Assembly: GCA_019637355.1 (NCBI GenBank)
Contig: JAHBVT010000001.1
Coordinates: forward strand, 2,263,192-2,327,191
Direction of reading: 5' to 3'
Source of the DNA: Gemmatimonadaceae bacterium
GTDB lineage: Bacteria > Gemmatimonadota > Gemmatimonadetes > Gemmatimonadales > Gemmatimonadaceae
Length of the DNA: 64,000 nt
Shown here: piece after piece, positions 1-64,000 of the stretch
Position numbering within the stretch: the stretch's first letter is position 1
How the letters are laid out: the number at the start of each line of letters is the position of its first letter
Made by a program: the position numbers and the translations under genes
Notes under the pieces: model-generated
Database searches by the model: none
What the model saw: only the letters and a program-made list of their open reading frames with translations
What the model was told of the DNA's origin: nothing

Positions 1-597
1 CCCACGCATTCCCTGCGGTGCGCGACCCGGCTGCCCGCGCATCCCTTGCGGGGGACGACCCGGCCGCCCGCGCATTCCCGGCGCGCCGCGACCGGCCTGC
101 ACCCCGCGGGCGAACCCGCGACGCTCGGCCTGCAGTTCGCGCCACTTGCCGCGCTGGGCGTCGGTCAGCAGGCGCTCAGCGGCCACTGCCGCAGCGGAAT
201 CACGCGTGCGCAGCTGCTCCATCTGCGGGCGGAGCGCCGTGCGGCGCTGCTCCATCTGCGCGCGCATCGCGGCGCGCTGCGCCGAGTCGCGCGGGACGCC
301 CTGGCCGCGCATCCGCTGGCGCATCGAGTCCATCGCGGGCGCCATCTGATCGGCGAGGCGCTTGCGCTCGGCGTGCCGTACGCGCTCGATGGAATCGAGC
401 TGGGCCACCTGGCGCGGCGTCAGGTCCAGCTCGCGGCGGGCGTTGAGGATGGCGGTCACCTCGCCGCCGCGGCGCATCACCATCGCGCGGGCCGGTGCCT
501 GGGGCGCCACCCCGCGGCGCGGGGCCTGCGCGGTGGCGGTGCTGCCGAGGCCGACCACGAGGCCGGCGAGCGCGAGGACCTGCAAGGTGGTACGCAT
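1..597 (-). CDS. Spy/CpxP-like LTXXQ-motif periplasmic protein, C-terminus beyond window edge
   Basis: Starting at the ATG at 597 on the minus strand, the frame stays open to the left edge, giving the first 199 residues. Residues 1-24 form a signal peptide with a probable cut after TATAQ. LTPRQ (about 59-63) and LTDAQ (about 144-148) are the paired LTXXQ motifs of the Spy/CpxP family of helical periplasmic chaperones and metal/stress sensors, separated by a charged, Met- and Gln-rich helical stretch. From residue 160 on the chain becomes a low-complexity Gly/Arg/Pro tail with repeated GMRG units. The family assignment rests on these motifs. The substrate is unknown. It is transcribed divergently from argJ with 90 bases between the starts. 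Confidence 0.7.
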   Translation of the reverse strand, partial: MRTTLQVLALAGLVVGLGSTATAQAPRRGVAPQAPARAMVMRRGGEVTAILNARRELDLTPRQVAQLDSIERVRHAERKRLADQMAPAMDSMRQRMRGQGVPRDSAQRAAMRAQMEQRRTALRPQMEQLRTRDSAAAVAAERLLTDAQRGKWRELQAERRGFARGVQAGRGAPGMRGRPGRPPQGMRGQPGRAPQGMRG

Positions 598-672
598 TTG
601 ATCGCTCCTGACGGATCGGGGACGGTGGGGACACCGTGGTCACAGGGTCAGACGCCCGCTTCCGGGAGGCGT

Positions 673-678
673 TAAGAT
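673..678 (+). promoter_or_regulatory. Possible -10 hexamer (TAAGAT) just upstream of argJ
   Basis: TAAGAT ends 9 bases before the argJ ATG. If used, the transcript would have almost no leader. No good -35 was found. Compare the similarly close -10-like hexamers at mtnA and at the AraC-like gene at 59419. Confidence 0.25.
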
Positions 679-687
679 TCCTCGCCT

Positions 688-1857
688 ATGCCCGCCTTCC
701 ACGACACCCCGCGCTTCCCGCGCGGGTTCCGCTGCGCCTCCCGCAACGTCGGTCTCAAGCCGGACGCCAAGGACCTCACGCTCTTCGCCAGCGAGGTCGA
801 AGCCACCGCGGCGGCGGTCTTCACGCGCAATCACTTCCCCGGCGCGCCCATCGTGCTCGGCCGCGAGACGCTCAAGGCCGGACGGCTGATGGGCATCATC
901 GCGAACAGCAAGGTGAGCAACGTCGCGACCGGTGCCGAGGGCGTGGCGAACGCGCGTCGGATGGCGGCGGCCGCCGCGGCGGAGCTCGGCACCACGCCGG
1001 ACCGAATCCTCGTGAGCTCCACCGGCGTGATCGGAGTGCCGCTGCCGATCGAGAAGATCGAGCGCGGTGTGGTCGGGATGCGCGCTGAGCTGCAGGACAA
1101 CCCGCTGGTCGGCGCCGAAGGCATTATGACCACCGACACCTTCCCCAAGGCGTTCTCGCTGTCGGTCGGCGAGGCGACGATTACGTGGGTGGCGAAGGGT
1201 TCGGGGATGATCGAGCCGAATATGGCGACGATGTTAGCCTACATCTTCACCGACGCCGCGCTCGACGCCGCAACGTTGGACCGCCTGTTGCGCGAGGCGG
1301 TCGAACGATCCTTCAATATGTTGAGCGTGGACACGGACACGTCCACCAGCGATACCTGCGCGATCCTCGCCAACGGGCTGGCAGGTGCGGTGGACGAGCA
1401 GGCGTTCCGCGAGGCGCTCATCGCCGGCTGCATCCGGATGACCGAGACGCTCGGGCGCGACGGCGAAGGCGCGGAGCACCTCCTGCGCGTGACCGTGCGA
1501 GGCGCACTGAACGACGCCGAGGCGCGCCGCGTCGCCAAGAGCGTCCTCAACTCGCCGCTGGTGAAGACGATGGTCCACGGCGCCGACCCGAACGTCGGGC
1601 GCCTGCTGATGGCGGTGGGCAAGTGCTTCGAGTGCCGCATCCAGCCGTCCACGACCGATGCGTGGATCAATGGCTTCCAGGTGGTGCGCGGCGGCGCGCG
1701 GCTGCCCTTTGACGATGCCGTCGTGCGCGAGGCGCTGACGGCCGAGGTCGTGGACCTCGAACTCGCACTCGGCGTCGGCGAGGCGCGGGCGGTGGCCTAC
1801 GGCTGCGACCTCAGCAAGGGCTACGTGGAGGAGAACGCGGCGTACTACTCGAGCTGA
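688..1857 (+). CDS. argJ: Bifunctional ornithine acetyltransferase / N-acetylglutamate synthase
   Basis: 389 residues, normal family length. ArgJ moves the acetyl group from N-acetylornithine to glutamate (and can acetylate glutamate from acetyl-CoA) in the cyclic arginine pathway in the cytoplasm. The autoprocessing and catalytic site is visible as KGSGMIEPNMATML near residues 170-185; the Thr of ATML becomes the new N-terminal nucleophile of the beta chain. Other family signatures are the N-terminal GFRCAS, LVSSTGVIG near 110 and the C-terminal YSS end. No other arginine gene is adjacent, so it stands alone between a divergent stress protein and a convergent membrane protein. The start is the first ATG, with GGGAGG about 20 bases upstream. 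Confidence 0.95.
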   Translation: MPAFHDTPRFPRGFRCASRNVGLKPDAKDLTLFASEVEATAAAVFTRNHFPGAPIVLGRETLKAGRLMGIIANSKVSNVATGAEGVANARRMAAAAAAELGTTPDRILVSSTGVIGVPLPIEKIERGVVGMRAELQDNPLVGAEGIMTTDTFPKAFSLSVGEATITWVAKGSGMIEPNMATMLAYIFTDAALDAATLDRLLREAVERSFNMLSVDTDTSTSDTCAILANGLAGAVDEQAFREALIAGCIRMTETLGRDGEGAEHLLRVTVRGALNDAEARRVAKSVLNSPLVKTMVHGADPNVGRLLMAVGKCFECRIQPSTTDAWINGFQVVRGGARLPFDDAVVREALTAEVVDLELALGVGEARAVAYGCDLSKGYVEENAAYYSS

Positions 1858-1858
1858 G

Positions 1859-1966
1859 TGAATGACGGAGGACTGAAGACGGGGGATGGAAGAGTGAAGA
1901 GCACCGCGCAGCTTCCGTCATCCGTCATCCGTCGTCCGTCATCCGTCATCCGTCATCCGTCGTAGG
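1859..1966. repeat. GACGGA/TCCGTC inverted repeat with tandem CCGTCATC units
   Basis: The left arm (1862-1891) contains GACTGAAGACGG. The right arm (about 1912-1963) is a run of CCGTCATC/CCGTCGTC heptamers complementary to it. It fills the spacer between the convergent ends of argJ and the 1969 gene. Related copies lie at 51709-51770 and 52566-52631. It could act as a bidirectional terminator hairpin. Confidence 0.7.
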
Positions 1967-1968
1967 CC

Positions 1969-2592
1969 TTACCTTGGCAGCGCCTGCTGCTGCTTCTCCC
2001 GCTCCGCCAGCAGTCGCGTCACGAAGCGCTGGCCTTCCGAGATGCGCTCGACCTCGATGGCAATCGCGTCGACACCCGCTTCGAGGCGCCGCATCCGTTC
2101 CTGCGTCTCGGCATCGAGGCGCGGCGGCGCGTGCTGTGCGCGCTTCCAGAGCAATCGCGCGGCCGTGAACGCCAGCGGCGCCAGCACGAAGATCGTGAAG
2201 ATGACGGCAATCGCCGTTCCATCGATGGGTCGCACGTTGGAGCCTCCGGAAGTCGGTTCGGCGGTGCTGCCGAGCAGTTGGCCCGGGGTCTGCGACATCA
2301 ACTGGCCGGTGCGGGAAATCTCGGCTTCGAGCGTGACGATCCGGTCGTCCAGCACCTTGAGCCGCGCTTCGAGTCCCGGGCGCTCTGAGGCATTGGCCTT
2401 GCCAAGCTGCTCGACCACATCGTTGCGGCGCCGCAACGCCGAGGTGAGCTGGTTGGAGAGCTCCGAGCGCTGCGCACGCAGCGCTCGGACCTCGACAATC
2501 GTCTGCGGCACGCCCGGCGTCTGCACCAGCACCAGTTCGGTCTGCGCGGGGGCCTGCGTGGCGGCTTGAGCGGCTTGGCGGGGCATCGGCAT
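1969..2592 (-). CDS. Coiled-coil single-pass membrane protein, function unknown
   Basis: 207 residues. After an Ala/Gln/Pro-rich N-terminus, residues about 35-95 form a heptad-rich coiled coil (EVRALRAQRSELSNQL and following). A low-complexity linker leads to one transmembrane segment at about 127-148 (AIAVIFTIFVLAPLAFTAARLL), then a second helical, charged region (about 155-200). The layout, a coiled coil on each side of one membrane span, is typical of envelope scaffolding proteins, but no family was recognised. Two ATGs (2592 and 2586) could serve as start. It is convergent with argJ across a hairpin repeat. Confidence 0.7.
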   Translation of the reverse strand: MPMPRQAAQAATQAPAQTELVLVQTPGVPQTIVEVRALRAQRSELSNQLTSALRRRNDVVEQLGKANASERPGLEARLKVLDDRIVTLEAEISRTGQLMSQTPGQLLGSTAEPTSGGSNVRPIDGTAIAVIFTIFVLAPLAFTAARLLWKRAQHAPPRLDAETQERMRRLEAGVDAIAIEVERISEGQRFVTRLLAEREKQQQALPR

Positions 2593-2696
2593 AAACTGGC
2601 CTACGCGGCCCCCGGCCGCGAGGTGTCAGGCCGCCGGCAGTACCGCGGGGGCGTCCCGGACGCCATTTTGCGACGTCTTCCCGGAGGGACGGCGCA

Positions 2697-3998
2697 ATGC
2701 GGATGGGGCTCGACATCGCGGTCATCGGCGGGGGCATCGCCGGCCTGTCGGCCGCGTGGCGGCTGAGCACGCACCATCGGGTGACCCTGCTCGAGCGTCA
2801 CGAGGTGGCCGGGATGGATGCCCATTCCATTGACCTTGAGCACGATGGCGGCCAGTACCGCGTGGACGTCCCGCTGCGCGTGCTCTACGAGGGCTACTAC
2901 CCGACGCTGATCGCGCAGTACCACGCGCTGGGCATCCAACTCGAACGCAGCAACTACGCCGGCTCCTTCAGCGCACTCGGTGGCGCGGCGTACTATCGCT
3001 ACGCCAACTGGCTCGTGGCGGGCCGCTCGATTCCCCTCCCCGCCACGCCTTTCGGTGGCCGCGCTTGGCGCATCAACCGCGATCTGCTACGCTTCTACCG
3101 CCTCGCCCCGGCCGCCCTCGTGCGCCTGCAGAACAGCGAGGAACCCCTCGGCAGTTGGCTGGACCGCACGCGCTTCAGCGCCGACTTCGCCGAAGGATTT
3201 CTGATCCCGACCTTCGCGGCGGTGTGCACCTGCTCCAACGCCGCGGTGCGTGCGTACCCGGCGCGCGTGATCCTCGACTACCTCACGCGGGGCCTGACCT
3301 TTGGCGGCGTACGGCGCGTGGTGATGGGCACGCGCGAAGTCGTGCGGCGCCTCACCGAGCCGCTGGCCGAGGTGCAGTGCGGCGTGCGCGTACGGCAGAT
3401 CGCCCCGGCGCCGGATGGCGTCCGCGTCACCTGGGACGGAGGCGAGCGGCGCTTCGACCACGTCGTCGTGGCGACGCAGGCCAATCAGGCCGCCGCGATG
3501 CTCGACCCGGCCTACCGCCGCGAGAAGGACGCGCTGGCGCGCTTCGCGTACGAATCCAGCCAGGTCATCGTGCACACCGACGAGCGTCTCGCGCCGCGCG
3601 ACCACGCCCACTGGGCGCCAGTCAACCTCATCACCAGCGCGGCGCACGACAAGCCGATGGCGACCATCTGGATGAACCGCGTGCAGCCGGCCCTCGCCAA
3701 GTCCACGCCGGTGTTCCAGACCTGGAATCCGATCGTCGCACCGCGCGCGGAGTTGGTGCAGGCCGAGGCCTGGTTCGAGCGGCCGCTCGTGAACGGCTCG
3801 TCGCTCGAGGGTGCCCGTACGGTGCGGCTCCTGCAAACGCAGCACGGACGGCGGCTGTGGTTCTGCGGCAGCTACCTCGGTCCCGGCATCCCGCTGCTCG
3901 AGGCGGCAGCGCGCACCGCAATGGACGTCGCGTCGGCGATCAACGACGACGAGCGTATGACGCTTCGACTGCCAACGCCTCTGTCCCGTCCGGCATAA
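2697..3998 (+). CDS. FAD-dependent amine oxidase/desaturase-like flavoprotein
   Basis: 433 residues. The N-terminus IAVIGGGIAGLSAAWRL is the GxGxxG Rossmann fold that binds the ADP part of FAD, followed by LLERHEVAG, where the acidic residue holds the ribose. The later FDHVVVATQANQAAAML block and a C-terminal WFCGSYLGPGIPLLEAA stretch match the amine-oxidase/phytoene-desaturase superfamily, in particular the predicted NAD/FAD-binding group often written COG2907. The substrate is not known; relatives oxidise or isomerise lipids and amines. It starts at the ATG following GGAGGGACGGCGCA. Its last 59 bases are overlapped on the opposite strand by the DUF1579 gene. Confidence 0.8.
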   Translation: MRMGLDIAVIGGGIAGLSAAWRLSTHHRVTLLERHEVAGMDAHSIDLEHDGGQYRVDVPLRVLYEGYYPTLIAQYHALGIQLERSNYAGSFSALGGAAYYRYANWLVAGRSIPLPATPFGGRAWRINRDLLRFYRLAPAALVRLQNSEEPLGSWLDRTRFSADFAEGFLIPTFAAVCTCSNAAVRAYPARVILDYLTRGLTFGGVRRVVMGTREVVRRLTEPLAEVQCGVRVRQIAPAPDGVRVTWDGGERRFDHVVVATQANQAAAMLDPAYRREKDALARFAYESSQVIVHTDERLAPRDHAHWAPVNLITSAAHDKPMATIWMNRVQPALAKSTPVFQTWNPIVAPRAELVQAEAWFERPLVNGSSLEGARTVRLLQTQHGRRLWFCGSYLGPGIPLLEAAARTAMDVASAINDDERMTLRLPTPLSRPA

Positions 3999-4404
3999 TG
4001 TTGTACATCCGCATCACGAGCGCGTCGGGCGACGGATGCGCGAACGTGATGCGCCAGCCCCAGTCCGGTCCCGGCGGCGCAGGGTAACTGCCGCGGACGC
4101 TTACGTCGCCGTCGCCGGTGGCCGCGCCCGTCAGCGGCATCAGGCGGTGGCCGTTGTGGAACGAGTCCGCCCACGCGACGTCGCAACGGTCGGCCTTGAG
4201 ATCGTCGCCGAGGAGCAGGATGCCCTCGCAGGGCTTTCCCTCGTACTCCCATCTGTAGCGCATCAGGAGCATTCGGCCGGCGGCTTCCCCGCTGACCTCG
4301 GCGGTGGTGGCGCATTCGATGGCAGCGGCGGTCGGCTCGAACCACAGCTTGTTGTGTCCGCTCCAGCTGCCCATCGCGCCAATGAGCTTGGACGGAATGC
4401 TCAT
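3940..4404 (-). CDS. DUF1579-like protein
   Basis: 154 residues starting MSIPSKLIGAMGSWSG. The first half (GHNKLWFEPTAAAIECATTAEV, then RMLLMRYRWEYEGKPCEGILLLG) and the later WGWRITFAHPSPDALVMRMYN resemble DUF1579-type lipocalin-like beta-barrel proteins of unknown function. The ATG at 4404 overlaps the TGA of the DinB gene by ATGA, so I prefer it to the longer frame upstream. The 3' end runs 59 bases into the amine oxidase gene on the other strand. Translational coupling to the DinB protein suggests a joint role, perhaps small-molecule or thiol detoxification, but this is a guess. Confidence 0.7.
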   Translation of the reverse strand: MSIPSKLIGAMGSWSGHNKLWFEPTAAAIECATTAEVSGEAAGRMLLMRYRWEYEGKPCEGILLLGDDLKADRCDVAWADSFHNGHRLMPLTGAATGDGDVSVRGSYPAPPGPDWGWRITFAHPSPDALVMRMYNIMPDGTEALAVEASYARRR

Positions 4405-4991
4405 CGCGTCGCCTCCACCCGCGCCAACGCGCGCTCGGCCTGGACGAGATGCCGCAGCTCGTGGCGCACCACGATCCACAGCGCCGAATAGGCATCGTAG
4501 CGCGCCCCAGCCACGAAGGGCGACTCCAGCGTGACACGGTCAATCTGCAGATCGGCGGCGGTCCAGAGCAGCGCCTGCTCCTCACCGATCCATTTCCGGA
4601 AGTCAGCGACCACCCCTTCGCGCGGAAGCTCGCTGCCGGGCACGAAGGGCTTCGGGGTCTTGGTACGCCCGAGCCGGAACCCGAGTACGACCGGCACCGG
4701 GCCCATCATCGCGGCGAGAACGCGCCCGAACAACGCGCCCTTATAGGCTCGCGTGCCGATGGGCCCCAAGGCCTTGGCCTCGGCGATGGCGGCACGCATC
4801 CGCGGCAGCATCGCGGCGCTGGAGAGGTTAAGGTGCGCGACGCACTCGGCCACCGACCACTCGTCGGGCGCGGGGCGGGCGTTCCACTGTGCGTCGCTCA
4901 CGCGGGCGTCGAGTGCAGTGAAGCGCCGCGCGACTTCGGCGGACGCTTTGGCGATCTCGTCGAGCTGCTGTTGGGACGGCGAGGTGGACAT
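4401..4991 (-). CDS. DinB-family four-helix metal-binding protein
   Basis: 196 residues beginning MSTSPSQQQLDEIAKAS. The DinB/YfiT fold is shown by PDEWSVAECVAHLN (first His of the metal triad near residue 60) and by RHELRHLVQAE near the C-terminus (the HxxxH pair). Members bind Ni or Zn and often act as thiol-dependent (bacillithiol or mycothiol) S-transferases; a YtxJ-like bacillithiol-type protein occurs at 29124, which fits. The start was chosen because upstream codons are low-complexity and run into the promoter region of the divergent amidohydrolase. It overlaps the DUF1579 gene by 4 bases. Confidence 0.8.
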   Translation of the reverse strand: MSTSPSQQQLDEIAKASAEVARRFTALDARVSDAQWNARPAPDEWSVAECVAHLNLSSAAMLPRMRAAIAEAKALGPIGTRAYKGALFGRVLAAMMGPVPVVLGFRLGRTKTPKPFVPGSELPREGVVADFRKWIGEEQALLWTAADLQIDRVTLESPFVAGARYDAYSALWIVVRHELRHLVQAERALARVEATR

Positions 4992-5106
4992 TCGTTCCGG
5001 GGGGGGTTGGTGTTCGAGACCGGAATCTACAGCCGCCCGGCCCCTTCTGCCCTCGCGCCGCACGCCGCATCTTTCCGACCTCCCATCCATCGAAGAGGTC
5101 GCCGGG

Positions 5107-6411
5107 ATGCGCCAATCGTTCTCGCTGCTGCTCGCCTTGTCTCTTGCGGCCCCGCTGGCCGCACAGGCCCCCTCCCCGCTCAGCGCCGAGCTCGATCGCC
5201 GGCTGAGCGGCGTGATGCCCAAGGTCGTGGCCTGGCGGCGCGACATCCACGAGCACCCCGAGCTCAGTGGCTTCGAAGTACGCACGGCGGCCTTGGTTGC
5301 CGATCACCTGCGGTCGCTCGGAATGGAAGTGCGCACCGGCGTGGGCGGGCACGGCGTGGTCGGCGTGTTGCGCGGTGGGCGCCCGGGGCGCGTCGTCGCG
5401 CTGCGCGCTGATATGGACGGACTGCCCGTGACCGAGCAGGTGGACCTGCCCTTCCGCTCGCGCGTCCGTGCGCAGTACAACGGCCAGGAAGTCGGCGTGA
5501 TGCACGCCTGCGGACACGACAATCACGTGGCCATCCTGATGGGCACGGCGGAATTGCTGGCCGGGATGCGCGCGCAGTTGCCGGGCACGGTGGTGTTCAT
5601 CTTCCAGCCGGCCGAGGAGGGTCACCCCGATGGCGGTGGCGGCGCCGAGCGGATGATCGCCGACGGCGTGCTCGACGACCCGAAGGTGGAGGCGATCTTC
5701 GGCCTGCACGTGTGGTCGGGCAAGCTGGGCGAGATCACGTACCGGCCCGGCCCGACGATGGCGGCGTCCAACTCCTACCGCATCACGGTGCACGGGCGCC
5801 AGACGCACGGCGCCAATCCCTGGGGCGGCATCGACCCCATCGTCGTCGGCTCGCAGATCGTGATGGGCCTGCAGACCATCGTCTCGCGGCAGACGGACAT
5901 CACCGCGAACCCGGCGATCGTGACGGTCGGCCAGTTCAACGGCGGCGTGCGGAACAACATCATCCCGGACTCGGCGGTGCTGGTCGGGACCATCCGCACG
6001 TTCAGCGGCGAGCAGAAGGCCGACATCTTCCGCCGCGTGCAGGCCACGGCGCAGCACATCGCGATGGCGTCGGGCGCGCGCGTCGAGGTGAAGATCGACT
6101 CGGGCTACATCGTGACGCGCAATGACGAGGCGCTCACGGCGCGGATGCTTCCGACACTGCAGCGCGCGGCGGGCCGCGACAACGTGCAGCTCGCGCCGCT
6201 GGCTACTGGTGCCGAGGATTTCTCGTACTTCCAGGCGCGCGTGCCCGGGCTGTTCATCTTCCTGGGCGTGTCCAAGGCGGACGCGGACCTCAACACCGTG
6301 CCGCGCAACCACTCGCCGCTGTTCTTTGCGGACGAAGCGGCGCTGCCGGTGGGAGTTAAGGCGATGAGCTCGCTGGCGCTGGACTGGCTGGCGCAGAATC
6401 CTCGGCGCTGA
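5107..6411 (+). CDS. Exported M20-family amidohydrolase/peptidase
   Basis: 434 residues starting MRQSFSLLLALSLAAPLAAQA, a clear signal peptide cut near residue 20. Zinc-site motifs of the M20/AbgB-IAA-amino-acid hydrolase group are present in order: DIHEHPELSG, ADMDGLPV, HACGHDNHVAILMG and PAEEGHPDGGGGAERM, with the dimerisation lid region following and TGAEDFSYF near the C-terminus. These enzymes remove acyl groups from amino acids or cut small peptides. Export suggests nutrient scavenging in the periplasm. A longer frame upstream lacks coding sense. The 3' end overlaps the convergent ccmI-like gene by 56 bases. Confidence 0.9.
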   Translation: MRQSFSLLLALSLAAPLAAQAPSPLSAELDRRLSGVMPKVVAWRRDIHEHPELSGFEVRTAALVADHLRSLGMEVRTGVGGHGVVGVLRGGRPGRVVALRADMDGLPVTEQVDLPFRSRVRAQYNGQEVGVMHACGHDNHVAILMGTAELLAGMRAQLPGTVVFIFQPAEEGHPDGGGGAERMIADGVLDDPKVEAIFGLHVWSGKLGEITYRPGPTMAASNSYRITVHGRQTHGANPWGGIDPIVVGSQIVMGLQTIVSRQTDITANPAIVTVGQFNGGVRNNIIPDSAVLVGTIRTFSGEQKADIFRRVQATAQHIAMASGARVEVKIDSGYIVTRNDEALTARMLPTLQRAAGRDNVQLAPLATGAEDFSYFQARVPGLFIFLGVSKADADLNTVPRNHSPLFFADEAALPVGVKAMSSLALDWLAQNPRR

Positions 6412-6892
6412 GCCCCGCCCCGCACTCCACGCAGAACTTCGCGTCACTGTCCACGGCGGCGCCGCAGGACGGACAGCCAGCCCCGAGCATCCGCCCGCAG
6501 TCGGAGCAGAACAGCGCGTCCGACTCGGGCCGCGGGCCGCAGTGCGGGCAGGCGACGCCCCCTTGCCGCATCCGTGCGATGAGCGCCTCGGCTGCGTCCT
6601 CAGGCGCGGCGCCGTCCGGTGCGGCGCTCGCGGCGGCCGATTCGCGCGCGCGCAGCTCATCGAGCGCGCGCGGCGTGTACGCCGCCTTGAGCGCCGCGTA
6701 GTCCTCGTCCGACAGCTTGCCGGTGGCTTGGTCGAACTCGATCTCGCGCAGCGCGTCGATGGCACTGGACTCTGGCGCCGCCTCGGGCGCGAGTGCAGTC
6801 AGCGGTGCCGCAGCGGACCCACGTAGAATCGGCAGCAGCACGTACGCCAACGCGAGCACGGCGAGCGCCGCTCCGAGGAACAAGGCCAGCAC
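6356..6892 (-). CDS. CcmI-like membrane protein with C-terminal double zinc ribbon
   Basis: 178 residues, GTG start directly after the ccmH stop. One N-terminal membrane span (FLGAALAVLALAYVLLPIL) and the segment ALREIEFDQATGKLSDEDYAAL at about 47-68 match the N-terminal part of CcmI/CycH, which presents apocytochrome to heme lyase. Instead of the usual TPR domain the C-terminus carries three CPxC/CxxC-type pairs (CPHCG, CSDCG, CPSCG, CVECG), a zinc-ribbon tandem. It is the last gene of the ccm operon. The hybrid architecture is unusual; the ribbons could contact apocytochrome, heme lyase or another protein. The last 56 bases overlap the M20 gene. Confidence 0.75.
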   Translation of the reverse strand: MLALFLGAALAVLALAYVLLPILRGSAAAPLTALAPEAAPESSAIDALREIEFDQATGKLSDEDYAALKAAYTPRALDELRARESAAASAAPDGAAPEDAAEALIARMRQGGVACPHCGPRPESDALFCSDCGRMLGAGCPSCGAAVDSDAKFCVECGAGLSAEDSAPASPAPASSSP

Positions 6893-7474
6893 CTAGGCGT
6901 CCTCGCGCAGCGCGGCCTCGAGCCGCGCCATCTCGTCATCGCTGGCCTGCGGGGCTACAGGCGGGGCACTGGGCGACGCCGCGACGGCAGCCGGCGTCGC
7001 CTTGGCGGTCCAGCGGCGGATCATCATCGTGAGGATGACGCCGCCGGTGGCCATCACCACCGAGGGCACGAAGTAGCCGGCCCAGTTGAAGCCCTGCTTG
7101 ATCGGCGCGGTGAGCGCGACCTCGCCGTAGGTCTCGACGAAGGCATCCTTGATCTCCTGCGCCGTGTAACCACCGGCCACCAGCCGCATCACGTCACGGT
7201 GCATCGCCGGTGACACGCCGCAGGTGAAGTCGGTCGTGCGGCAGGTGTACACGTCGAGGATGCAGGTGCACTGGCACTTGAGCTCACGCTCGAGCCGGTC
7301 GCGTTCGTCCGGCGTCATCGACGGCGTGGCGTCGGGCTTGGCCGGACGGATCACCGGGCGATACGCATTCTGGTCCATCGGCGTGAAGTTCGGCTGCTGG
7401 CCGCCGATGGCACGCGCGCCAAGCGCGAGGCCCGTCCCCGCCGCGGCGACGAAGAACTCGCGACGATTCAGCAT
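6893..7474 (-). CDS. ccmH: Cytochrome c maturation protein CcmH-like, atypical Cys motif
   Basis: 193 residues. MLNRREFF begins a Tat-like/sec signal. Residues about 54-110 (TPDERDRLERELKCQCTC ... MHRDVMRLVAGGYTAQEIKDAFVETYGEVAL) form the CcmH/NrfF/CycL three-helix domain that keeps the apocytochrome CxxCH thiols reduced. The usual LRCxxCQ is replaced by LKCQCTC with Cys at 67, 69 and 71 and further Cys at 78 and 85. A membrane span lies at about 123-142. ATG overlaps the ccmF stop (ATGA). The rest of the operon supports the role; the redox chemistry must differ in detail from classical CcmH. Confidence 0.85.
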   Translation of the reverse strand: MLNRREFFVAAAGTGLALGARAIGGQQPNFTPMDQNAYRPVIRPAKPDATPSMTPDERDRLERELKCQCTCILDVYTCRTTDFTCGVSPAMHRDVMRLVAGGYTAQEIKDAFVETYGEVALTAPIKQGFNWAGYFVPSVVMATGGVILTMMIRRWTAKATPAAVAASPSAPPVAPQASDDEMARLEAALREDA

Positions 7475-9495
7475 CAGACGCCCGCCGTCTCGCGGTGCTG
7501 CGGCGCCAGTTCGGCCACATAGCCGCTCTGCCGGCGTCGTTCGCTCTGCGGCCACATCACGATCAGCCCCCCGATCGCCATCAGCAGGCCGCCGTTCCAG
7601 ACCCAGGCCACCAGCGGATTGAAGTTGATGCGCACCTCGGCGCGGTCGCCGATCGTGCCGGCGAGCACGAGGTACACGTCCTGCCGGCCCTGCGTGAGGA
7701 TGCCGACTTCCGTGGATGGCTGGAAGGTCGGATTGCCGCGCGAATCGAAGTGCTGGCGCTTCTCGCTGGTCAGCGCCGGCTGCGGCCTGCCGTTGACCAC
7801 CGGCAGCAGCGAGACCGCGACGACGTCGCGATTGAGCGCCTTGAACTGCGAGATGCCGTCACTGGTGAAGGTCCAGTCCTGCCCGAACGGGTCCTTCACG
7901 CTGAACGACTCCCCGTCCGCCAGCGTGACGTCGTACTCGGCCTTGAAGGCCATCCCGGCGAATGCCGAGAAGAGGATGACGATGCCGGCGTGCACGATGT
8001 AGCCACCGTAGCGGCGCCGGTTGCGCGCCACGAGGTTCACGAAGGCGACGGCGATGTTCTCGCCGTGCATCTTCGTCCGCGCACCGATGCCTTTGTAGAA
8101 CTCCTGCACGATGGTGCCCGCGACGAAGGCGCCGAGGCCCCAGGCCATCAGCGGGTAGAGCTCGCGGGCCCCGAGCGTCCACAGCGCCGCCGCGGCGACG
8201 ACGCCGACGAAGGCCGGACCGGCGAACTGCCGCTGGATGTTCTGCACCGACGCGCGGCGCCAGGCGATCAGCGGCCCGATGCCCGTCAGCGCCAGCAGCA
8301 GCAGGCCCAGCGGCACGTTCACCGTGTTGAAGAAGCTCTCGCCGACCGTGATCTTCGAGCCACGCACGGCCTCGGAGAGGATCGGGAACAGCGTGCCCCA
8401 GAGCACCGAGAACGCGATGCCGACCAGGACGAGGTTGTTGTAGAGGAAGGCCGCTTCGCGCGAGATCATCGCCTCGAGCTCGGCCTTGGCCTCGAGGTCC
8501 TTGAGCCGGATGCTCACGAGATACGCCGTGGCCAGCAGCGCCAGCACCATAAACCACGCGAACCAGTGCCCGATGCTGCTTTGCGCGAATGAGTGCACGG
8601 ACTGGATGATGCCCGAGCGCGTGATGAACGTGCCGAGGATGCTCAGCAGGAAGGTGCCGACGACGAGGATCACGTTCCACTTGCGCAGCATTCCGCGCTT
8701 TTCCTGGATCATGATCGAATGCAGGAAGGCGGTGCCCGTGAGCCACGGCAGCAGCGAGGCATTCTCCACCGGATCCCACATCCAGTAGCCGCCCCAGCCG
8801 AGTTCCACGTAGGCCCACCACATCCCGAGCAGGATCCCCAGCGTCAGGAACACCCAGGAGATGAGGCTCCACTTGCGCACCGCGCCCAGCCACTCGGCGT
8901 CGAGCCGACGCGTGATGAGCGCACCGATGGCAAAGCCGAAGGGAATCGCCGTCGCGACGTAGCCGAGGTACAGCAGCGGCGGGTGGATGGCCATCGCCGG
9001 GTTCTGCAGCTGCGGGTTGAGACCGCGGCCGTCAGGCGGGATCCACTCGAGGCGCTCGAAGGGATTCGACGCGATGGCCGTGGCCATCACGAAGAAGAGC
9101 AGCACGGCGGCATTGGTGCCGGTGACCCACGGCATCAGCGTGCGGTTCTTGCTGCGGTTGGTGTACGTCGCCGCCGCCGCGTAGCCGGCGAGCACGAGGC
9201 ACCAGAAGAGCATCGAGCCCGCCTGGCCGCCCCAGAACGCCGAGAACTTGTAGACGATCGGCAGGTTCACCGACGTGAACGACGCCACGTAACGCAGGGA
9301 GAAGTCGCTGGTGAGCAGCGCCGTCCAGAGGCCCAGCGAGGCCAACACCACGAAAGCCGTGGTGGCATAGAGGCCGCGCTCGCCGCTGACGATGAGATCC
9401 TGCCGCTTGAGATAGCCGCCCGCGAACGACAGCGTGACGGCCCACAGGCCCATCAGGAGGGCGATCCAGAGGGAGAGCTCCCCGATGAGAACCAC
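7474..9495 (-). CDS. ccmF: Heme lyase CcmF
   Basis: 673 residues, multi-pass inner-membrane protein of the usual length. The periplasmic heme-handling WWD domain is visible as WGGYWMWDPVENASLLPWLTG around residue 240. FWGGQAGSMLFW near 90 and HPPLLYLGY near 173 are also characteristic (the latter contains a conserved His). CcmF joins heme delivered by CcmE to the CxxCH motif of apocytochromes on the outer face of the inner membrane. It starts 6 bases after the ccmE stop and its TGA overlaps the ccmH start. ccmA, ccmB, ccmC and ccmD are not in the window. Confidence 0.95.
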   Translation of the reverse strand: MVLIGELSLWIALLMGLWAVTLSFAGGYLKRQDLIVSGERGLYATTAFVVLASLGLWTALLTSDFSLRYVASFTSVNLPIVYKFSAFWGGQAGSMLFWCLVLAGYAAAATYTNRSKNRTLMPWVTGTNAAVLLFFVMATAIASNPFERLEWIPPDGRGLNPQLQNPAMAIHPPLLYLGYVATAIPFGFAIGALITRRLDAEWLGAVRKWSLISWVFLTLGILLGMWWAYVELGWGGYWMWDPVENASLLPWLTGTAFLHSIMIQEKRGMLRKWNVILVVGTFLLSILGTFITRSGIIQSVHSFAQSSIGHWFAWFMVLALLATAYLVSIRLKDLEAKAELEAMISREAAFLYNNLVLVGIAFSVLWGTLFPILSEAVRGSKITVGESFFNTVNVPLGLLLLALTGIGPLIAWRRASVQNIQRQFAGPAFVGVVAAAALWTLGARELYPLMAWGLGAFVAGTIVQEFYKGIGARTKMHGENIAVAFVNLVARNRRRYGGYIVHAGIVILFSAFAGMAFKAEYDVTLADGESFSVKDPFGQDWTFTSDGISQFKALNRDVVAVSLLPVVNGRPQPALTSEKRQHFDSRGNPTFQPSTEVGILTQGRQDVYLVLAGTIGDRAEVRINFNPLVAWVWNGGLLMAIGGLIVMWPQSERRRQSGYVAELAPQHRETAGV

Positions 9496-9501
9496 GGCGG
9501 A

Positions 9502-9966
9502 CTACTTCTTGTGCGAGTCGGGCATCGGCGCGCCGGCCTTGATGGCCTCGCGCATCGCGTCGTAACCCTCGGGCGCCTCTTCATAGCGCGAGGCGCACTT
9601 GGCCAGCAGCGTCGTCGCCTGGAAGGTGCCGCTCGCATCCAGGCGGCCCTCGACCACGACTTCAACGGAATCCGAGAACGTGTCCGGGATGATGCCGCGA
9701 TAGACCACCGGATACGTGGCGCGCCCGTCCGTCATATCGAAGGCGACCATCCGACCGGAGGAATCGCGCTGCACCGTGCCGGGGACGACGCGCGCACCGA
9801 CCTTCACGCCCGTGCCGATGAGGGTCGGGTCCTGCGCGACCTTGGCCTCGAGTTCGTGCGGCATCAGGAAGTAGATGCCGGTGTCCTTGATGGCCCCGGC
9901 CATCAGGACGGCCGCGGCGCCGAGGACGACGGCCCCACCGAGGAGGAATTTGTTGCGCGGGTGCAT
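9502..9966 (-). CDS. ccmE: Heme chaperone CcmE, CxxxY (Cys-type) variant
   Basis: 154 residues with one N-terminal membrane anchor (FLLGGAVVLGAAAVLMAG) and a periplasmic OB-fold domain. In textbook CcmE the heme is bound through a His in HxxxY. Here the equivalent position reads LLAKCASRY, so Cys124 replaces His and Tyr128 is kept. Such CxxxY forms are known from Desulfovibrio and some archaea. The protein receives heme and hands it to CcmF, encoded next in the operon. The ATG at 9966 was chosen because the membrane segment starts right after it and upstream codons overlap the promoter region. Confidence 0.93.
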   Translation of the reverse strand: MHPRNKFLLGGAVVLGAAAVLMAGAIKDTGIYFLMPHELEAKVAQDPTLIGTGVKVGARVVPGTVQRDSSGRMVAFDMTDGRATYPVVYRGIIPDTFSDSVEVVVEGRLDASGTFQATTLLAKCASRYEEAPEGYDAMREAIKAGAPMPDSHKK

Positions 9967-9999
9967 CGGGTGACTCCGAAAGTCAGGTGTACCCGATAC

Positions 10000-10005
10000 A
10001 ATATA
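10000..10005 (-). promoter_or_regulatory. Candidate -10 box (TATATT) for the ccm operon
   Basis: TATATT on the minus strand sits 33 bases upstream of the ccmE ATG in a short AT-rich island that is unusual for this genome. A convincing -35 was not found. Confidence 0.3.
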
Positions 10006-10024
10006 GCTGAGTCGCTTCCCGGCG

Positions 10025-10723
10025 TTAGCGGCCCAAACGCCGGGAGAGTCCAACGGTGAGAAGGAGGTCCTGATACGCGGTCTCGGAGTAAGAGGCGATG
10101 CTCTCCAGCGTGGGGTCAGTCAGCTCGTGCCTGGACGGCATATAGCGGTACCCTCCGTGCAATCTCAGAGCCATCCGCTGGGTGACGTCCAACTCAACCC
10201 CGACTGCACCAAGCGCACCGACGACCAACGGGGACTTGACCTGGTATTGGTTCGGTGGCGTGAATGCCCGATCGTTGGTCGTGGCATCGCCACTCAAGTA
10301 CAGAAACTCCGGTCCGAACCCAGCGTAGACGCGTAGCTTTGGAGCCACCGGCATCGTCGCTTTGGCGAGGACGGCAAGGCCATAGATCTCACTATTGTTG
10401 CACTTGCATTCCCGCTCGCTTCCGTTATCACGGACGATGGGGCGCCTCGCGAAGTTTGCGCTGAGCTGCGCCGAGAAATCGAGCCAGCCGGCACGATCAA
10501 GCTCGACCAGGATGCCGTAGGTCGAACCCGCTTCAAACCGATGGGAGTATGCTGATGAGTCGAAGCCTGCAGGCGTCGGATTTTGAACCCATACGAGAAG
10601 CTCTCCGGCCTGTGGAGTCGTGCGGCCGACGATAGGCGTGAGAAGAACGCGCTGAGCGGCCACCGAATCAGACATTCCGGCGAGCAAGATCCAGCACAGT
10701 AGAAGTTTGCATCCAAATCGCAT
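10025..10723 (-). CDS. Outer-membrane beta-barrel protein, function unknown
   Basis: 232 residues. MRFGCKLLLCWILLAGMSDSVAAQ is a signal peptide cut after VAAQ. The rest alternates hydrophobic and polar residues in 10-12 residue strands and ends in LLLTVGLSRRLGR, as expected for an 8-stranded OmpA/OmpX-like barrel. A CKCNN patch near residue 105 is an oddity in a mid-protein loop. Base composition is less GC-rich than the ccm genes, which together with its place beside the IS element suggests it belongs to the accessory island. No substrate can be assigned. Confidence 0.65.
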   Translation of the reverse strand: MRFGCKLLLCWILLAGMSDSVAAQRVLLTPIVGRTTPQAGELLVWVQNPTPAGFDSSAYSHRFEAGSTYGILVELDRAGWLDFSAQLSANFARRPIVRDNGSERECKCNNSEIYGLAVLAKATMPVAPKLRVYAGFGPEFLYLSGDATTNDRAFTPPNQYQVKSPLVVGALGAVGVELDVTQRMALRLHGGYRYMPSRHELTDPTLESIASYSETAYQDLLLTVGLSRRLGR

Positions 10724-10793
10724 CTATCCTCCCGGGGTGTACAGAGACGGGTTGGTTTCACAAGCGACGTGTTATTGAAGATCTCAGTTGCGG

Positions 10794-11271
10794 TTACGGC
10801 GAGCCGCCGGCCTGCTTTCGCAACGGATCGCTGAGCCGGTCAGCATCTTCGTCCGTCCGAATGACGCGCGGAGTCAAAAAGACAAACAACTCAGTCTCAA
10901 TCGTCTGGCGCGAAGCGCGACCGAAGAAGCCTCCGAGTAGCGGAATTGATGAGAGGATGGGGAGTCCCCCTTGGCGAGATTCGCGCTGCCGGTCGGTCAG
11001 CCCCCCGAGCGCAACCGTTTGGCCGTCACGCACCAGCAGCTGCGTCCGGACGCTCCTTGTGGCGATCACAGGCGCATCAAACGCGAGCTCGGACGTAGCG
11101 GTCGAGACTTCCTGTGTCACTTCGAGTTGCACGGACCCATCGGCCGATATCGTCGGGCGAACCATCAACTTAGTACCGACATCTCGGTACTGCACGATCT
11201 GGTCGCGGGTCGCACCGTCGGTCGGCAGCGACCGCTGAACCTGTACGAAGGGTCGTTGGCTGCCGACGACA
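10794..11271 (-). pseudogene. C-terminal fragment of a type II/IV secretin, cut by the IS element
   Basis: Reading leftward from the IS border, about 158 codons encode the secretin channel core: YRDVGTKLMVRPTIS, VQLEVTQEVS, the RSVRTQLLVRDGQTVALGGL strand and LPILSSIPLLGGFFG, ending ELFVFLTPRVIRTDEDA before the stop. These are the hallmarks of GspD/PilQ outer-membrane gates. The N-terminal periplasmic domains, signal peptide and start codon are missing. Sequence on the far side of the IS does not continue the gene, so this is a stump left by a deletion. The apparent in-frame start lies inside the IS and would give a nonsense N-terminus. Confidence 0.85.
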
Positions 11272-11300
11272 TGAATCGGCCCGGGTTTGCCGGAGGCTCC
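11272..11300 (+). repeat. Left terminal inverted repeat of the IS3-family element
   Basis: Begins TGAATCGGCCCGGGTTTG. It pairs with the reverse complement of 12549-12577 with mismatches at positions 15, 18 and 25 (and at 29). Confidence 0.9.
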
Positions 11301-11321
11301 ACATCGTGAGAGGTTGGAGCC

Positions 11322-12547
<1,226 letters not shown>

Positions 12548-12548
12548 C

Positions 12549-12577
12549 CGAGTCTCCGGGAATCCCGGGCCGATTCA
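12549..12577 (-). repeat. Right terminal inverted repeat of the IS3-family element
   Basis: Reverse complement reads TGAATCGGCCCGGGATTC and matches the left end at 25 of 28 positions. It lies just past the orfB stop. Confidence 0.9.
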
Positions 12578-12976
12578 TGCAGGATAATGACGGGCTTCAT
12601 TGTTCGTGAGATTGGTCGGCCATCGATGAACAGGCCCGAACTGGCCAACATACCACAGAGCCCCGACCGTAGCGCGTTTCATCAGATGGGCGGCGAGACG
12701 GACAATGTGAAATACCTGTCTGCCGATGGCCATCACGAATCGGTGCGCCGAAACGGAGAAGAGGTAACCGGCGAGAACGCGGCGACGTACAACTACGGAA
12801 CGAATCCCGTAAGCCATACGGTGCTCGACATTGTGCCGTGGGTTGCGGTGGGCACGCAATCGCCGGGTGACAAGTCGACCGTGCTCAGCCGGCTAAAGGC
12901 GGTCGTTACCACTGTCGTAAAGCCGTGCGTTCAAGATTCGGGCGCGGATATGGGAGGGAGGGCTGTATGTCAGTAA
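12578..12976 (+). pseudogene. Truncated remnant resembling the tail of a polymorphic/Rhs-type toxin protein
   Basis: The frame has an ATG at 12587 but begins abruptly at the IS border, so it is probably the 3' part of a longer gene. The central segment KYLSADGHHESVRRNGEEVTGENAATYNYG followed by SHTVLDIVPWVAVGTQSPGDKSTVLSRL resembles the C-terminal block that follows RHS or other polymorphic-toxin repeats, recognised here by pattern only (GTYNY-like motif, then His, Asp and Pro-Trp/Tyr, then a hydrophobic end). The last residues after VVK look like read-through of a degraded end. Its last 10 bases overlap the lipoprotein start. Confidence 0.4.
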
Positions 12977-13497
12977 TGCGCCGGATCGCGATGCCGAATG
13001 CGCTCAGCGCGCTTCTGCCGCTAGCGTTGCTTGCCGCATGCGACAAGGCAACGCACGTGATTCACCGCTTCTCCTCGGAACAAATCCGAGTCGCACCGCA
13101 GCTTGAACTCAGGGTCGAGGGATTCGGCACGTGGACGTCACTACGGACCGGCGACTCCGTCGTCTTCGTCAGCGGATCTCCGTACGTGATCGAGGTTCGC
13201 GTCCGTGGGTCGGTCGAAGAGGTACACCTCACATCGTTGGTAATCACAGACACGACCTCCGGCGACTCCGTGGTGATCGGGCGTTGGGATACCGATGCCA
13301 TGGACTGGTCGGACTCCGCGCGGGTCTTCGCACTGCGAGACGGCGTGGATCTTCCGCCTGGCGCGAAAACCATCCACGGCGTGATTCGCGTTGGCGCACT
13401 GGCCGACACGTCGAGTCACAGCTTCAGCGGCGTGCTAAGATACGATGTGCGCGCCGAGCGGCGAAGCCGCGTGCTCGAACGAATGCGTGGAATCTAG
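12967..13497 (+). CDS. Small lipoprotein, possible integron-type cassette gene
   Basis: 176 residues. MSVMRRIAMPNALSALLPLALLAAC gives a signal peptide with lipobox LLAAC, so the mature protein begins at Cys and is anchored to a membrane. The body is beta-rich (LELRVEGFGTWTSLRTGDSVVFVSG ... HSFSGVLRYDVRAE) with no family recognised. The ATG at 12967 has GGGAGGGAGGGC just upstream; a second ATG at 12976 is possible. Composition is less GC-rich than core genes. An attC-like site begins 107 bases after the stop in the orientation expected for a cassette. Confidence 0.65.
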   Translation: MSVMRRIAMPNALSALLPLALLAACDKATHVIHRFSSEQIRVAPQLELRVEGFGTWTSLRTGDSVVFVSGSPYVIEVRVRGSVEEVHLTSLVITDTTSGDSVVIGRWDTDAMDWSDSARVFALRDGVDLPPGAKTIHGVIRVGALADTSSHSFSGVLRYDVRAERRSRVLERMRGI

Positions 13498-13603
13498 GTG
13501 GTTGCTGAGCGTCGATGGAGTTGACACGGTAGGCGTCCCGCAGGCTGGGGCTAATTTCGGCACTCTGAATCGACCCGGGCGCACCGGACGCTCGTTACTT
13601 GGT

Positions 13604-13664
13604 GCCTAACCCCCACGTTCTGCTGCAGCGGCGCAGCCGCTGTCAGCAGCAACGGTGGTTAGGC
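13604..13664 (+). other. attC-like integron recombination site
   Basis: A 61-base imperfect palindrome starts GCCTAAC (RYYYAAC) and ends GTTAGGC (GTTRRRY), the two consensus core sites of an attC. Between them the arms CTGCTGCAGCGGC and GCCGCTGTCAGCAG fold into a hairpin with mismatches. Length and symmetry are in the normal attC range. No integrase gene and no second attC were found nearby, so this may be a lone relic of a cassette. Confidence 0.6.
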
Positions 13665-13677
13665 TTGGGATGAGCTG

Positions 13678-13729
13678 AACACGATGCAGCCGCCGCCCAA
13701 CCCCTCGAAGGGTCGGGCGGCGTCGTGTT
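13678..13729. terminator. Long hairpin, probable terminator for the PIN-toxin operon
   Basis: Nested inverted repeats AACACGA/TCGTGTT (outer) and CGCCGCCC/GGGCGGCG (inner) with a short loop containing TCGA. It lies 30 bases past the stop of the minus-strand PIN gene. No strong U-tract is present. Confidence 0.5.
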
Positions 13730-13758
13730 TGGCGCGCGGTCGTGGCGGGTGCCGTCGG

Positions 13759-14238
13759 CTACGCGCTGCGGTGCGCGAACACCCAGCGATTCGCGCGGAT
13801 GAAGTCGAGCGGCTTGATCGCGCGGAGGCCGAAGTGCCGGCAGACCGTCGGGATCTTCGGCCGGTCCGTCGTGCCGTCGTCGTTCTCGCCCGTGACGACG
13901 ACGGTGCCCTGCGTGCGCGCCAGCGCGATCACGAAGGGGTCGGCGCCGGAGCGGCCCTTCCGCGTGTCGATGAGCTTCGGGAACGCGCCCAGGATCTCGG
14001 CGACGGCGGTCTGCTGCGCCGCGTCGAGGTCGACGAAGAGGCCGCGCTGCTTCTTGGCCCACTTGAGCAGCGCGTCGTCCTTCTTCGCGATCTCAACGCG
14101 CACCTCCTCCGCGGCGACGAACCGCCCGGCCGCGATGCCTTCCTCGATGGCCTGCCACAGCTGGGGGAAGACGTCCGGCGGATAGCTCCGGTTCCACGCA
14201 TCCAGGAGGGCGCTGGTGTCCAGGCAGTAGCGCGTCAC
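13759..14238 (-). CDS. PIN-domain toxin (DUF4411-like)
   Basis: 159 residues. MTRYCLDTSALLDAW begins with the first conserved Asp of the PIN RNase fold. Acidic positions follow in AAEEVRVEI (about 45) and GADPFVIALARTQG (about 100, second metal-binding Asp). KIPTVCRHFGLRAIKPLDFIR near the C-terminus fits the DUF4411 subgroup. PIN toxins cut RNA and are held in check by a partner protein. Here the start overlaps the stop of the XRE/M78 gene (ATGA), the standard layout of this antitoxin-toxin pair. A long hairpin follows the gene. Confidence 0.88.
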   Translation of the reverse strand: MTRYCLDTSALLDAWNRSYPPDVFPQLWQAIEEGIAAGRFVAAEEVRVEIAKKDDALLKWAKKQRGLFVDLDAAQQTAVAEILGAFPKLIDTRKGRSGADPFVIALARTQGTVVVTGENDDGTTDRPKIPTVCRHFGLRAIKPLDFIRANRWVFAHRSA

Positions 14239-15422
14239 GCGGACTCGGCGAGGTCTTCTTTTCGCAGCGCGGTCCGGATCTGCTCGACCTGCGGCATCTT
14301 GACGCGCAGGTATTCGGTCAGGTCCGCGCTCGAGATGCGCTGCTCGTCATAGGCGCCCAGTGCGAGGCGCGCGAAGCGGCGGCCCGCCCAGCCCAGCGCA
14401 CGCCGGAAGTACGGCACGGGCCCGCCCTTCGGTTTGTCCCGCTCCCAGGCCTTCACGAAGGCAGCGTGCCGGGTGCTGTAGAGCGCGGCCGGATAGCGCC
14501 CGGCCTGCACCAAGGCCCGCAGCGCGGCATCCGTGCTGATCGCGTACCGATCGGCGAGCAACCGCAGCGTCGCGTCCGCCCACTCGCGCTCCGCCGTAAG
14601 GTCGAGGGCGACGAGGCTTTCCGCGAGCGAGTCGCGGGGCACGAGCAGCGCGCCGGCCACGCGATTGCAATAGACCTCGACGCGGTCCGTCTCACCGGTC
14701 GCGGCGGCATTGTCGTGCAGGTCGCACACGCCACTCGATCGGACGGCGACGTGCGCGAGCTCGTGCATCAGCGTGAAGATGCGCCCGCGCGGGCTCTCCT
14801 TGGAGTTGAGGGCGACGACCGGCAGCGGGAAGTGCGCGAGCGAGAACCCGCGGGCCTCGCCCATCGGCAGATTCTCGGTCTGGAACACGAGCACGCCGAC
14901 GCGCTCAACCGCGCGCTTCCATCCGTTCAGCGCGACGTACTGGTCGGTCCACGCGAACTGCTCGGCGAGCGACACGCCGAGCGCGGCGCGCAGCGCGTCG
15001 GCGACGGCGAGCGGGTCCTGGGACAACGCAGCGGTGACCGGGAACGGCGGAGGCTCCTCCCCGAGACTGGCGGCGAGTTCCAGCGCGGCCTCGCGCCGCT
15101 GCTGCGCGCGCCGCGTCTCGAGCGCAAGCCGCGGGGTCTCGAGGGTGCGTCGCTTACCCTCGACGGTGCGGAAGTCGCGCAGCGGTGTGAAGCCCTGCGG
15201 CGGCTCAGGCAGGTAAAAGACGGCCAGCGGGCGCTTGTACAGCGTTGCCATCTTGCGCAGCTGCGCGAGCGAGAGCGGCTTGTTCCCCGTCTCCCACGCC
15301 TCGATCGCGGCCGCTCCCACCTTCAGGCGCTTCGCGGCGGTCGCGACATCGAAGCCCGCCGTCGTCCGCGCCCAATGCACGAGCGCGGGCGTGACGAGCG
15401 CAGGAAGACGTCCAGAAGCCAC
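14235..15422 (-). CDS. XRE-type regulator fused to ImmA/IrrE (M78) metallopeptidase, antitoxin partner
   Basis: 395 residues, GTG start. The N-terminal XRE helix-turn-helix spans about 15-65 (LKVGAAAIEAWETGNKPLSLAQLRKMATLYKRP). The C-terminal half is an ImmA/IrrE peptidase with HELAH (HExxH zinc site) near residue 220 and the third ligand region VEVYCNRVAGALLVP. Fusions of this kind pair with PIN/DUF4411 toxins in type II-like modules and presumably repress the operon and bind the toxin. The long C-terminal extension is normal for the group. A TATCTT sequence 53 bases upstream on the minus strand may be the -10. Confidence 0.9.
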   Translation of the reverse strand: MASGRLPALVTPALVHWARTTAGFDVATAAKRLKVGAAAIEAWETGNKPLSLAQLRKMATLYKRPLAVFYLPEPPQGFTPLRDFRTVEGKRRTLETPRLALETRRAQQRREAALELAASLGEEPPPFPVTAALSQDPLAVADALRAALGVSLAEQFAWTDQYVALNGWKRAVERVGVLVFQTENLPMGEARGFSLAHFPLPVVALNSKESPRGRIFTLMHELAHVAVRSSGVCDLHDNAAATGETDRVEVYCNRVAGALLVPRDSLAESLVALDLTAEREWADATLRLLADRYAISTDAALRALVQAGRYPAALYSTRHAAFVKAWERDKPKGGPVPYFRRALGWAGRRFARLALGAYDEQRISSADLTEYLRVKMPQVEQIRTALRKEDLAESA

Positions 15423-15472
15423 GGGCGGAGGTGGTGGTGGGTCGGAGCGAGAGGGGGGAGCGAGGCGTACGG

Positions 15473-15643
15473 CTAAGATACACCGCGTCGCACGCGGAGC
15501 GAGCCGTCAGCTCGCGCGTCGCGGCCTTCGTCGTACTCAGTCACGGGGCGCGAGACGCCCACCTCGGCAGCGAGGGCCTCCTGCGAGAGGCCGCGGCCCT
15601 TGCGGGTCGCGGCCAGCCGCGCGCTTGACTGTGCTGTACCCAT
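15473..15643 (-). pseudogene. Decayed small XRE-family HTH gene
   Basis: From the ATG at 15643 the peptide RLAATRKGRGLSQEALAAEVGVSR matches the first three helices of an XRE/Cro repressor. The following expected recognition helix and TGR/NGR turn are lost: the frame drifts into Arg/Asp-rich sequence and stops after 56 codons. This looks like a frameshifted relic, probably of another antitoxin-type regulator in the same island. Confidence 0.45.
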
Positions 15644-15700
15644 ATGGTGCAAACAGCGTGCACGACCGCAAGGCGTGATCCCGGCGTCTGAACCTCTTGA

Positions 15701-15910
15701 ACAGGATGTGCCTATGGTCCGGGTCCCGACGCGGAGTTGGAGCGGCTGAGGCGCGAGACCGATTCGATCGCGCCGGTGCAGGCGCACGGTGACTACTATC
15801 ACGAGAACCGTAAGGCGAGCTCCGACGCGTCGCTGATGTCGAGAATCGATGCCTTCGAGGCACTGAAGAAACGCCAGAAGGCACTACTTTCTCCTCAGGT
15901 TCAGCAGTAG
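15701..15910 (+). pseudogene. C-terminal remnant of an unidentified gene
   Basis: An open stretch of 69 codons without a usable start encodes ELERLRRETDSIAP ... DYYHENRKASSDASLMSRIDAF ... LKKRQKALLSPQVQQ and then stops. The charge pattern and helix-like periodicity look like real protein rather than shadow sequence, but the 5' part is missing. It lies between the decayed HTH gene and the DUF2279 gene and marks the right border of the accessory island. Confidence 0.3.
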
Positions 15911-15916
15911 CGGCGG

Positions 15917-16246
15917 CTACCGCCGGAGCTGCCGCACGACCACCGCCGCGCTCCCCCCGCCCGCCACGTCCGCCGCGAGGTCCCGCCACGAGAAGAACCG
16001 CCCGTCGGCGCGGTCATACAGCTCCTTCGCCACCCCGACGCTCAGCGTGAGCCCCGCCGCCGTCCAGGCCGCATCCCGGTAGCTCAGCCCGGCCGACCGG
16101 CCCAGCGCGTGCCCGCCGGCTTGAATCGCCGCTGACCCCACGAAGTGGTACAGCTTGTCCTTGCCGAACCACGGGTCCTCGCGCGGTCGCTCCGGTGGCG
16201 CGCCGAACTTCCCAGACCAGAGGACGAACACCAGCGCGAACTTCAT
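15917..16246 (-). CDS. DUF2279 (YfiM-like) protein
   Basis: 109 residues. A short hydrophobic N-terminus (MKFALVFVLWSG) precedes DPWFGKDKLYHFVGSAAIQ, the DUF2279 signature (D-W-x-x-DK-x-x-HF), then a Gly/Ala-rich membrane-associated helix, a conserved GVAKELYD and a terminal Asp/Gly region. Function is unknown; members are small envelope proteins. The ATG at 16246 overlaps the glpK stop (ATGA), so the two are translationally coupled, although a functional tie to glycerol use is not obvious. Confidence 0.8.
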   Translation of the reverse strand: MKFALVFVLWSGKFGAPPERPREDPWFGKDKLYHFVGSAAIQAGGHALGRSAGLSYRDAAWTAAGLTLSVGVAKELYDRADGRFFSWRDLAADVAGGGSAAVVVRQLRR

Positions 16247-17724
16247 CCGTCGTCCCGGTCGCGCGCCCAGCTCACGGCCGCGCGCGTCGCACGTCGCCAG
16301 CCGCCGAGGCCCTGGCGCGCCACGTTGTTGCCCGCCGCGGACTCGAAGCGGGTGAACCGGCGCGAGGCGTGGAAGGCCTCGGCACTCGCCCAAACGCCAG
16401 CGGCAATGCCAGCCAGTCCCGCGGCGCCCAGAGCCGTGGTCTCCACCAAATCAGGCCGCTCGACAGGGACGCCGAGCACATCCGCCTGGAACTGCATCAA
16501 CCAATCGTTCTGCGCGGCGCCGCCGTCCACGCGCAGCACGTCGAGCGGCGCCCCGCTGGCCCCGCGCATCGTCTCGAGTACGTCGGCGGTGCTGTAGGCC
16601 ATCGCTTCGAGTGCGGCGCGCACCAAGTGCTCGCGCGAGGTGCCGCGCGTCAGGCCGACGATGGTCCCGCGCGCGTCCGGCTCCCAGTGCGGCGCGCCAA
16701 GGCCGGTGAGCGCCGGCACGAAGTACACACCGTCGTTCGCTTCGAGTGATCGGGCCATCGCCTCGGTCTCGCTGGCCTTCTCGAGCAAGCCGAGACCGTC
16801 GCGCAACCACTGCACCGCCGCGCCGGCGATGAAGATGCTGGCTTCGAGCGCATAGACGGATTTGCCCTCGGCATCGCAGGTCAGCGTCGTCAGGACGCCC
16901 TGACCGCCGGGTGGTCGCGTGCGTCCGGTGTTGAGCAGCAGGAAGGCGCCGGTGCCGTAGGTGTTCTTGCTCTGGCCGGGCTGCCAGCAACCCTGGCCGA
17001 ACATCGCGCTCTGCTGGTCGCCGGCGACGCCGAGGATGGGGATCGCGACGCCCAAATGCTCCTTGGCCGCCTCGCCGAACGCGCCCGAGGACGGACGCAC
17101 TTCCGGCAAGATCTCGCGCGGCACGCCGAAGAGCGCGCAGAGCTGCTCGCTCCACTGCATCGCGTTGATATCGAACAGCATCGTGCGCGATGCATTGGTC
17201 GGATCGGTCGCGTGCACGGCGCCGTTGGTCAGCTTCCAGATGAGCCAGGTGTCGATCGTCCCGGCGGCGAGGCGATCCGGCGCGATGCCGCGCGCGCGCT
17301 CCTGCAGCAGCCACTCGAGCTTCGTGGCCGAGAAGTAGGGGTCGGTCACGAGGCCAGTCGCCGCGTAGATGGCCGCCCCCTGCCCCGCCTCGCGCAGCGC
17401 CGCCGCCCGCCGCGTCGTGCGACGGTCCTGCCACACGATCGCCTTGTCCACCGGCTTGCCCGTCGTCCGGTCCCAGAGCACGATCGTCTCGCGCTGGTTC
17501 GTGATGCCGATGGCATCGGGCGTCACCTTCGCCTGCGCCATCGCCTCGCGCGCCGCCTCGATGGTCCGCGCGAAGATCTCCTCGGCGTCGTGTTCCACCC
17601 AGCCCGGCTGCGGAAAGTGCTGCGTGATCTCGCGGTACCCGCGGCCGACCACCCGTCCGTCCTCGGCGATCACCAGTGCCGTGGTGCCGGTCGTGCCTTC
17701 ATCGAGAGCGAGGACGTGGCGCAC
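16243..17724 (-). CDS. glpK: Glycerol kinase
   Basis: 493 residues, GTG start, typical length. It converts glycerol and ATP to sn-glycerol 3-phosphate in the cytoplasm. FGGY-family landmarks are visible: N-terminal ALDEGTTGTTALV (phosphate-binding loop), AIVWQDRRT near 90, TYGTGAFLLLNTG near 260 and the C-terminal LRVDGGAAQNDWLMQFQADVLGVPVERP signature near 400. It lies 9 bases downstream of mtnA and overlaps the DUF2279 gene, forming an apparent mtnA-glpK-DUF2279 transcription unit. No glpF or glpD is next to it. Confidence 0.96.
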   Translation of the reverse strand: MRHVLALDEGTTGTTALVIAEDGRVVGRGYREITQHFPQPGWVEHDAEEIFARTIEAAREAMAQAKVTPDAIGITNQRETIVLWDRTTGKPVDKAIVWQDRRTTRRAAALREAGQGAAIYAATGLVTDPYFSATKLEWLLQERARGIAPDRLAAGTIDTWLIWKLTNGAVHATDPTNASRTMLFDINAMQWSEQLCALFGVPREILPEVRPSSGAFGEAAKEHLGVAIPILGVAGDQQSAMFGQGCWQPGQSKNTYGTGAFLLLNTGRTRPPGGQGVLTTLTCDAEGKSVYALEASIFIAGAAVQWLRDGLGLLEKASETEAMARSLEANDGVYFVPALTGLGAPHWEPDARGTIVGLTRGTSREHLVRAALEAMAYSTADVLETMRGASGAPLDVLRVDGGAAQNDWLMQFQADVLGVPVERPDLVETTALGAAGLAGIAAGVWASAEAFHASRRFTRFESAAGNNVARQGLGGWRRATRAAVSWARDRDDG

Positions 17725-17733
17725 AGGGACTCC

Positions 17734-18801
17734 TTACGCGGGGGGCAGCGAGAGCGTGGCGCGGTCAAAGTGGTAGGGTGCGCAGAGAACGCCGTCTTCC
17801 GTGACGATGTGCGTGATCAGCGCCGCGGGCGTGACGTCGAACGCAGGGTTGTACACCGTGGCCCCAGCGGCGGCCACGCGACGCTCGCCCAATTGCGCGA
17901 TTTCGGTGGCGTCGCGCTGCTCGATGGGAATCGCCTCGCCGCTGGCGGTCTGCGCATCGACGCTGCTCGACGGCGCCACGACCACAAATGGAATCTTATG
18001 ATGCTTGGCCAGCACGGCCAGCGCGTAGGTCCCGATCTTGTTGGCGGCATCGCCGTTGGCGGCGATGCGGTCCGCACCCACGAGCACGAGGTCCACGCGT
18101 CCGGCGCCCATCAGGCTGGCGGCCGTCCCATCCGTGATGACAGTGACCGGGACGCCGGCGCGGGTGAGCTCCCAGGCGGTGAGCCGGGCGCCCTGCAGCA
18201 GCGGCCGCGTCTCGTCGGCGAAGACTTCGACGCGCAGTCCGGCCGCGTGCGCCGCGTACACAGGAGCCAACGCCGTACCGATACCCGCCGTTGCCAGCGC
18301 ACCGGCGTTGCAGTGCGTCAGGACGCGCATCCCGTCCTTGAGCAGCGTGGCACCGTGCCGCCCGAGCGCCTCGCACATCGCCTCGTCCTCGGCGCGGATG
18401 GCCTCGGCCTCCGCTCGGAGCGCCGCGGCCAGCGTCAGCACGTCGATGTGCGCAGCGTCGAGCAGGGCGCGCATCCTGTCCAGCGCCCAGAAGAGATTCA
18501 CGGCCGTCGGCCGCGTGGACTGCAGCGCCGCCGCCGCGTCGTACACGAAGCGCCGGAGCGCACCGATGTCGGCCAGGAAGCCTGAGGCACGCTCCGCGTC
18601 GGCCGCGGCCACGATGCCCATCGCCGCCGCCACGCCGATGGCCGGCGCACCGCGCACGGCGAGCGTACGGATGGCGTCAGCCACGTCGACGACGCTGCGG
18701 AGGTCGCGCTCCACGAACTCGCCGGGGAGGAGGCGCTGGTCGATGATGCGCAGCGCGCCATCCGGCGCCCACTGGACGGCGCGGAAGCTGGGTAGGGTCA
18801 C
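17734..18801 (-). CDS. mtnA: S-methyl-5-thioribose-1-phosphate isomerase
   Basis: 355 residues from the GTG at 18801. The enzyme converts methylthioribose 1-phosphate to methylthioribulose 1-phosphate in methionine salvage. Motifs: VRGAPAIGVAAA near 50, the catalytic Cys in LTHCNAGALAT near 160 and the catalytic Asp region LVGADRIAANGDAANKIGTY near 240. A longer frame starts at another GTG (18825), but that GTG overlaps a good extended -10 (TGCTACAAT), so the inner GTG, only 14 bases from that box, is preferred. No other mtn genes are adjacent. It is divergent from the enoyl-CoA hydratase gene. Confidence 0.93.
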   Translation of the reverse strand: MTLPSFRAVQWAPDGALRIIDQRLLPGEFVERDLRSVVDVADAIRTLAVRGAPAIGVAAAMGIVAAADAERASGFLADIGALRRFVYDAAAALQSTRPTAVNLFWALDRMRALLDAAHIDVLTLAAALRAEAEAIRAEDEAMCEALGRHGATLLKDGMRVLTHCNAGALATAGIGTALAPVYAAHAAGLRVEVFADETRPLLQGARLTAWELTRAGVPVTVITDGTAASLMGAGRVDLVLVGADRIAANGDAANKIGTYALAVLAKHHKIPFVVVAPSSSVDAQTASGEAIPIEQRDATEIAQLGERRVAAAGATVYNPAFDVTPAALITHIVTEDGVLCAPYHFDRATLSLPPA

Positions 18802-18807
18802 GTCTGA

Positions 18808-18824
18808 ATGTATAGATTGTAGCA
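18808..18824. promoter_or_regulatory. Back-to-back -10 boxes for mtnA and the enoyl-CoA hydratase gene
   Basis: An AT-rich island holds TGCTACAAT on the minus strand (extended -10 for mtnA, complement of 18816-18824) and TGTATAGAT on the plus strand (about 18809-18817) facing the hydratase gene. The boxes overlap, so firing of one promoter should exclude the other. Confidence 0.45.
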
Positions 18825-18857
18825 CACACCCGCGCCGAGTCCCTCGCCACGAATCCG

Positions 18858-19649
18858 ATGACGACGCCCTTCGCCTTCCTCACGCTCGAGATCGCCGACC
18901 AGTTGGCCGTCGTGACGGTCAACCGGCCCGACAAGCTCAACGCGCTCAACGGCACGGTCATCCAGGAGCTGGACCGCGCGTTCACCGAGATTGCCGGTCG
19001 CGACCAGATTCGCGCCGTCATCCTCACCGGCGCCGGCCGAGCGTTCGTGGCAGGCGCGGACATCGCCGAGATCGCCGAGGCGGCGGACGGCCCCGCTGGG
19101 CTGGAGTCACTCTCGGCTGCTGGCTCGCGGGTGTTCACCAAGATCGAGCGCCTCAACAAGCCGGTAATCGCGGCGGTGAACGGCTTCGCGCTCGGCGGCG
19201 GACTTGAGCTCGCGATGGCCTGCCACGTCCGCCTCGCCAGCGAAGGCGCCAAGTTCGGCCTGCCCGAGGCCAAGCTCGGCTTGATCCCCGGCTACGGCGG
19301 CACGCATCGCCTGCCGCGGCTCGTCGGGCAGGGCCGCGCGCTGCAGATGATCCTCACGGGCGCGATGATCGACGCCAACACCGCTGCGGCCTTCGGGCTC
19401 GTGAACGCGGTATATCCGACCGAAGTGCTGATGGACGTGACGCGCTCGATGGCCAAGGAGATGATCGCCAACGGCCCGCTGGCGCTGGCGCACGCGATCG
19501 AGGTCGTGACGCAGGGCGTGGGAATGTCCACCGACGACGCCCTGGCGTTGGAGAGCCGGCACTTCGGCGAGCTCGGACGCAGCGCCGATATGCGCGAGGG
19601 CACCACGGCGTTCCTCGAGAAGCGCCCGCCATCGTTCCACGGCGCCTGA
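18858..19649 (+). CDS. Enoyl-CoA hydratase/isomerase
   Basis: 263 residues, crotonase fold. GAGRAFVAGADIAEIA near 60 and NGFALGGGLELAMAC near 110 build the oxyanion hole. Both catalytic glutamates of true hydratases are present, in GGLELAM and FGLPEAKLGLIPGYGGTHRLPRLVG, so it probably hydrates 2-enoyl-CoA in beta-oxidation or a related acyl-CoA route. The C-terminus LEKRPPSFHG resembles the usual FLEKRxPxF end. It is followed 22 bases later by recF, an unusual neighbour that may share its transcript. Confidence 0.93.
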   Translation: MTTPFAFLTLEIADQLAVVTVNRPDKLNALNGTVIQELDRAFTEIAGRDQIRAVILTGAGRAFVAGADIAEIAEAADGPAGLESLSAAGSRVFTKIERLNKPVIAAVNGFALGGGLELAMACHVRLASEGAKFGLPEAKLGLIPGYGGTHRLPRLVGQGRALQMILTGAMIDANTAAAFGLVNAVYPTEVLMDVTRSMAKEMIANGPLALAHAIEVVTQGVGMSTDDALALESRHFGELGRSADMREGTTAFLEKRPPSFHGA

Positions 19650-19671
19650 ACCTGCGCGGCACCACGTACGG

Positions 19672-20814
19672 ATGACCGCCGCCACGACGCCCAAGGCCGC
19701 GCGGCTCGCGTCGCTCGCGCTGCGGGACTTCCGCAACATCACGGCGGCGGAGATCGCATTCCCCGCCGAGGGCGTGGCCTTCGTTGGCGAGAACGGCCAG
19801 GGCAAGACGAATGCGGTGGAGGCGATCGCCTACTTCCGCCTGCTGCGCTCGATGCGCGGCGCGCGCGACCGCGACCTCATTCGCTTCGGTGCCACGGCGT
19901 TCCACCTTGCGGCCACGATGCAGCACGGCAGCGCCGAGCGCGCCACCGTCGGCGCCGACCGCACCGGGCGCAAGAAGGTCACGCTCGACGGCGCCGAGCC
20001 CGAGAAGCTGGCCGAAGCGCTCGACGTGCTGCCGAGCGTCTCGTTCTCACCGCGCGACGTGGACTTGATTGCCGGCGCGCCGTCTGAGCGGCGGCGGTAC
20101 CTCGACATCACGTTGGCGCTGACGTCGCCGAGCTATCTGCACGCGCTGCGCCGCTACCGCGCGGCGCTGGTGCGCCGCAACGCGTCGCTGCGCGATGCCG
20201 CGCGACGGTCTTCGGTGCGCACGGCGTTGGCGGCGGCCGCCGCCTGGGAGCCGGCCTTGGCCGAACACGGCGCGGTGTTGGTGCAGCAGCGGCGCGCGTG
20301 GGCGGCCGCGCACGCGGCGAGCTTCGCGGCGCTCTGCGCCGCCATCGGCGAGTCGCAGCCCGCGACGCTGACCTACGAGGGCCTGCTCGCGGAGTCCGAG
20401 CATCCGCGCGAGGAACTGCTCGCGCTGCTTGACCGCCAGCGCGAGCAGGATTGCCGCCGCGGGCTCACGCAGTCGGGCCCGCACCGCGACGACCTCGCGC
20501 TACGCCTCGATGCGCACGACCTGCGCCAGGTGGGCTCGGCGGGGCAGCAGCGCACCGCGGCCATCGTGCTGCGGATGCTCGAGTCGGCGACGCATCGCGA
20601 AGCCACGGGTGTGATCCCGGTTCTGCTGCTCGACGATCCCTTCGCCGAACTGGATCGCCGTCGCACGGCGCGCATCCTCGGCTTGCTCGAGGAGCAGGGC
20701 GTGGGGCAGTGCGTGCTCTGCGTGCCGCGCGAGGACGAGATCCCGGCGCGGTTCACGCGCCTGCAGCGCTGGCGCGTGCAGGGCGGCGCGTTCGCCGTGG
20801 CGGGTGACGCGTGA
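19672..20814 (+). CDS. recF: DNA replication/repair protein RecF
   Basis: 380 residues. The SMC-like ATPase helps load RecA at single-strand gaps. Walker A is GENGQGKTNAVEAI at about 38-50; SVSFSPRDVDLIAGAPSERRRYLDI around 120-145 is a RecF hallmark; the signature region SGPHRDDLALRL ... VGSAGQQRTAAIVLRM and Walker B PVLLLDDPFAELD occur near 270-325. Lengths and order match the family. It is followed by dciA and gyrB in the classical order, but dnaA and dnaN are not upstream in this window. Confidence 0.96.
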   Translation: MTAATTPKAARLASLALRDFRNITAAEIAFPAEGVAFVGENGQGKTNAVEAIAYFRLLRSMRGARDRDLIRFGATAFHLAATMQHGSAERATVGADRTGRKKVTLDGAEPEKLAEALDVLPSVSFSPRDVDLIAGAPSERRRYLDITLALTSPSYLHALRRYRAALVRRNASLRDAARRSSVRTALAAAAAWEPALAEHGAVLVQQRRAWAAAHAASFAALCAAIGESQPATLTYEGLLAESEHPREELLALLDRQREQDCRRGLTQSGPHRDDLALRLDAHDLRQVGSAGQQRTAAIVLRMLESATHREATGVIPVLLLDDPFAELDRRRTARILGLLEEQGVGQCVLCVPREDEIPARFTRLQRWRVQGGAFAVAGDA

Positions 20815-21181
20815 GGATGCGGCCGTGAAGGACGACACACGCAGCGGGCGCAACGCGCCGCGCCCGATCGCCGAACTGTTGGCGGCGGCGCTCAAGGCCA
20901 GCGGGCTCGACGACGACGTGGAGCGCGCGCAGGTCTTGGCGCTGTGGCCGCGCATCGTCGGGCCGCAGATCGCCGGCGTCACCGACGCGCGCCTGATCGC
21001 CGAGGACGGCACGCTGGTGGTGGGCGTGAAGACGCACGCGTGGATGCAGGAACTCGGCTTGATGGAGCGCTCGCTCGTGGCCCGCGTGAACGATGCCGCC
21101 GGCACGACGACCGTGCGCCGAATCCGCTGGGAATTGCTGCGCGACGAGCCCCACGGGACGGGCCGTCACGGGGCCCGCTAA
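20804..21181 (+). CDS. dciA: DciA/DUF721 helicase-operator protein
   Basis: 125 residues from a GTG at 20804 that overlaps the recF end by 11 bases; a second GTG at 20825 would give 118 residues and is equally likely. The DUF721 domain is seen as RPIAELLAAALKASGL ... VLALWPRIVGPQIAGVTDARLIAEDGTLVVGVKTHAWMQEL, including the W-P-x-I-V-G core. DciA helps load the replicative helicase DnaB in bacteria lacking DnaC-type loaders. The position between recF and gyrB agrees fully with that identity. Confidence 0.88.
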   Translation: MTREDAAVKDDTRSGRNAPRPIAELLAAALKASGLDDDVERAQVLALWPRIVGPQIAGVTDARLIAEDGTLVVGVKTHAWMQELGLMERSLVARVNDAAGTTTVRRIRWELLRDEPHGTGRHGAR

Positions 21182-21231
21182 GCGGTGCCGTAACCCGTTG
21201 CGGCACAGCCATTTGCCGCTTGTGAAAATCG

Positions 21232-23270
<2,039 letters not shown>

Positions 23271-23277
23271 ACGGCGG

Positions 23278-23465
23278 GTCACCACAGAGGGCACAGAGAA
23301 CGGCGAACTGCGAACGGCGATAAACGCAGAGGCGCAGAGGGCGCCGAGCACTGCGACTGCAATCGCAACAACACTGAGGGGGGGGTCCGCACCGAAGTAT
23401 CGGTGTGGGCCCCCTAAGTCTTTGTTGTGGTTGTTCTCTGTGCCCTCTGTGCCCTCTGTGGTGAC
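23278..23465. repeat. CACAGAGGG inverted-repeat element, copy 1
   Basis: 188 bases with outer arms CACCACAGAGGGCACAGAG and its complement (the right arm has one extra CACAGAGGG-type unit). A central hairpin GTCCGCACCGA ... TCGGTGTGGGC is framed by G and C runs. It sits between the convergent ends of gyrB and the 23555 gene. A second copy with the same design is at 61866-61993. Confidence 0.85.
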
Positions 23466-23554
23466 AAGCCTCGAGAGGGTTGTCGACCACGCTAGCGCCA
23501 GAGGTGACGACGTCGGCGCACGGCCTCGCACCGCTGCCCTGCCACGACCAGTGC

Positions 23555-23788
23555 TCAGCCGCGGATGCTGTCCGCTCCGCCGCGCAACTGCTGCGCAAAC
23601 CAGACGTGCGCCAGCGAGATCATCCCGAGCACCATAAACGAGCTCGCCATAATCACGAGGTGCGTGGTGCCGTCGACGCCACCGGTCGAGACCGGACGCG
23701 TCAGAAATGCCAATCCGAGCCACGCGGCCATCTTGCCGCCGGCGACTCCCATCGCCCCGAGGGCGCCCAGCTTCTCGATGTTCTGCAT
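23555..23788 (-). CDS. Small two-span membrane protein
   Basis: 77 residues, with hydrophobic stretches at about 8-30 (LGALGAMGVAGGKMAAWLGLAFL) and 44-67 (LVIMASSFMVLGMISLAHVWFA) separated by a short polar loop. No family was recognised. It begins 6 bases after the stop of the nucleoside phosphorylase gene and is probably cotranscribed with it. Coding sense is supported by the clean membrane-segment pattern. Confidence 0.55.
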   Translation of the reverse strand: MQNIEKLGALGAMGVAGGKMAAWLGLAFLTRPVSTGGVDGTTHLVIMASSFMVLGMISLAHVWFAQQLRGGADSIRG

Positions 23789-23794
23789 AGTGCC

Positions 23795-25141
23795 TTAATG
23801 TGCACCCACGGCGGGGAGTTCCTCCACCCCCCGCCTGGTGACGCGGTGTGAGATGAGCGGACGGCGCGCTGGCGGCTGCTCCCCGAGCACGACAGCCTGC
23901 CGCAGCGCCGCCTCGGCGGCCTTGCGTCCGTCGGCGTCCCGGGCGTGCACGGTTGCGATCGGCTGGCCGCGTTCCACGCGGCCGCCGGGCCGCACGTGCA
24001 GCACGATGCCCACGGCCGGATCCACTTCATCCTCGACGCGCGTGCGTCCGCCGCCGAGGTCGATGATCGCGCGCCCGATGATCCGCGGTTCCACGCGCTG
24101 CACGATGCCGCTGCGCGCGGCCTCGACGCGTTCACGGATGGGCGCGCGCGGCAGGATGGCCACGGGGTTGTCCACGACGCCGGGGTGGCCGCCCTGCGCC
24201 TGGACGATCTCGCGGAATTTCTCCAGCGCCGCTCCGCTGCCGAGCGCGGACTCGGCGCGCTGGCGCGCGCTGCGCTGGTCCGACGCGGCACCGGCGACCA
24301 AGAGCATCTCAGCGGCCAGCGCCAACGTCACCTCGCGCAGGTCGGCGGGCCCCTCGCCGCGCAGGCAGTGGATGGACTCCTCGACCTCGAGCGCGTTGCC
24401 GCAGGCCTCACCGAGCGGGCTGTCCATATCGGTGAGCAGCGCGACCGTTGGGCAGCCGCGCCGTTCCCCGAGCGCGATCATCGTCTGGGCAAGCGTCAGC
24501 GAGTCCTCGAGCTTCGTCATAAACGCCCCCGCGCCCGTTTTCACGTCGAGCACCAGGCCGGTGAGACCTTCCGCGAGCTTCTTGCTCATAATGGATGCGG
24601 CGATGAGCGGGATGGCCTCCACGGTGGCCGTCGCATCGCGCAGTGCATAGAACTTGCGGTCCGCCGGCGCGATCTCGCGGGTCTGCCCGATCATCGCGAC
24701 GCCGAGGCGCTCCAGCTGTGCGACGGTCTCCTCCAGCGTGAGACGCGTACGGAAGCCGGGGATGCTTTCGAGCTTGTCGAGGGTACCACCGGTGTGGCCG
24801 AGCCCGCGGCCGGACATCATCGGAACGGCCACGCCGCAGGCGGCCACGAGTGGCGCGAGAATGAGCGAGACCTTGTCGCCGACGCCACCGGTGGAGTGCT
24901 TGTCCACGCGCGGGACGCCGAGGTGGGTCAGGTCGAGACTACGGCCGCTCTCGAGCATCGCGGCCGTGAGGGCCCCGATCTCCTCGTCGTCCATCCCGCG
25001 GAAGTACACGGCCATCGCGAAGGCGGACATCTGGTAGTCCGGCACCTCACCGTCGGCGTAGGCGCGCATCAGCGCGCGCAGCTCGCCCGCCGTGAGCCGG
25101 CCGCCATTGCGTTTGCGTTCGATGAGCTCGACGACCGTCAT
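23795..25141 (-). CDS. Pyrimidine-nucleoside/thymidine phosphorylase
   Basis: 448 residues. It cleaves thymidine or uridine with phosphate to free base and (deoxy)ribose 1-phosphate, feeding salvage. KHSTGGVGDKVSLILAPLVAACGVAVPMMSGRGLGHTGGTLDKLESIPG at about 80-130 is the family signature that binds phosphate and base; the C-terminal lobe EDEVDPAVGIVLHVRPGGRVERGQPIATVHA is the usual barrel-sandwich hybrid. The sequence alone does not settle whether it prefers thymidine (DeoA) or both (Pdp). A thymidine kinase is encoded at 51097. It is divergent from the ferritin gene with 82 bases between the starts. Confidence 0.93.
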   Translation of the reverse strand: MTVVELIERKRNGGRLTAGELRALMRAYADGEVPDYQMSAFAMAVYFRGMDDEEIGALTAAMLESGRSLDLTHLGVPRVDKHSTGGVGDKVSLILAPLVAACGVAVPMMSGRGLGHTGGTLDKLESIPGFRTRLTLEETVAQLERLGVAMIGQTREIAPADRKFYALRDATATVEAIPLIAASIMSKKLAEGLTGLVLDVKTGAGAFMTKLEDSLTLAQTMIALGERRGCPTVALLTDMDSPLGEACGNALEVEESIHCLRGEGPADLREVTLALAAEMLLVAGAASDQRSARQRAESALGSGAALEKFREIVQAQGGHPGVVDNPVAILPRAPIRERVEAARSGIVQRVEPRIIGRAIIDLGGGRTRVEDEVDPAVGIVLHVRPGGRVERGQPIATVHARDADGRKAAEAALRQAVVLGEQPPARRPLISHRVTRRGVEELPAVGAH

Positions 25142-25171
25142 CCCACTCCTCGGCGATGCTGCCGACGTTAG

Positions 25172-27862
<2,691 letters not shown>

Positions 27863-27881
27863 CCCTTTCTTAGGGCTGACT

Positions 27882-28439
27882 ATGACTCCGTTCACGCTCG
27901 GCGCCACCGCCCTCTCGGCGATTCCGCACAGCTCCCTGCGCAGCCTGCGCGCTTCCCTCGTGCGCGACCTCGGCGATGGATTCGCCGGCGTCTTGCAGGA
28001 GGCGGGCTATGCCGGCGGCGAGGCCGTGCTCGCGGGAATGACGCAGTGGTGCGCGGCGAACGGCCTCGGCGCGCCCGAGTCGCTGCCCTACGCGCAGTTT
28101 CAGCAAGCGGCGGCGCGGTTCTTCTCTGAGACTGGCTGGGGCAAGGTCAGCCTGGAGCCGTTGGGCGATGCGGCCGTGGCCTTCGATGCCGAGGACTGGG
28201 CGGAGTCCGATCCCGAAGCCGGGATGCCCTACCCGAGCTGCTACTACACGGCTGGGATGCTCGCCGACGTCTTCGGGCGCGTCGCCGGCAATCCGATGGG
28301 CTGCCTCGAGGTGGAGTGCCGCTCCGCCGGCGCGGCGCGTTGCCGGTTCCTGCTCGCGAGCGCCGACGTGATCGCGCACGTGTACCAGCGGCTCACCGAA
28401 GGCGTGGGGTACGCTGACGCGCTGGCCGAGCTGGCGTAG
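27882..28439 (+). CDS. V4R-domain protein
   Basis: 185 residues from [26 protein letters not shown]. The C-terminal part, [42 protein letters not shown], is the V4R (4-vinyl reductase) ligand-binding domain with its usual Cys residues, preceded by a helical N-terminal half ([22 protein letters not shown]). V4R domains bind small hydrophobic ligands in regulators and in chlorophyll-synthesis proteins. With no DNA-binding domain here the role is open. It lies 20 bases after ligA. Confidence 0.8.
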
Positions 28440-28447
28440 CGGCAGCG

Positions 28448-29107
28448 ATGCAGTCGCAGCCGCTGGAGCAGTACCAGCGATACCCCGCCGCAGAGATGCA
28501 AGCGCGGGCGGAGGCGTTCGCGAAGGAGCTGCGTCGCCGGCGTAGCGTGCGGGACTTCTCGCCTGAGCCTGTCCCTCGCAGCGTGCTCGAGCCCTGCCTC
28601 CTCGCCGCTGGAAGCGCGCCGAACGGCGCGAACATCCAGCCGTGGCACTTCGTCTGCGTCTCGGATGCTGAGACGAAACGCCAGATCCGTCAGGCGGCCG
28701 AGGCCGAGGAACGCGAGTTCTACGCCGAGCGCGCCACGCCTGAGTGGCTGGAGGACCTCGCGCCGCTCGGCACCGATCCCAACAAGCCGTTCCTCGAGAC
28801 TGCGCCGTGGCTGATCGCGATCTTCGCGCAGCGTTGGCGCGCCGGGGCGGACGATACGCGGCGCGCGAACTACTACGTACCGGAGTCGGTCGGCATCGCG
28901 ACGGGCTTTCTCATCGCGGCGCTGCACCACGCGGGCCTCGCGACGCTGACGCACACCCCGAGCCCGATGGGATTCCTCGGACGCATCCTCGGGCGTCCGG
29001 AGTCTGAGAAGGCGTTCCTGCTCTTGGTCGTCGGGTATCCCGCGGAGGACGCGCAGGTACCCGTGATCACGAAGAAGCCGCTCGGCGACATCGCCACGTT
29101 CCGATAA
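28448..29107 (+). CDS. Nitroreductase-family FMN oxidoreductase
   Basis: 219 residues. [43 protein letters not shown] at about 25-65 is the FMN-binding nitroreductase motif. [47 protein letters not shown] is the C-terminal half of the fold. Family members reduce nitroaromatics, quinones or act in cofactor dealkylation using NAD(P)H; a precise substrate cannot be given. It starts 9 bases after the V4R gene and is followed by the YtxJ-like gene. Confidence 0.9.
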
Positions 29108-29123
29108 GGTCGGCTCGCGACGA

Positions 29124-29474
29124 ATGGCCATCATCCCCGCCACCTTCTCGTCCGCGAGCGAACTCGCCGCGCGCCCGGGCCGCAGCATCGTCTACAAGCA
29201 CTCGACCCGCTGCGAGCTGTGCAGCTGGAGCCATCACGTGCTCGGCAAGCTCGCGGCGCAGGCGCAACTCACGCTGGAGCTCGTTGATGTGCTTGCCGAG
29301 CGTGAGCTGTCGCAGGACATCGAGCGCCACTTCGGCGTGCGACACGAGTCGCCGCAGGTGCTGATCATCGACGACGGTGTGGTGAGCTGGCACGCGTCGC
29401 ACCGAGGGGTGGCGCCGGCGCGGTTGCAGGCGGCGCTCGGCGGAAACTCCGAAGGGCTCGGGGCGCGAGTCTAA
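29124..29474 (+). CDS. ytxJ: YtxJ-like bacillithiol-system thioredoxin-fold protein
   Basis: 116 residues. SIVYKHSTRCELCSWSHHVL at about 21-40 matches the DUF2847/YtxJ monothiol motif KHSTxC (Bacillus form KHSTRCPIS), and HFGVRHESPQVLIIDDGVVSWHASH supplies the cis-Pro and glutaredoxin-like core. YtxJ is a proposed bacilliredoxin that removes bacillithiol from proteins. Here a second Cys (RCELC) gives a possible CxxC dithiol. The presence of this gene and of a DinB-type protein suggests a bacillithiol-using organism. Confidence 0.85.
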   Translation: MAIIPATFSSASELAARPGRSIVYKHSTRCELCSWSHHVLGKLAAQAQLTLELVDVLAERELSQDIERHFGVRHESPQVLIIDDGVVSWHASHRGVAPARLQAALGGNSEGLGARV

Positions 29475-29515
29475 AGCGGGCGACGCCGGCGCCGTTCGCG
29501 CACCGGTGCGTGCCG

Positions 29516-30028
29516 TCAGAGCAGCCCGTCGTACTTGGGATTCGGAATCAGTTGCCCGTCGAGGATCTGCTCGCGGTCCCACGGCAAGACGATGCGCGCC
29601 TCGGTCTCGAGCGCATAATAGTCCGGCGCATACGGCCCGGTCTTGAAGCTCACCGCCGTGCGCACTTCCTTGGCCCCCGCATTCACGAGCGCGGCGATGG
29701 CCAACCGCATCGTGTCCCCGCCATCGCAGGTCTCGTCGACGATGAGCGCCCGCTTGCCCAGCGCGTCCTCCGGTGCCGCCGACAGCACCGCCGGCGTCTG
29801 ACGGACGGACTCCGCGTGATAGCGCCGCGACACGATCATCGAGTGGAAGGGCCGGTCGAGCATCGCCGCCACGACAGCCCCGGGCACGACGCCTGCGGTC
29901 GCAATCCCGACGACGAGGTCGGGGTCAAAGGTCTTCGAGACTTTGAGCGCGAGCGCACGCGAGAGCTCGCCGAACAGCGGCCAATCAACGTGGAAGACTT
30001 CTTTGGGTGCGGAGCGTCGGGGAGGCAT
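29516..30028 (-). CDS. Phosphoribosyltransferase-domain protein
   Basis: 170 residues starting MPPRRSAPKEVFHVDWPLFGELSRALALKV. DPDLVVGIATAGVVPGAVVAAML and the PRPP loop RALIVDETCDGGDTMRLAIAAL at about 105-125 define the type I phosphoribosyltransferase fold (the loop has DET where most have DDxxxTG). VRTAVSFKTGPYAPDYYAL and LPWDRE in the C-terminus resemble xanthine/hypoxanthine-type enzymes. The base substrate is uncertain. Upstream frames run into low-complexity G-rich repeat and are not coding. Confidence 0.85.
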   Translation of the reverse strand: MPPRRSAPKEVFHVDWPLFGELSRALALKVSKTFDPDLVVGIATAGVVPGAVVAAMLDRPFHSMIVSRRYHAESVRQTPAVLSAAPEDALGKRALIVDETCDGGDTMRLAIAALVNAGAKEVRTAVSFKTGPYAPDYYALETEARIVLPWDREQILDGQLIPNPKYDGLL

Positions 30029-30064
30029 AAGGGGAAAGTACGTCGGGTGCATTGTTATTGAAAC

Positions 30065-30260
30065 GTGGGAGGAGGGAGGTGGGAGGTGGGTGAGGGCGGG
30101 GAGGCGGAAACGGGAGACGGTCGGATGAGGGGAGACGGTCGGGAGAGGCGCTTGGGTCCTCTCCCCACCATCTGCCCTCTCCCCACCATCTCCCTTCTCC
30201 CAACCATCTCCCATCTCCCCTCTACCTGCCGTCACCCACCTCCCGTCTCCCCTCTCCCAC
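30065..30260. repeat. Polypurine/polypyrimidine inverted repeat
   Basis: About 100 bases of GGGAGG/GGTGGG/GGGAGACGG units (left) are followed by CCTCTCCCCACCATCT/TCCCGTCTCCCC units (right). The halves are complementary in many registers and could form a long hairpin or a triplex-like structure. It fills the spacer between the divergent phosphoribosyltransferase and TPR genes. Confidence 0.75.
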
Positions 30261-30293
30261 TGTCAGGCTGGCTTCCGTCCCCCGCCCCCCATC

Positions 30294-30299
30294 TATAAC
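30294..30299 (+). promoter_or_regulatory. Candidate -10 (TATAAC) for the TPR/ParA operon
   Basis: TATAAC lies 27 bases upstream of the TPR ATG at the right edge of the pyrimidine-rich repeat. No -35 is evident. Confidence 0.35.
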
Positions 30300-30326
30300 T
30301 TCTGCCCGTCCCCCAACTCTCCCCGT

Positions 30327-30779
30327 ATGTCCTTCTGGGACCGCCTCTTCGGCGGACGCTCCGAGAGCTCGCAGCACCGGCAGCGCCTCGACTATCTGAG
30401 CGAGGCGCTAGTCTTGGAGCGCCAGGGGGATTTTGATGCCGCGGTGACCTCATACCGCCTCGCGCTGCGCGAGCGGCCGGACGACCTCAAGGTCCTGCAG
30501 AACCTCGCCATCGCGCTGTCCAAGATCGGGCGCATCGAGGAGGCGATCCGGGCCTACCGCAAAGCGCTGGAGATCGATCCGACGCTCTCCGGGGCGCACT
30601 ACGGCGTTGCGTTTCTCCTGATCAAGCGCGGTGACGGCAACTTCGCCGTGAAGCACCTCAAGGCCTTCCTGGCGCATCCGCCGTCCGGCCCTGAGGCCGA
30701 ACGCTGGGTGGCGCACGCGCAGGCCACTCTTGACCAGCTGCTCGCCAGCGACAGCTCCTCACCCTCGGCCGGAACCTGA
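30327..30779 (+). CDS. Tetratricopeptide-repeat protein
   Basis: 150 residues. Two clear TPR units follow a short N-terminus (MSFWDRLFGG): LSEALVLERQGDFDAAVTSYRLALRERPDD and LKVLQNLAIALSKIGRIEEAIRAYRKALEIDPT, and a third, weaker one covers ISGAHYGVAFLLIKRGDGNFAVKHLKAFL-like sequence. It is soluble, without a signal peptide, and probably a protein-protein adaptor. The ParA-like gene starts 2 bases after its stop, so the TPR protein may be an accessory of that ATPase. Confidence 0.85.
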   Translation: MSFWDRLFGGRSESSQHRQRLDYLSEALVLERQGDFDAAVTSYRLALRERPDDLKVLQNLAIALSKIGRIEEAIRAYRKALEIDPTLSGAHYGVAFLLIKRGDGNFAVKHLKAFLAHPPSGPEAERWVAHAQATLDQLLASDSSSPSAGT

Positions 30780-30781
30780 CG

Positions 30782-31552
30782 TTGGGCAAGGTCCTCGCGA
30801 TTGTCAGTCAGAAGGGCGGCGTCGGCAAGACGACCACCGCCGTGAACCTCGCCGCCGCCTTCGCGCGGCGCGGAATGAAGACCCTGCTCGTGGACGTGGA
30901 TCCGCAGGGCTCGGTGCGCTTCGGCGCCGGCCTGCGCAAGGACCACCCGAGCTACGGCTTCGCCGATTACCTCGCGGGCGAGCGCACGTTGCGCGACGTG
31001 CTGCTGCCGACCACGCTGCCCTGGCTGCGGGTGATGCTCGCCGGCTCGGTCACGGATCTCGCCGACCACACGAACTACCAAGAGCAGATCGCCAGCTCCG
31101 AGTTGTTGCCGAGGATGCTCGCTGCCGCCAAGGAGCGCTGCGACATCGTCGTGGTGGACACGCCGCCGGGGCTCGGCCCCGTGACGCGCCGTACGCTGGC
31201 CTCGGCTGACCGGGTGCTGATTCCGCTGCAGGCGGAGCCGCTGGCACTGCAGACGACACCACAGATCCTCCGTGGGGTACAGGACATCGTGAATACCCAC
31301 GAGTCGCTGGCCTTCGACGGCATCTTGCTGACGATGTACGAGGCGGGCAACGCCGCCTGCGAGAGCACGGTGCAGTACATCCGCGAGAAGGTGCCGCCGC
31401 ACCTGATGCTGGACTTGGTGATCCCGCGCAGCTCGGCCGTGGCCGAGGCCTTTGCCGCGGGGCAACCGGCGGTGGTGCGCTCGCCGGCCGACGCCGCGTC
31501 GCAGGCGTACGTGAACCTCGCGACGCGACTCGCGGAGCGTCTGGCGGGATGA
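30782..31552 (+). CDS. ParA-family ATPase
   Basis: 256 residues from a TTG start. The deviant Walker A KGGVGKTTTAVNLAAAF is at about 11-27, the A' motif VDVDPQGSVRFGAGL near 41 and Walker B DIVVVDTPPGLGP near 122. Such ATPases dimerise on ATP, coat DNA or membranes and position chromosomes, plasmids or protein machines. No parB-like gene is in the window and this ParA lacks an N-terminal HTH, so it could be an orphan positioning ATPase for a complex encoded elsewhere. The downstream lipoprotein start overlaps the stop (ATGA). Confidence 0.9.
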   Translation: MGKVLAIVSQKGGVGKTTTAVNLAAAFARRGMKTLLVDVDPQGSVRFGAGLRKDHPSYGFADYLAGERTLRDVLLPTTLPWLRVMLAGSVTDLADHTNYQEQIASSELLPRMLAAAKERCDIVVVDTPPGLGPVTRRTLASADRVLIPLQAEPLALQTTPQILRGVQDIVNTHESLAFDGILLTMYEAGNAACESTVQYIREKVPPHLMLDLVIPRSSAVAEAFAAGQPAVVRSPADAASQAYVNLATRLAERLAG

Positions 31553-32340
31553 AGCGCGCAGCGGGTCGGCTCGCCGCCCCGTTGGCCGTCGCCGCTGCAG
31601 GGCTCCTCGCCTGCGCCGACGCGGTCACCGATCCTGGCGCGGTCGCCGCCCTCGACTTCACCGGCATCGCGTTCCCTGCGCTCATCACCGGCGACACGCT
31701 TCGCGATGGCGCGGGCGTAGCGACGCCGCTCACCGCGACCGTGTACAACGGCCGCGGCGAGGTCGTCGGCGGCGCGGAGATCCAGTACTTCTCGCTCGAC
31801 ACCGGCGTGAGCATCGACGCCAACGGATTCCTGACGGCGACGCGGCGCGCCGGCAGCGTACGGCTTGTGGCCGCCGTGTCGGGACTGCAGTCCCAGATTC
31901 GGCGCGTCGAGGTCACGCGGCAGCCGGACACCGTCGTCGCCCCGAACACCGACATCGCCTTCGCCTACAGCATTCCCGACCGGGCCCAGAACGTCTCGCC
32001 GGCTCTCTCGCTCACCCTGCGCAGCAATGACGTGATCGGCGACGAGAGTCCGAACGTGCCCGGCTGGCGCGTCCGCTGGCGCCTGGTGCACAACGGGGAT
32101 ACACTCGCGCCTACCGACACCAGCAAGTTCGCGCTGTGGGCCGCGACGACCACGCGGCACTCGCTGACCGACACCACCAAGGCAGACGGCGTCTCGTCGC
32201 GCCGTCTGCGCATCTTCGCGAACCTCCTACCCGTCCAGCCGGACAGCGTCATCGTCATCGCGGAGGTGCGCGCGCTCGGCCTCCACGTGCCGGGCAGCCC
32301 GGTGCGCTACACCGTGACCTTTACGCCACCGGGCTTCTGA
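31549..32340 (+). CDS. Lipoprotein with Ig-like (BIG2-type) beta domain
   Basis: 263 residues. The signal peptide ends in the lipobox GLLAC, so the mature chain begins CADAVTDPGA. Residues about 40-130 (LTATVYNGRGEVVGGAEIQYFSLDTGVSIDANGFLTATRRAGSVRLVA) follow the BIG2/invasin-like Ig fold pattern (V..G..v..a.v.w.s.d..v..v...G.vta...G.a.i.a). The rest is beta-rich without a recognised family. It overlaps ParA by 4 bases. It is probably an envelope-surface protein, role unknown. Confidence 0.75.
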   Translation: MKRAAGRLAAPLAVAAAGLLACADAVTDPGAVAALDFTGIAFPALITGDTLRDGAGVATPLTATVYNGRGEVVGGAEIQYFSLDTGVSIDANGFLTATRRAGSVRLVAAVSGLQSQIRRVEVTRQPDTVVAPNTDIAFAYSIPDRAQNVSPALSLTLRSNDVIGDESPNVPGWRVRWRLVHNGDTLAPTDTSKFALWAATTTRHSLTDTTKADGVSSRRLRIFANLLPVQPDSVIVIAEVRALGLHVPGSPVRYTVTFTPPGF

Positions 32341-32374
32341 GCTCCACGTCCACTCCCCACCCGAGACTCGTCCG

Positions 32375-34192
32375 ATGATCGCTTCTGGAGGCCCGCGCCC
32401 CGCTCGCGGCACGCTGACGCAGATCTTCTTCCACGCCGTGGAACAGCACGACCTCGACGCGGCGTACCAGTTCAAGAAGGACGGCAAGTACCAGCCGATC
32501 TCGCACAAGGACGTGCTCCGCCGGGTGCGCCACGTGGCGCTGGGGCTCGAGGCCATCGGCGTGGTACGCGGGGCGCGCGTGGGCATTATGTCCGAGAACC
32601 GTCCCGAGTGGGCGATGGCCGACTGGGCCTGCCTCTGCGGCGGAATGACCGACGTCCCGGTGTACCCGACGCTGCCGGCCGACCAGATCGTGCATCCGCT
32701 CAACGACTCGGGCGCGGTGGCGCTGTTCGTCTCCACCGCCGAGCAGGCGGCCAAGGTGCAGCAGGTGCGCGGGCAGCTCACGAGCGTACGCACCGTGATC
32801 TCCTTCGTGGACGCCAAGCCGGCCGGCGCGGATATGACCTTCGCCGAGCTCGAAGCCAAGGGCGCCGCCTTCGACTCGCCTGAGCGCGCGGCGGCCTTCA
32901 AGGCAGCGGCGATGGCGGTGGAGCCGGATCATCTGGCGACGCTCATCTACACGTCGGGCACCACCGGCCTGCCGAAGGGCGTGATGCTGACGCACGACAA
33001 CATCCACTCGAACGTGAAGGCGGGCGAGCGCGACGTGCCGCTGACCGCCGGCGACGTGGCGCTGAGCTTCCTGCCGCTCTCACACATCTTCGAGCGGATG
33101 GGCGACTATCTGTTCTTCGCGAACGGCATCGGCATCGCCTACGCCGAGAGCATCGACACCGTGCCGCTCAACCTCTCCGAGGTGCGCCCGCACATCTGTA
33201 TGTCGGTGCCGCGGCTGTTCGAGAAGATGTACGCGCGGGTGCTGGAGAACGCCGTCTCCGGCGGCGCGGTGAAGGCCAAGATCTTCCACTGGGCGGCCGG
33301 CGTGGCCGACAAGTGGGCCGACGAGAAGCTGGCCGGCCGCGAACCGGGCGGCTTCCTCGCGTGGAAGTACGGCATCGCGCAGAAGCTGGTGTTCAGCAAG
33401 CTCAAGGAGCGCACCGGCGGCCGCCTGCGCTACTTCGTCTCGGGTGGCGCGCCGCTGAACCCGACGATCAACAAGTTCTTCTACGCTGCCGGCCTCGTCA
33501 TCCTCGAGGGCTACGGCCTGACCGAGACCTCGCCCGTGATCGCCGTGAACACACCGGGGGCCTTCCGCATCGGCTCGGTGGGCAAGCCGGCGCAGGGCGT
33601 GGAGGTCAAGATCGCCGGAGACGGCGAGATCCTGACCCGCGGCCCCCACGTGATGAAGGGCTACTACAACCGGCCGGATGCCACGGCCGAGGTCATCGAT
33701 GCCGATGGCTGGTTCCACACCGGCGACGTCGGCGTGCTCGAAGACGGCTTCCTGCGCATCACCGACCGCAAGAAGGACATCATCGTCACCGCCGGCGGGA
33801 AGAATATCGCCCCGCAGCCGATCGAGAACCGCATCAAGGAGAGCAAGTACGTCTCGCAGGCGGTGATGATCGGCGACAAGCGCAAGTTCCCGATCGTGCT
33901 GATCGTGCCCAACTGGGACAACCTCGAGAAGTGGGCCGCGCTCAAGAACATCATCTGGACCGACCGCAAGCAGCTGATCGCGATGCCGACGATCCAGGCG
34001 AAGATGGACAAGGAAGTCCGGAAGACGATCGAGGGCCTGGCGAGCTTCGAGACGCCGAAGAAGATCGGCCTGCTCGAGCACGACTTCTCGATCGAGCGCG
34101 GCGAGCTGACGCCGAAGCTCAGCGTCAAGCGCAAGGTCATCGACACGCAGTACAAGGCGCTGATCGACAGCTTGTACGAGGGCGGTGAATGA
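32375..34192 (+). CDS. Long-chain acyl-CoA synthetase (AMP-forming)
   Basis: 605 residues of the ANL superfamily. It activates fatty acids with ATP and CoA. Motifs: P-loop LIYTSGTTGLPKGVMLTHDN near 190, YFVSGGAPLNP then GYGLTETSPVIAVN near 380, and WFHTGDVGVLEDGFLRITDRKKDIIVTAGGKNIAPQPIEN near 445-485 with the catalytic hinge. The FAA1/COG1022 arrangement with the N-terminal YKKDGKYQPISH-like segment is typical of long-chain enzymes. Its stop overlaps the next gene (ATGA). Confidence 0.95.
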   Translation: MIASGGPRPARGTLTQIFFHAVEQHDLDAAYQFKKDGKYQPISHKDVLRRVRHVALGLEAIGVVRGARVGIMSENRPEWAMADWACLCGGMTDVPVYPTLPADQIVHPLNDSGAVALFVSTAEQAAKVQQVRGQLTSVRTVISFVDAKPAGADMTFAELEAKGAAFDSPERAAAFKAAAMAVEPDHLATLIYTSGTTGLPKGVMLTHDNIHSNVKAGERDVPLTAGDVALSFLPLSHIFERMGDYLFFANGIGIAYAESIDTVPLNLSEVRPHICMSVPRLFEKMYARVLENAVSGGAVKAKIFHWAAGVADKWADEKLAGREPGGFLAWKYGIAQKLVFSKLKERTGGRLRYFVSGGAPLNPTINKFFYAAGLVILEGYGLTETSPVIAVNTPGAFRIGSVGKPAQGVEVKIAGDGEILTRGPHVMKGYYNRPDATAEVIDADGWFHTGDVGVLEDGFLRITDRKKDIIVTAGGKNIAPQPIENRIKESKYVSQAVMIGDKRKFPIVLIVPNWDNLEKWAALKNIIWTDRKQLIAMPTIQAKMDKEVRKTIEGLASFETPKKIGLLEHDFSIERGELTPKLSVKRKVIDTQYKALIDSLYEGGE

Positions 34193-34917
34193 GTCCGCGT
34201 CGAGGCAGCGCCGTACGGGGTGCGCAGGTGACCGCTCGGGCCCTTGCGCTGGCCGCCGTGCTGGCACCGCCGCTCGCGGCGCAGCGTTCCGAGGTGGCCA
34301 TCCTCGCGGGCATCGTGCAGAGCCCCGCCGTGGAGTTCGACCGCGTCACCTCCCCCACGACCGGCGCGCCGGTCTACACGCGGGAGCGTGGACGGCGCAT
34401 CCCCGGCGCGAGCGTAGGCGTCGCCGTCAACGGAGCATTGCGCGGGCACGTATTCGGGGAACTCGGCCTCGTCAGCCACGCCATCGAGCGGCGCATCTCG
34501 CGCACCGCCACCGGCGACCACACGGGGCCGTTCGTGGCGACGAGCACTACCGAGGGACGCATCACCTCGCTCTGGATGGGTCCGACGTATCGCTTCGTGG
34601 ACCGCGAGCGCCTCGCGGTGGGCGTCATCGGCGCCCCGATGCTGCAGTTCCTGACAGGAGAGACGTTTGGCGAGGCGAGCACGGAGGACAATGCCGCCAG
34701 AAGCCGCGTCAAGTTGGGCCTGCTGATCGGGCTCCGCGCGCGCTACTGGCTGAGTGACCGCCTCGGCGTGCAGCTCACGGTGGACGACGCGATGTGGACG
34801 TACCCGCTGCTCCAGCACGGGAGCGAGGGTACGGAGCTGTTTCCGGAGGCACACCAACGCACGCCGCGTCAGCACGACCTTCGCGTGCAGCTCGGCGTGG
34901 CGATGCCGCTGCGCTAG
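34189..34917 (+). CDS. Exported beta-barrel-like outer-membrane protein
   Basis: 242 residues. The ATG at 34189 overlaps the acyl-CoA synthetase stop; the signal peptide proper is VTARALALAAVLAPPLAAQ, cut after LAAQ, so an inner GTG start is also possible. The mature part has about eight amphipathic strands (VAILAGIVQSPAVEF, SVGVAVNGALRGHVFGELGLVSH, GLLIGLRARYWLSDRLGVQLTVDDA, DLRVQLGVAMPLR) like small OmpW/OmpA barrels. The ligand is unknown. It ends convergently with the 34914 gene, overlapping by 4 bases. Confidence 0.7.
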   Translation: MSPRRGSAVRGAQVTARALALAAVLAPPLAAQRSEVAILAGIVQSPAVEFDRVTSPTTGAPVYTRERGRRIPGASVGVAVNGALRGHVFGELGLVSHAIERRISRTATGDHTGPFVATSTTEGRITSLWMGPTYRFVDRERLAVGVIGAPMLQFLTGETFGEASTEDNAARSRVKLGLLIGLRARYWLSDRLGVQLTVDDAMWTYPLLQHGSEGTELFPEAHQRTPRQHDLRVQLGVAMPLR

Positions 34918-35534
34918 GCGCGGCGCAAGGGCACGACGCTCGGCGCGGCCTGGACCTCGCCGACCCAGTGCTCAGCGTCGCGGGCGAGCTCGCGCACCCG
35001 CGGCGGCAATGGCAACGACGCATCGCCCACGATGCGCCCCCCCACGCGCACGACGCGCCCCGCGTCTTCGACCAGCGCGGGGGCCATCGTTCCGTCGAGC
35101 AGCGCCGCCGCAAACGTCGCATCGGCGAACGGGACCACCGACGGCGCGCCCTGCACGTGCCCCACGCCCTCTGGGCTCGCGCCAGCGGCCGGCAGCACCG
35201 CGACCACTGCCTCGCAGCGCGCCACCAATGCAGGCGCGACCTGCACATAGCGCCCACCGAGCAGCAGCGGCGTGCCTGGGTCAGTCACGCCGAGCAAGGC
35301 CTCGAGGCGCGACAGCAATGCGTCGCTGGGCTCCGAGGTCGCGCCGTCAGGCGCGGAAACCGCGGAGTCGAGCAACAGCGTCCCCTGCTCGATCGTCCAT
35401 TCGCGGCGACACTGCATACATCCCACCGCCGCGCGAATCACGTCGCGGCCGCGCGTCTCCAGCGCCACGACGACCAGCGGCGTTCGGGCGTGCGGCTCCG
35501 GGCAAATCAGACGCTCGGCAATGTCAAGGCGCAT
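34914..35534 (-). CDS. Uncharacterised protein with Trm112-like Cys pairs and degenerate methyltransferase-like half
   Basis: 206 residues from MRLDIAERLICPE. The N-terminus has a Trm112-like arrangement (LICPE ... GCMQCRREWTIEQGTLLL) of zinc-ribbon Cys residues. The C-terminal half (VVAVLPAAGASPEGVGHVQGAPSVVPFADATFAAALLDGT ... GRVVRVGGRIVGDA) resembles the second half of class I SAM-dependent methyltransferases, but no glycine-rich SAM loop (E/DxGxGxG) is seen. It may therefore be a non-catalytic partner or an altered enzyme. Function is not assigned. Confidence 0.55.
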   Translation of the reverse strand: MRLDIAERLICPEPHARTPLVVVALETRGRDVIRAAVGCMQCRREWTIEQGTLLLDSAVSAPDGATSEPSDALLSRLEALLGVTDPGTPLLLGGRYVQVAPALVARCEAVVAVLPAAGASPEGVGHVQGAPSVVPFADATFAAALLDGTMAPALVEDAGRVVRVGGRIVGDASLPLPPRVRELARDAEHWVGEVQAAPSVVPLRRA

Positions 35535-35625
35535 CGGGACTGGACCTGAGGGGGGCGGATGGTGTAAAAATACGACTGTGGCGCTGCCGCACCCAGCGCG
35601 CGCCGCTCCTCCCGTCCCGACGACT

Positions 35626-36759
35626 ATGCTTGAGTTCGCGAAGTCCGAGCCGTACACGCTCGGCGTCGAGGTGGAGCTGCAGATCGTGGACCGCAGTACC
35701 CACGAGCTCTCCCCCAAAGCCCCCGAGTTGCTGAACCGCTGGACCGGGCCCGCGACCGTCCAGCCGGAGATCTTCCAGTCGATGATCGAGATCAGCACCG
35801 GTGTCTGCCGCGACCCCGCGCACGCCGATGCCGACCTGCGCGCCACCGCCGCGCGCCTGATGCCGCTGGCCCGTGACCTCGGCGTGCGCTTCATCGCCAG
35901 CGGCACGCACCCGACGGCGCGGTACCAAGAACGCAAGCTGTTCCCGTCCGAGCGCTATCACGGCCTCATCGCGCGCAACCAGTGGATCGCCCGGCGCCTG
36001 CAGATCTTTGGCCTGCACGTGCACATCGGAATGCCGGACCCCGAAACCGCCATCGCCATCCAGAACGAGCTGCTGCACGATCTCGCGCTGCTGCTGGCGG
36101 TCTCCACCAGCTCGCCATTCTGGGAAGGCGACAACACCGGCCTCGCCTCGTCGCGCATCACGGTGTTCGAGGCCCTACCCACCGGCGGGACGCCCACCCT
36201 GGTGCACGACTGGAACGAGTTCTGCGAGCTGGTCGAAACGTTGCAGCGCGCCGAGGCGATCACCTCGCTGAAGGACCTGTGGTGGGACATCCGACCGAGT
36301 CCGCGCTACGGTACGGTGGAGATCCGCATCTGCGACGGTCTCGCGACGCTGCGCGAGACGGCGATGGTCGTGGCACTGGCGCAGGCACTGGCCAAGCGGG
36401 CCGGTGCGCGCGTGGGCGCGGGGCAGAATCGCAGCTTCCCACCGGCCTGGCGCATCCGCGAGAACAAGTGGCGTGCGTCGCGGCACGGGATGGAAGCCGA
36501 GCTGGTGGTCGGCAACGACGGCGCGCACGCCCCGGCGCGAGAGCACCTGAAACGCACGCTCGACGAGCTCGAGGCCGACGGATTCCTCGACGCGCAGTCG
36601 CAGTACGCGGCCGATGTGCGGGCCATCGCCAACGGCGCACCGACCAGCGCCGACCGTCAGCGCGCCATCTTCGCCGAGTCGGGGTCGCTCGACGCCGTCT
36701 GCGCCTCGCTGGCGGAGGAATACGAACAGGACGTGCTCGCGGGCGTCGGCGCGGGCTGA
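35626..36759 (+). CDS. YbdK-type carboxylate-amine ligase (gamma-glutamyl-cysteine-ligase fold)
   Basis: 377 residues from MLEFAKSEPYTLGVEVELQIVD. The GCS2 family landmarks are the N-terminal TLGVEVELQ metal/ATP motif, PEIFQSMIEISTGVC near 45, LQIFGLHVHIGMPD near 125, LWWDIRPSPRYGTVEIRICD near 220 and RENKWRASRHGMEAELV near 285. Family members join glutamate to an amine (the E. coli relative has weak gamma-glutamylcysteine ligase activity). An upstream GTG (35578) preceded by TAAAAAT would add 16 Pro/Ala residues and would give a nearly leaderless message. The ATG fits the family length better. Confidence 0.92.
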   Translation: MLEFAKSEPYTLGVEVELQIVDRSTHELSPKAPELLNRWTGPATVQPEIFQSMIEISTGVCRDPAHADADLRATAARLMPLARDLGVRFIASGTHPTARYQERKLFPSERYHGLIARNQWIARRLQIFGLHVHIGMPDPETAIAIQNELLHDLALLLAVSTSSPFWEGDNTGLASSRITVFEALPTGGTPTLVHDWNEFCELVETLQRAEAITSLKDLWWDIRPSPRYGTVEIRICDGLATLRETAMVVALAQALAKRAGARVGAGQNRSFPPAWRIRENKWRASRHGMEAELVVGNDGAHAPAREHLKRTLDELEADGFLDAQSQYAADVRAIANGAPTSADRQRAIFAESGSLDAVCASLAEEYEQDVLAGVGAG

Positions 36760-36778
36760 GCCGCAGCGCGCGCCGCCG

Positions 36779-37498
36779 CTAGCTGCGCGAGAGTCGCAGT
36801 TCGTCCACGTCCACGTGCGCCGGCCGGGTCACCGCCCAGAGTACGGCGTCGGCCACGTCCTCCGGCCGCAGCATCTGGTCGCGGTTCGGCAGGTGTGCCT
36901 GCGCATCCGGCTCGTGCGGATCCCAGATTGGCGTGTCCGTCGCCGCCGGCGAGACCAGCGTCGTGCGCACCCCCGTGCCCCGCGACTCCGCACGCACGGC
37001 CTCGGCGGCCGCACGCGCCGCGTGCTTGGTCGCCGCGTACACGGCGTTGGTCGGGAACACGTAGCGATCGGCCACCGAGCCGAGGAAGACGATGTGCCCC
37101 GCCCCGCGGCTCCGCATCCCCGGCAGGAACTCGCGCACGAGGCGCAGCGGCGCGACGGCGTTGAGCGCGAACGCGGTGTCGAGGTCGGCGTCCGTCGTGC
37201 CGACCACCGGACCGAGCGGGAAGGTGCCGGCCGCGAGCACGAGAATGTCCGGTGCGTTGCCGAAGGCCTCCAGCGCACCGGCGGCCACCGTCACCGCCGC
37301 AGGCGCGTGCGTCAGGTCATCGGGCAGCACCACCGGCTCGTGCGGCAGCGTCGCGGCGAGTGCCTGCAGCTGGTCGGTGGCGCGCGACACCAAGCCGACG
37401 CGCGCACCGGCCGCGGCCAGCGCGCGCGCGACGGCCGCGCCGATGCCGCGCGAGGCGCCCGTGACCAGCGCCGTGCGGCCCGCCAACGGCAGCGTCAC
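36779..37498 (-). CDS. Short-chain dehydrogenase/reductase, candidate sepiapterin reductase
   Basis: 239 residues from GTG 37498, which overlaps the folE stop (GTGA). [29 protein letters not shown] is the classical NADP(H)-binding TGxxxGxG loop; LVLAAGTF, the catalytic Ser (FLGSVADR), and [10 protein letters not shown] (YxxxK) complete the SDR active site. The C-terminus [16 protein letters not shown] ends much as in sepiapterin-type and similar reductases. Being third in an operon with GTP cyclohydrolase I and a PTPS-like enzyme makes sepiapterin/6-pyruvoyl-tetrahydropterin reduction a reasonable inference, but it is not shown by sequence alone. Confidence 0.88.
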
Positions 37499-38154
37499 CG
37501 CCGCGAACCGTAGGCCAGGCGCAGGAACTCGTCCCGCGTCGCCGGGTCGTTGCGGAACGACCCCTTCAGCGACGAGGTGATCGTCTTCGAGTTCTGCTTC
37601 TCCACGCCGCGCATCATCATGCACAGGTGCTCGCACTCGATCACCACGCCCACGCCCTCGGGGCGCAGCACGTCGTGGATCGCCTGCGCGATCTGCTCCG
37701 TCAGCCGCTCCTGCACCTGCAGCCGCCGCGAGAACACCTCGACGATGCGCGGCAGCTTGCTCAGCCCGACGATGCGGCCCTGCGGGATGTAGGCGATGTG
37801 CGCCTTGCCGAAGAACGGCAGCATATGGTGCTCGCACATCGAGTAGAGCTCGATGTCGCGCACCATCACCATCGATTCGTGCTCTTCCTCGAAGACGGCG
37901 TCACCGACGACCTCCGTGACGTCCATATCGTAGCCGCGGGTGAGCCAGCTCATCGCCTTGGCCACGCGCTCGGGCGTCTTGAGCAGTCCCTCGCGAGTGG
38001 GGTCCTCGCCGATCAGCTCCAGCTCGCGGCGCACCAGCGCCTCGAACTCCACCATCCGCGCGGCGTTCGAGCCCGCCTCGGCCTCGAACGCATCCGCGCC
38101 AGAGCCGTTGCGCACGTCCGTCTGGATGCGGTCAGCGGCCATCGTATTCAACAT
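37495..38154 (-). CDS. folE: GTP cyclohydrolase I
   Basis: 219 residues from [17 protein letters not shown]; an internal Met at 38142 is an alternative. It turns GTP into 7,8-dihydroneopterin triphosphate, the entry to folate and tetrahydrobiopterin. [41 protein letters not shown] with the zinc-binding Cys-His, [36 protein letters not shown] (second Cys) and [18 protein letters not shown] are all present. GGAGACGGAGA stands just upstream of the chosen start. It overlaps the PTPS gene by 23 bases and the SDR gene by 4. Confidence 0.96.
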
Positions 38155-38545
38155 AGTGATTCTCCGTCTCCCAGAGCTTGAGGCGCGCGAGCCGCGCCGG
38201 AGCGACCTTGGGCGCGAGCACGCGCCAGCACGCCAGTACAAGGTTCTCCGTGGTAGGAATGGTTCCCGCCATAAAGGGGACGTCGAGATTCAGATTCTTG
38301 TGGTCCAGATGCTGGACAAGTTCCCGCTCGGCGACCTGCTTGAGATGACCGAGGTCCATCACATAGCCAGTGTCCGGGTCCACCTCACCCTCGACCGTGA
38401 TCTCGAGCGTGTAGTTGTGGCCGTGGTAGTTCGGGTTGTTGCACTTCCCGAACACGGACTGGTTGCGCTCGTCGCTCCACGCGGGGTTATGGACCCGGTG
38501 GCCGGCGTTGAACTTCACGAGGCGCGTGGCAGTGACGAGTGGCAT
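38132..38545 (-). CDS. 6-pyruvoyl-tetrahydropterin synthase-like enzyme
   Basis: 137 residues. Family zinc ligands are in KFNAGHR and [13 protein letters not shown]; the catalytic Cys is in [12 protein letters not shown]. The run [14 protein letters not shown] ... [10 protein letters not shown] ... [12 protein letters not shown] ... TTENL matches animal PTPS more closely than short QueD enzymes of queuosine synthesis. PTPS makes 6-pyruvoyl-tetrahydropterin from dihydroneopterin triphosphate, the product of the folE gene next in the operon. A QueD-like 6-carboxytetrahydropterin synthase activity cannot be excluded. It is the first gene of the pterin operon. Confidence 0.9.
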
Positions 38546-38816
38546 AGCTGCATTAAGCCTGTAGCGAAACGGCCGGTTCCGCGAGGGGAAACACCGACGC
38601 GCCGCCCGGGACCGGGACGGCGCGTCGGCAAGGAGCGGGAGCAGGAAGGGTTTTTGAAGCCCTGTCGAATGCCTGAGGCCCTCACCCTACGTTCGACTTC
38701 CCGGCGTCCGGGCGTGTCGGCGGCAGAGATGTCGGATCCGGTTCGGAGGACTTATCGGCTCAAAAAGTGAATCTCCCTGTCCCATCGAAATCGTGGCCGG
38801 AATGTAGGAGCGGGCC
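38546..38816. other. Hairpin-rich intergenic region between pterin operon and small membrane gene, candidate structured RNA or leader
   Basis: No convincing reading frame. A perfect 11-bp stem CCGACGCGCCG/CGGCGCGTCGG (38594-38604 with 38618-38628) encloses a CCCGGGACC loop. Another inverted repeat GTCGAA/TTCGAC (38664-38669 with 38692-38697) encloses TGAGG/CCTCA, and CCCGG/CCGGG follows near 38701. The strongest stem lies 49 bases upstream of the PTPS start and is followed on the minus strand by TGTTT, so it could be a leader terminator. None of the tmRNA, RNase P or SRP signature sequences was recognised. Confidence 0.4.
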
Positions 38817-38851
38817 GTGAACGCGTCAATCACGCCGCGCGCCCGCCGGCG

Positions 38852-38865
38852 TTACATTCTTGTAA
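38852..38865. promoter_or_regulatory. Perfect palindrome TTACATTCTTGTAA at a gene start
   Basis: TTACA-N4-TGTAA ends on the A of the ATG at 38865. It could be an operator, or its TGTAAT part a -10-like box. Such AT-rich symmetry is rare in this GC-rich window. Confidence 0.35.
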
Positions 38866-39032
38866 TGGACCTCTTGACACTCTCCGGCCTCGCGATGCTG
38901 GCGCTCTGGGCGGCCGGCACCTTCGCCTTCGAGGCGCCCGGCCTCATCCATCTTTTCCTCTCGCTGGGCGTGTTCTTCATCGTGCTCGGCGCCGTGAAGA
39001 AGGCCGAGCGCGCCCGCAAGACCAAGCGCTAG
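38865..39032 (+). CDS. Small two-span membrane protein (lmo0937/DUF5670-like)
   Basis: 55 residues starting MDLLTLSGLAMLALWAAGTFAF. Two membrane helices are separated by EAPGLIHLFLSLGVFFIVLG, and the chain ends in a basic tail (KKAERARKTKR). The GLIHLFL stretch resembles the lmo0937/DUF5670 family of tiny membrane proteins of unknown role, often stress induced. A longer frame from 38817 adds a basic 16-residue segment that overlaps the palindrome and is less likely. Confidence 0.6.
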   Translation: MDLLTLSGLAMLALWAAGTFAFEAPGLIHLFLSLGVFFIVLGAVKKAERARKTKR

Positions 39033-39040
39033 CGCGGCGC

Positions 39041-39997
39041 TCAGATCTCCCAGTTGGACAGCGCGATGCCGCGGGTGCTGGGCGTCTCGCCGAAACCACT
39101 CAGCGTCATCCGGAGATCCGTCCAGCGCACCCGCGCGCCCTGTGCCACCAGCACGCGCAGCGCGTCAGGATACTCGCCCTGCAAGCGCAGGGCCGCGCGC
39201 AGGGCTCCGCTGCGCCGCGCCTGCGCCCGCACCGCCTGCAAGAGTGCCGGCAGGTCCGCCGCCTCCGCCACGACCAACTTGAGCACGCGGAGCTCTTCGC
39301 GCGCGCGGCCTTCCACCAACGGCACGTCGTGGAACAGCGCGTACCCGCGCAGCGCGGCGCTCTTGTCGCGCAGGAGGACCACGTCGCCGAGTCCCTGCCG
39401 CATCGTCGCGAGCAGCTCTCGACGGTAGTCGGCACCGGGACGCACCGCGTCGGTGAGCGCGGCGCAGGCGGCGAGCATCTCCTCGCGCTCGCCGCTGCCG
39501 AGGTGCCCGAGCGGCGGCGCCGGGGTGAGGCTCAGCGCCTCCAAGGTGACCGTAATCGTCAGCGGGCCGGGCAGGAATCCCATCGACGCGTAGAAACCGA
39601 TGTTGTCCATCGTGCGCGGCATCGTCTCGAGGCCGATCGTCCGGCAACCTGCGCGCTTCAGGTGCGCCGCGCCGGCCTCGACGACCTGGCGTCCCAGGCC
39701 GCGCGCCTGGAGGTCCTCCCGCACGGCCAGCGGGCCCATCCAGCCCTCGGTGCCAAGCACGTGCGCGAGATTGAAGGCGGCAATCTCGCCGGCGGCATCG
39801 CGCCAGAGCATCGCGCCCGCGCCGGCACCATCGATGGCGAAGCGCCAGATCGCCGGGTTGAGCGGCGGGACGCGCACGCCGGCCAGCCCGTCGCGGCGGT
39901 AGCGCTCGCTGAAGGCATCGGCGAACAGCGCGTTGAGCGGCGGGATGTCTTCCGGCCGGATCGCGAACGGGCCGCTGATGCGGGCGACGTCACTCAC
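39041..39997 (-). CDS. GNAT-family acetyltransferase with double domain
   Basis: 318 residues, GTG start overlapping the sbcC stop (GTGA). The first half has a GNAT core: MGPLAVREDLQARGLGRQVVEAGAAHLKRAGCRTIGLET (acetyl-CoA pyrophosphate loop QARGLGR) and GFYASMGF. The second half (about 170-300) looks like a degenerate second GNAT domain (LGDVVLLRDKSAALRGYALFHDVPLV ... LRVLKLVVAE). Substrate is unknown. As the last gene of the nurA-herA-sbcDC unit it may modify a component of that machinery or simply be cotranscribed. Confidence 0.85.
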   Translation of the reverse strand: MSDVARISGPFAIRPEDIPPLNALFADAFSERYRRDGLAGVRVPPLNPAIWRFAIDGAGAGAMLWRDAAGEIAAFNLAHVLGTEGWMGPLAVREDLQARGLGRQVVEAGAAHLKRAGCRTIGLETMPRTMDNIGFYASMGFLPGPLTITVTLEALSLTPAPPLGHLGSGEREEMLAACAALTDAVRPGADYRRELLATMRQGLGDVVLLRDKSAALRGYALFHDVPLVEGRAREELRVLKLVVAEAADLPALLQAVRAQARRSGALRAALRLQGEYPDALRVLVAQGARVRWTDLRMTLSGFGETPSTRGIALSNWEI

Positions 39998-42429
39998 GCG
40001 GCCGCCGCGTCGGCGAGCAGCGCCACGGCTGCGTCCGGTTGCGTCACCTTGGCGGCGCCGCTGGCTTCGTCCACCTCGACCTGGATCACGCGGTCGAGCC
40101 CATCGCGCACGCCTTCGATGTGCGTGATGACGATGACCTGGTCGAAACGGTCCTCGAGGCCGCGCAGTAACGCGACGACATTCTGCCGCCGCACGTCGTC
40201 GAGTGAACCGAACACTTCATCGAGCACGAGGAGCGAGAAGGCCTGCCCCGCGCGGTCGGCGATCATCTGCGAGATCGCCAGGCGCAGCACGAGGTTGGCG
40301 ACGTCCTCCTCGCCGCCGGAGATGACCGGCTTCGGCACCCCGTCCTCGAGCACCTGGATGCGGTACTTGTCGTCGAGCTCGAGTTCGGTGTAGCGGGCGT
40401 CGGTGATGGTCTTGAGCAGCTCCGAGGCGATCTCGCTGATCTCCGGACGCAACTGGTAGTTGAGCTCGTTGCGCAGCTCCGAGTACGCGCGATGCAGCTC
40501 GTCGTGCAGGCGGCGATCGTCCTCGAGGGCCTCGACCTTGGCCGCCAGGGCGTCGTAGGCGAGCCGGGCGGCGATGGCCCGCGCGTCGGCGGCGGCGGCC
40601 ACGGCACGTGCGGCGCGGGCACCCGCCGCGCGCTGCCCCGCCTCGGCGTGCGCCGCCGCCACGCCTTCGTGCAGCCGCTGCAGCTCGCCGTAATCGCCGT
40701 CGGGCACGGCCAGGCGTGCGCGGCGCTGCGTGGCCGCCTCGCGCCGGACACCGAGTTCCTCGCGCTGCCGCTCGAGGCTCTCGCGCTCGCGCAGCAGTGC
40801 CGGTTCGCGCTCGACGCGCAGGGCCAGGCGATTGGCCGCGGTCGTGCGCTCCACCAGTCGCTCGCGTTCGGCTTCGAGGCGTTCGTGTTCGGCCTTCTCG
40901 TAGCCCGAGGGCAACGAGGCCAGCTCGGCGGCCACCGCCGCCAGCCGCGTGCGCTTGGCCTCGAGGTCGGCGCGCTCCGCAACGAGGCGCTTGGCGTCGC
41001 CCTGCGCCTCGGTGAGCTTGCGCTCGTGCGCGCTCACGTCCGCCTGCAGCGACTTCCGCAGGCCGTCGAGGTGCTCGATGTCCGCGGGCATCGCCTGCAG
41101 TTGCTCGCGGCGCGTGCGGAAGTAGCTGCCGTCGGCTTCGACGGTCTCCATCTGCCGCTCCAGCGTCTCGAGCACCGCGCGGAAGTGTTCGCCCAGCGGA
41201 CGCGTGCAGGTGGGGCAGTTGCCGGCCTCACCCGCATTGAGCAGCACGTCGCGCTGATCGCGCAGGTCGGCGTAGGTCTCGCGCAACGTGCGCAGGCGCC
41301 CTTCCACGCTCTCGCGCTCCCGCACCCACTCGGTGCGCCGCAGTTCCAACTTGCCCTGCGCGTCCTCCAGCGCCTTGCGGCGTTGCTCGAGGTCGGGCGC
41401 GAGCGTCGCGACCTGCGCGGCAGAGACCTCCAGCCGCTCGACCTCCTGCGTCAATGTGGCGCAATCGTTGCCGAGGTTCGTGCGCGAGGTCTCGAGGGCA
41501 CGCCGGCGACCGTCGCTGGCGGCCAGCGCGCGTTGGGCCTCGAGTTCGGCGTCCACGCGCTCCAGCGCCTCGATGTCCGGCAACATCGGCGCGAGCTGCA
41601 GGCGCGCCTCCGCTACCTGCGCCAGCTCCTGATCCAGCTTCTCCAGCGCTCGCGCGAGGCCCATCGCTTCGCTCTCGAGCACGGCGAGCTCGCGCTCGAT
41701 GCGCTCGCGCTCCTCGCGTCCCGTCTGCGCGGCCAGCCAGCGCGGTGCCACGTCCGCCAGCGCCGCCGCCGTCTCCGTCTCGGCGCGCTCAGCATCCTCC
41801 TGCGCCTGCGTCGCATCGCGCAGGCGGGCAGCCGCCTCGGTGGTCTCCCGCAGCACGTGCTCGCGTTCGGGCATTCCCGCACGCAGGCCTTGGATCTCCG
41901 AGGCCAACTCCTTGCGCCGTGCCGCGCACAGGTCCTGCGCCACGCGCAGCTTCTCGTAGCCCAGCACCCGCGAGAGAAACTGCGCGCGCTCCGACGCCGA
42001 GAGTGCGTGCATCACCGCCAGGTCCTTCTGGCCGGTGAAGTACGTGTTGAAGAACTCCGAGCGCGTCATCCCGATGCGGCGCTGGATGAGCTCAGCCACT
42101 GCCGACACCGAGTTCGCGATTGGCTCTTCGCCGCCGTCGAGGTACAGCTCGGCCATCGAGAGCCCGCGCACGACGCGATAGCGGTGCCCGCCCAACTCGA
42201 AATCGAGCTCCACGCGCACCGGGGCGCGCGCCGGCGCCCGTTGGAAGCGGATCGAGTCGTGCGTGCCGCGCAGGATCGTCCCGCCGTAGAGCACCCAGGC
42301 GATGGCCTCGAGGATCGTCGACTTGCCCGCGCCGTTGGGCCCGATGATGCCCGTCAGCCCCGAGTCGAACTCGATCTGCGTGTCCGCGTGCTGGCGGAAA
42401 TTCACCAGCTTGAGCCGGGTGAGCCTCAT
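39994..42429 (-). CDS. sbcC: Rad50/SbcC-type SMC ATPase with zinc hook
   Basis: 811 residues. N-terminal Walker A (IIGPNGAGKSTILEAIAWVLYG) at about 30-50, long heptad coiled coils on both sides of a zinc hook CPTC near residue 404, then the C-terminal lobe with signature ISGGEEDVANLVLRLAISQMI and Walker B FSLLVLDEVFGSLDD. Dimerised by hook and heads, the protein tethers DNA ends and drives the Mre11/SbcD nuclease. Its arms are shorter than those of E. coli SbcC (about 1050) and close to archaeal Rad50 (about 880). The ATG overlaps the sbcD stop (ATGA). Confidence 0.95.
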   Translation of the reverse strand: MRLTRLKLVNFRQHADTQIEFDSGLTGIIGPNGAGKSTILEAIAWVLYGGTILRGTHDSIRFQRAPARAPVRVELDFELGGHRYRVVRGLSMAELYLDGGEEPIANSVSAVAELIQRRIGMTRSEFFNTYFTGQKDLAVMHALSASERAQFLSRVLGYEKLRVAQDLCAARRKELASEIQGLRAGMPEREHVLRETTEAAARLRDATQAQEDAERAETETAAALADVAPRWLAAQTGREERERIERELAVLESEAMGLARALEKLDQELAQVAEARLQLAPMLPDIEALERVDAELEAQRALAASDGRRRALETSRTNLGNDCATLTQEVERLEVSAAQVATLAPDLEQRRKALEDAQGKLELRRTEWVRERESVEGRLRTLRETYADLRDQRDVLLNAGEAGNCPTCTRPLGEHFRAVLETLERQMETVEADGSYFRTRREQLQAMPADIEHLDGLRKSLQADVSAHERKLTEAQGDAKRLVAERADLEAKRTRLAAVAAELASLPSGYEKAEHERLEAERERLVERTTAANRLALRVEREPALLRERESLERQREELGVRREAATQRRARLAVPDGDYGELQRLHEGVAAAHAEAGQRAAGARAARAVAAAADARAIAARLAYDALAAKVEALEDDRRLHDELHRAYSELRNELNYQLRPEISEIASELLKTITDARYTELELDDKYRIQVLEDGVPKPVISGGEEDVANLVLRLAISQMIADRAGQAFSLLVLDEVFGSLDDVRRQNVVALLRGLEDRFDQVIVITHIEGVRDGLDRVIQVEVDEASGAAKVTQPDAAVALLADAAAA

Positions 42430-43625
42430 CCGTCGCTCCCCGGCAGCGTCGCCATCGGCTCGTCGCGCTCCGCCTGTTCGAGGTAGCTGAGCCCGAGGGC
42501 AACGAACGCATCGCGGTCCACACCGGCGGCGAGATTCCGCGCCCGCAGCGACTCCCGCAGCGTGTCCGCCAGCGAGGCCCGCCGCCCCGGCGCGCCGCTG
42601 TGCTCGCGTTTCACCGTCTGCGGCTTGCGGACGTCGAGCTGGAAGTGCAACGCGCGGCGCTGCAGCTCGCGCAGTGCCTTGTGGTCCAGTTCGCGCGCGA
42701 TGTGCCGCGGCACGTCGTTCAGCACGAGGCGCAGCACCTTGCCGTCCACGCCGTCCGCCAACTTGCTGACGGCCTGCTGGATCGCCACGTCGAGGTCGGC
42801 GGCGGACTTGCCGCGTCCATCGATCGGCGACAAGTCGGCGAAGGCGCGCGACACCGGCAGCGGATGGAAGGTCTGCTTCCCCGTGACGAGGTCGCGCTCG
42901 ATCATCCCCTTGCCGGGCAGCTTGGCCGCGCGCTCGGCTGCCAGTTCGCCCCAGGGGTTCGTACTCGTGTAGTCCAGCGAACCCGAGTAGTACGCGTGCT
43001 CGGCCACCTTGGTGTACACGTGGTAGTGGCCCAGCGCGACGTAGTCCCAGCCCGGTTTCGCCACGTCCGCCAGCGGGATGCGCATCGCCGCCCGGTCAGG
43101 ATGCTCGGCACGTTCGGCCTGCGGCAACACGCCCTGCACCTCGCCGTGCATCAGCAGGACGTTGTGGCGATACGCAGGATCAGGCGCGAGATCCACGCTG
43201 CCCGGGGGCAGGTCGGGCACGGTGAGCACCGCGACGCCGAGGTCGTCGAAGGTGAAGCGCTTGGCTTCGCGGTCCGCCACGTGGATGCCCAAGGGCGCGG
43301 CGAAGAGGCGCAGGATGCAGATCGTCTCCGTGCTGCGCGGCATATCGTGGTTGCCGGCGGCGATGATCACCTTGCAATCGGGCAGTGCGTGCACCAACCG
43401 CGCGAACTGGTTGAACGCGTGCAGGATCGCCGTGTTCGTCGGGCGCACGGTGTGGAACACGTCGCCGCCGACGAGCACCAGTTGCGGCGCGAGCGCGATG
43501 ATGCGGTCCACGGCCCGCGTGAATGAGGCCGCGACGTCAGCTTCGCGTTGATTGATCCCGGCCGGCGTCGAGCGTTGGAACTGCCGGAAGCCGAGATGGA
43601 GGTCGGAGAGATGGACGAGGCGCAC
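42426..43625 (-). CDS. sbcD: Mre11/SbcD-type DNA exonuclease
   Basis: 399 residues. The metallophosphoesterase core has the five-motif order: HLSDLHLGF (motif I), LVGGDVFH (II), IIAAGNHDMPR (III), MHGEVQG (IV) and ALGHYHVY (V), all with metal ligands. It is the manganese nuclease that trims double-strand-break ends with Rad50/SbcC. The C-terminal region (about 290-370) with LDHKALRELQRRALHFQLDVRKPQ contains the Rad50-binding part. It follows herA by 59 bases and overlaps sbcC. Confidence 0.95.
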   Translation of the reverse strand: MRLVHLSDLHLGFRQFQRSTPAGINQREADVAASFTRAVDRIIALAPQLVLVGGDVFHTVRPTNTAILHAFNQFARLVHALPDCKVIIAAGNHDMPRSTETICILRLFAAPLGIHVADREAKRFTFDDLGVAVLTVPDLPPGSVDLAPDPAYRHNVLLMHGEVQGVLPQAERAEHPDRAAMRIPLADVAKPGWDYVALGHYHVYTKVAEHAYYSGSLDYTSTNPWGELAAERAAKLPGKGMIERDLVTGKQTFHPLPVSRAFADLSPIDGRGKSAADLDVAIQQAVSKLADGVDGKVLRLVLNDVPRHIARELDHKALRELQRRALHFQLDVRKPQTVKREHSGAPGRRASLADTLRESLRARNLAAGVDRDAFVALGLSYLEQAERDEPMATLPGSDG

Positions 43626-43684
43626 GCCCGGGGGAATCTACGCCCCGGGCCACTCGGCGGGAGCGGTGCGCGGGGCCGGGTGCG

Positions 43685-45649
43685 TCAGCCGCCGTAGGGG
43701 TCGTCGTCCGGCGGCGGCGGACGCAGCGGCGCAGGGCCACGGCGCGCGGCCGGCGCAGCCGCTACGCGCTTGCGCAGCTGGGCCTTGAAGAACGCTTTGA
43801 CGTCGTCCGGGCGGGTCTGCAGCGTGCGGTTGCGGGCGCGGAGGATCTCGTCCTCGCTGTCCCCGGCGAGGGCGATACAGTCCTGCACCCAGCTCAGCGT
43901 GATGGCGGGGTCGAGCCGTCGCAGGGCCTTGGTCACCGCCGCGTCCAGCGGCAGGTCCTCGGCGGGCGGAAAGCGCTCCACGCCCTCGCGCCCGGTGAGC
44001 ACCGCCGGCCGCGGGAACCGCACGAAGATCGGCTGCCCGAAGTGCGGATGCCGCACCATCAGCTGGCCCTTCTCCAGCGTCGCCAGCCGCCCTTTGATGG
44101 CGGGGGCCAGCGTCTGGTAGCCCGGCGTGGCCAGCTCGTCCGGATCCATCCGCCCGAACACCGCCGTGCCGCTGTTGCCCACCACGCGGCGGTGGACCTG
44201 CGAGCGGAACTGCTGGGCGCCGAAGAGCACGAGGCCCAAGTAGCGCCCACGCTCGGCGATATCGAGCAGCATCTTGCGCACGTAGGTGTCAGGGCCGTCG
44301 GCCGGGGCGTACTTGTTGAGTTCGTCCACGAACACGACGACCTGCGAGACGCCCAACTGCCGCTTCTCGAGATGCTCGCGCAGCTGCGAGACGACACGCG
44401 CGAACACGAGGTCCTGCGCGTCCTCCTCGAGGTTGGCCACGTCCACGACGTACACCGCGCGGTCCTCGAACTCGCCGAAGGGCAGGTCGCTCACCGAGCC
44501 GTCGTCGGTGACGAGGCCACGGCAGCGCGTCGAGATGTTGCTCAGCCGGTTGCGCACCTTCCGGATCGTCGCGACGTGGTGCGTGCGCCACACGTCGGCG
44601 TTCTTGCCTTCCATCCCGCGCAGCAACGTCGAGAACCAGCGTTCGAGGTCGGCGAAGCTCCGGACCTCGATGCCGGCCTCGAAGAGCGGATCGGTGAACA
44701 CCTGGTCGAGGACGCGCTCCTTGATGAAGTCGATCAGCGCGTCGGCCTTGGCGTCGACGTCGTCCTTGTTGAGCAGCACCTCGGCGTACTGCAGCGTCTC
44801 CCGCAGGCCCCAGGTCAGCGGCTGGACGTTGTCCTGCAATGCGTCGTTCGACCGCAGCGTCGCCAACTGGAAACCCTTGGCCGTCCACGGTGCGAAGTAG
44901 CGCACGTTGGTGAAGGGCGCGGCCGGCACGCCCATCGTCTCGTACATCGTGCGTTCGTCGTCGGAGAGCGCTGACGCCGGTTGGTCGAGGAAGCACAGGT
45001 CCGGGCCCTTCACGTTGAAGCACACCGCGGCGACGCCGCCCTTCTCGGCCGGGAAGTGCGCGAAGATGCTGCCCAACAGCCATTCGACCGCGCTGGTCTT
45101 GGTCGCGAGGCCGGAGACGCCGCTGATGCTGAGGTGCGCTGCCTCGGGACCGAGCAAGAAATCAGCATCGAGGTGCACCGCCGCCTGCGTGCCACCGGCC
45201 CGGTACAGCCCGATCGGGATGCCGCGCGAGGCGCCGGGCTGCAGGTAGCTCTCCATCCGCAGCGCCGCCTGCACGTCGGCCTCGGTGGCCAGGTGCACCG
45301 TGCCCATCGGCACCGGCTGCAGCGGCTCCTCGGGTACGTGGCGGAGGACGGCGGCCGTGTAGAGCCGGATCTCGGTGCGCTCGGTCGGCGCGATGGCGCT
45401 GCGGCCGGGCACCCCGTCGGCACCGAGCACGTCGTGCAGCGGCGTCTGCAGGTCCGTGTAGCCGAAACCTTCGGTGACGACGCCGTACACCACGGGCAGC
45501 ACTCCGCCCACGGGACGCTCCGACTCCACGCGCACGATGGTCCCGATGCCCACCGGGGCGTCGAGGGCGGTCCAAAAGTGGAACTCGTGCGGCGTATTCG
45601 GCTTGCGCTCAGTGGCGACGACGCGGCCGAGGATTGGTGGGGCGGTCAT
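43685..45649 (-). CDS. herA: HerA-type hexameric DNA translocase
   Basis: 654 residues from MTAPPILGRVVATERKPN. The N-terminal HAS-barrel (LGRVV ... VGIGTIVRVES ... VYGVVTEGF) precedes the FtsK/HerA ATPase. The Walker A region reads ISGVSGLATKTSAVEWLL near 180: the Lys-Thr is kept but the usual Gly before Lys is Thr. Walker B is VVVFVDELNKYAP near 438, followed by LVLFGAQQFRSQVHRRVVGNSGT, the sensor segment. HerA translocates on duplex DNA and activates NurA in end resection. The start was chosen by the HAS barrel; the ATG overlaps the nurA stop (ATGA). Confidence 0.92.
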   Translation of the reverse strand: MTAPPILGRVVATERKPNTPHEFHFWTALDAPVGIGTIVRVESERPVGGVLPVVYGVVTEGFGYTDLQTPLHDVLGADGVPGRSAIAPTERTEIRLYTAAVLRHVPEEPLQPVPMGTVHLATEADVQAALRMESYLQPGASRGIPIGLYRAGGTQAAVHLDADFLLGPEAAHLSISGVSGLATKTSAVEWLLGSIFAHFPAEKGGVAAVCFNVKGPDLCFLDQPASALSDDERTMYETMGVPAAPFTNVRYFAPWTAKGFQLATLRSNDALQDNVQPLTWGLRETLQYAEVLLNKDDVDAKADALIDFIKERVLDQVFTDPLFEAGIEVRSFADLERWFSTLLRGMEGKNADVWRTHHVATIRKVRNRLSNISTRCRGLVTDDGSVSDLPFGEFEDRAVYVVDVANLEEDAQDLVFARVVSQLREHLEKRQLGVSQVVVFVDELNKYAPADGPDTYVRKMLLDIAERGRYLGLVLFGAQQFRSQVHRRVVGNSGTAVFGRMDPDELATPGYQTLAPAIKGRLATLEKGQLMVRHPHFGQPIFVRFPRPAVLTGREGVERFPPAEDLPLDAAVTKALRRLDPAITLSWVQDCIALAGDSEDEILRARNRTLQTRPDDVKAFFKAQLRKRVAAAPAARRGPAPLRPPPPDDDPYGG

Positions 45650-46653
45650 TGGAGGATGGCCGTAAGGTACTGCTCGCACTCGCGGATGCCGTAGACCATC
45701 ACGTCCCAGCGGGCGTCCGGCAGTGCGACCGGTGCGCGCTCGGCAAGCAGCCAGCGCGAGACAAGGTCGGCGCGTGCGGTGATGTCCGCCGCGGCTTCGA
45801 GCGCAACCTCGACACGCACTAGGCCGAAGAACGGACCGCGCGCGCCGACGTCGCGTAGGCGGAGGTACCAGGTGGCCACCGCGGTGCGCCTCGGCGAACT
45901 CAGCGCCATCGCCGTCGTGCGCTGGCCCTCGCGCAGTCCGAGGACCACATCCACCGACTCTCCGACGGCATACAGCGTGCGGTGTGACTTCACCACGCCG
46001 ACTACCAGCGGGCTCTTCGCCACGGCCTCGGTGCCGGCGATGCCGCCGTCCACGAGCAAGGGCTCGCGGGCGTCCGCCGTCCACGCGAGGGCCAGGGCCT
46101 GCTCGCAGCGTTCGCGCTCGCGCTGCACCGCCGTCAGGGCTCGCGCGGCGAGGTCACCCGGATGGCGCGGCAACGCTGCGCCGGCCTCGAGAGCCTCAAG
46201 CGAATCCACCACCGCGACCTGAGCCCGCAGGGCCTGGACCAGCGCCGCATCCACGAGCGGCACGGGCAGGTACAGCGCGTGCGAGCGCAGGGCCTCGCCC
46301 CAGGTGACGAGCTTGCGGTCTCGGCGCTCACGCACCGCCGCCGCCACGGCACCGTGCACTAGAGGCACGCCGCGATGGTGCGCGCGGACCGTGGAGCGCT
46401 GGATTCCGTCTAGGAACCCGCCGATCGCGACCACCGGCGCGTCGGTGATGCTGCGCGCCTCGACCGCGCCGCCCTCGATGCTGGCGGCCGCCTCCACCCG
46501 AGGCGGTGCCTCGGCCTCGCGCTGCGCCTCCAGCGTCGGCCCGCCACCCTGGGCCGCGACACCTCCGTCACGAAGTGCGGACAGGATGGCGCGCGACGTT
46601 GCCGCCCCACCCGCCGGGACGTAGCTTCCGCCTATGCGCCGTTCCGCGATCAT
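45646..46653 (-). CDS. nurA: NurA-domain nuclease
   Basis: 335 residues from MIAERRIGGSYVPAGG. The RNase-H-like NurA fold is indicated by VVAIGGFLDGIQRSTVRA near 100 (first catalytic Asp in LDGIQR), the basic/acidic block RERRDRKLVTWGE, and EPLLVDGGIAGTEAVAKSPLVVGVVKSH near 205-230 with a second conserved Asp. The end DVMVYGIRECEQYLTAIL is helical. NurA is a 5'-3' exonuclease that works with HerA. Identification rests on these motifs and on the overlap with herA. Its 5' end overlaps the start of a divergent lipoprotein gene by 20 bases. Confidence 0.85.
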   Translation of the reverse strand: MIAERRIGGSYVPAGGAATSRAILSALRDGGVAAQGGGPTLEAQREAEAPPRVEAAASIEGGAVEARSITDAPVVAIGGFLDGIQRSTVRAHHRGVPLVHGAVAAAVRERRDRKLVTWGEALRSHALYLPVPLVDAALVQALRAQVAVVDSLEALEAGAALPRHPGDLAARALTAVQRERERCEQALALAWTADAREPLLVDGGIAGTEAVAKSPLVVGVVKSHRTLYAVGESVDVVLGLREGQRTTAMALSSPRRTAVATWYLRLRDVGARGPFFGLVRVEVALEAAADITARADLVSRWLLAERAPVALPDARWDVMVYGIRECEQYLTAILQ

Positions 46654-47575
46654 CGCGAGCATCCTACTCCTCCTCTCCGCCTGCGACAAGCAGGAGCAGC
46701 CGCCGCGGAGCACGGAGGTTCGTGAGCTCACCGACCTTTCGGGTTCTCCGACGCTCCTCTTCACGGTCTTCGGACCGGTAGAGACGCCCAAGCTCGCGCC
46801 ATTGGCCGTGGTCCGAAGCGGCGGTCTCGAACCGCTCGTGCTCGATGAAGCCGGCTGGCAGCAGCTGGATGCCCAGTATTTCGCCGCCGGGATGACCTAC
46901 CCCGTGTACCGCAACGGCGCCGAGGTGGGCAACATCCGCATCGTCCGCGGGATGTGGCCGGCCGACTCCGCCCCGCTGTACGAGGTGCCGGGCTGCGCCC
47001 GCGTCGTCCCGCACGCGCTGGGGTCGCTTGAATCCACGCGGCAGTTCGAGGAGACGGTCGAGCTGCTCGCCGCCACTTCGCCGCTGCCGCAGCCGACGGA
47101 TACGCGCCCGCTGCCGGCAAACCCCGAGGCGCAGGGCCTTACGCTGGCCTCTGCCGTCGCGGCAGCTGCCGGCGTCGGTCCGGAGGACCTCAGCAGCCTC
47201 GACTACCACGCGCGCTGGCTCCGCACCGGGGCCGGCTTCAGCAAACGCACCCTGCTCGCGTCGTATATCGACCCCAGCGCCGGCGACCTCGGGCCGGGTG
47301 CGGGCAACACCGCCGTGCTCGTGCTCCTCGCCGAAGACTCAGCGGGCACCTTCCAGACCAGCTACCAGCACGCGCGCAGCGGCGAGGCGCGGTCGGTCGA
47401 GTTCCGCCGACTGGTCAACTATGCCGACCTCAGCGGAGACGGCGTGGCCGAGCTGGTGATGGAAACCTGGCGCTACGCCGGTATTCCGGAACTCGTCGTG
47501 ATGCGGTACGGCAACGGCCGCTGGACGCAGTCCTTCGGCGTCAGCCAGGAGTGGTGCACGGACCGTCTGCGCTAG
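46634..47575 (+). CDS. Lipoprotein of unknown function
   Basis: 313 residues. MRRSAIIASILLLLSAC gives a signal peptide with lipobox LLSAC. The mature chain is mixed alpha/beta; VNYADLSGDGVAELVMETWRYAG near the C-terminus resembles an FG-GAP/VCBS-type calcium loop (DLSGDG.AEL), so metal-dependent folding is possible. No family was recognised. Its start lies inside the opposite-strand nurA start, so the two promoters must overlap. Confidence 0.7.
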   Translation: MRRSAIIASILLLLSACDKQEQPPRSTEVRELTDLSGSPTLLFTVFGPVETPKLAPLAVVRSGGLEPLVLDEAGWQQLDAQYFAAGMTYPVYRNGAEVGNIRIVRGMWPADSAPLYEVPGCARVVPHALGSLESTRQFEETVELLAATSPLPQPTDTRPLPANPEAQGLTLASAVAAAAGVGPEDLSSLDYHARWLRTGAGFSKRTLLASYIDPSAGDLGPGAGNTAVLVLLAEDSAGTFQTSYQHARSGEARSVEFRRLVNYADLSGDGVAELVMETWRYAGIPELVVMRYGNGRWTQSFGVSQEWCTDRLR

Positions 47576-47585
47576 GCGCCACGGT

Positions 47586-47864
47586 TCAATCGACGCCGAG
47601 GTCCCAGGCCTGCTCGAGATCGGCCTCGGAGTAGGCGCGAAACGCGGTCAGCGTGGTCGTGCGCACCAGCCCCGGGACCGTCGGGAACCGCTCGGTCACG
47701 ATTTCGGCGATCTGCTCATACTCCGCGACCTTCACGATCGCGATCAGATCCCACTCGCCGCTCACCGAGTACACATCGGTGACGCCGTCGATGCCCGCGA
47801 GCGCCGCGGCCGTCTTCGGGATGCTCTTCGGCTCTGCCTGGATGAGGACGATGGTTGTGATCAT
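47586..47864 (-). CDS. Stand-alone Lrp/AsnC ligand-binding (RAM) domain protein
   Basis: 92 residues. The whole chain, ITTIVLIQAEPKSIPKTAAALAGIDGVTDVYSVSGEWDLIAIVKVAEYEQIAEIVTERFPTVPGLVRTTTLTAF, is the RAM (Regulation of Amino-acid Metabolism) effector-binding fold without a DNA-binding HTH. Such orphan RAM proteins form ring oligomers and bind amino acids, and may tune full-length Lrp regulators. The start overlaps the end of the 47861 gene (ATGA). Confidence 0.9.
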   Translation of the reverse strand: MITTIVLIQAEPKSIPKTAAALAGIDGVTDVYSVSGEWDLIAIVKVAEYEQIAEIVTERFPTVPGLVRTTTLTAFRAYSEADLEQAWDLGVD

Positions 47865-48361
47865 TGGGCGGGGAACGGCGGGACGTTGAGGAACCAGAGC
47901 CCGGCGATGCGATGCTTGGCATCCACCTCGAGCAGGAGGTCTCGGGCGACGCGCACGGCGCGCGAAGCGCGCGTCGGCCCGATACGGAAGTGTATCGTCT
48001 GTTCGGGGGCATCGGCCACTGCGCGGATGGCCGTGTCCACCTCCACGGCGGCCAGCGCGTCGAGGCCGTCCGAGGGCACGCGCACCCGCGCCGAGCCTTC
48101 AGGTTCGGGCGGCGACAGGGTCGCCACGCTCTTCACATCCGGCCAGACCGCCACCTCGATGGCGGCCAGCCGGCCATCGGTCAGCTCCAGCGTGAGCCAG
48201 GCGCCATCGGCTCCCTCGATATCCAGCGAGCCACTGACGCCTTCGGCCACACCGCTGGGGCGCAACAGCGCGCAGAGGATGTCAGTATCGGCGTCCCAGC
48301 GGTAGTCCACCGGAGGGAGCTCCGCGTCCGTGAGCCGTTCCAGCCGCACTTCGAGCGCCAT
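47861..48361 (-). CDS. Uncharacterised protein with DUF2283-like repeat
   Basis: 166 residues. VDYRWDADTDILCALLR ... GSLDIEGADGAWLTLELTDGRLAAIEVAVWPDVKSV resembles a DUF2283-type beta motif (Y-D-x-D-x-L-Y ... D-x-x-G-x-I-x-G-I-E). A second block near 100-150 ends HRIAGLWFLNVPPFPA. Small and soluble. Function unknown, but tight coupling to the RAM protein (ATGA) suggests they act together. Confidence 0.65.
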   Translation of the reverse strand: MALEVRLERLTDAELPPVDYRWDADTDILCALLRPSGVAEGVSGSLDIEGADGAWLTLELTDGRLAAIEVAVWPDVKSVATLSPPEPEGSARVRVPSDGLDALAAVEVDTAIRAVADAPEQTIHFRIGPTRASRAVRVARDLLLEVDAKHRIAGLWFLNVPPFPAQ

Positions 48362-48418
48362 CGTCGTCTCCCGTTCAGGTCGGGAGCAGCGTAACGGGGC
48401 TCGCGCGGCGTCCGGTCA

Positions 48419-49624
48419 TCACGCCATCGCGTCCGCGGTCGCGGCGATGCGGCGGCAGGCTTCGACCACCTGCGCCTCGTCGGCGGCGTACGAGATCCGC
48501 ACCCAATCGGGAGTGCGGAACGCCGAGCCCGGGACGATGGCAACGCCGGCCTCCTCGAGGAGCCGCTGGCAGAACGCCGCGCCCGCGTCAGGCACGGCAC
48601 CGGCGCCGGGCACCTTCACATAGAAGTAGAACGCCCCCTCCGGCGCGAGCACCGTCAGGGCCCGCGAGGCCTTGAGGATCGGCAGCGCCGCATCGCGGCG
48701 CTTCCGGAACTCGGCCACCATCGCGCGCACCGTCGCGTCCACCGGTTCGCCCAGCGTGAGCGCCGCCAGCGCGGCGTACTGGGCCACCGTGGCCGTGTTG
48801 GAGGTCGTGTGCGACTGCAGCGCCGTCATCGCCTTGGCGACGGCCGCGGGCGAGATCGTCCAACCTACGCGCCACCCGGTCATCGCCCAGGCCTTGGCTA
48901 CGCCGTTGACGACGATGAGGTTGTCGCGGCGCGCGGCGACGTCGAGCGCACCCGGTGCCGGACCGTCGTAGCTGATGTGCTGGTAAATCTCGTCGCTGAT
49001 CACCCACCATCCGCGTGACGACGCGAGTTCGAGGATGGCCCGCAGCTCGTCGCGCGCGTAGACGGCACCCGTCGGATTCGACGGCGAGTTGAGCATCAGC
49101 CCTCGCGTGCGCGGCGTCGCGTGCCGCTCGAGGCGCTCGACATCCACTTTGTAGCCGCGCGCCGGGTCGCCGTGCACTTCCACGGCGGTGGCGCGCGCCA
49201 AGCCGACCATCTCGTAGTAGCTCGTCCAGCTCGGCGTTGGGACCAGCACCTCGTCGCCGGGGCCGAAGAGCGTCACGCAAGCGTTGTACAGCGACTGCTT
49301 TGAGCCGCAGGACACGACAACGTCACTGGCGGCGATGGGGTCCGGACCGGTGTAGCGCGCGTTGCCGGCGGCGGCGATCGCCTGCCGCAGCGAAAGGATG
49401 CCTTCCACCGCCGTGTAGCGCGTCGCGCCCTCGTCCAGCGCCCGTTTCGCGGCTTCTATCACCGGACCAGGCGTGCCGAAGTCGGGCTCCCCCGCCCCGA
49501 GATCGATGACTTCGCGACCTTGCGCCTTCAGCGCCTTGGCCCGTTGCGAGACAGCGATGGTAGCCGACTCGCGCAACTCCGCGATATTGGCCGACGGCGT
49601 GAATGAAAGCGGAGTATATTCCAT
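48419..49624 (-). CDS. PLP-dependent aspartate-type aminotransferase (class I)
   Basis: 401 residues from MEYTPLSFTPSANIAELRESATIAVSQRAKALKAQGREVIDLGAGEPDFGTP. Fold-type I motifs include LNSPSNPTGAVYARDEL near 185, VISDEIYQHISYDG near 210 and the Schiff-base Lys in NGVAKAWAMTGWRVGW near 240; the Arg that binds the substrate carboxylate is in WVRISYAADE. This AspC/PatA-type group transfers amino groups between aspartate or other amino acids and 2-oxoglutarate. A longer frame upstream overlaps the divergent gene and is not used. Confidence 0.93.
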   Translation of the reverse strand: MEYTPLSFTPSANIAELRESATIAVSQRAKALKAQGREVIDLGAGEPDFGTPGPVIEAAKRALDEGATRYTAVEGILSLRQAIAAAGNARYTGPDPIAASDVVVSCGSKQSLYNACVTLFGPGDEVLVPTPSWTSYYEMVGLARATAVEVHGDPARGYKVDVERLERHATPRTRGLMLNSPSNPTGAVYARDELRAILELASSRGWWVISDEIYQHISYDGPAPGALDVAARRDNLIVVNGVAKAWAMTGWRVGWTISPAAVAKAMTALQSHTTSNTATVAQYAALAALTLGEPVDATVRAMVAEFRKRRDAALPILKASRALTVLAPEGAFYFYVKVPGAGAVPDAGAAFCQRLLEEAGVAIVPGSAFRTPDWVRISYAADEAQVVEACRRIAATADAMA

Positions 49625-49681
49625 ACTTCGCGAACGATATCCCCGCGCCGCAACTGGCGCCATTGACAATCGAGGACTGCA

Positions 49682-51100
49682 GTGACCGCACCATCCCGCG
49701 AGACGGCTGGGTCCGTCCGCTCTGCCCACGTGGCGTATTTCCTTCCCCCGGATTGGGGGCGCATCGCCCGTCATATCGCGCCCGCGCTCGAACGCGCCGG
49801 CGGCGAATCCCCTGCGGTCCGACTGCTCGTCCTCGTTCCGGACGCCGGTGCCGCCGTGGCCCTGAGCCGCGCGATGAGCGCCCTCGCCTCCGGACAGCGC
49901 ATCGTTGCCGCCACGTCCCCGGCGCGCCTGCAGCGCCTGCTCGGCGCCGCCGCGGCCGATTGCGTCGTCGGTGCGCCGGAGACCATCGCCGCCGGCCTCG
50001 GCGCCGCCGCCCTCAAGCTCGACACCGTCACCAGCGTCGTCTTCGCCGCTGCCGACGAGATGGACGCCGAGTCCGACGCGCTCGCGGCCGTGATGTCCGA
50101 GGTCCCGAAGGCCGCCACGCGTCTGCTCACCGCGCTCGCCCCCACCGAGGGCGTCGACGCACTCATCACGCGCTATCTCGCGCGCGCCCGCCGCGTGCAG
50201 GAAGACGTCGTGCCCGCCGAGGGCACACCGACGGCGCCCACGGTTCGCTTTCTCACCGTCAGCGGCGATCCCCTCGACGTCCTCCCAGGCCTGCTCGACG
50301 AGCTCGACGCGCCGTCCGCCACGATCCTCGCGGGCAGCGACGAAGCCGCCGCCTCCGCGCGGCAGTTGCTCGCCGCCGTGGGCTACCCCGAGGGCACGCT
50401 CGCTGACGTCACGCGCGAAGTCGTGAAGCCCAACACCGCGCTGGTCATCACGCTCGGCATCCCTACCGCCACCGCCTGGACCGCCGCCGTCGCGGCGCAG
50501 CCGGCCCAGATCGTGGCGCTCTGCGCGCCGCGGGACTTGGATGCGCTGCGCCTGCTGGCCGGCGAGGCCACACCGCGTCCCTTGGCCGACCGGGCGAGCA
50601 TCTCACGCGCCCGTGCCGCGGAGTCGCGCCGCCGCGCCGAGCTGCGCGCCGAGCTGGCCGAGGGCGTGCCGGCCCGCGAGGTGCTCGCGCTCGAGCCTTT
50701 GCTCCGCGAGCACGACGGGCTCGAGATTGCCGCCGCCGCACTGCGGCTCCTTGAGCGCACCCGCGATGCGCAGGCCGAGCTCGTGCTCGCGGCAGAGCAG
50801 CGCGTACGCTCGCAGATGCGCGAGGCACAGAAGGAGAAGGACCTCGCCGAGCGCAGCGAGCGTCCGGATCGCTTCGAGCGCGGTGATCGCGGTGATCGCG
50901 GTGATCGCGGTGATCGCCCGACCAAGCCACGCATCAGCTCGTTCTCCAAGGACCGCGACAAGCCGCGGACCGGCGGGTTCAAGCGCGATGACAAGCCCCG
51001 CAGCGGCGGCTTCAAGCGGGACGAGCGCCCGCGCAGCGGTGGCTTCAAGCGTGACGACAAGCCGCGCGGTGGCGGCCGTCCGCCGCGAGGCGATCGGTGA
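49682..51100 (+). CDS. Degenerate DEAD-box-helicase-like protein with repetitive basic C-terminal tail
   Basis: 472 residues. The first half follows the RecA-like fold of DEAD-box helicases: [19 protein letters not shown] (motif Ia-like), [14 protein letters not shown] (Ib-like), [25 protein letters not shown] (at the motif II DEAD position) and [13 protein letters not shown] (at the motif III SAT position). Walker A is absent and DEAD has become AADE, so ATP hydrolysis is unlikely. The C-terminus is Arg/Asp/Gly-rich: tandem RGD units (about 400-412), then repeats of [11 protein letters not shown] (about 428-470), as in RGG-type RNA-binding tails. It is probably an RNA-binding non-enzymatic relative. 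tdk overlaps its end (GTGA). Confidence 0.7.
50878..51095 (+). repeat. In-gene tandem repeats encoding RGD and [11 protein letters not shown] units
   Basis: CGCGGTGAT units repeat four times (about 50880-50917), encoding RGD. Then a unit of about 36 bases encoding (K/R)PRSGGFKRD(D/E) repeats about four times (about 50960-51075). Unit number may vary among strains. Confidence 0.75.
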
Positions 51101-51723
51101 GCGGGGCTCTCCAGCTCACCGGCGGCTGGGTCGAGGTCATCGCCGGCGTGATGTTCAGCGGCAAGAGCGAGGAGTTGATGCGTCGCGTACGCCGTTCGAT
51201 CATCGCCAAGAAGCGCGTCCAGGTGTTTAAGTCGCACCTGGACGACCGCTACGCCGGCGGCGTCTTCGCCGTCGGCTCGCACGACGGTCGCACGCTCGAG
51301 GCCATTCCCGTGGATTCGTCGCAGCAGATCGCGCTGCGGCTGGATCCGCTGGCGCAGGTCGTGGCCATCGACGAGGTGCAGTTCCTCGACCAGGGCATCG
51401 TGCGGCTCGCCTGCGACCTCGCGCTGCGCGGACGCCGCGTCATCCTCGCCGGCACCGACACCGACTTCCGCGGCGAACCCTTCGGCCCGATGGCGCCGCT
51501 GATGTGCGTCGCCGAGGTGGTGGACAAGCTGCACGCCATCTGCGTGCTCTGCGGCGCGCCGGCCAGCCGCAACCAGCGCCTCATCGGCGGCAAGCCGGCG
51601 CCCTACGACTCCCCGGTGGTGATGGTGGGCGCGGCGGAGTCCTACGAGGCGCGCTGCAGGGCCTGCCACGCGATCGAGCGTGGGGATGAGTCGCAGCTGA
51701 GGCTAGAGACTGAAGACGGATGA
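51097..51723 (+). CDS. tdk: Thymidine kinase
   Basis: 208 residues, GTG start overlapping the upstream stop (GTGA). Walker A is [20 protein letters not shown] at about 11-30. [13 protein letters not shown] near 90 is the Walker B/lid region; [20 protein letters not shown] binds nucleoside; a zinc site is formed by CVLCGAPAS and CRACH. It phosphorylates thymidine for salvage. The last codons lie inside the left arm of a GACGGATGACGG hairpin repeat, so the repeat sits at the gene end and may terminate transcription. Confidence 0.95.
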
Positions 51724-51770
51724 CGGAGGACGGATGCTCGCTTCCGTCCTCCGTCCTCCGTCATCCGTCC
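51709..51770. repeat. GACGGA/TCCGTC inverted repeat, overlapping tdk and HEAT-gene ends
   Basis: The left arm contains GACTGAAGACGG then GATGACGGAGGACGG and overlaps the tdk stop. The right arm TTCCGTCCTCCGTCC and following TCATCCGTCC ends at the stop of the minus-strand gene. The loop is about 7 bases. It has the same core as the elements at 1859 and 52566. Confidence 0.8.
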
Positions 51771-52549
51771 TAGGGCGCCAGCACCTCTTCGAAGTACGCC
51801 AACGCCCGCGGATCACGCTTCTGACCCAGCCAGAACACCGCCGTGCGGCGGATCTGCGGGTCACGATGCGAGCGGGCCAGGCGAATCAGCGCGGGCACGC
51901 TCTCATCGTTGGGCCGCTGTGAGAGTGCGAAGACGGCGCTCTCACGCACCTGTCGCTCAGGATCGTCGAGCAGCTCCTGGAGGCCCTCCGTGACCCGTGC
52001 GCCCGCGCTCTGCGAGAGCCAGAACGTCGCGCCGGTGCGGACGTCGCGCGGACGGCCCTCGTCCTTTGCGATGGCGAGGATCTCGCGGTCGGGCGACGGC
52101 CCCTCGGCGAGCATCGCCGGCAGGATGGCGTCCTTCGCCACGCGCCCCTCCGCCGTCGCCGCCAATTGCATCAGGTACGCGACGGCCTGCTCCGCCGGCA
52201 CTTCGCCAAGGTCAGCGTCGGGCCTGCCGCGCCACGAGCCACCCACGTAACTGCGCAGCGCCATCACGCGGCGGTTCTCGACGTCCAGCGCCACGCGCAC
52301 CGGGCCGGACTCGCACTCGTCCTCCCACTCGGCGCGGCGCCCTCGGGCGTCGATCGAGCCGGAATTGTGCACCGTGGAGCGGCCCTCGGTACCGCGCACG
52401 CGGATGCTGCCGCGCCCATTGCCACACACGCCCGGGTCCGACGCAAAGTGCATCCGCACCGTCCCACTCCCCACCGCCGCGACGCGCGAGGCAATGTCCT
52501 GCGCCGACAGCGACGAGCCGACCAGAAGTAGCAGAATCACCTGACGCAT
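51770..52549 (-). CDS. Exported HEAT-repeat protein
   Basis: 259 residues starting MRQVILLLLVGSSLSAQD (signal peptide cut near residue 16). The N-terminal half is a beta-rich domain (SGTVRMHFASDPGVCGNGRGSIRVRG ... DECESGPVRVALDVENRRVMALRSYVGG). The C-terminal half has about three HEAT units with ATFWLSQSAG, AVFALSQRPNDESVPALIRLAR and AVFWLGQKRDPRALAYFEEVL. It is the paralogue-like partner of the 52637 protein, which lies upstream in the same direction with a hairpin repeat between. HEAT arrays are protein-binding scaffolds; the periplasmic target is not known. Confidence 0.75.
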   Translation of the reverse strand: MRQVILLLLVGSSLSAQDIASRVAAVGSGTVRMHFASDPGVCGNGRGSIRVRGTEGRSTVHNSGSIDARGRRAEWEDECESGPVRVALDVENRRVMALRSYVGGSWRGRPDADLGEVPAEQAVAYLMQLAATAEGRVAKDAILPAMLAEGPSPDREILAIAKDEGRPRDVRTGATFWLSQSAGARVTEGLQELLDDPERQVRESAVFALSQRPNDESVPALIRLARSHRDPQIRRTAVFWLGQKRDPRALAYFEEVLAP

Positions 52550-52565
52550 CGAATTCTCCGTTGGG

Positions 52566-52631
52566 GACTGAAGACGGAGGACGGGAGCCTGCGCTCGGAC
52601 GCTTCCACCTTCCGTCATCCGTCATCCGTCT
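52566..52631. repeat. GACTGAAGACGG/CCGTCATCC repeat, third copy
   Basis: The left arm GACTGAAGACGGAGGACGG (from 52566) and right arm CTTCCGTCATCCGTCATCC (to 52631) are separated by about 25 bases. It lies in the gap between the two same-direction HEAT genes, unlike copies 1 and 2, which separate convergent genes. Confidence 0.75.
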
Positions 52632-52636
52632 CAATC

Positions 52637-54205
52637 TCAGTACGGCTTGTTGATGATCTCGTCCAGCGCCTGCACCGCGCGCGGGTCGCGGCTCTGCCCC
52701 AGCCAGAACACCGCCTGGCGGCGCAACTCGCGGTCCTCCTCGCGGCTGGCGATCTGCAGCAGCTTGTCCACCGCCGCGCGATCGTTGCGGCGCTGCGAGA
52801 GCGCGAAGATCACCTGGCCACGCAACTCGGTATCGTCCCGGCTGTTGTCGTAGATCTCGCTGAGATCGGCGACGGTCGCGCCACCCGACTGGCTGGCCCA
52901 GAACAGCGCCGACTTCCGCAGGGTGGCCGAGAGCTGCCGGTCCTTGGCGCGACCGAGCAGCCACGCGGCGTTCTCGGGCGAGCGGCGCTGCGCCACGCTG
53001 AAGAGCACCTTGTCGCGCAGCTCGTCGTTGTCGAGACTCGGGAAGAGCTCGCGCAGGAACTGGCTGTTGTCGCCGCCGCCGTTCTGGCCGAGCCAGAAAA
53101 TGGCCTCGCCACGCAGCTCATTGGAGGCCTCGCGACGCCGCACGAAGTCCCGGAGGATGGTGGCGGCGCGCGACGAGCGCGTCTGCGACAGCGAGAAGAT
53201 CGCGCGCTTCTGCATCTCCGCGTCCGGCGTGTCGCGGAGCAGGATCTGCTCGAGGACCTCGACCGCCCGCGGCGAGTTCGTCTGCGAGAGCCAGAACACC
53301 GCCTCCGAGCGCGTCGTGCGGTCCGGGTCGTTGCGCGCCACGTTCACCAGGATCTCGGCAGCCTCGTCGCCGCGGCGCTGCGAGACGATGAACACCGCCT
53401 TGCGGCGCAGGACCTCCGAGCAGCGGTCACGGCGCTCGAGCACGCGCCGCAACACCGGCATCGCCTGGTCGGAGTTCATCTGCATCAGGGCGTTGAGCGC
53501 CTCGATGCGTTCATCGTCGACCACGCCTTCGCAGCCCGGCGGGATCTCGTCGCGCCCGCCGCGCCGTGCCTGTGCGCCGCTCCGCAGGCCCGTCGCCATC
53601 TCGGCGCGAGCCTGCGCCATCTCCGCCCGAGCCGCCGCCATCTCACGCGCCACCTCGGCTTGGATCTCCGGCTGCGCGCGCCGGAGTTCCTCGGCGACCA
53701 CCGGCATCACTTCCGCCATCGCGTGCGCGGCAATCCCCGCCGCCGAGGCCGCGATCTCGGCGATGGCTGCCGCGGAGGCGGCATCACCGCTGCGCGCCAA
53801 CCGACCCTGCAGACGCCGCAGCAGGGCGCTGGACTCGCCAGAGACGTACGTCGCGCTCTGCTCGTGCTTCTCGTGCTGCAGTTCCAGTACCTCGACCGCG
53901 CGGCGGATCTCCGTGTTGCCGCCAGAACGCTGCAACGCGAAGGCCTGCCAATAGAGCGCGTCACCGGCGTACGCGGAGTTCGGATACCGCTCCACCAGGC
54001 GCTCGAAGCTGCGCGCGGCGTCGCGCCAGCGTTCGTCGGCGATGGCGATGCGGCCTTGGCGCCAGAGTGAGTCGGCCGTGTCGGCCGGCGCCCAGCTGGC
54101 CGCCGGGATGTGCCGCGACGTGGCGAGCGGGTCGGGGCGCGAAATGGCGTCGGTGGCCGTCCCGATGCCGAGTGCCGCGAGGAGCGAGAGAGTCAGGAGC
54201 TTCAT
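52637..54205 (-). CDS. Exported TPR/HEAT-repeat scaffold protein
   Basis: 522 residues from MKLLTLSLLAALGIGTATDA (signal peptide). Residues about 40-100 hold TPR/YbgF-like helices (WRQGRIAIADERWRDAARSFERLVERYPNSAYAGDALYWQAFALQRSG). A long alpha-helical Ala/Glu-rich segment follows (RRAQPEIQAEVAREMAAARAEMAQAR, about 180-220). The last 270 residues are about eight HEAT units of 36-37 residues, each with a core like AVFWLSQ, AIFSLSQ, AIFWLGQ, VLFSVAQ, ALFWASQ, VIFALSQ or AVFWLGQ. It is immediately downstream of the ECF sigma/anti-sigma-like pair. Confidence 0.8.
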   Translation of the reverse strand: MKLLTLSLLAALGIGTATDAISRPDPLATSRHIPAASWAPADTADSLWRQGRIAIADERWRDAARSFERLVERYPNSAYAGDALYWQAFALQRSGGNTEIRRAVEVLELQHEKHEQSATYVSGESSALLRRLQGRLARSGDAASAAAIAEIAASAAGIAAHAMAEVMPVVAEELRRAQPEIQAEVAREMAAARAEMAQARAEMATGLRSGAQARRGGRDEIPPGCEGVVDDERIEALNALMQMNSDQAMPVLRRVLERRDRCSEVLRRKAVFIVSQRRGDEAAEILVNVARNDPDRTTRSEAVFWLSQTNSPRAVEVLEQILLRDTPDAEMQKRAIFSLSQTRSSRAATILRDFVRRREASNELRGEAIFWLGQNGGGDNSQFLRELFPSLDNDELRDKVLFSVAQRRSPENAAWLLGRAKDRQLSATLRKSALFWASQSGGATVADLSEIYDNSRDDTELRGQVIFALSQRRNDRAAVDKLLQIASREEDRELRRQAVFWLGQSRDPRAVQALDEIINKPY

Positions 54206-54212
54206 AGGAACC

Positions 54213-55016
54213 TCAGATGCCGGCTGCGCCACTGCGCAGCCTGGTCAGGAGTTGCGTGCGCTGGAGCGTACGGTCGAGGAGCTCACGCTCCTCCGCCGTA
54301 GTGCCCGAGCGCTGGACGAGTTGGACGAGGACCGTCTCCAGGTCCTCCAGCAAGCGGCGACGCGCGGGGTCGTCGCCAGCGGGGGAATCGAGCAGGAGTC
54401 GCGTGCTGCCGAGCATCTCGCGGGCCCAGATGCCAGTGAGGGAATCCATCACGGCGTCGGCGGGAATCGAGGCCACGATGGTGACGAGCGCCTCGGCGCG
54501 CTCGAGATGCTCGCGGGACGCAATGCGCATCGACGGCGAGCTGCCGTCGGCGCGCGTGGCGGCCGGCAGCGCGGCCGGCAGCGTCGTGGGTGCATTGCGG
54601 CGCGGAGCGGCCGCGAGCTGCTGCGTCGGATTCGTGAGCGGCGAAGGCAGGCTCGTCTCGGTCTGCGGCGCCGCGATCTCCGTCGCCGGAGCGCCGGTAT
54701 CAGACGTGGCCGGGAGCGCAGTGCTCGACTCCGGCCGTTCGGCGACCGTGGCCGGCGCAGTGCGGTCATCCATCACGAAGCGACCGATGCCGATGCCCAC
54801 GAGCAGCGTGGCGGCCATCCCAATCCAGGGTGCGACGCGCTTGAGCGGGCGCCGCGGTCCGATGGCAATGATGTCCGGTGCCGCTGCGGCGCCGTACCGT
54901 GCGCCGCGTGCCGCCACGATCGCCTCCCACATCTCGTCGCGCGGCGTCACCGCCGGCGGGGCGTTGTAGTCCCGCGTCTCGCGCTTGATGAAGTCCTCGA
55001 ACTGTGCGTCGCTCAC
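54213..55016 (-). CDS. Putative anti-sigma factor, single-span membrane protein
   Basis: 267 residues from a GTG overlapping the sigma gene stop (GTGA). The N-terminus SDAQFEDFIKRETRDYNAPPAVTPRDEMWEAIVAARG is cytoplasmic and helical. A membrane span at about 65-82 (VAPWIGMAATLLVGIGIGRFV) follows, then a Pro/Thr/Ala-rich periplasmic linker and a helical C-terminal domain (about 165-265). No canonical zinc anti-sigma HxxxCxxC motif is visible, so the identification rests on gene position and topology. It would hold the ECF factor at the membrane until a signal arrives. Confidence 0.65.
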   Translation of the reverse strand: MSDAQFEDFIKRETRDYNAPPAVTPRDEMWEAIVAARGARYGAAAAPDIIAIGPRRPLKRVAPWIGMAATLLVGIGIGRFVMDDRTAPATVAERPESSTALPATSDTGAPATEIAAPQTETSLPSPLTNPTQQLAAAPRRNAPTTLPAALPAATRADGSSPSMRIASREHLERAEALVTIVASIPADAVMDSLTGIWAREMLGSTRLLLDSPAGDDPARRRLLEDLETVLVQLVQRSGTTAEERELLDRTLQRTQLLTRLRSGAAGI

Positions 55017-55555
55017 GATGCCCACTCCCCGGCGAATTCCGCCAATTCTTCCCGTAGCCGAGCCCGCGCCCGGTGCAGCTGTGCCTTGGAGGTGCCTGGC
55101 TGGATTCCCAGCGCGCTGGCGATCTCCTCGTGCGTGTAGCCTTCCACGTCGTGCATCACGAACACCGTGCGGTAGCCGTCCGCGAGGCCATCGATCGCCT
55201 TGCGCAGTCGCAGCTTGAGGTCTGGTTCGGCCTCGCGCGTCGCGACCTCGGCATCCGGCAGCGTGTCCCCGGTCAGTTCCCGCCCGTGGATGCGCCGCAC
55301 CTTCTTGAGCCCGTTGAGGATCACCGACGTCGCGATGGCGTGGAGCCAGGTGGCGAGGGACGAATCGCCCCGGAAGTCGGCGAGCTTGCTGAAGGCCCGG
55401 ACGAACGTGTCCTGCGTGAAGTCGCGGGCGAGGGTCTCGTCCCCAGCCATCCGCCAAGCCAGCCGGTAGATGCGGTCCACGTGCGCGTCATAGAGCTGAC
55501 GCTCTGCGCGTGGATTGCCCCGCAGGATCTCGGCGATGAGTTGAGCGTCTGTCAC
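55013..55555 (-). CDS. ECF (RpoE-like) RNA polymerase sigma factor
   Basis: 180 residues. Region 2: GNPRAERQLYDAHVDRIYRLAWRMAGDETLARDFTQDTFVRAFSKLADFRGDSSLATWLHAIATSV at about 13-78. Region 4: LADGYRTVFVMHDVEGYTHEEIASALGIQPGTSKAQLHRARARLREEL at about 125-170. This is the compact sigma70 group-4 plan. It overlaps the membrane protein gene, which suits a sigma/anti-sigma pair. Target genes probably include itself and the HEAT-repeat genes downstream. Confidence 0.95.
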   Translation of the reverse strand: MTDAQLIAEILRGNPRAERQLYDAHVDRIYRLAWRMAGDETLARDFTQDTFVRAFSKLADFRGDSSLATWLHAIATSVILNGLKKVRRIHGRELTGDTLPDAEVATREAEPDLKLRLRKAIDGLADGYRTVFVMHDVEGYTHEEIASALGIQPGTSKAQLHRARARLREELAEFAGEWAS

Positions 55556-55596
55556 GGGGTGGGATTCGCGTGCCGGACTTCGGTGTACGCCCCAGA

Positions 55597-55622
55597 GACA
55601 GGGGGAGTCCGGAAAGGGTTGC
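55597..55622 (-). promoter_or_regulatory. Candidate ECF-type autoregulated promoter
   Basis: On the minus strand GCAACC and GTC(TCT) are separated by 17 bases, like the AAC-N16/17-GTC pattern of many ECF promoters. It lies 42 bases upstream of the sigma factor start, in the right place for autoregulation. Confidence 0.35.
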
Positions 55623-55699
55623 GTGGGGGAGTGCGAATCCGTACGGGGGGCGCGGGGGTGGGGTGTCTACCGGGCCGCCGCGAGCGCTAAGGTGTTGCG

Positions 55700-57871
55700 C
55701 TAGAGGGTCTTGCCTTTCAGGCGCATCAGGATGGCGCGGATGGCGGCGGGGTTGCTCGCGAGGGAGCTCCGGATCTCGAGCGAGCGGACCCAGGTGTAGC
55801 GGTTGGTGAGGGGGAAGAACGGGGGGCGGCGGTTCGTGATTTGGCAACGGTCGGGGATGCCCGCCCAGCGCAGTCCGGTGGTGTTGCCGTTGTAGAGCTG
55901 CGAGTAGGTGCGCATCGCGGTGCCGCCCACCAGGCGGAAGCATCCGGCGGCCGTGTTGCCGCCGGCGTCGGCAGGGCAGGACAGCGGGACGCTGTTGACG
56001 GCGGCGACGTTGTTGCCCTCGGTGCCGACGGTGCCGGTGAGGCTCATCAGCTGGGCGTGGACGGCCACTTCGCGCGAAGTGCCGAGGTGTTTGGTGATGC
56101 TCGGTGGGTTCGTCGTGCCGAGTGACGGCGACTGCTGATGGGCAATGCGCTTGGCACGCAACAGCGCGTTGTTGGCGACGAGAATATCGCTGGTCGCGAC
56201 GACGCCCAGTTGGTCGTCGCAAGCCGCGGTCGCCGGGTCGGCGGGGTCCTGCACCTGCTGGAGTTGGTCGATGATGACGACCGGGCCATCGACAATGAGC
56301 GTGAGTTGTCCTCGCAGCAGTCCGCTCAAGTACAGCGGCCCCCCTGTCGCCCGCATCACGCCTCGGGATGCCGCGTTCGATGCGCCGCCCAGCGGCCAGA
56401 GGTACGGAAGTTCGTCGGCCTGCCGCACGGTGGCCGCGATGCCACTCACCGCCGTCCCACCAAAGGCGCGCCACGAACCAAGCGTGGCGAGGGTTCCGGC
56501 CACGCATCGCCCGTTCGAGGTCGCCTCCGTGGTGTTGATCAGACACGACCGCGACTGCGGCGTGAACGTAGTGTCGCGTCCGCCGTAAGTCCCCGTTCCG
56601 GCTGCAACGCCCCACGGCACCGTGTCGGCCGCGGTCCCTGTGACCACACCGGCAACGTTCGTCTTGCGCTCCGTCGGCATCAGGAACGGACTGCCAGCGG
56701 GGAAACAGCGCGCCGTCGTCTGATTCAGGATTGCTTCGGTCGACGACCAGTCGTAGGCATCCATCCCGTTCATCGTCGGGTTGTTGATCGACGGAAAGTT
56801 GCTGCCGCCCGTGCGCTGGATGATCGCCCGGGCCCAAGTCGTCCGGTGTACTGCGACGGGGAAGAACTGCCATTCGCCGTCACGGTAGTAGAACGCACCG
56901 CACTGATTCTGGATCACCGCGTCGTCCCACGGCTTCGCGTAGAACTGCGGGCCGATCGGAATGAAGAAGGTGTAGCGATAGAAGCCGTCGGACGCGTCGA
57001 CGCTCACGCGGAGCCGCGACGTGTCCATCCCTGCGGCGAGATCGAAGATCCGCGCGTAACCCTCGCCGTTCTCTATCGTCCCGTTGGCATTCGCGTCGAA
57101 CGCCACAAACTCAAGCCGACTCCCGCGGACCCACCCTGCACCAGAGCCAGTGACGGGCGCAAACCGCAGGTTCCCGGCGAGCGCGAGCGTGTCGAGCCGA
57201 GGGAACGTCGAGTCGACCGGATACGCAACCATCGGCACGTTGCCCGCCGAGTCGCCGCTGAAGGTGGACGTACCGGCAAAACCTGCCGCCGTCGTCACGG
57301 AATCCAAGAAGGTGCTCGCGGTCGCCGCCGTGCTGCCAGAACGCCAGGCATCGTTGCTGTGCACACGCCCAGCGAAGACGCCAGGCCCGAACGTCAGGGA
57401 GGCCGGAAAGCTGTCCACGAGCATCTGGTATCGGCTGAAGCTCTCGCGCCGAAAGTCCACGCGCCGCACGTGGCGCGTGCCATTGGCGTCCCACGCGCGC
57501 GCAACGAGGGTGATGTGCGGCGTCGAGAATCCCGACGTGTCGCCCGTAGCTGCACCATAGACATCCACTGACAGCTGCGAGCTGACCGAACCATCCGCGT
57601 TGGGAATCTTCAGGCCGCTCGCCAACACCCGCATCCCCGTGTCCGGGATGCCCAGCGTTACGTCGTGCTCGAGCCGCGACACGACCATCTCGATTGCCGA
57701 TTCCGCCGCAAGCCGATAGTCCCGTTCCCTGTCGTAGAACCGCGAGAGAAGCCCCGCGCTCGACGACATAAAGATCGCCGCGATGGCGAGCGCAGCCACG
57801 GCCAGTGTCATCAGCAGGACGAGGATGAGCGCCGATCCGCGTCGGGCCTTCAGCGCGCGCCGCGCCCTCAA
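55700..57871 (-). CDS. PilX-like type IV pilus/T2SS accessory protein
   Basis: 723 residues from TTG 57871, which overlaps the upstream stop (TTGA); an ATG at 57922 is an alternative. The N-terminus RARRALKARRGSALILVLLMTLAVAALAIAAIFMSSSAGLLSRFYD is a PilX/T2SK-type membrane anchor with a short basic head. The long exported part is beta-rich with Asn/Ser/Thr/Gly and a few Cys (QNQCGAFYY, CRCVAGT-like region, LSCPADAG). Position after PilV- and PilW-like genes indicates a minor-pilin/tip component. It is far longer than typical PilX (about 200), so it may be a PilY1-like adhesive variant. Confidence 0.7.
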   Translation of the reverse strand: MRARRALKARRGSALILVLLMTLAVAALAIAAIFMSSSAGLLSRFYDRERDYRLAAESAIEMVVSRLEHDVTLGIPDTGMRVLASGLKIPNADGSVSSQLSVDVYGAATGDTSGFSTPHITLVARAWDANGTRHVRRVDFRRESFSRYQMLVDSFPASLTFGPGVFAGRVHSNDAWRSGSTAATASTFLDSVTTAAGFAGTSTFSGDSAGNVPMVAYPVDSTFPRLDTLALAGNLRFAPVTGSGAGWVRGSRLEFVAFDANANGTIENGEGYARIFDLAAGMDTSRLRVSVDASDGFYRYTFFIPIGPQFYAKPWDDAVIQNQCGAFYYRDGEWQFFPVAVHRTTWARAIIQRTGGSNFPSINNPTMNGMDAYDWSSTEAILNQTTARCFPAGSPFLMPTERKTNVAGVVTGTAADTVPWGVAAGTGTYGGRDTTFTPQSRSCLINTTEATSNGRCVAGTLATLGSWRAFGGTAVSGIAATVRQADELPYLWPLGGASNAASRGVMRATGGPLYLSGLLRGQLTLIVDGPVVIIDQLQQVQDPADPATAACDDQLGVVATSDILVANNALLRAKRIAHQQSPSLGTTNPPSITKHLGTSREVAVHAQLMSLTGTVGTEGNNVAAVNSVPLSCPADAGGNTAAGCFRLVGGTAMRTYSQLYNGNTTGLRWAGIPDRCQITNRRPPFFPLTNRYTWVRSLEIRSSLASNPAAIRAILMRLKGKTL

Positions 57872-58977
57872 GGCAAGGTCACCGGGTTGGTCTGCACCAC
57901 CGCGGAGGTCGCACCGCCGCAATCCACGGTGCTGACACCGTAGCGCACCTGGCCGTTGTGGGACGGATGATAATGATCATAGCGATACGAGCCCACGCGG
58001 AGCGCAGGCACCGCAGCCACGCGCGTCCAGGTCACCGGACTGCTGTTGTACCGAATCCAGACGACGTAGTGTGTCACGTCGCTGTCGCCTGCGGAGTCAT
58101 CGCCCGACGCGGTCCATCCGACCCTCACGTGATAGGAGCCGCTACCCGTCGCCGTCTGTTTGGTGTGCCAAGGTGAACTCGGCGCCCCCGGCGCTCCCCC
58201 ACAGTCCACCCCCGCCGCCGCCGCCGCGTTCGGCAGCACCGTCCGCCACCGTACCGTCCGAATCACGTCGCTCGTATCGATCTTCCCCTTGTAGATCCCC
58301 GACGAGCGCAGCCCAACCGCTCGTACGTTCGCCAGCGCGGCATCCGTCCACAGCATCGGCAGGCTCCCCGCCGCCACCTCCACCAGCGTATCCCCCGATG
58401 CCGTGAAGTACGAGAAGAACGCCGAGTCGGCCGGCACGTGGATGCTGCTCACCAGGGGCACCGAGTCGGCCGCGTTCACCCGCCTATACAGGGTGTACAC
58501 ATCCGAGCGGCCCCAGGCCGGATCGGGATGCAGGAAGTACTGGATGGTCTCGTTGCGGCTGGCAATCCCGTCGGCATCGAAGTACGCCTCGGTCGGGAAT
58601 GTCGTGGACGTCAGCGGCAGCGTCGTGGCATTCGCAAGCCGCCAGCCCTCGGTGATGGCCGAGTCGGCGCTGGCATCCACATCCAACGCAGCCGGGTCGA
58701 GCGTATCACGCGCCAGCAGGTTGGCGGTGAAGGCGATGCCCAGCGGCCCCGCGTACACGAGCAGCGGCTGCCCAGGGTCCGACGTCGCGAGACGCAGCTC
58801 GCGGTCAATCGCCCGTTGCGCGTAGCGCGCAATCTGGTCGGCATCAAGCCGTCCCGCGGTCGAACCCAGCGCCCGCGTCTGCGCCCGCACGAACGGCAAC
58901 GTGATGGCGAACACGGCCAACGTCAGCGCCATCGCGACGATGATCTCGACCAGCGTCATACCGCCGCGCGCGCGCAT
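57868..58977 (-). CDS. PilW-like minor pilin
   Basis: 369 residues. RARGGMTLVEIIVAMALTLAVFAITLPFVRAQTRAL is a type III (prepilin-peptidase) signal: cleavage after Gly, methylated Met/Phe at +1 and Glu at +5. The C-terminal part is a long beta domain with Cys residues (GVDCGGAPG, TVDCGGAT) that may pair. It starts 4 bases after the PilV-like stop and its TGA overlaps the PilX-like start. Minor pilins prime pilus assembly or form the tip. Confidence 0.85.
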   Translation of the reverse strand: MRARGGMTLVEIIVAMALTLAVFAITLPFVRAQTRALGSTAGRLDADQIARYAQRAIDRELRLATSDPGQPLLVYAGPLGIAFTANLLARDTLDPAALDVDASADSAITEGWRLANATTLPLTSTTFPTEAYFDADGIASRNETIQYFLHPDPAWGRSDVYTLYRRVNAADSVPLVSSIHVPADSAFFSYFTASGDTLVEVAAGSLPMLWTDAALANVRAVGLRSSGIYKGKIDTSDVIRTVRWRTVLPNAAAAAGVDCGGAPGAPSSPWHTKQTATGSGSYHVRVGWTASGDDSAGDSDVTHYVVWIRYNSSPVTWTRVAAVPALRVGSYRYDHYHPSHNGQVRYGVSTVDCGGATSAVVQTNPVTLP

Positions 58978-58981
58978 CTGC

Positions 58982-59398
58982 TCAGAAGGCCGTGATGACG
59001 GTGGTCTTCACGATCGGCGTGTTCAACAGGTACGACGAGACGCTGACGGTCACGGTCACGTAGTCGGTCGTGTCGGACTGCGTCCGCACCGCCGCCGTCG
59101 CCCGCGTGAATGGATCGTAGCCCTGCATCGACGGGTTCGCCGTGGCGGTCGCGCTGGTCTCGGTGGTCCCATTGAACGTCGAGACGAGCGTCGCATACCG
59201 CGAGTGCGACCGTACCGCCTCGAGCCGTGCCGCCGCAAGGTCGCTGGCCAGCGTCAGGTTCGTCGCGTTGCGCGTAGCCCGCGTGAACCCCTGCCCAAAC
59301 TGCGACAGCGCCAGCATCACGCCCGACAGGATGACGATGGCGAACAGCACCTCGATGATGGTCATCCCCGGCCTGGCCGGGAGGCGAACGGCGCGCAT
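58982..59398 (-). CDS. PilV-like minor pilin
   Basis: 138 residues. ARPGMTIIEVLFAIVILSGVMLALSQF is the prepilin signal and N-terminal helix, with cleavage G/M and Glu at +5. The rest has a short globular domain (RATRNATNLTLASDLAAARLEAVRSHSRY ... VSSYLLNTPIVKTTVITAF). First gene of the minor-pilin operon. The divergent AraC-like regulator starts 20 bases away and could control it. Confidence 0.85.
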   Translation of the reverse strand: MRAVRLPARPGMTIIEVLFAIVILSGVMLALSQFGQGFTRATRNATNLTLASDLAAARLEAVRSHSRYATLVSTFNGTTETSATATANPSMQGYDPFTRATAAVRTQSDTTDYVTVTVSVSSYLLNTPIVKTTVITAF

Positions 59399-59418
59399 AG
59401 AGCGTAAACTATAGCCCT

Positions 59419-60189
59419 ATGGCCACCATCGCCGCGATGCTCACCGATCCCACCGCGCTCAAGCGGCTGGGGGCGGCCGTCCACGACGACCACACGCTGC
59501 TCCACTGCGCGTCGTGGGAGGCCCTCGAACAGGCCTGCCAGCAGGACGGCGTCTCGCTCGCCATCCTCGACCTCTTCGCCGAGGGACGAGCCAACTTCGA
59601 CGTCATCCGCCGCCTCAAGATGCGCGCCGAACGGCTCACGCTTGTGGCCTACGTCACAGTGGTCCCGGAGCGGGCCCGCGACCTCTTCGACGCCGGCCGC
59701 GCGGGCCTCGACGGCCTGCTCATCGCCGGCCTGGACGATACGCCCACCGCCTTCCGCGCGGTGCTCGAACGCGCCGAGGCCCGCGGCATTGCGCAGATGC
59801 TCCGCCCGAGATTGGCCAAGTACACCCCACTGGTCCGCGACGCGATAATGGTCGCGGTCACCCGGGCGCATCTCCGACTCACGGGGCAACGCCTGGCCGA
59901 AATCTGCGGCGCCAACAAGCGCGCCCTGCTCTCCGGCCTCGACGAAGCCGGCGCCCCGCCGCCGCAGAAGCTCATCACCTGGGGCCGGCTGGTTGTCGCC
60001 GCGCAGATGCTGGAGGACGAACGGAAGACGGCCGACGGCGTCGCGCGCCTGCTCGACTTCCCCTCTGGCTCGGCGTTCCGCAATACTTGCCAGCGCTACT
60101 TGGGCGCCACACCCCAGGAGATCCGTGCCAAGGGCGGCGCCGCCTGGGTCGCCAGCCGCTTCCTGCTGGAGCTCGGCACCCGGAGCTGA
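59419..60189 (+). CDS. AraC-type regulator with receiver-like N-terminal domain
   Basis: 256 residues. Residues about 1-115 have the alternating beta/alpha pattern of a receiver-like fold (VSLAILDLFAEGRANFDVIRRLKMRAERLTLVAYVTV ... GLDGLLIAGLDDTPTAFRAVLERAEA) but without an obvious acidic pocket and phospho-Asp pair. The C-terminal third has an AraC/HTH_18 pattern (RLVVAAQMLEDERKTADGVARLLDFPSGSAFRNTCQRYLGATPQEIRAKGG). A TAAACT hexamer 8 bases before the ATG could be a -10 of a near-leaderless message. It lies between two pilin transcription units. Confidence 0.75.
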   Translation: MATIAAMLTDPTALKRLGAAVHDDHTLLHCASWEALEQACQQDGVSLAILDLFAEGRANFDVIRRLKMRAERLTLVAYVTVVPERARDLFDAGRAGLDGLLIAGLDDTPTAFRAVLERAEARGIAQMLRPRLAKYTPLVRDAIMVAVTRAHLRLTGQRLAEICGANKRALLSGLDEAGAPPPQKLITWGRLVVAAQMLEDERKTADGVARLLDFPSGSAFRNTCQRYLGATPQEIRAKGGAAWVASRFLLELGTRS

Positions 60190-60196
60190 GCGCCCC

Positions 60197-60763
60197 TCAG
60201 TACTCGCGCCGCGTCCAACTCCCGCTTGAGCGCGTCCAGAACGCGGTGCGCGCCGTCGCGCCCGTGATCACCACCGCCCGCATCTCCTGCGGTCGCGTCA
60301 CCGTGGTTCCGATGTAGATGACGACGTCGCCGCCCAACGTCCCGTTGGCGCCGATGCGCACGGCCTGCTGGAGGGCAGGGCGGCCAGTCACGAGCCCCGG
60401 ACCGGTCACATAGGCGGGCGTCGCCGCATCGAGCGTGGAGTCCGGCGCGAGGAACAGCGCGCCCTCCAGCGGACGGTACGAGACAGTCTCGTTCACCGAG
60501 ACTTGGCCGTCATCGTCGGAGTCGAGCAAGACGCGGATCCGATGCCCCGACTCGCCAGAGGCATCGAACATCAGCTGCACCGGAATCCCGCGCGCGATGG
60601 CCGACTGCTGCGCGCCGATCACCACGTTCTGGATGAGCCGCACGTTGGCGTCCATCCGGTACCGCGCACTGGTGAACCGCGCGACCATCCAGCCGGAGAC
60701 GATCCCGATGAGGGTCATCACCATCAGGATCTCGAGCAAGGTGAACCCTCGGCGCTGGCGCAT
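60197..60763 (-). CDS. GspH/FimT-like pseudopilin
   Basis: 188 residues from MRQRRGFTLLEILMVMTLIGIVSGWMVARF. The prepilin cleavage site RRGF and Glu at +5 are present. The globular part (IARGIPVQLMFDASGESGHRIRVLLDSDDDGQVSVNETVSYRPLEGALFLAPDSTLDA) matches GspH/FimT minor pseudopilins, which cap or prime T2SS/T4P filaments. Convergent with the AraC-like gene (7 bases apart). Read together with the 55700-59398 operon it completes a minor-pilin set. Confidence 0.87.
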   Translation of the reverse strand: MRQRRGFTLLEILMVMTLIGIVSGWMVARFTSARYRMDANVRLIQNVVIGAQQSAIARGIPVQLMFDASGESGHRIRVLLDSDDDGQVSVNETVSYRPLEGALFLAPDSTLDAATPAYVTGPGLVTGRPALQQAVRIGANGTLGGDVVIYIGTTVTRPQEMRAVVITGATARTAFWTRSSGSWTRREY

Positions 60764-60802
60764 CACGATGCGCAATCTACGCCGCCACGCTACTCTTGTG
60801 CG

Positions 60803-61396
60803 ATGCTCGTCCTCGGCCTCACCGGCAACATCGCCGCCGGCAAGTCCGTCGTTGCCGCCCGGCTCGCCGCCCTCGGCGCGCCCATCGTGGACGCCGACCT
60901 CCTCGCCCGCGAGGCCGTCGAGCCCGGCGCTCCTGCCCTTGCCGCCATCGTCGCGCGCTTCGGGCCGGGCGTGCTCGCTGCCGACGGCCGCCTCGATCGC
61001 GCCGCGCTCCGGCGCATCGTCTTCACCGACGCCGCTGCCCGCGACGCCCTCAACGCCATCGTCCATCCCGAGGTTGACCGCTTGCGCCGCGCAGCCCTCG
61101 CTCGGCTCCGGGCCTCCGGCGCCACGGTCGTCGTGTGCGACATCCCGCTGCTCTTCGAGGCCGGCTTGGAATCGGCTGTCGACCGCATCATCCTCGTCGA
61201 CGCACCGGCCGCGGTCCGCAAGGAGCGCCTCATCCGCGACCGCGGACTCAGCCCCGCCGAGGCCGACGCGATGATCGCCGCCCAGATGCCGCCGGAGTCG
61301 AAGCGGGCGCAGGCGCATCACCTGCTCGACAACAGCGGCTCCCGCGAGGCGCTCGACGCGCAGGTGGACGCGCTCTGGGCAGAGCTCACTGCTTGA
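60803..61396 (+). CDS. coaE: Dephospho-CoA kinase
   Basis: 197 residues from MLVLGLTGNIAAGKSVVAARLAALGAPIVDADLLAREAVEPG. The P-loop GNIAAGKS, the DAD motif at about 31 and RRIVFTDAAARDALNAIVHPEV are CoaE hallmarks. It catalyses the last step of coenzyme A synthesis. Upstream frames are antisense to the pseudopilin gene. It precedes gcvH by 71 bases. Confidence 0.95.
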   Translation: MLVLGLTGNIAAGKSVVAARLAALGAPIVDADLLAREAVEPGAPALAAIVARFGPGVLAADGRLDRAALRRIVFTDAAARDALNAIVHPEVDRLRRAALARLRASGATVVVCDIPLLFEAGLESAVDRIILVDAPAAVRKERLIRDRGLSPAEADAMIAAQMPPESKRAQAHHLLDNSGSREALDAQVDALWAELTA

Positions 61397-61467
61397 TTCT
61401 CCCCCGCGGGCGGGGTAGCCTTCGCCCGTTGGCCAATTCCTTCCCGACCCCCCTCTCGGAGCTGCAC

Positions 61468-61851
61468 GTGTCGTCGATCCCGGCGGATCTGCTCTATACG
61501 AAGGACCACGAGTACGTGAAGAAGAACAGCGATGGCACCGTCCTCGTCGGCATCACCGACTACGCCCAGGGCGAACTCGGTGACATCGTCTTCCTCGACC
61601 TCCCCAAGGCCGGCAAGAAGCTCGCCGCCCACGACGTGTTCGGCACCATCGAGGCCGTGAAGGCCGTCAGCGAGCTCTACGCGCCGCTGGCCGGCGAGAT
61701 CGTCGAGGTCAACGGCAAGCTCGATGGGGAGCCGGCGCTCGTGAACACCGATCCCTACGGGGATGGCTGGATGATCAAGATGAAGGTGTCCGCCGCCGAC
61801 CTCGCCGGGCTGATGGATGCCGCGGCGTACGGGAAGCTGATTGGGCAGTAA
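61468..61851 (+). CDS. gcvH: Glycine cleavage system H protein
   Basis: 127 residues from GTG 61468 (SSIPADLLYTKDHEYVKK), with CGGAG just upstream; a TTG at 61429 would lengthen it against family length. The lipoyl-attachment Lys is in FGTIEAVKAVSELYAP (about residue 65). GITDYAQGELGDIVFLDLP and NTDPYGDGWMIKMK complete the family. H protein carries the aminomethyl group between P, T and L proteins. The convergent gcvP gene ends 150 bases away, separated by a hairpin repeat. gcvT is not in the window. Confidence 0.96.
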   Translation: MSSIPADLLYTKDHEYVKKNSDGTVLVGITDYAQGELGDIVFLDLPKAGKKLAAHDVFGTIEAVKAVSELYAPLAGEIVEVNGKLDGEPALVNTDPYGDGWMIKMKVSAADLAGLMDAAAYGKLIGQ

Positions 61852-61865
61852 CCGCTGAACGGCGG

Positions 61866-61993
61866 TTCACCACAGAGGGCACAGAGTACACAGAGAACCG
61901 CAACAGCAAGACTTGGGGGGCTCGCACCGATGGTTCCGTGCGAGCCCCCAAGCAATTGTAGTGCTCTGCGTCCTCTGTGCCCTCTGTGGTGAA
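61866..61993. repeat. CACAGAGGG inverted-repeat element, copy 2
   Basis: 128 bases. The arms CACCACAGAGGGCACAGAG and the complementary right arm enclose a perfect hairpin GGGGGGCTCGCAC ... GTGCGAGCCCCC. It shares its design with copy 1 at 23278-23465, including the CAACA(G/A)(C/A)AAGACTT flank of the central hairpin, present in inverted orientation. It lies between convergent gcvH and gcvP. Confidence 0.85.
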
Positions 61994-62000
61994 TGAGCAG

Positions 62001-64000
<2,000 letters not shown>

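Follow-up and report, generated by a model that had tools for sequence, protein, structure and literature searches.

The window analyzed here, a stretch of 64,000 nucleotides from contig JAHBVT010000001.1 of a Gemmatimonadaceae bacterium (assembly GCA_019637355.1), carries on its minus strand a group of cytochrome c maturation (ccm) genes. We recorded the following features at this locus and upstream of it:

9502..9966, minus strand: ccmE of the Cys type, 154 amino acids, ATG at 9966, motif LLAKCASRY, intact frame
9597-9595, minus strand: TGC codon of Cys124, the heme-binding position of CcmE
7474..9495, minus strand: ccmF, 673 amino acids, with the WWD signature WGGYWMWDPVEN; PF16327 (183.4 bits) and PF01578 (145.2 bits), both above cut-off
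6893..7474, minus strand: cysteine-rich ccmH, KCQCTC-x6-C-x6-C; PF03918 (52 bits, cut-off 25)
6356..6892, minus strand: ccmI-like N-terminus fused to a double zinc ribbon; PF12773 (42 bits) and PF13248 (43.3 bits), above cut-off
11322-12547, plus strand: transposase pair upstream of the ccm genes, HTH_Tnp_1 and rve domains, IS3-like by layout
13759-15422, minus strand: two adjacent frames, by eye of the PIN type and the XRE/ImmA type, perhaps a toxin-antitoxin pair

The ccmF gene closely follows ccmE, and the ATG of ccmH overlaps the ccmF stop codon. The protein translated from positions 9502-9966 (P0001; 154 amino acids), within which lies the stretch TFQATTLLAKCASRYEEAPEG, matches the Pfam family CcmE (PF03100) with 96.9 bits, well above the curated cut-off of 24.6. 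In phmmer alignments, Cys124 is placed opposite the H of VLAKHDENY in E. coli CcmE (8ce8_E, 1sr3), the position of the heme-binding His130, and opposite the C of LMTKC in D. vulgaris CcmE (2kct). Family match and alignment position bear out the statement of the first-pass annotation that a Cys stands in LLAKCASRY where the heme-binding His is expected. Tyr128 lies four residues past Cys124 (CASRY); the protein possesses both the Cys at the heme-binding position and the Tyr/Phe by which System I* is recognized, and it does not possess the HxxxY of canonical System I. When P0001 is aligned with 52 relatives, Cys124 does not vary and Tyr128 is conserved to at least 90%; because one of the two patterns in the scan that supplied these relatives demanded KC, this alignment taken alone is biased. 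The AlphaFold2 model of CcmE (pLDDT 91.8) has a helix (residues 3-29) and five strands, in keeping with the CcmE fold with its N-terminal helix, and its five best PDB matches are all CcmE structures. The modeled N-terminal helix probably spans the membrane, and Cys124 directly follows the last predicted strand (115-122). We rejected a sequencing error or a pseudogene as the source of Cys124, since the frame is intact and all 13 genomes sampled from the genus of the window carry Cys in CcmE.

The genes for the components that would supply CcmE with heme lie on the same contig as ccmE, 1.86 Mb away. This cluster comprises the following genes:

About 410.6-412.8 kb, contig 1: ABC ATPase taken as ccmA; PF00005 (108 bits)
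Same interval: ccmB; PF03379 (111 bits)
Same interval: ccmC; PF01578 (103 bits)
Same interval: ccmD candidate of 44 amino acids, recognized by reading only, no Pfam match

In the genome, whose assembly is 96.5% complete, we counted one CcmE, one CcmH and two Cytochrom_C_asm proteins, the latter being the CcmF of the window and a CcmC. Neither ResB (System II) nor a second CcmE was found in this assembly; a second, canonical CcmE had been named in the first-pass annotation as a finding that would speak against its reading. When the CcmG of a relative was used as the query, five thioredoxin-like matches with 29-34% identity were obtained elsewhere in the genome, and because of these matches a substitute for CcmG outside the ccm locus is possible. 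Among the ORFs of the window, the CXXCH motif was found only in the ORF at 51055-51720. That ccmE is decaying or idle, and that the cytochromes are matured by other means, is a reading to which we give hardly any credence: a Cys-type ccmE has decayed in one relative (G016), whose genome contains a His-type operon as well, but the gene in the window is intact, conserved within its genus, and encodes the only CcmE found in a genome in which no ResB was found either.

We conclude that the ccmE product very probably serves as the heme chaperone in cytochrome c maturation of the System I* type. System I* has been described from archaea and Desulfovibrio, the works cited for it being Allen 2006 and Goddard 2010. 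As the first-pass annotation had stated, CcmE proteins of the CxxxY type are documented in these two groups (PMC9084895, PMC3884852, PMC3601427). System I* has also been reported from delta-proteobacteria, Chloroflexi and Firmicutes, with CPSKY in 25 of 36 CcmE proteins and F for Y in four (PMC3601427). The system encoded by the genome under study shares with that of Desulfovibrio and Methanosarcina the Cys at the heme site, the Tyr four residues on, the CcmE fold, and CcmABC plus CcmF; it differs in having CASRY rather than CPSKY, a CcmH that is present and cysteine-rich, and a zinc-ribbon CcmI-like protein that follows it. With canonical System I of E. coli it has the CcmE family and fold, ccmA-C, ccmF and a CcmH-family protein in common, but Cys replaces His, CcmH carries KCQCTC in place of the plain LRCxxC, and no ccmG was found at the ccm locus of the window. 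The absence of CcmH belonged to the first description of System I*, was later held not to be characteristic, and CcmH is reported in about one third of the System I* cases (PMC3601427). We do not count this trait as defining; the window encodes a CcmH (P0003; PF03918, 52 bits). A rule that Cys-type CcmE means no CcmH was rejected, as CcmH is present at the locus of the window and at other Cys loci.

In the pathway that we envisage, CcmABCD would export heme and transfer it to Cys124 of CcmE. The link formed there would most likely be a thioether with a vinyl group of the heme, Tyr128 serving as the iron ligand. CcmF would take the heme from CcmE and attach it to the CXXCH motifs of apocytochromes, which may be handled by the cysteine-rich CcmH together with the CcmI-like protein. 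A thioether bond on Cys124 is likely. Cys120 is reported to be required for heme on the CcmE of M. acetivorans, whose heme staining is lost in the C120A variant, and Cys and His of CcmE are reported not to be interchangeable for Methanosarcina and Desulfovibrio (PMC9084895); a Desulfovibrio Cys-type CcmE was reported to carry covalent heme and to function in E. coli when both CcmG and CcmH were missing (PMC3601427). Both the staining of the M. acetivorans protein and the covalent heme of the Desulfovibrio protein argue against the alternative that Cys124 holds heme as an iron thiolate only and that CcmE is a non-covalent carrier, an arrangement we consider rather unlikely, although it is the one described for D. 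vulgaris CcmE, for which non-covalent binding of ferric heme via C127 is reported and which is contrasted with the CcmE of D. desulfuricans (PMC3884852). The sequence by itself does not decide between thioether and thiolate, and the published Desulfovibrio results disagree (PMC3884852).

The Cys residue itself is not new, as it belongs to the known System I* type. What is less familiar is the set of neighbors: CcmH is cysteine-rich, the CcmI-like protein bears a zinc ribbon, and ccmG is lacking at the locus. The WWD signature is present in the neighboring CcmF, whose WWD domain the first-pass annotation had described as normal, and an expression for this signature did not separate the Cys and His types. 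Its view that the variation is confined to the heme carrier has to be abandoned, given that the CcmH motif is altered and cysteine-rich and that ccmG is absent from the locus. Aligning 34 CcmH proteins placed the canonical pair of cysteines at C69 and C73 of P0003. These two also align with those of the PF03918 family member 2hl7 (P. aeruginosa CcmH), and the profile match is shared, but the CcmH of the window differs from 2hl7 by three extra cysteines, C71, C80 and C87. In its fold, the CcmH model matches 2hl7 weakly (Foldseek E 1.8, prob 0.54), and no PDB chain matched P0003 by phmmer. The CcmI-like protein scores 28.0 bits against TIGR03142 (CcmI), slightly below the cut-off of 29.3. With a loose expression, a zinc-ribbon frame was seen near ccmE at 50 of 65 Cys-type versus 4 of 26 His-type Gemmatimonadota loci. 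The literature that we searched, mostly papers outside subscription, contained no account of Cys-type CcmE in Gemmatimonadota and none of a cysteine-rich CcmH, which is a weak sign of novelty.

To place the locus in its phylum, we surveyed CcmE in Gemmatimonadota, where it was detected in 370 of the 395 genomes sampled. We read the motif for 140 genomes, which were picked from score-ordered lists and by family and hence non-randomly: 94 have the Cys type only, 39 the His type only, six have both, and one was unreadable. The Cys motifs follow [LV]L[AT]KC[AG]SR[YF], with CPSKY in three read genomes of families f8 and f10, and the His motifs are variants of LMVKHSNEY. Four genera of the window's family (g2, g3, g16, g20) contain both types. 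The named loci are the best 80 from a scan of 450 relatives, and because one of its two patterns demanded Cys, they are uninformative on the frequency of His. A less biased sample was obtained through a CcmH search in the phylum of L332 (titled Acidobacteria), which gave a match in 100 of 199 genomes. Among 40 CcmH places of that phylum, CcmE lay within reach at 17 (11 His, 6 Cys) and was absent from the fetched stretch at the other 23; all 11 His loci have a CxxC CcmH, and all six Cys loci a cysteine-rich one. Ten of the 40 CcmH-fetched loci (L353-L359, L361-L363) encode CcmH-family proteins with PCC, mostly LIAPCCW, with no CcmE in the fetched stretch. Some CcmH matches in the phylum of L332 (e.g., L367, L370, L373) fall within frames of ~770-950 amino acids, which suggests CcmF-CcmH fusions.

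For a comparison of complete modules we listed 150 loci. For 13 of them the CcmE type was not assigned automatically; on reading, 12 proved to be Cys (TSCPSKY, AQCPSRY), and the CcmE residue of L334 is unread (X in the sequence). L342, L347 and L348, with 'SH.N.Y' motifs, were counted as His under a special rule. Three loci without a CcmF of 450 amino acids (L280, L282, L290) were dropped, leaving 147 at which CcmE, CcmF and CcmH occur together. As six Gemmatimonadota genomes contribute two loci each and the records may include duplicate genomes, these loci are not independent samples. The CcmH proteins were collected with a profile built on seeds read by eye, their frames being taken from the match coordinates, and CcmH was called cysteine-rich when four or more Cys lie near the motif.

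At each of the 42 His loci (31 from Gemmatimonadota, 11 from the phylum of L332), CcmH contains one CxxC and is not cysteine-rich, and ccmG is present. At the 104 Cys loci, CcmH is cysteine-rich in 80 cases, has a plain CxxC in 14 and at most one Cys in five; the remainder consists of two proteins of a C-x7-C form (SPYCPG....C), two with three Cys, and the truncated frame of L270. L334, which falls outside the 104, has a cysteine-rich CcmH as well. The 80 Cys loci with cysteine-rich CcmH divide into 71 without and nine with ccmG, all nine titled Nitrospinota; if the cysteine-rich CcmH loci are restricted to those with sufficient flank, no ccmG is seen at 62 of 69, as is the case at the locus of the window. 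Of the 14 plain-CxxC Cys loci, 12 have ccmG and two end too early. A strict tie between CcmE type and CcmH form is excluded by these 14 loci, just as the nine Nitrospinota loci exclude a strict rule that cysteine-rich CcmH means no ccmG. Further forms of CcmH occur in other families. Family f5 has 23 CcmH proteins in 21 genomes (14 of an SP-C-P form with a later Cys, eight cysteine-rich, one incomplete), and in none of its 19 genomes for which a CcmE place is also listed does CcmH lie near ccmE; in family f6, a single cysteine remains in the CcmH motif in four of seven proteins.

The two CcmE types also reside in differently composed loci. Among Gemmatimonadota loci with enough flank, ccmG accompanies 26 of 26 of the His type and 1 of 65 of the Cys type, and ccmB plus ccmC lie within 4.5 kb at 21 of 26 and 14 of 65, respectively; three Cys loci that do have ccmG (L182, L187, L196) have flanks too short for the 1/65 count and were included in the CcmH/ccmG count. 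For phylogenetic analysis, near-identical rows of the same class were thinned (from 147 to 82), and the protein of the window stands in for L002, which comes from the same genome. On the resulting CcmF tree (82 rows, 58 Cys and 24 His; quick method), two changes suffice for the Cys/His label, compared to a mean of about 21 for shuffled labels, none of 500 shuffles being as low as two. The branch dividing the groups has an SH-aLRT of 92 and is not starred; the exception to the division is L196, a long Cys row on the His side. A CcmE tree computed with the motif removed (93 rows, 111 columns) needs one change, with a support of only 8; L352 is absent from this tree, having been missed by the motif expression.

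Judged from these sequences, Cys and His mark two groups of ccmE-F-H modules and not merely two residues, and within the phylum one module seems to have been swapped as a whole for the other among close relatives. The first-pass annotation had treated His-bearing relatives as grounds for refuting its reading. Such relatives do exist in the same family and genera, but they form a separate lineage with a different operon; Cys124 is not a local Cys-for-His substitution, and the reading of Cys stands. One genome, G016, looks like a half-done module exchange: besides its His-type operon (L184) it retains a Cys-type locus (L185, 7959-10680) with a ccmF of 67% identity and the CcmI-like gene, ccmE being a remnant that ends in CASRH and ccmH being undetectable at L185 by tblastn. 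The exceptional L196, from genome G213, has a Cys-type CcmE (LITKCPSKF) and ccmG, and this genome has a second, ordinary Cys-type locus; L196 is possibly a contamination.

The combination of Cys-type CcmE, cysteine-rich CcmH and missing ccmG might represent a chemically distinct branch of maturation, in which the extra CcmH cysteines, as a metal site or a disulfide relay, would replace the thiol reduction by CcmG and the CxxC of CcmH and may aid the release of heme from the CcmE thioether. We put this forward as a tentative and rather doubtful proposal. Functional coupling of CcmE type, CcmH form and ccmG loss is possible, and shared descent explains their association equally well. An independent-pairs test of dependence on the CcmF tree yielded one contrast on starred branches and two on all branches, too few for the test to have any power. 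We lean slightly towards shared descent of neighboring genes as the sole source of the association, with the chemistries uncoupled: the Cys and His types are two groups on the CcmF tree with these few contrasts between them, plain CxxC CcmH stands beside Cys-type CcmE at 14 of 104 loci, and cysteine-rich CcmH beside ccmG at the nine Nitrospinota loci among 80. This explanation fits less well with the cysteine-rich label, which needs at least five changes on the CcmF tree and is found at none of the 42 His loci.

A 2011 review of System I called the release of Cys-bound heme puzzling (PMC3601427). Without CcmG, System I* would still need thiol chemistry, for which the cysteine-rich CcmH is a concrete candidate. 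Since Cys and His types co-occur in Gemmatimonadota within genera and even within single genomes, the two heme chemistries can be compared there in close relatives.

Follow-up and report, generated by a model that had tools for sequence, protein, structure and literature searches.

A nurA-herA-mre11-rad50 operon in Gemmatimonadaceae, a probable counterpart of RecBCD in DNA end processing

RecBCD or AddAB does the end processing in most bacteria. The question raised by a locus of a Gemmatimonadaceae bacterium, in which genes for NurA, HerA, Mre11 and Rad50 lie side by side, is whether these four proteins do this work in its genome (3.15 Mb in three contigs, 96.5% complete). The window, that is, the whole stretch of 64,000 nucleotides analysed, corresponds to bases 2263192-2327191 of contig 1. 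In transcription order, the locus contains:

nurA, 45646..46653, minus strand: 335 aa nuclease with an RNase H-like fold (family profile, predicted fold, aligned residues)
herA, 43685..45649, minus strand: 654 aa predicted HerA-FtsK hexameric DNA translocase (phmmer, profile, motifs)
mre11, 42426..43625, minus strand: 399 aa phosphodiesterase (Pfam, NCBIfam, PDB, motifs)
rad50, 39994..42429, minus strand: 811 aa ABC/SMC ATPase (NCBIfam, PDB, motifs)
GNAT acetyltransferase, 39041..39997, minus strand: 318 aa (Pfam Acetyltransf_1, 3.4e-10)

An earlier reading made from the letters of the DNA (the sequence-only reading) had described four co-directional minus-strand genes, and they are present from 46653 to 39994, joined by 4-base overlaps or short gaps. 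The nurA/herA and mre11/rad50 junctions are ATGA overlaps, and mre11 starts with GTG after a gap of 59 bases behind herA. The GNAT gene at the end of the operon does overlap rad50 (GTGA); it accompanies mre11-rad50 across the order, standing behind rad50 in most of the order's loci and in three of its families, also where nurA-herA is missing. For nurA, an in-frame ATG upstream at 46662, preceded by GGAGGAG, could serve just as well as the start. A lipoprotein-like gene that diverges from nurA on the plus strand (46634-47575) shares its first bases with the start of nurA (46634-46662). Because G+C and third-position G+C of the operon are like those of the neighbouring genes, a recent foreign origin is judged unlikely.

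The names nurA, herA, mre11 and rad50, already assigned in the sequence-only reading, are borne out by profiles, the NurA fold and motifs. That reading had staked itself on the nurA frame matching the NurA profile, and here the outcome is divided: the single sequence finds no match in Pfam, NCBIfam or the PDB, and the Pfam NurA model finds none in the whole genome, whereas a profile of 45 members (the window NurA and 44 collected homologues, nearly all adjoining herA in relatives) matches the solved NurA of D. radiodurans (7f6d_H, E 4.1e-21) and T. maritima (1zup, TM1739, E 2.6e-12). Pfam PF09376 is touched by nine of the 45 members (best 4.2e-5), the window NurA not being among them. The AlphaFold (AF2) model has a pLDDT of 91, with low confidence at residues 1-20, and its top Foldseek matches are 7f6d_G (3.7e-12) and 1zup (1.9e-10), at probability 1.00. 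Residues D82, K222 and R315 align with D53, K201 and R309 of D. radiodurans NurA (drNurA), where mutation of each abolishes nuclease activity (PMC9960219); E184 and D202 are likewise invariant in the family alignment. The N-terminal Trp (W8) or pin sequence of bacterial NurA has no aligned counterpart in the N-terminus of the window NurA. Since archaeal NurA has no pin either (PMC9960219), this feature is not a hallmark of all NurA. The 335 aa frame is nurA, an identity settled only by family profile and fold. NurA evolves much faster than HerA: identity to a congener is 68%, against 91% for HerA.

HerA is closest to its bacterial homologues. The window protein matches D. radiodurans HerA (drHerA; 7f6d_B, phmmer E 2.1e-47), a HerA profile matches 7f6d at 3.5e-164, and the archaeal HerA model NF040937 reaches an E-value of 0.021. 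Its Walker A motif is atypical (GVSGLATKT, K184), Walker B is D442-E443, and the C-terminal tail ends in DDPYGG; K184, D442 and E443 are invariant across 21 aligned HerA. Among named organisms, its closest relatives come from a MAG of Gemmatimonas sp. (91%) and from Gemmatimonas phototrophica (85%), which places the bacterium in Gemmatimonas or very close to it. An archaeal origin of HerA and NurA was rejected, as their best matches are Deinococcus and Thermotoga proteins and not archaeal models. HerA of the order forms a well-separated clade (100/100 support), common to Gemmatimonadales, Armatimonadota, two Cyanobacteriota and Melainabacteria and marked by GVSGLATKT, GRMDxDELATPGY and a C-terminal tail often ending in DDPY. 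Throughout this clade, the drHerA pore arginines R495 and R552, which have been linked to translocation, are replaced. In other families of the same class, HerA is about 47% identical to drHerA and linked to SbcD and SbcC. By sequence, bacterial HerA comprises two types, each with its own Mre11-Rad50 or SbcD-SbcC partners.

Mre11 (Pfam Metallophos, 4.7e-10) scores 8.6e-20 with SbcD TIGR00619 and 3e-19 with Mre11_Sulfo, matches M. jannaschii Mre11 in the PDB (7e-13) and has all five phosphodiesterase motifs (SDLHLG, GGDVF, GNHD, LMHGE, LGHYH). Rad50, the product of the sole SbcC/Rad50 gene of the genome, fits the NCBIfam Rad50 model better (PRK03918, 2.5e-56, vs SbcC, 3.5e-28), matches M. jannaschii Rad50 in the PDB and carries Walker A (GPNGAGKST), a CPTC zinc hook at 405, the SGGEE signature and Walker B (LLVLDEVFG). 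NCBIfam scores separate the partners of the two HerA types: Rad50 of the window type gives 180-252 bits with archaeal Rad50 and 97-127 with SbcC, and the partners of the other type give 59-78 and 243-285 bits, respectively. The archaeal flavour therefore resides in Mre11-Rad50, not in HerA-NurA, and on model scores the window Mre11 and Rad50 resemble archaeal Mre11/Rad50 at least as much as SbcD/SbcC. What had been called an archaeal-style operon keeps that description for Mre11-Rad50 and loses it for HerA and NurA, which belong to a bacterial subfamily. A Rad50 tree splits Rad50-type from SbcC-type proteins (100/97); it includes a single archaeal sequence and has long branches, and so does not give the direction of transfer. 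In a 1.8 Mb genome of the same genus without nurA-herA, Rad50 has lost part of its coil or is split over two frames (locus L134, 3633-5556).

The gene set is not special to this bacterium: the cluster is spread across Gemmatimonadales and Armatimonadota, and related clusters, with differing gene orders, have representatives in six or more bacterial phyla, including Cyanobacteriota, Actinomycetota, Chloroflexota and Bacillota. The order NurA-HerA-Mre11-Rad50 is conserved in 51 of the 80 named loci, two of them from Armatimonadota (many of the others are short contigs); a third Armatimonadota locus keeps HerA-Mre11-Rad50. Conservation in dozens of genomes means that this order is not due to chance. 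Throughout the family, the locus sits at one and the same place, among the core genes lrp, PTPS and FolE. The same four functions are clustered on plasmids of Sphaerospermopsis, Chlorohelix, Streptomyces and Pontibacillus. On the Pontibacillus megaplasmid (L244, 869-7478), annotated NurA, ATP-binding protein, metallophosphoesterase and short SMC ATPase follow the window's order; the profiles built here pick up neither its NurA nor its HerA. Genes for ImmA/IrrE metallopeptidases adjoin the NurA-HerA-SbcD-SbcC clusters of two plasmids (L139, 2843-3577; L140, 3775-4947). A viral scan gave a single distant HerA locus, and the literature search on HerA-NurA in Gemmatimonas or Armatimonadetes yielded no paper on the subject.

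A search for recBCD, addAB and adnAB supports a role of the operon in place of these enzymes. By family searches of the 96.5% complete genome, there is no PDDEXK_1 nuclease domain (RecB, AddAB, AdnAB; PF12705), no match to RecC (PF04257) or RecB (TIGR00609), and no Ku; the UvrD-type helicases are frames of 905 aa or less. The main role in processing double-strand breaks that the sequence-only reading had proposed is likely. Relatives add to this. Of 53 family genomes sampled, HerA is present in 47 and absent from six; RecB and RecC occur together in all six HerA-less genomes and in seven of the 47 others (Fisher p 7.5e-5, uncorrected for kinship). In five of these genomes the locus runs lrp, lipoprotein gene, DUF6263-like gene, mre11, rad50, GNAT, nurA-herA having dropped out cleanly; in the sixth (G028), mre11, rad50 and GNAT remain. 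Rad50 is retained in all six, and according to the Rad50 tree nurA-herA was lost on four or more separate occasions, always in RecBCD-bearing genomes. Such repeated loss supports RecBCD-equivalence and suggests that NurA-HerA and RecBCD do the same job. The two are not mutually exclusive, because seven family genomes have both and about seven further HerA-positive ones carry AddAB-like pairs (one confirmed by profile).

The same losses can be read differently. NurA-HerA and Mre11-Rad50 might be neighbours by descent only and act in separate pathways: nurA-herA can go while mre11-rad50 and GNAT stay, and a gene for a secreted or lipoprotein-like protein with weak similarity to DUF6263, absent from the window, splits herA from mre11 in many relatives (L036, 8123-9076; L037, 5239-6231; L035, 4866-5687; L039, 5962-6819). 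This gene persists where nurA-herA has been lost. However, the linkage recurs in several phyla with differing gene orders and Sulfolobus Mre11 interacts with HerA (PMC2288612), so that separate pathways seem improbable. Similarly doubtful is a purely accessory role, in which RecJ and RecQ (with RecFOR) would carry out the main resection and NurA-HerA would only adjust it, as proposed for Deinococcus. The genome does encode RecJ, RecQ and RecO, RecJ-RecQ is the main D. radiodurans system according to its authors (PMC9960219), and three relatives from other families (G013, G038, G043) live without HerA, RecB or RecC. Against such a minor part, 47 of the 53 family genomes keep nurA-herA, and where it has been lost in the family, repeatedly, the genome has RecBCD, a pattern suggesting that RecBCD can take over what NurA-HerA does.

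The operon as a whole probably is a RecBCD-equivalent, two-engine module that would process double-strand DNA ends. Work on homologues describes a hexamer of HerA that passes duplex DNA on to a dimer of NurA, where the 5′ strand is cut, and D. radiodurans NurA-HerA resects 5′ strands in vitro (PMC9960219). Here, Mre11-Rad50 would bind the broken end first and clear or nick it. A HerA hexamer would then thread the duplex and drive it into the NurA dimer with which it is expected to form a complex, and NurA may cut the 5′ strand, leaving a 3′ tail for RecA, onto which RecFOR would load it; the polarity, the substrates and the role in the cell are inferred. NurA-HerA would take the place of RecBCD/AddAB and become dispensable once RecBCD is present. 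The catalytic motifs of all four proteins are intact, which supports this reading; counted against it are the replaced pore arginines of HerA, the possibility that RecJ and RecQ resect alone, the co-occurrence of HerA with RecBCD or AddAB-like genes, the three relatives devoid of both HerA and RecB/RecC, and a 2026 study of archaeal HerA-NurA, in which both strands were cut and a role in resection was doubted (PMC12977600).

NurA-HerA might instead serve chiefly to destroy foreign DNA that is linear, as RecBCD does with phage DNA, or in the manner of Sir2-HerA or HerA-DUF4297; a defence-linked module had also been considered in the sequence-only reading. HerA pairs with defence nucleases elsewhere, as cited in PMC12977600, PADLOC matches mad8 (1.1e-11) in HerA and mad3 (5e-33) and LmuB (9e-33) in the SMC-type ATPase, and RecBCD, with which NurA-HerA alternates, degrades phage DNA too. 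Yet the locus keeps its place among lrp, PTPS and FolE through the family, its base composition is that of its neighbours, and NurA matches no PADLOC family. The PADLOC matches cover ATPase parts only, and no full MADS or Lamassu gene set was found in a defence context. A defence island was rejected on this context, the core-genome position being fixed and NurA lacking a PADLOC match; position lends the idea no support, and defence as the chief function is very unlikely.

A broader proposal, on which the evidence is evenly balanced, is that a separate NurA-HerA lineage (Gemmatimonadales, Armatimonadota, some Cyanobacteriota/Melainabacteria), together with Rad50-type Mre11-Rad50, is equivalent to RecBCD, and that gain of RecBCD repeatedly makes NurA-HerA dispensable. 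If so, nature has provided a set of swaps against a constant Mre11-Rad50 background. Recent papers are split between resection of broken ends and destruction of foreign DNA as the task of HerA-NurA, and confine bacterial HerA-NurA to few groups, such as Deinococcus-Thermus, a range that Gemmatimonas and its relatives widen. These relatives offer matched genomes that have or lack nurA-herA and have or lack RecBCD, and Rad50 is kept in every one (as is Mre11 where the locus was read), so that the role is testable by deletion and RecBCD swap-in.

The system thus described varies a known kind of machine, and its added interest lies in the repeated loss of nurA-herA on a RecBCD background with Mre11-Rad50 staying. 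RecBCD and AddAB, which alternate with NurA-HerA in relatives, likely have the same role (ATP-driven end processing before RecA), but are unrelated proteins and none was detected in the window genome. Bacterial NurA-HerA-SbcD-SbcC clusters (other Gemmatimonadota, Streptomyces, Chlorohelix, Sphaerospermopsis) bring together the same four functions, with partners of the SbcC/SbcD type (SbcC mostly 900-1100 aa) and a Deinococcus-like HerA, except for a very divergent Chlorohelix copy, whereas the window HerA belongs to its separate clade. The D. radiodurans pair (7f6d; PMC9960219) shares the HerA family, the unusual Walker A (G-x-SG-x-ATKT), Walker B (DELNKYAP), the adjacency of nurA and herA and the NurA residues D53, K201 and R309, all conserved in the window. 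In contrast, the window HerA is about 29% identical, lacks R495/R552 and has a C-terminal tail, its NurA lacks the N-terminal W8/pin by alignment, and the pair shares one operon with mre11-rad50. The archaeal rad50-mre11-herA-nurA clusters (PMC2288612, PMC12977600) differ in that the window HerA and NurA are of bacterial sequence families and a GNAT gene follows; they combine the same four functions, and the window Rad50 scores best under archaeal Rad50 models.
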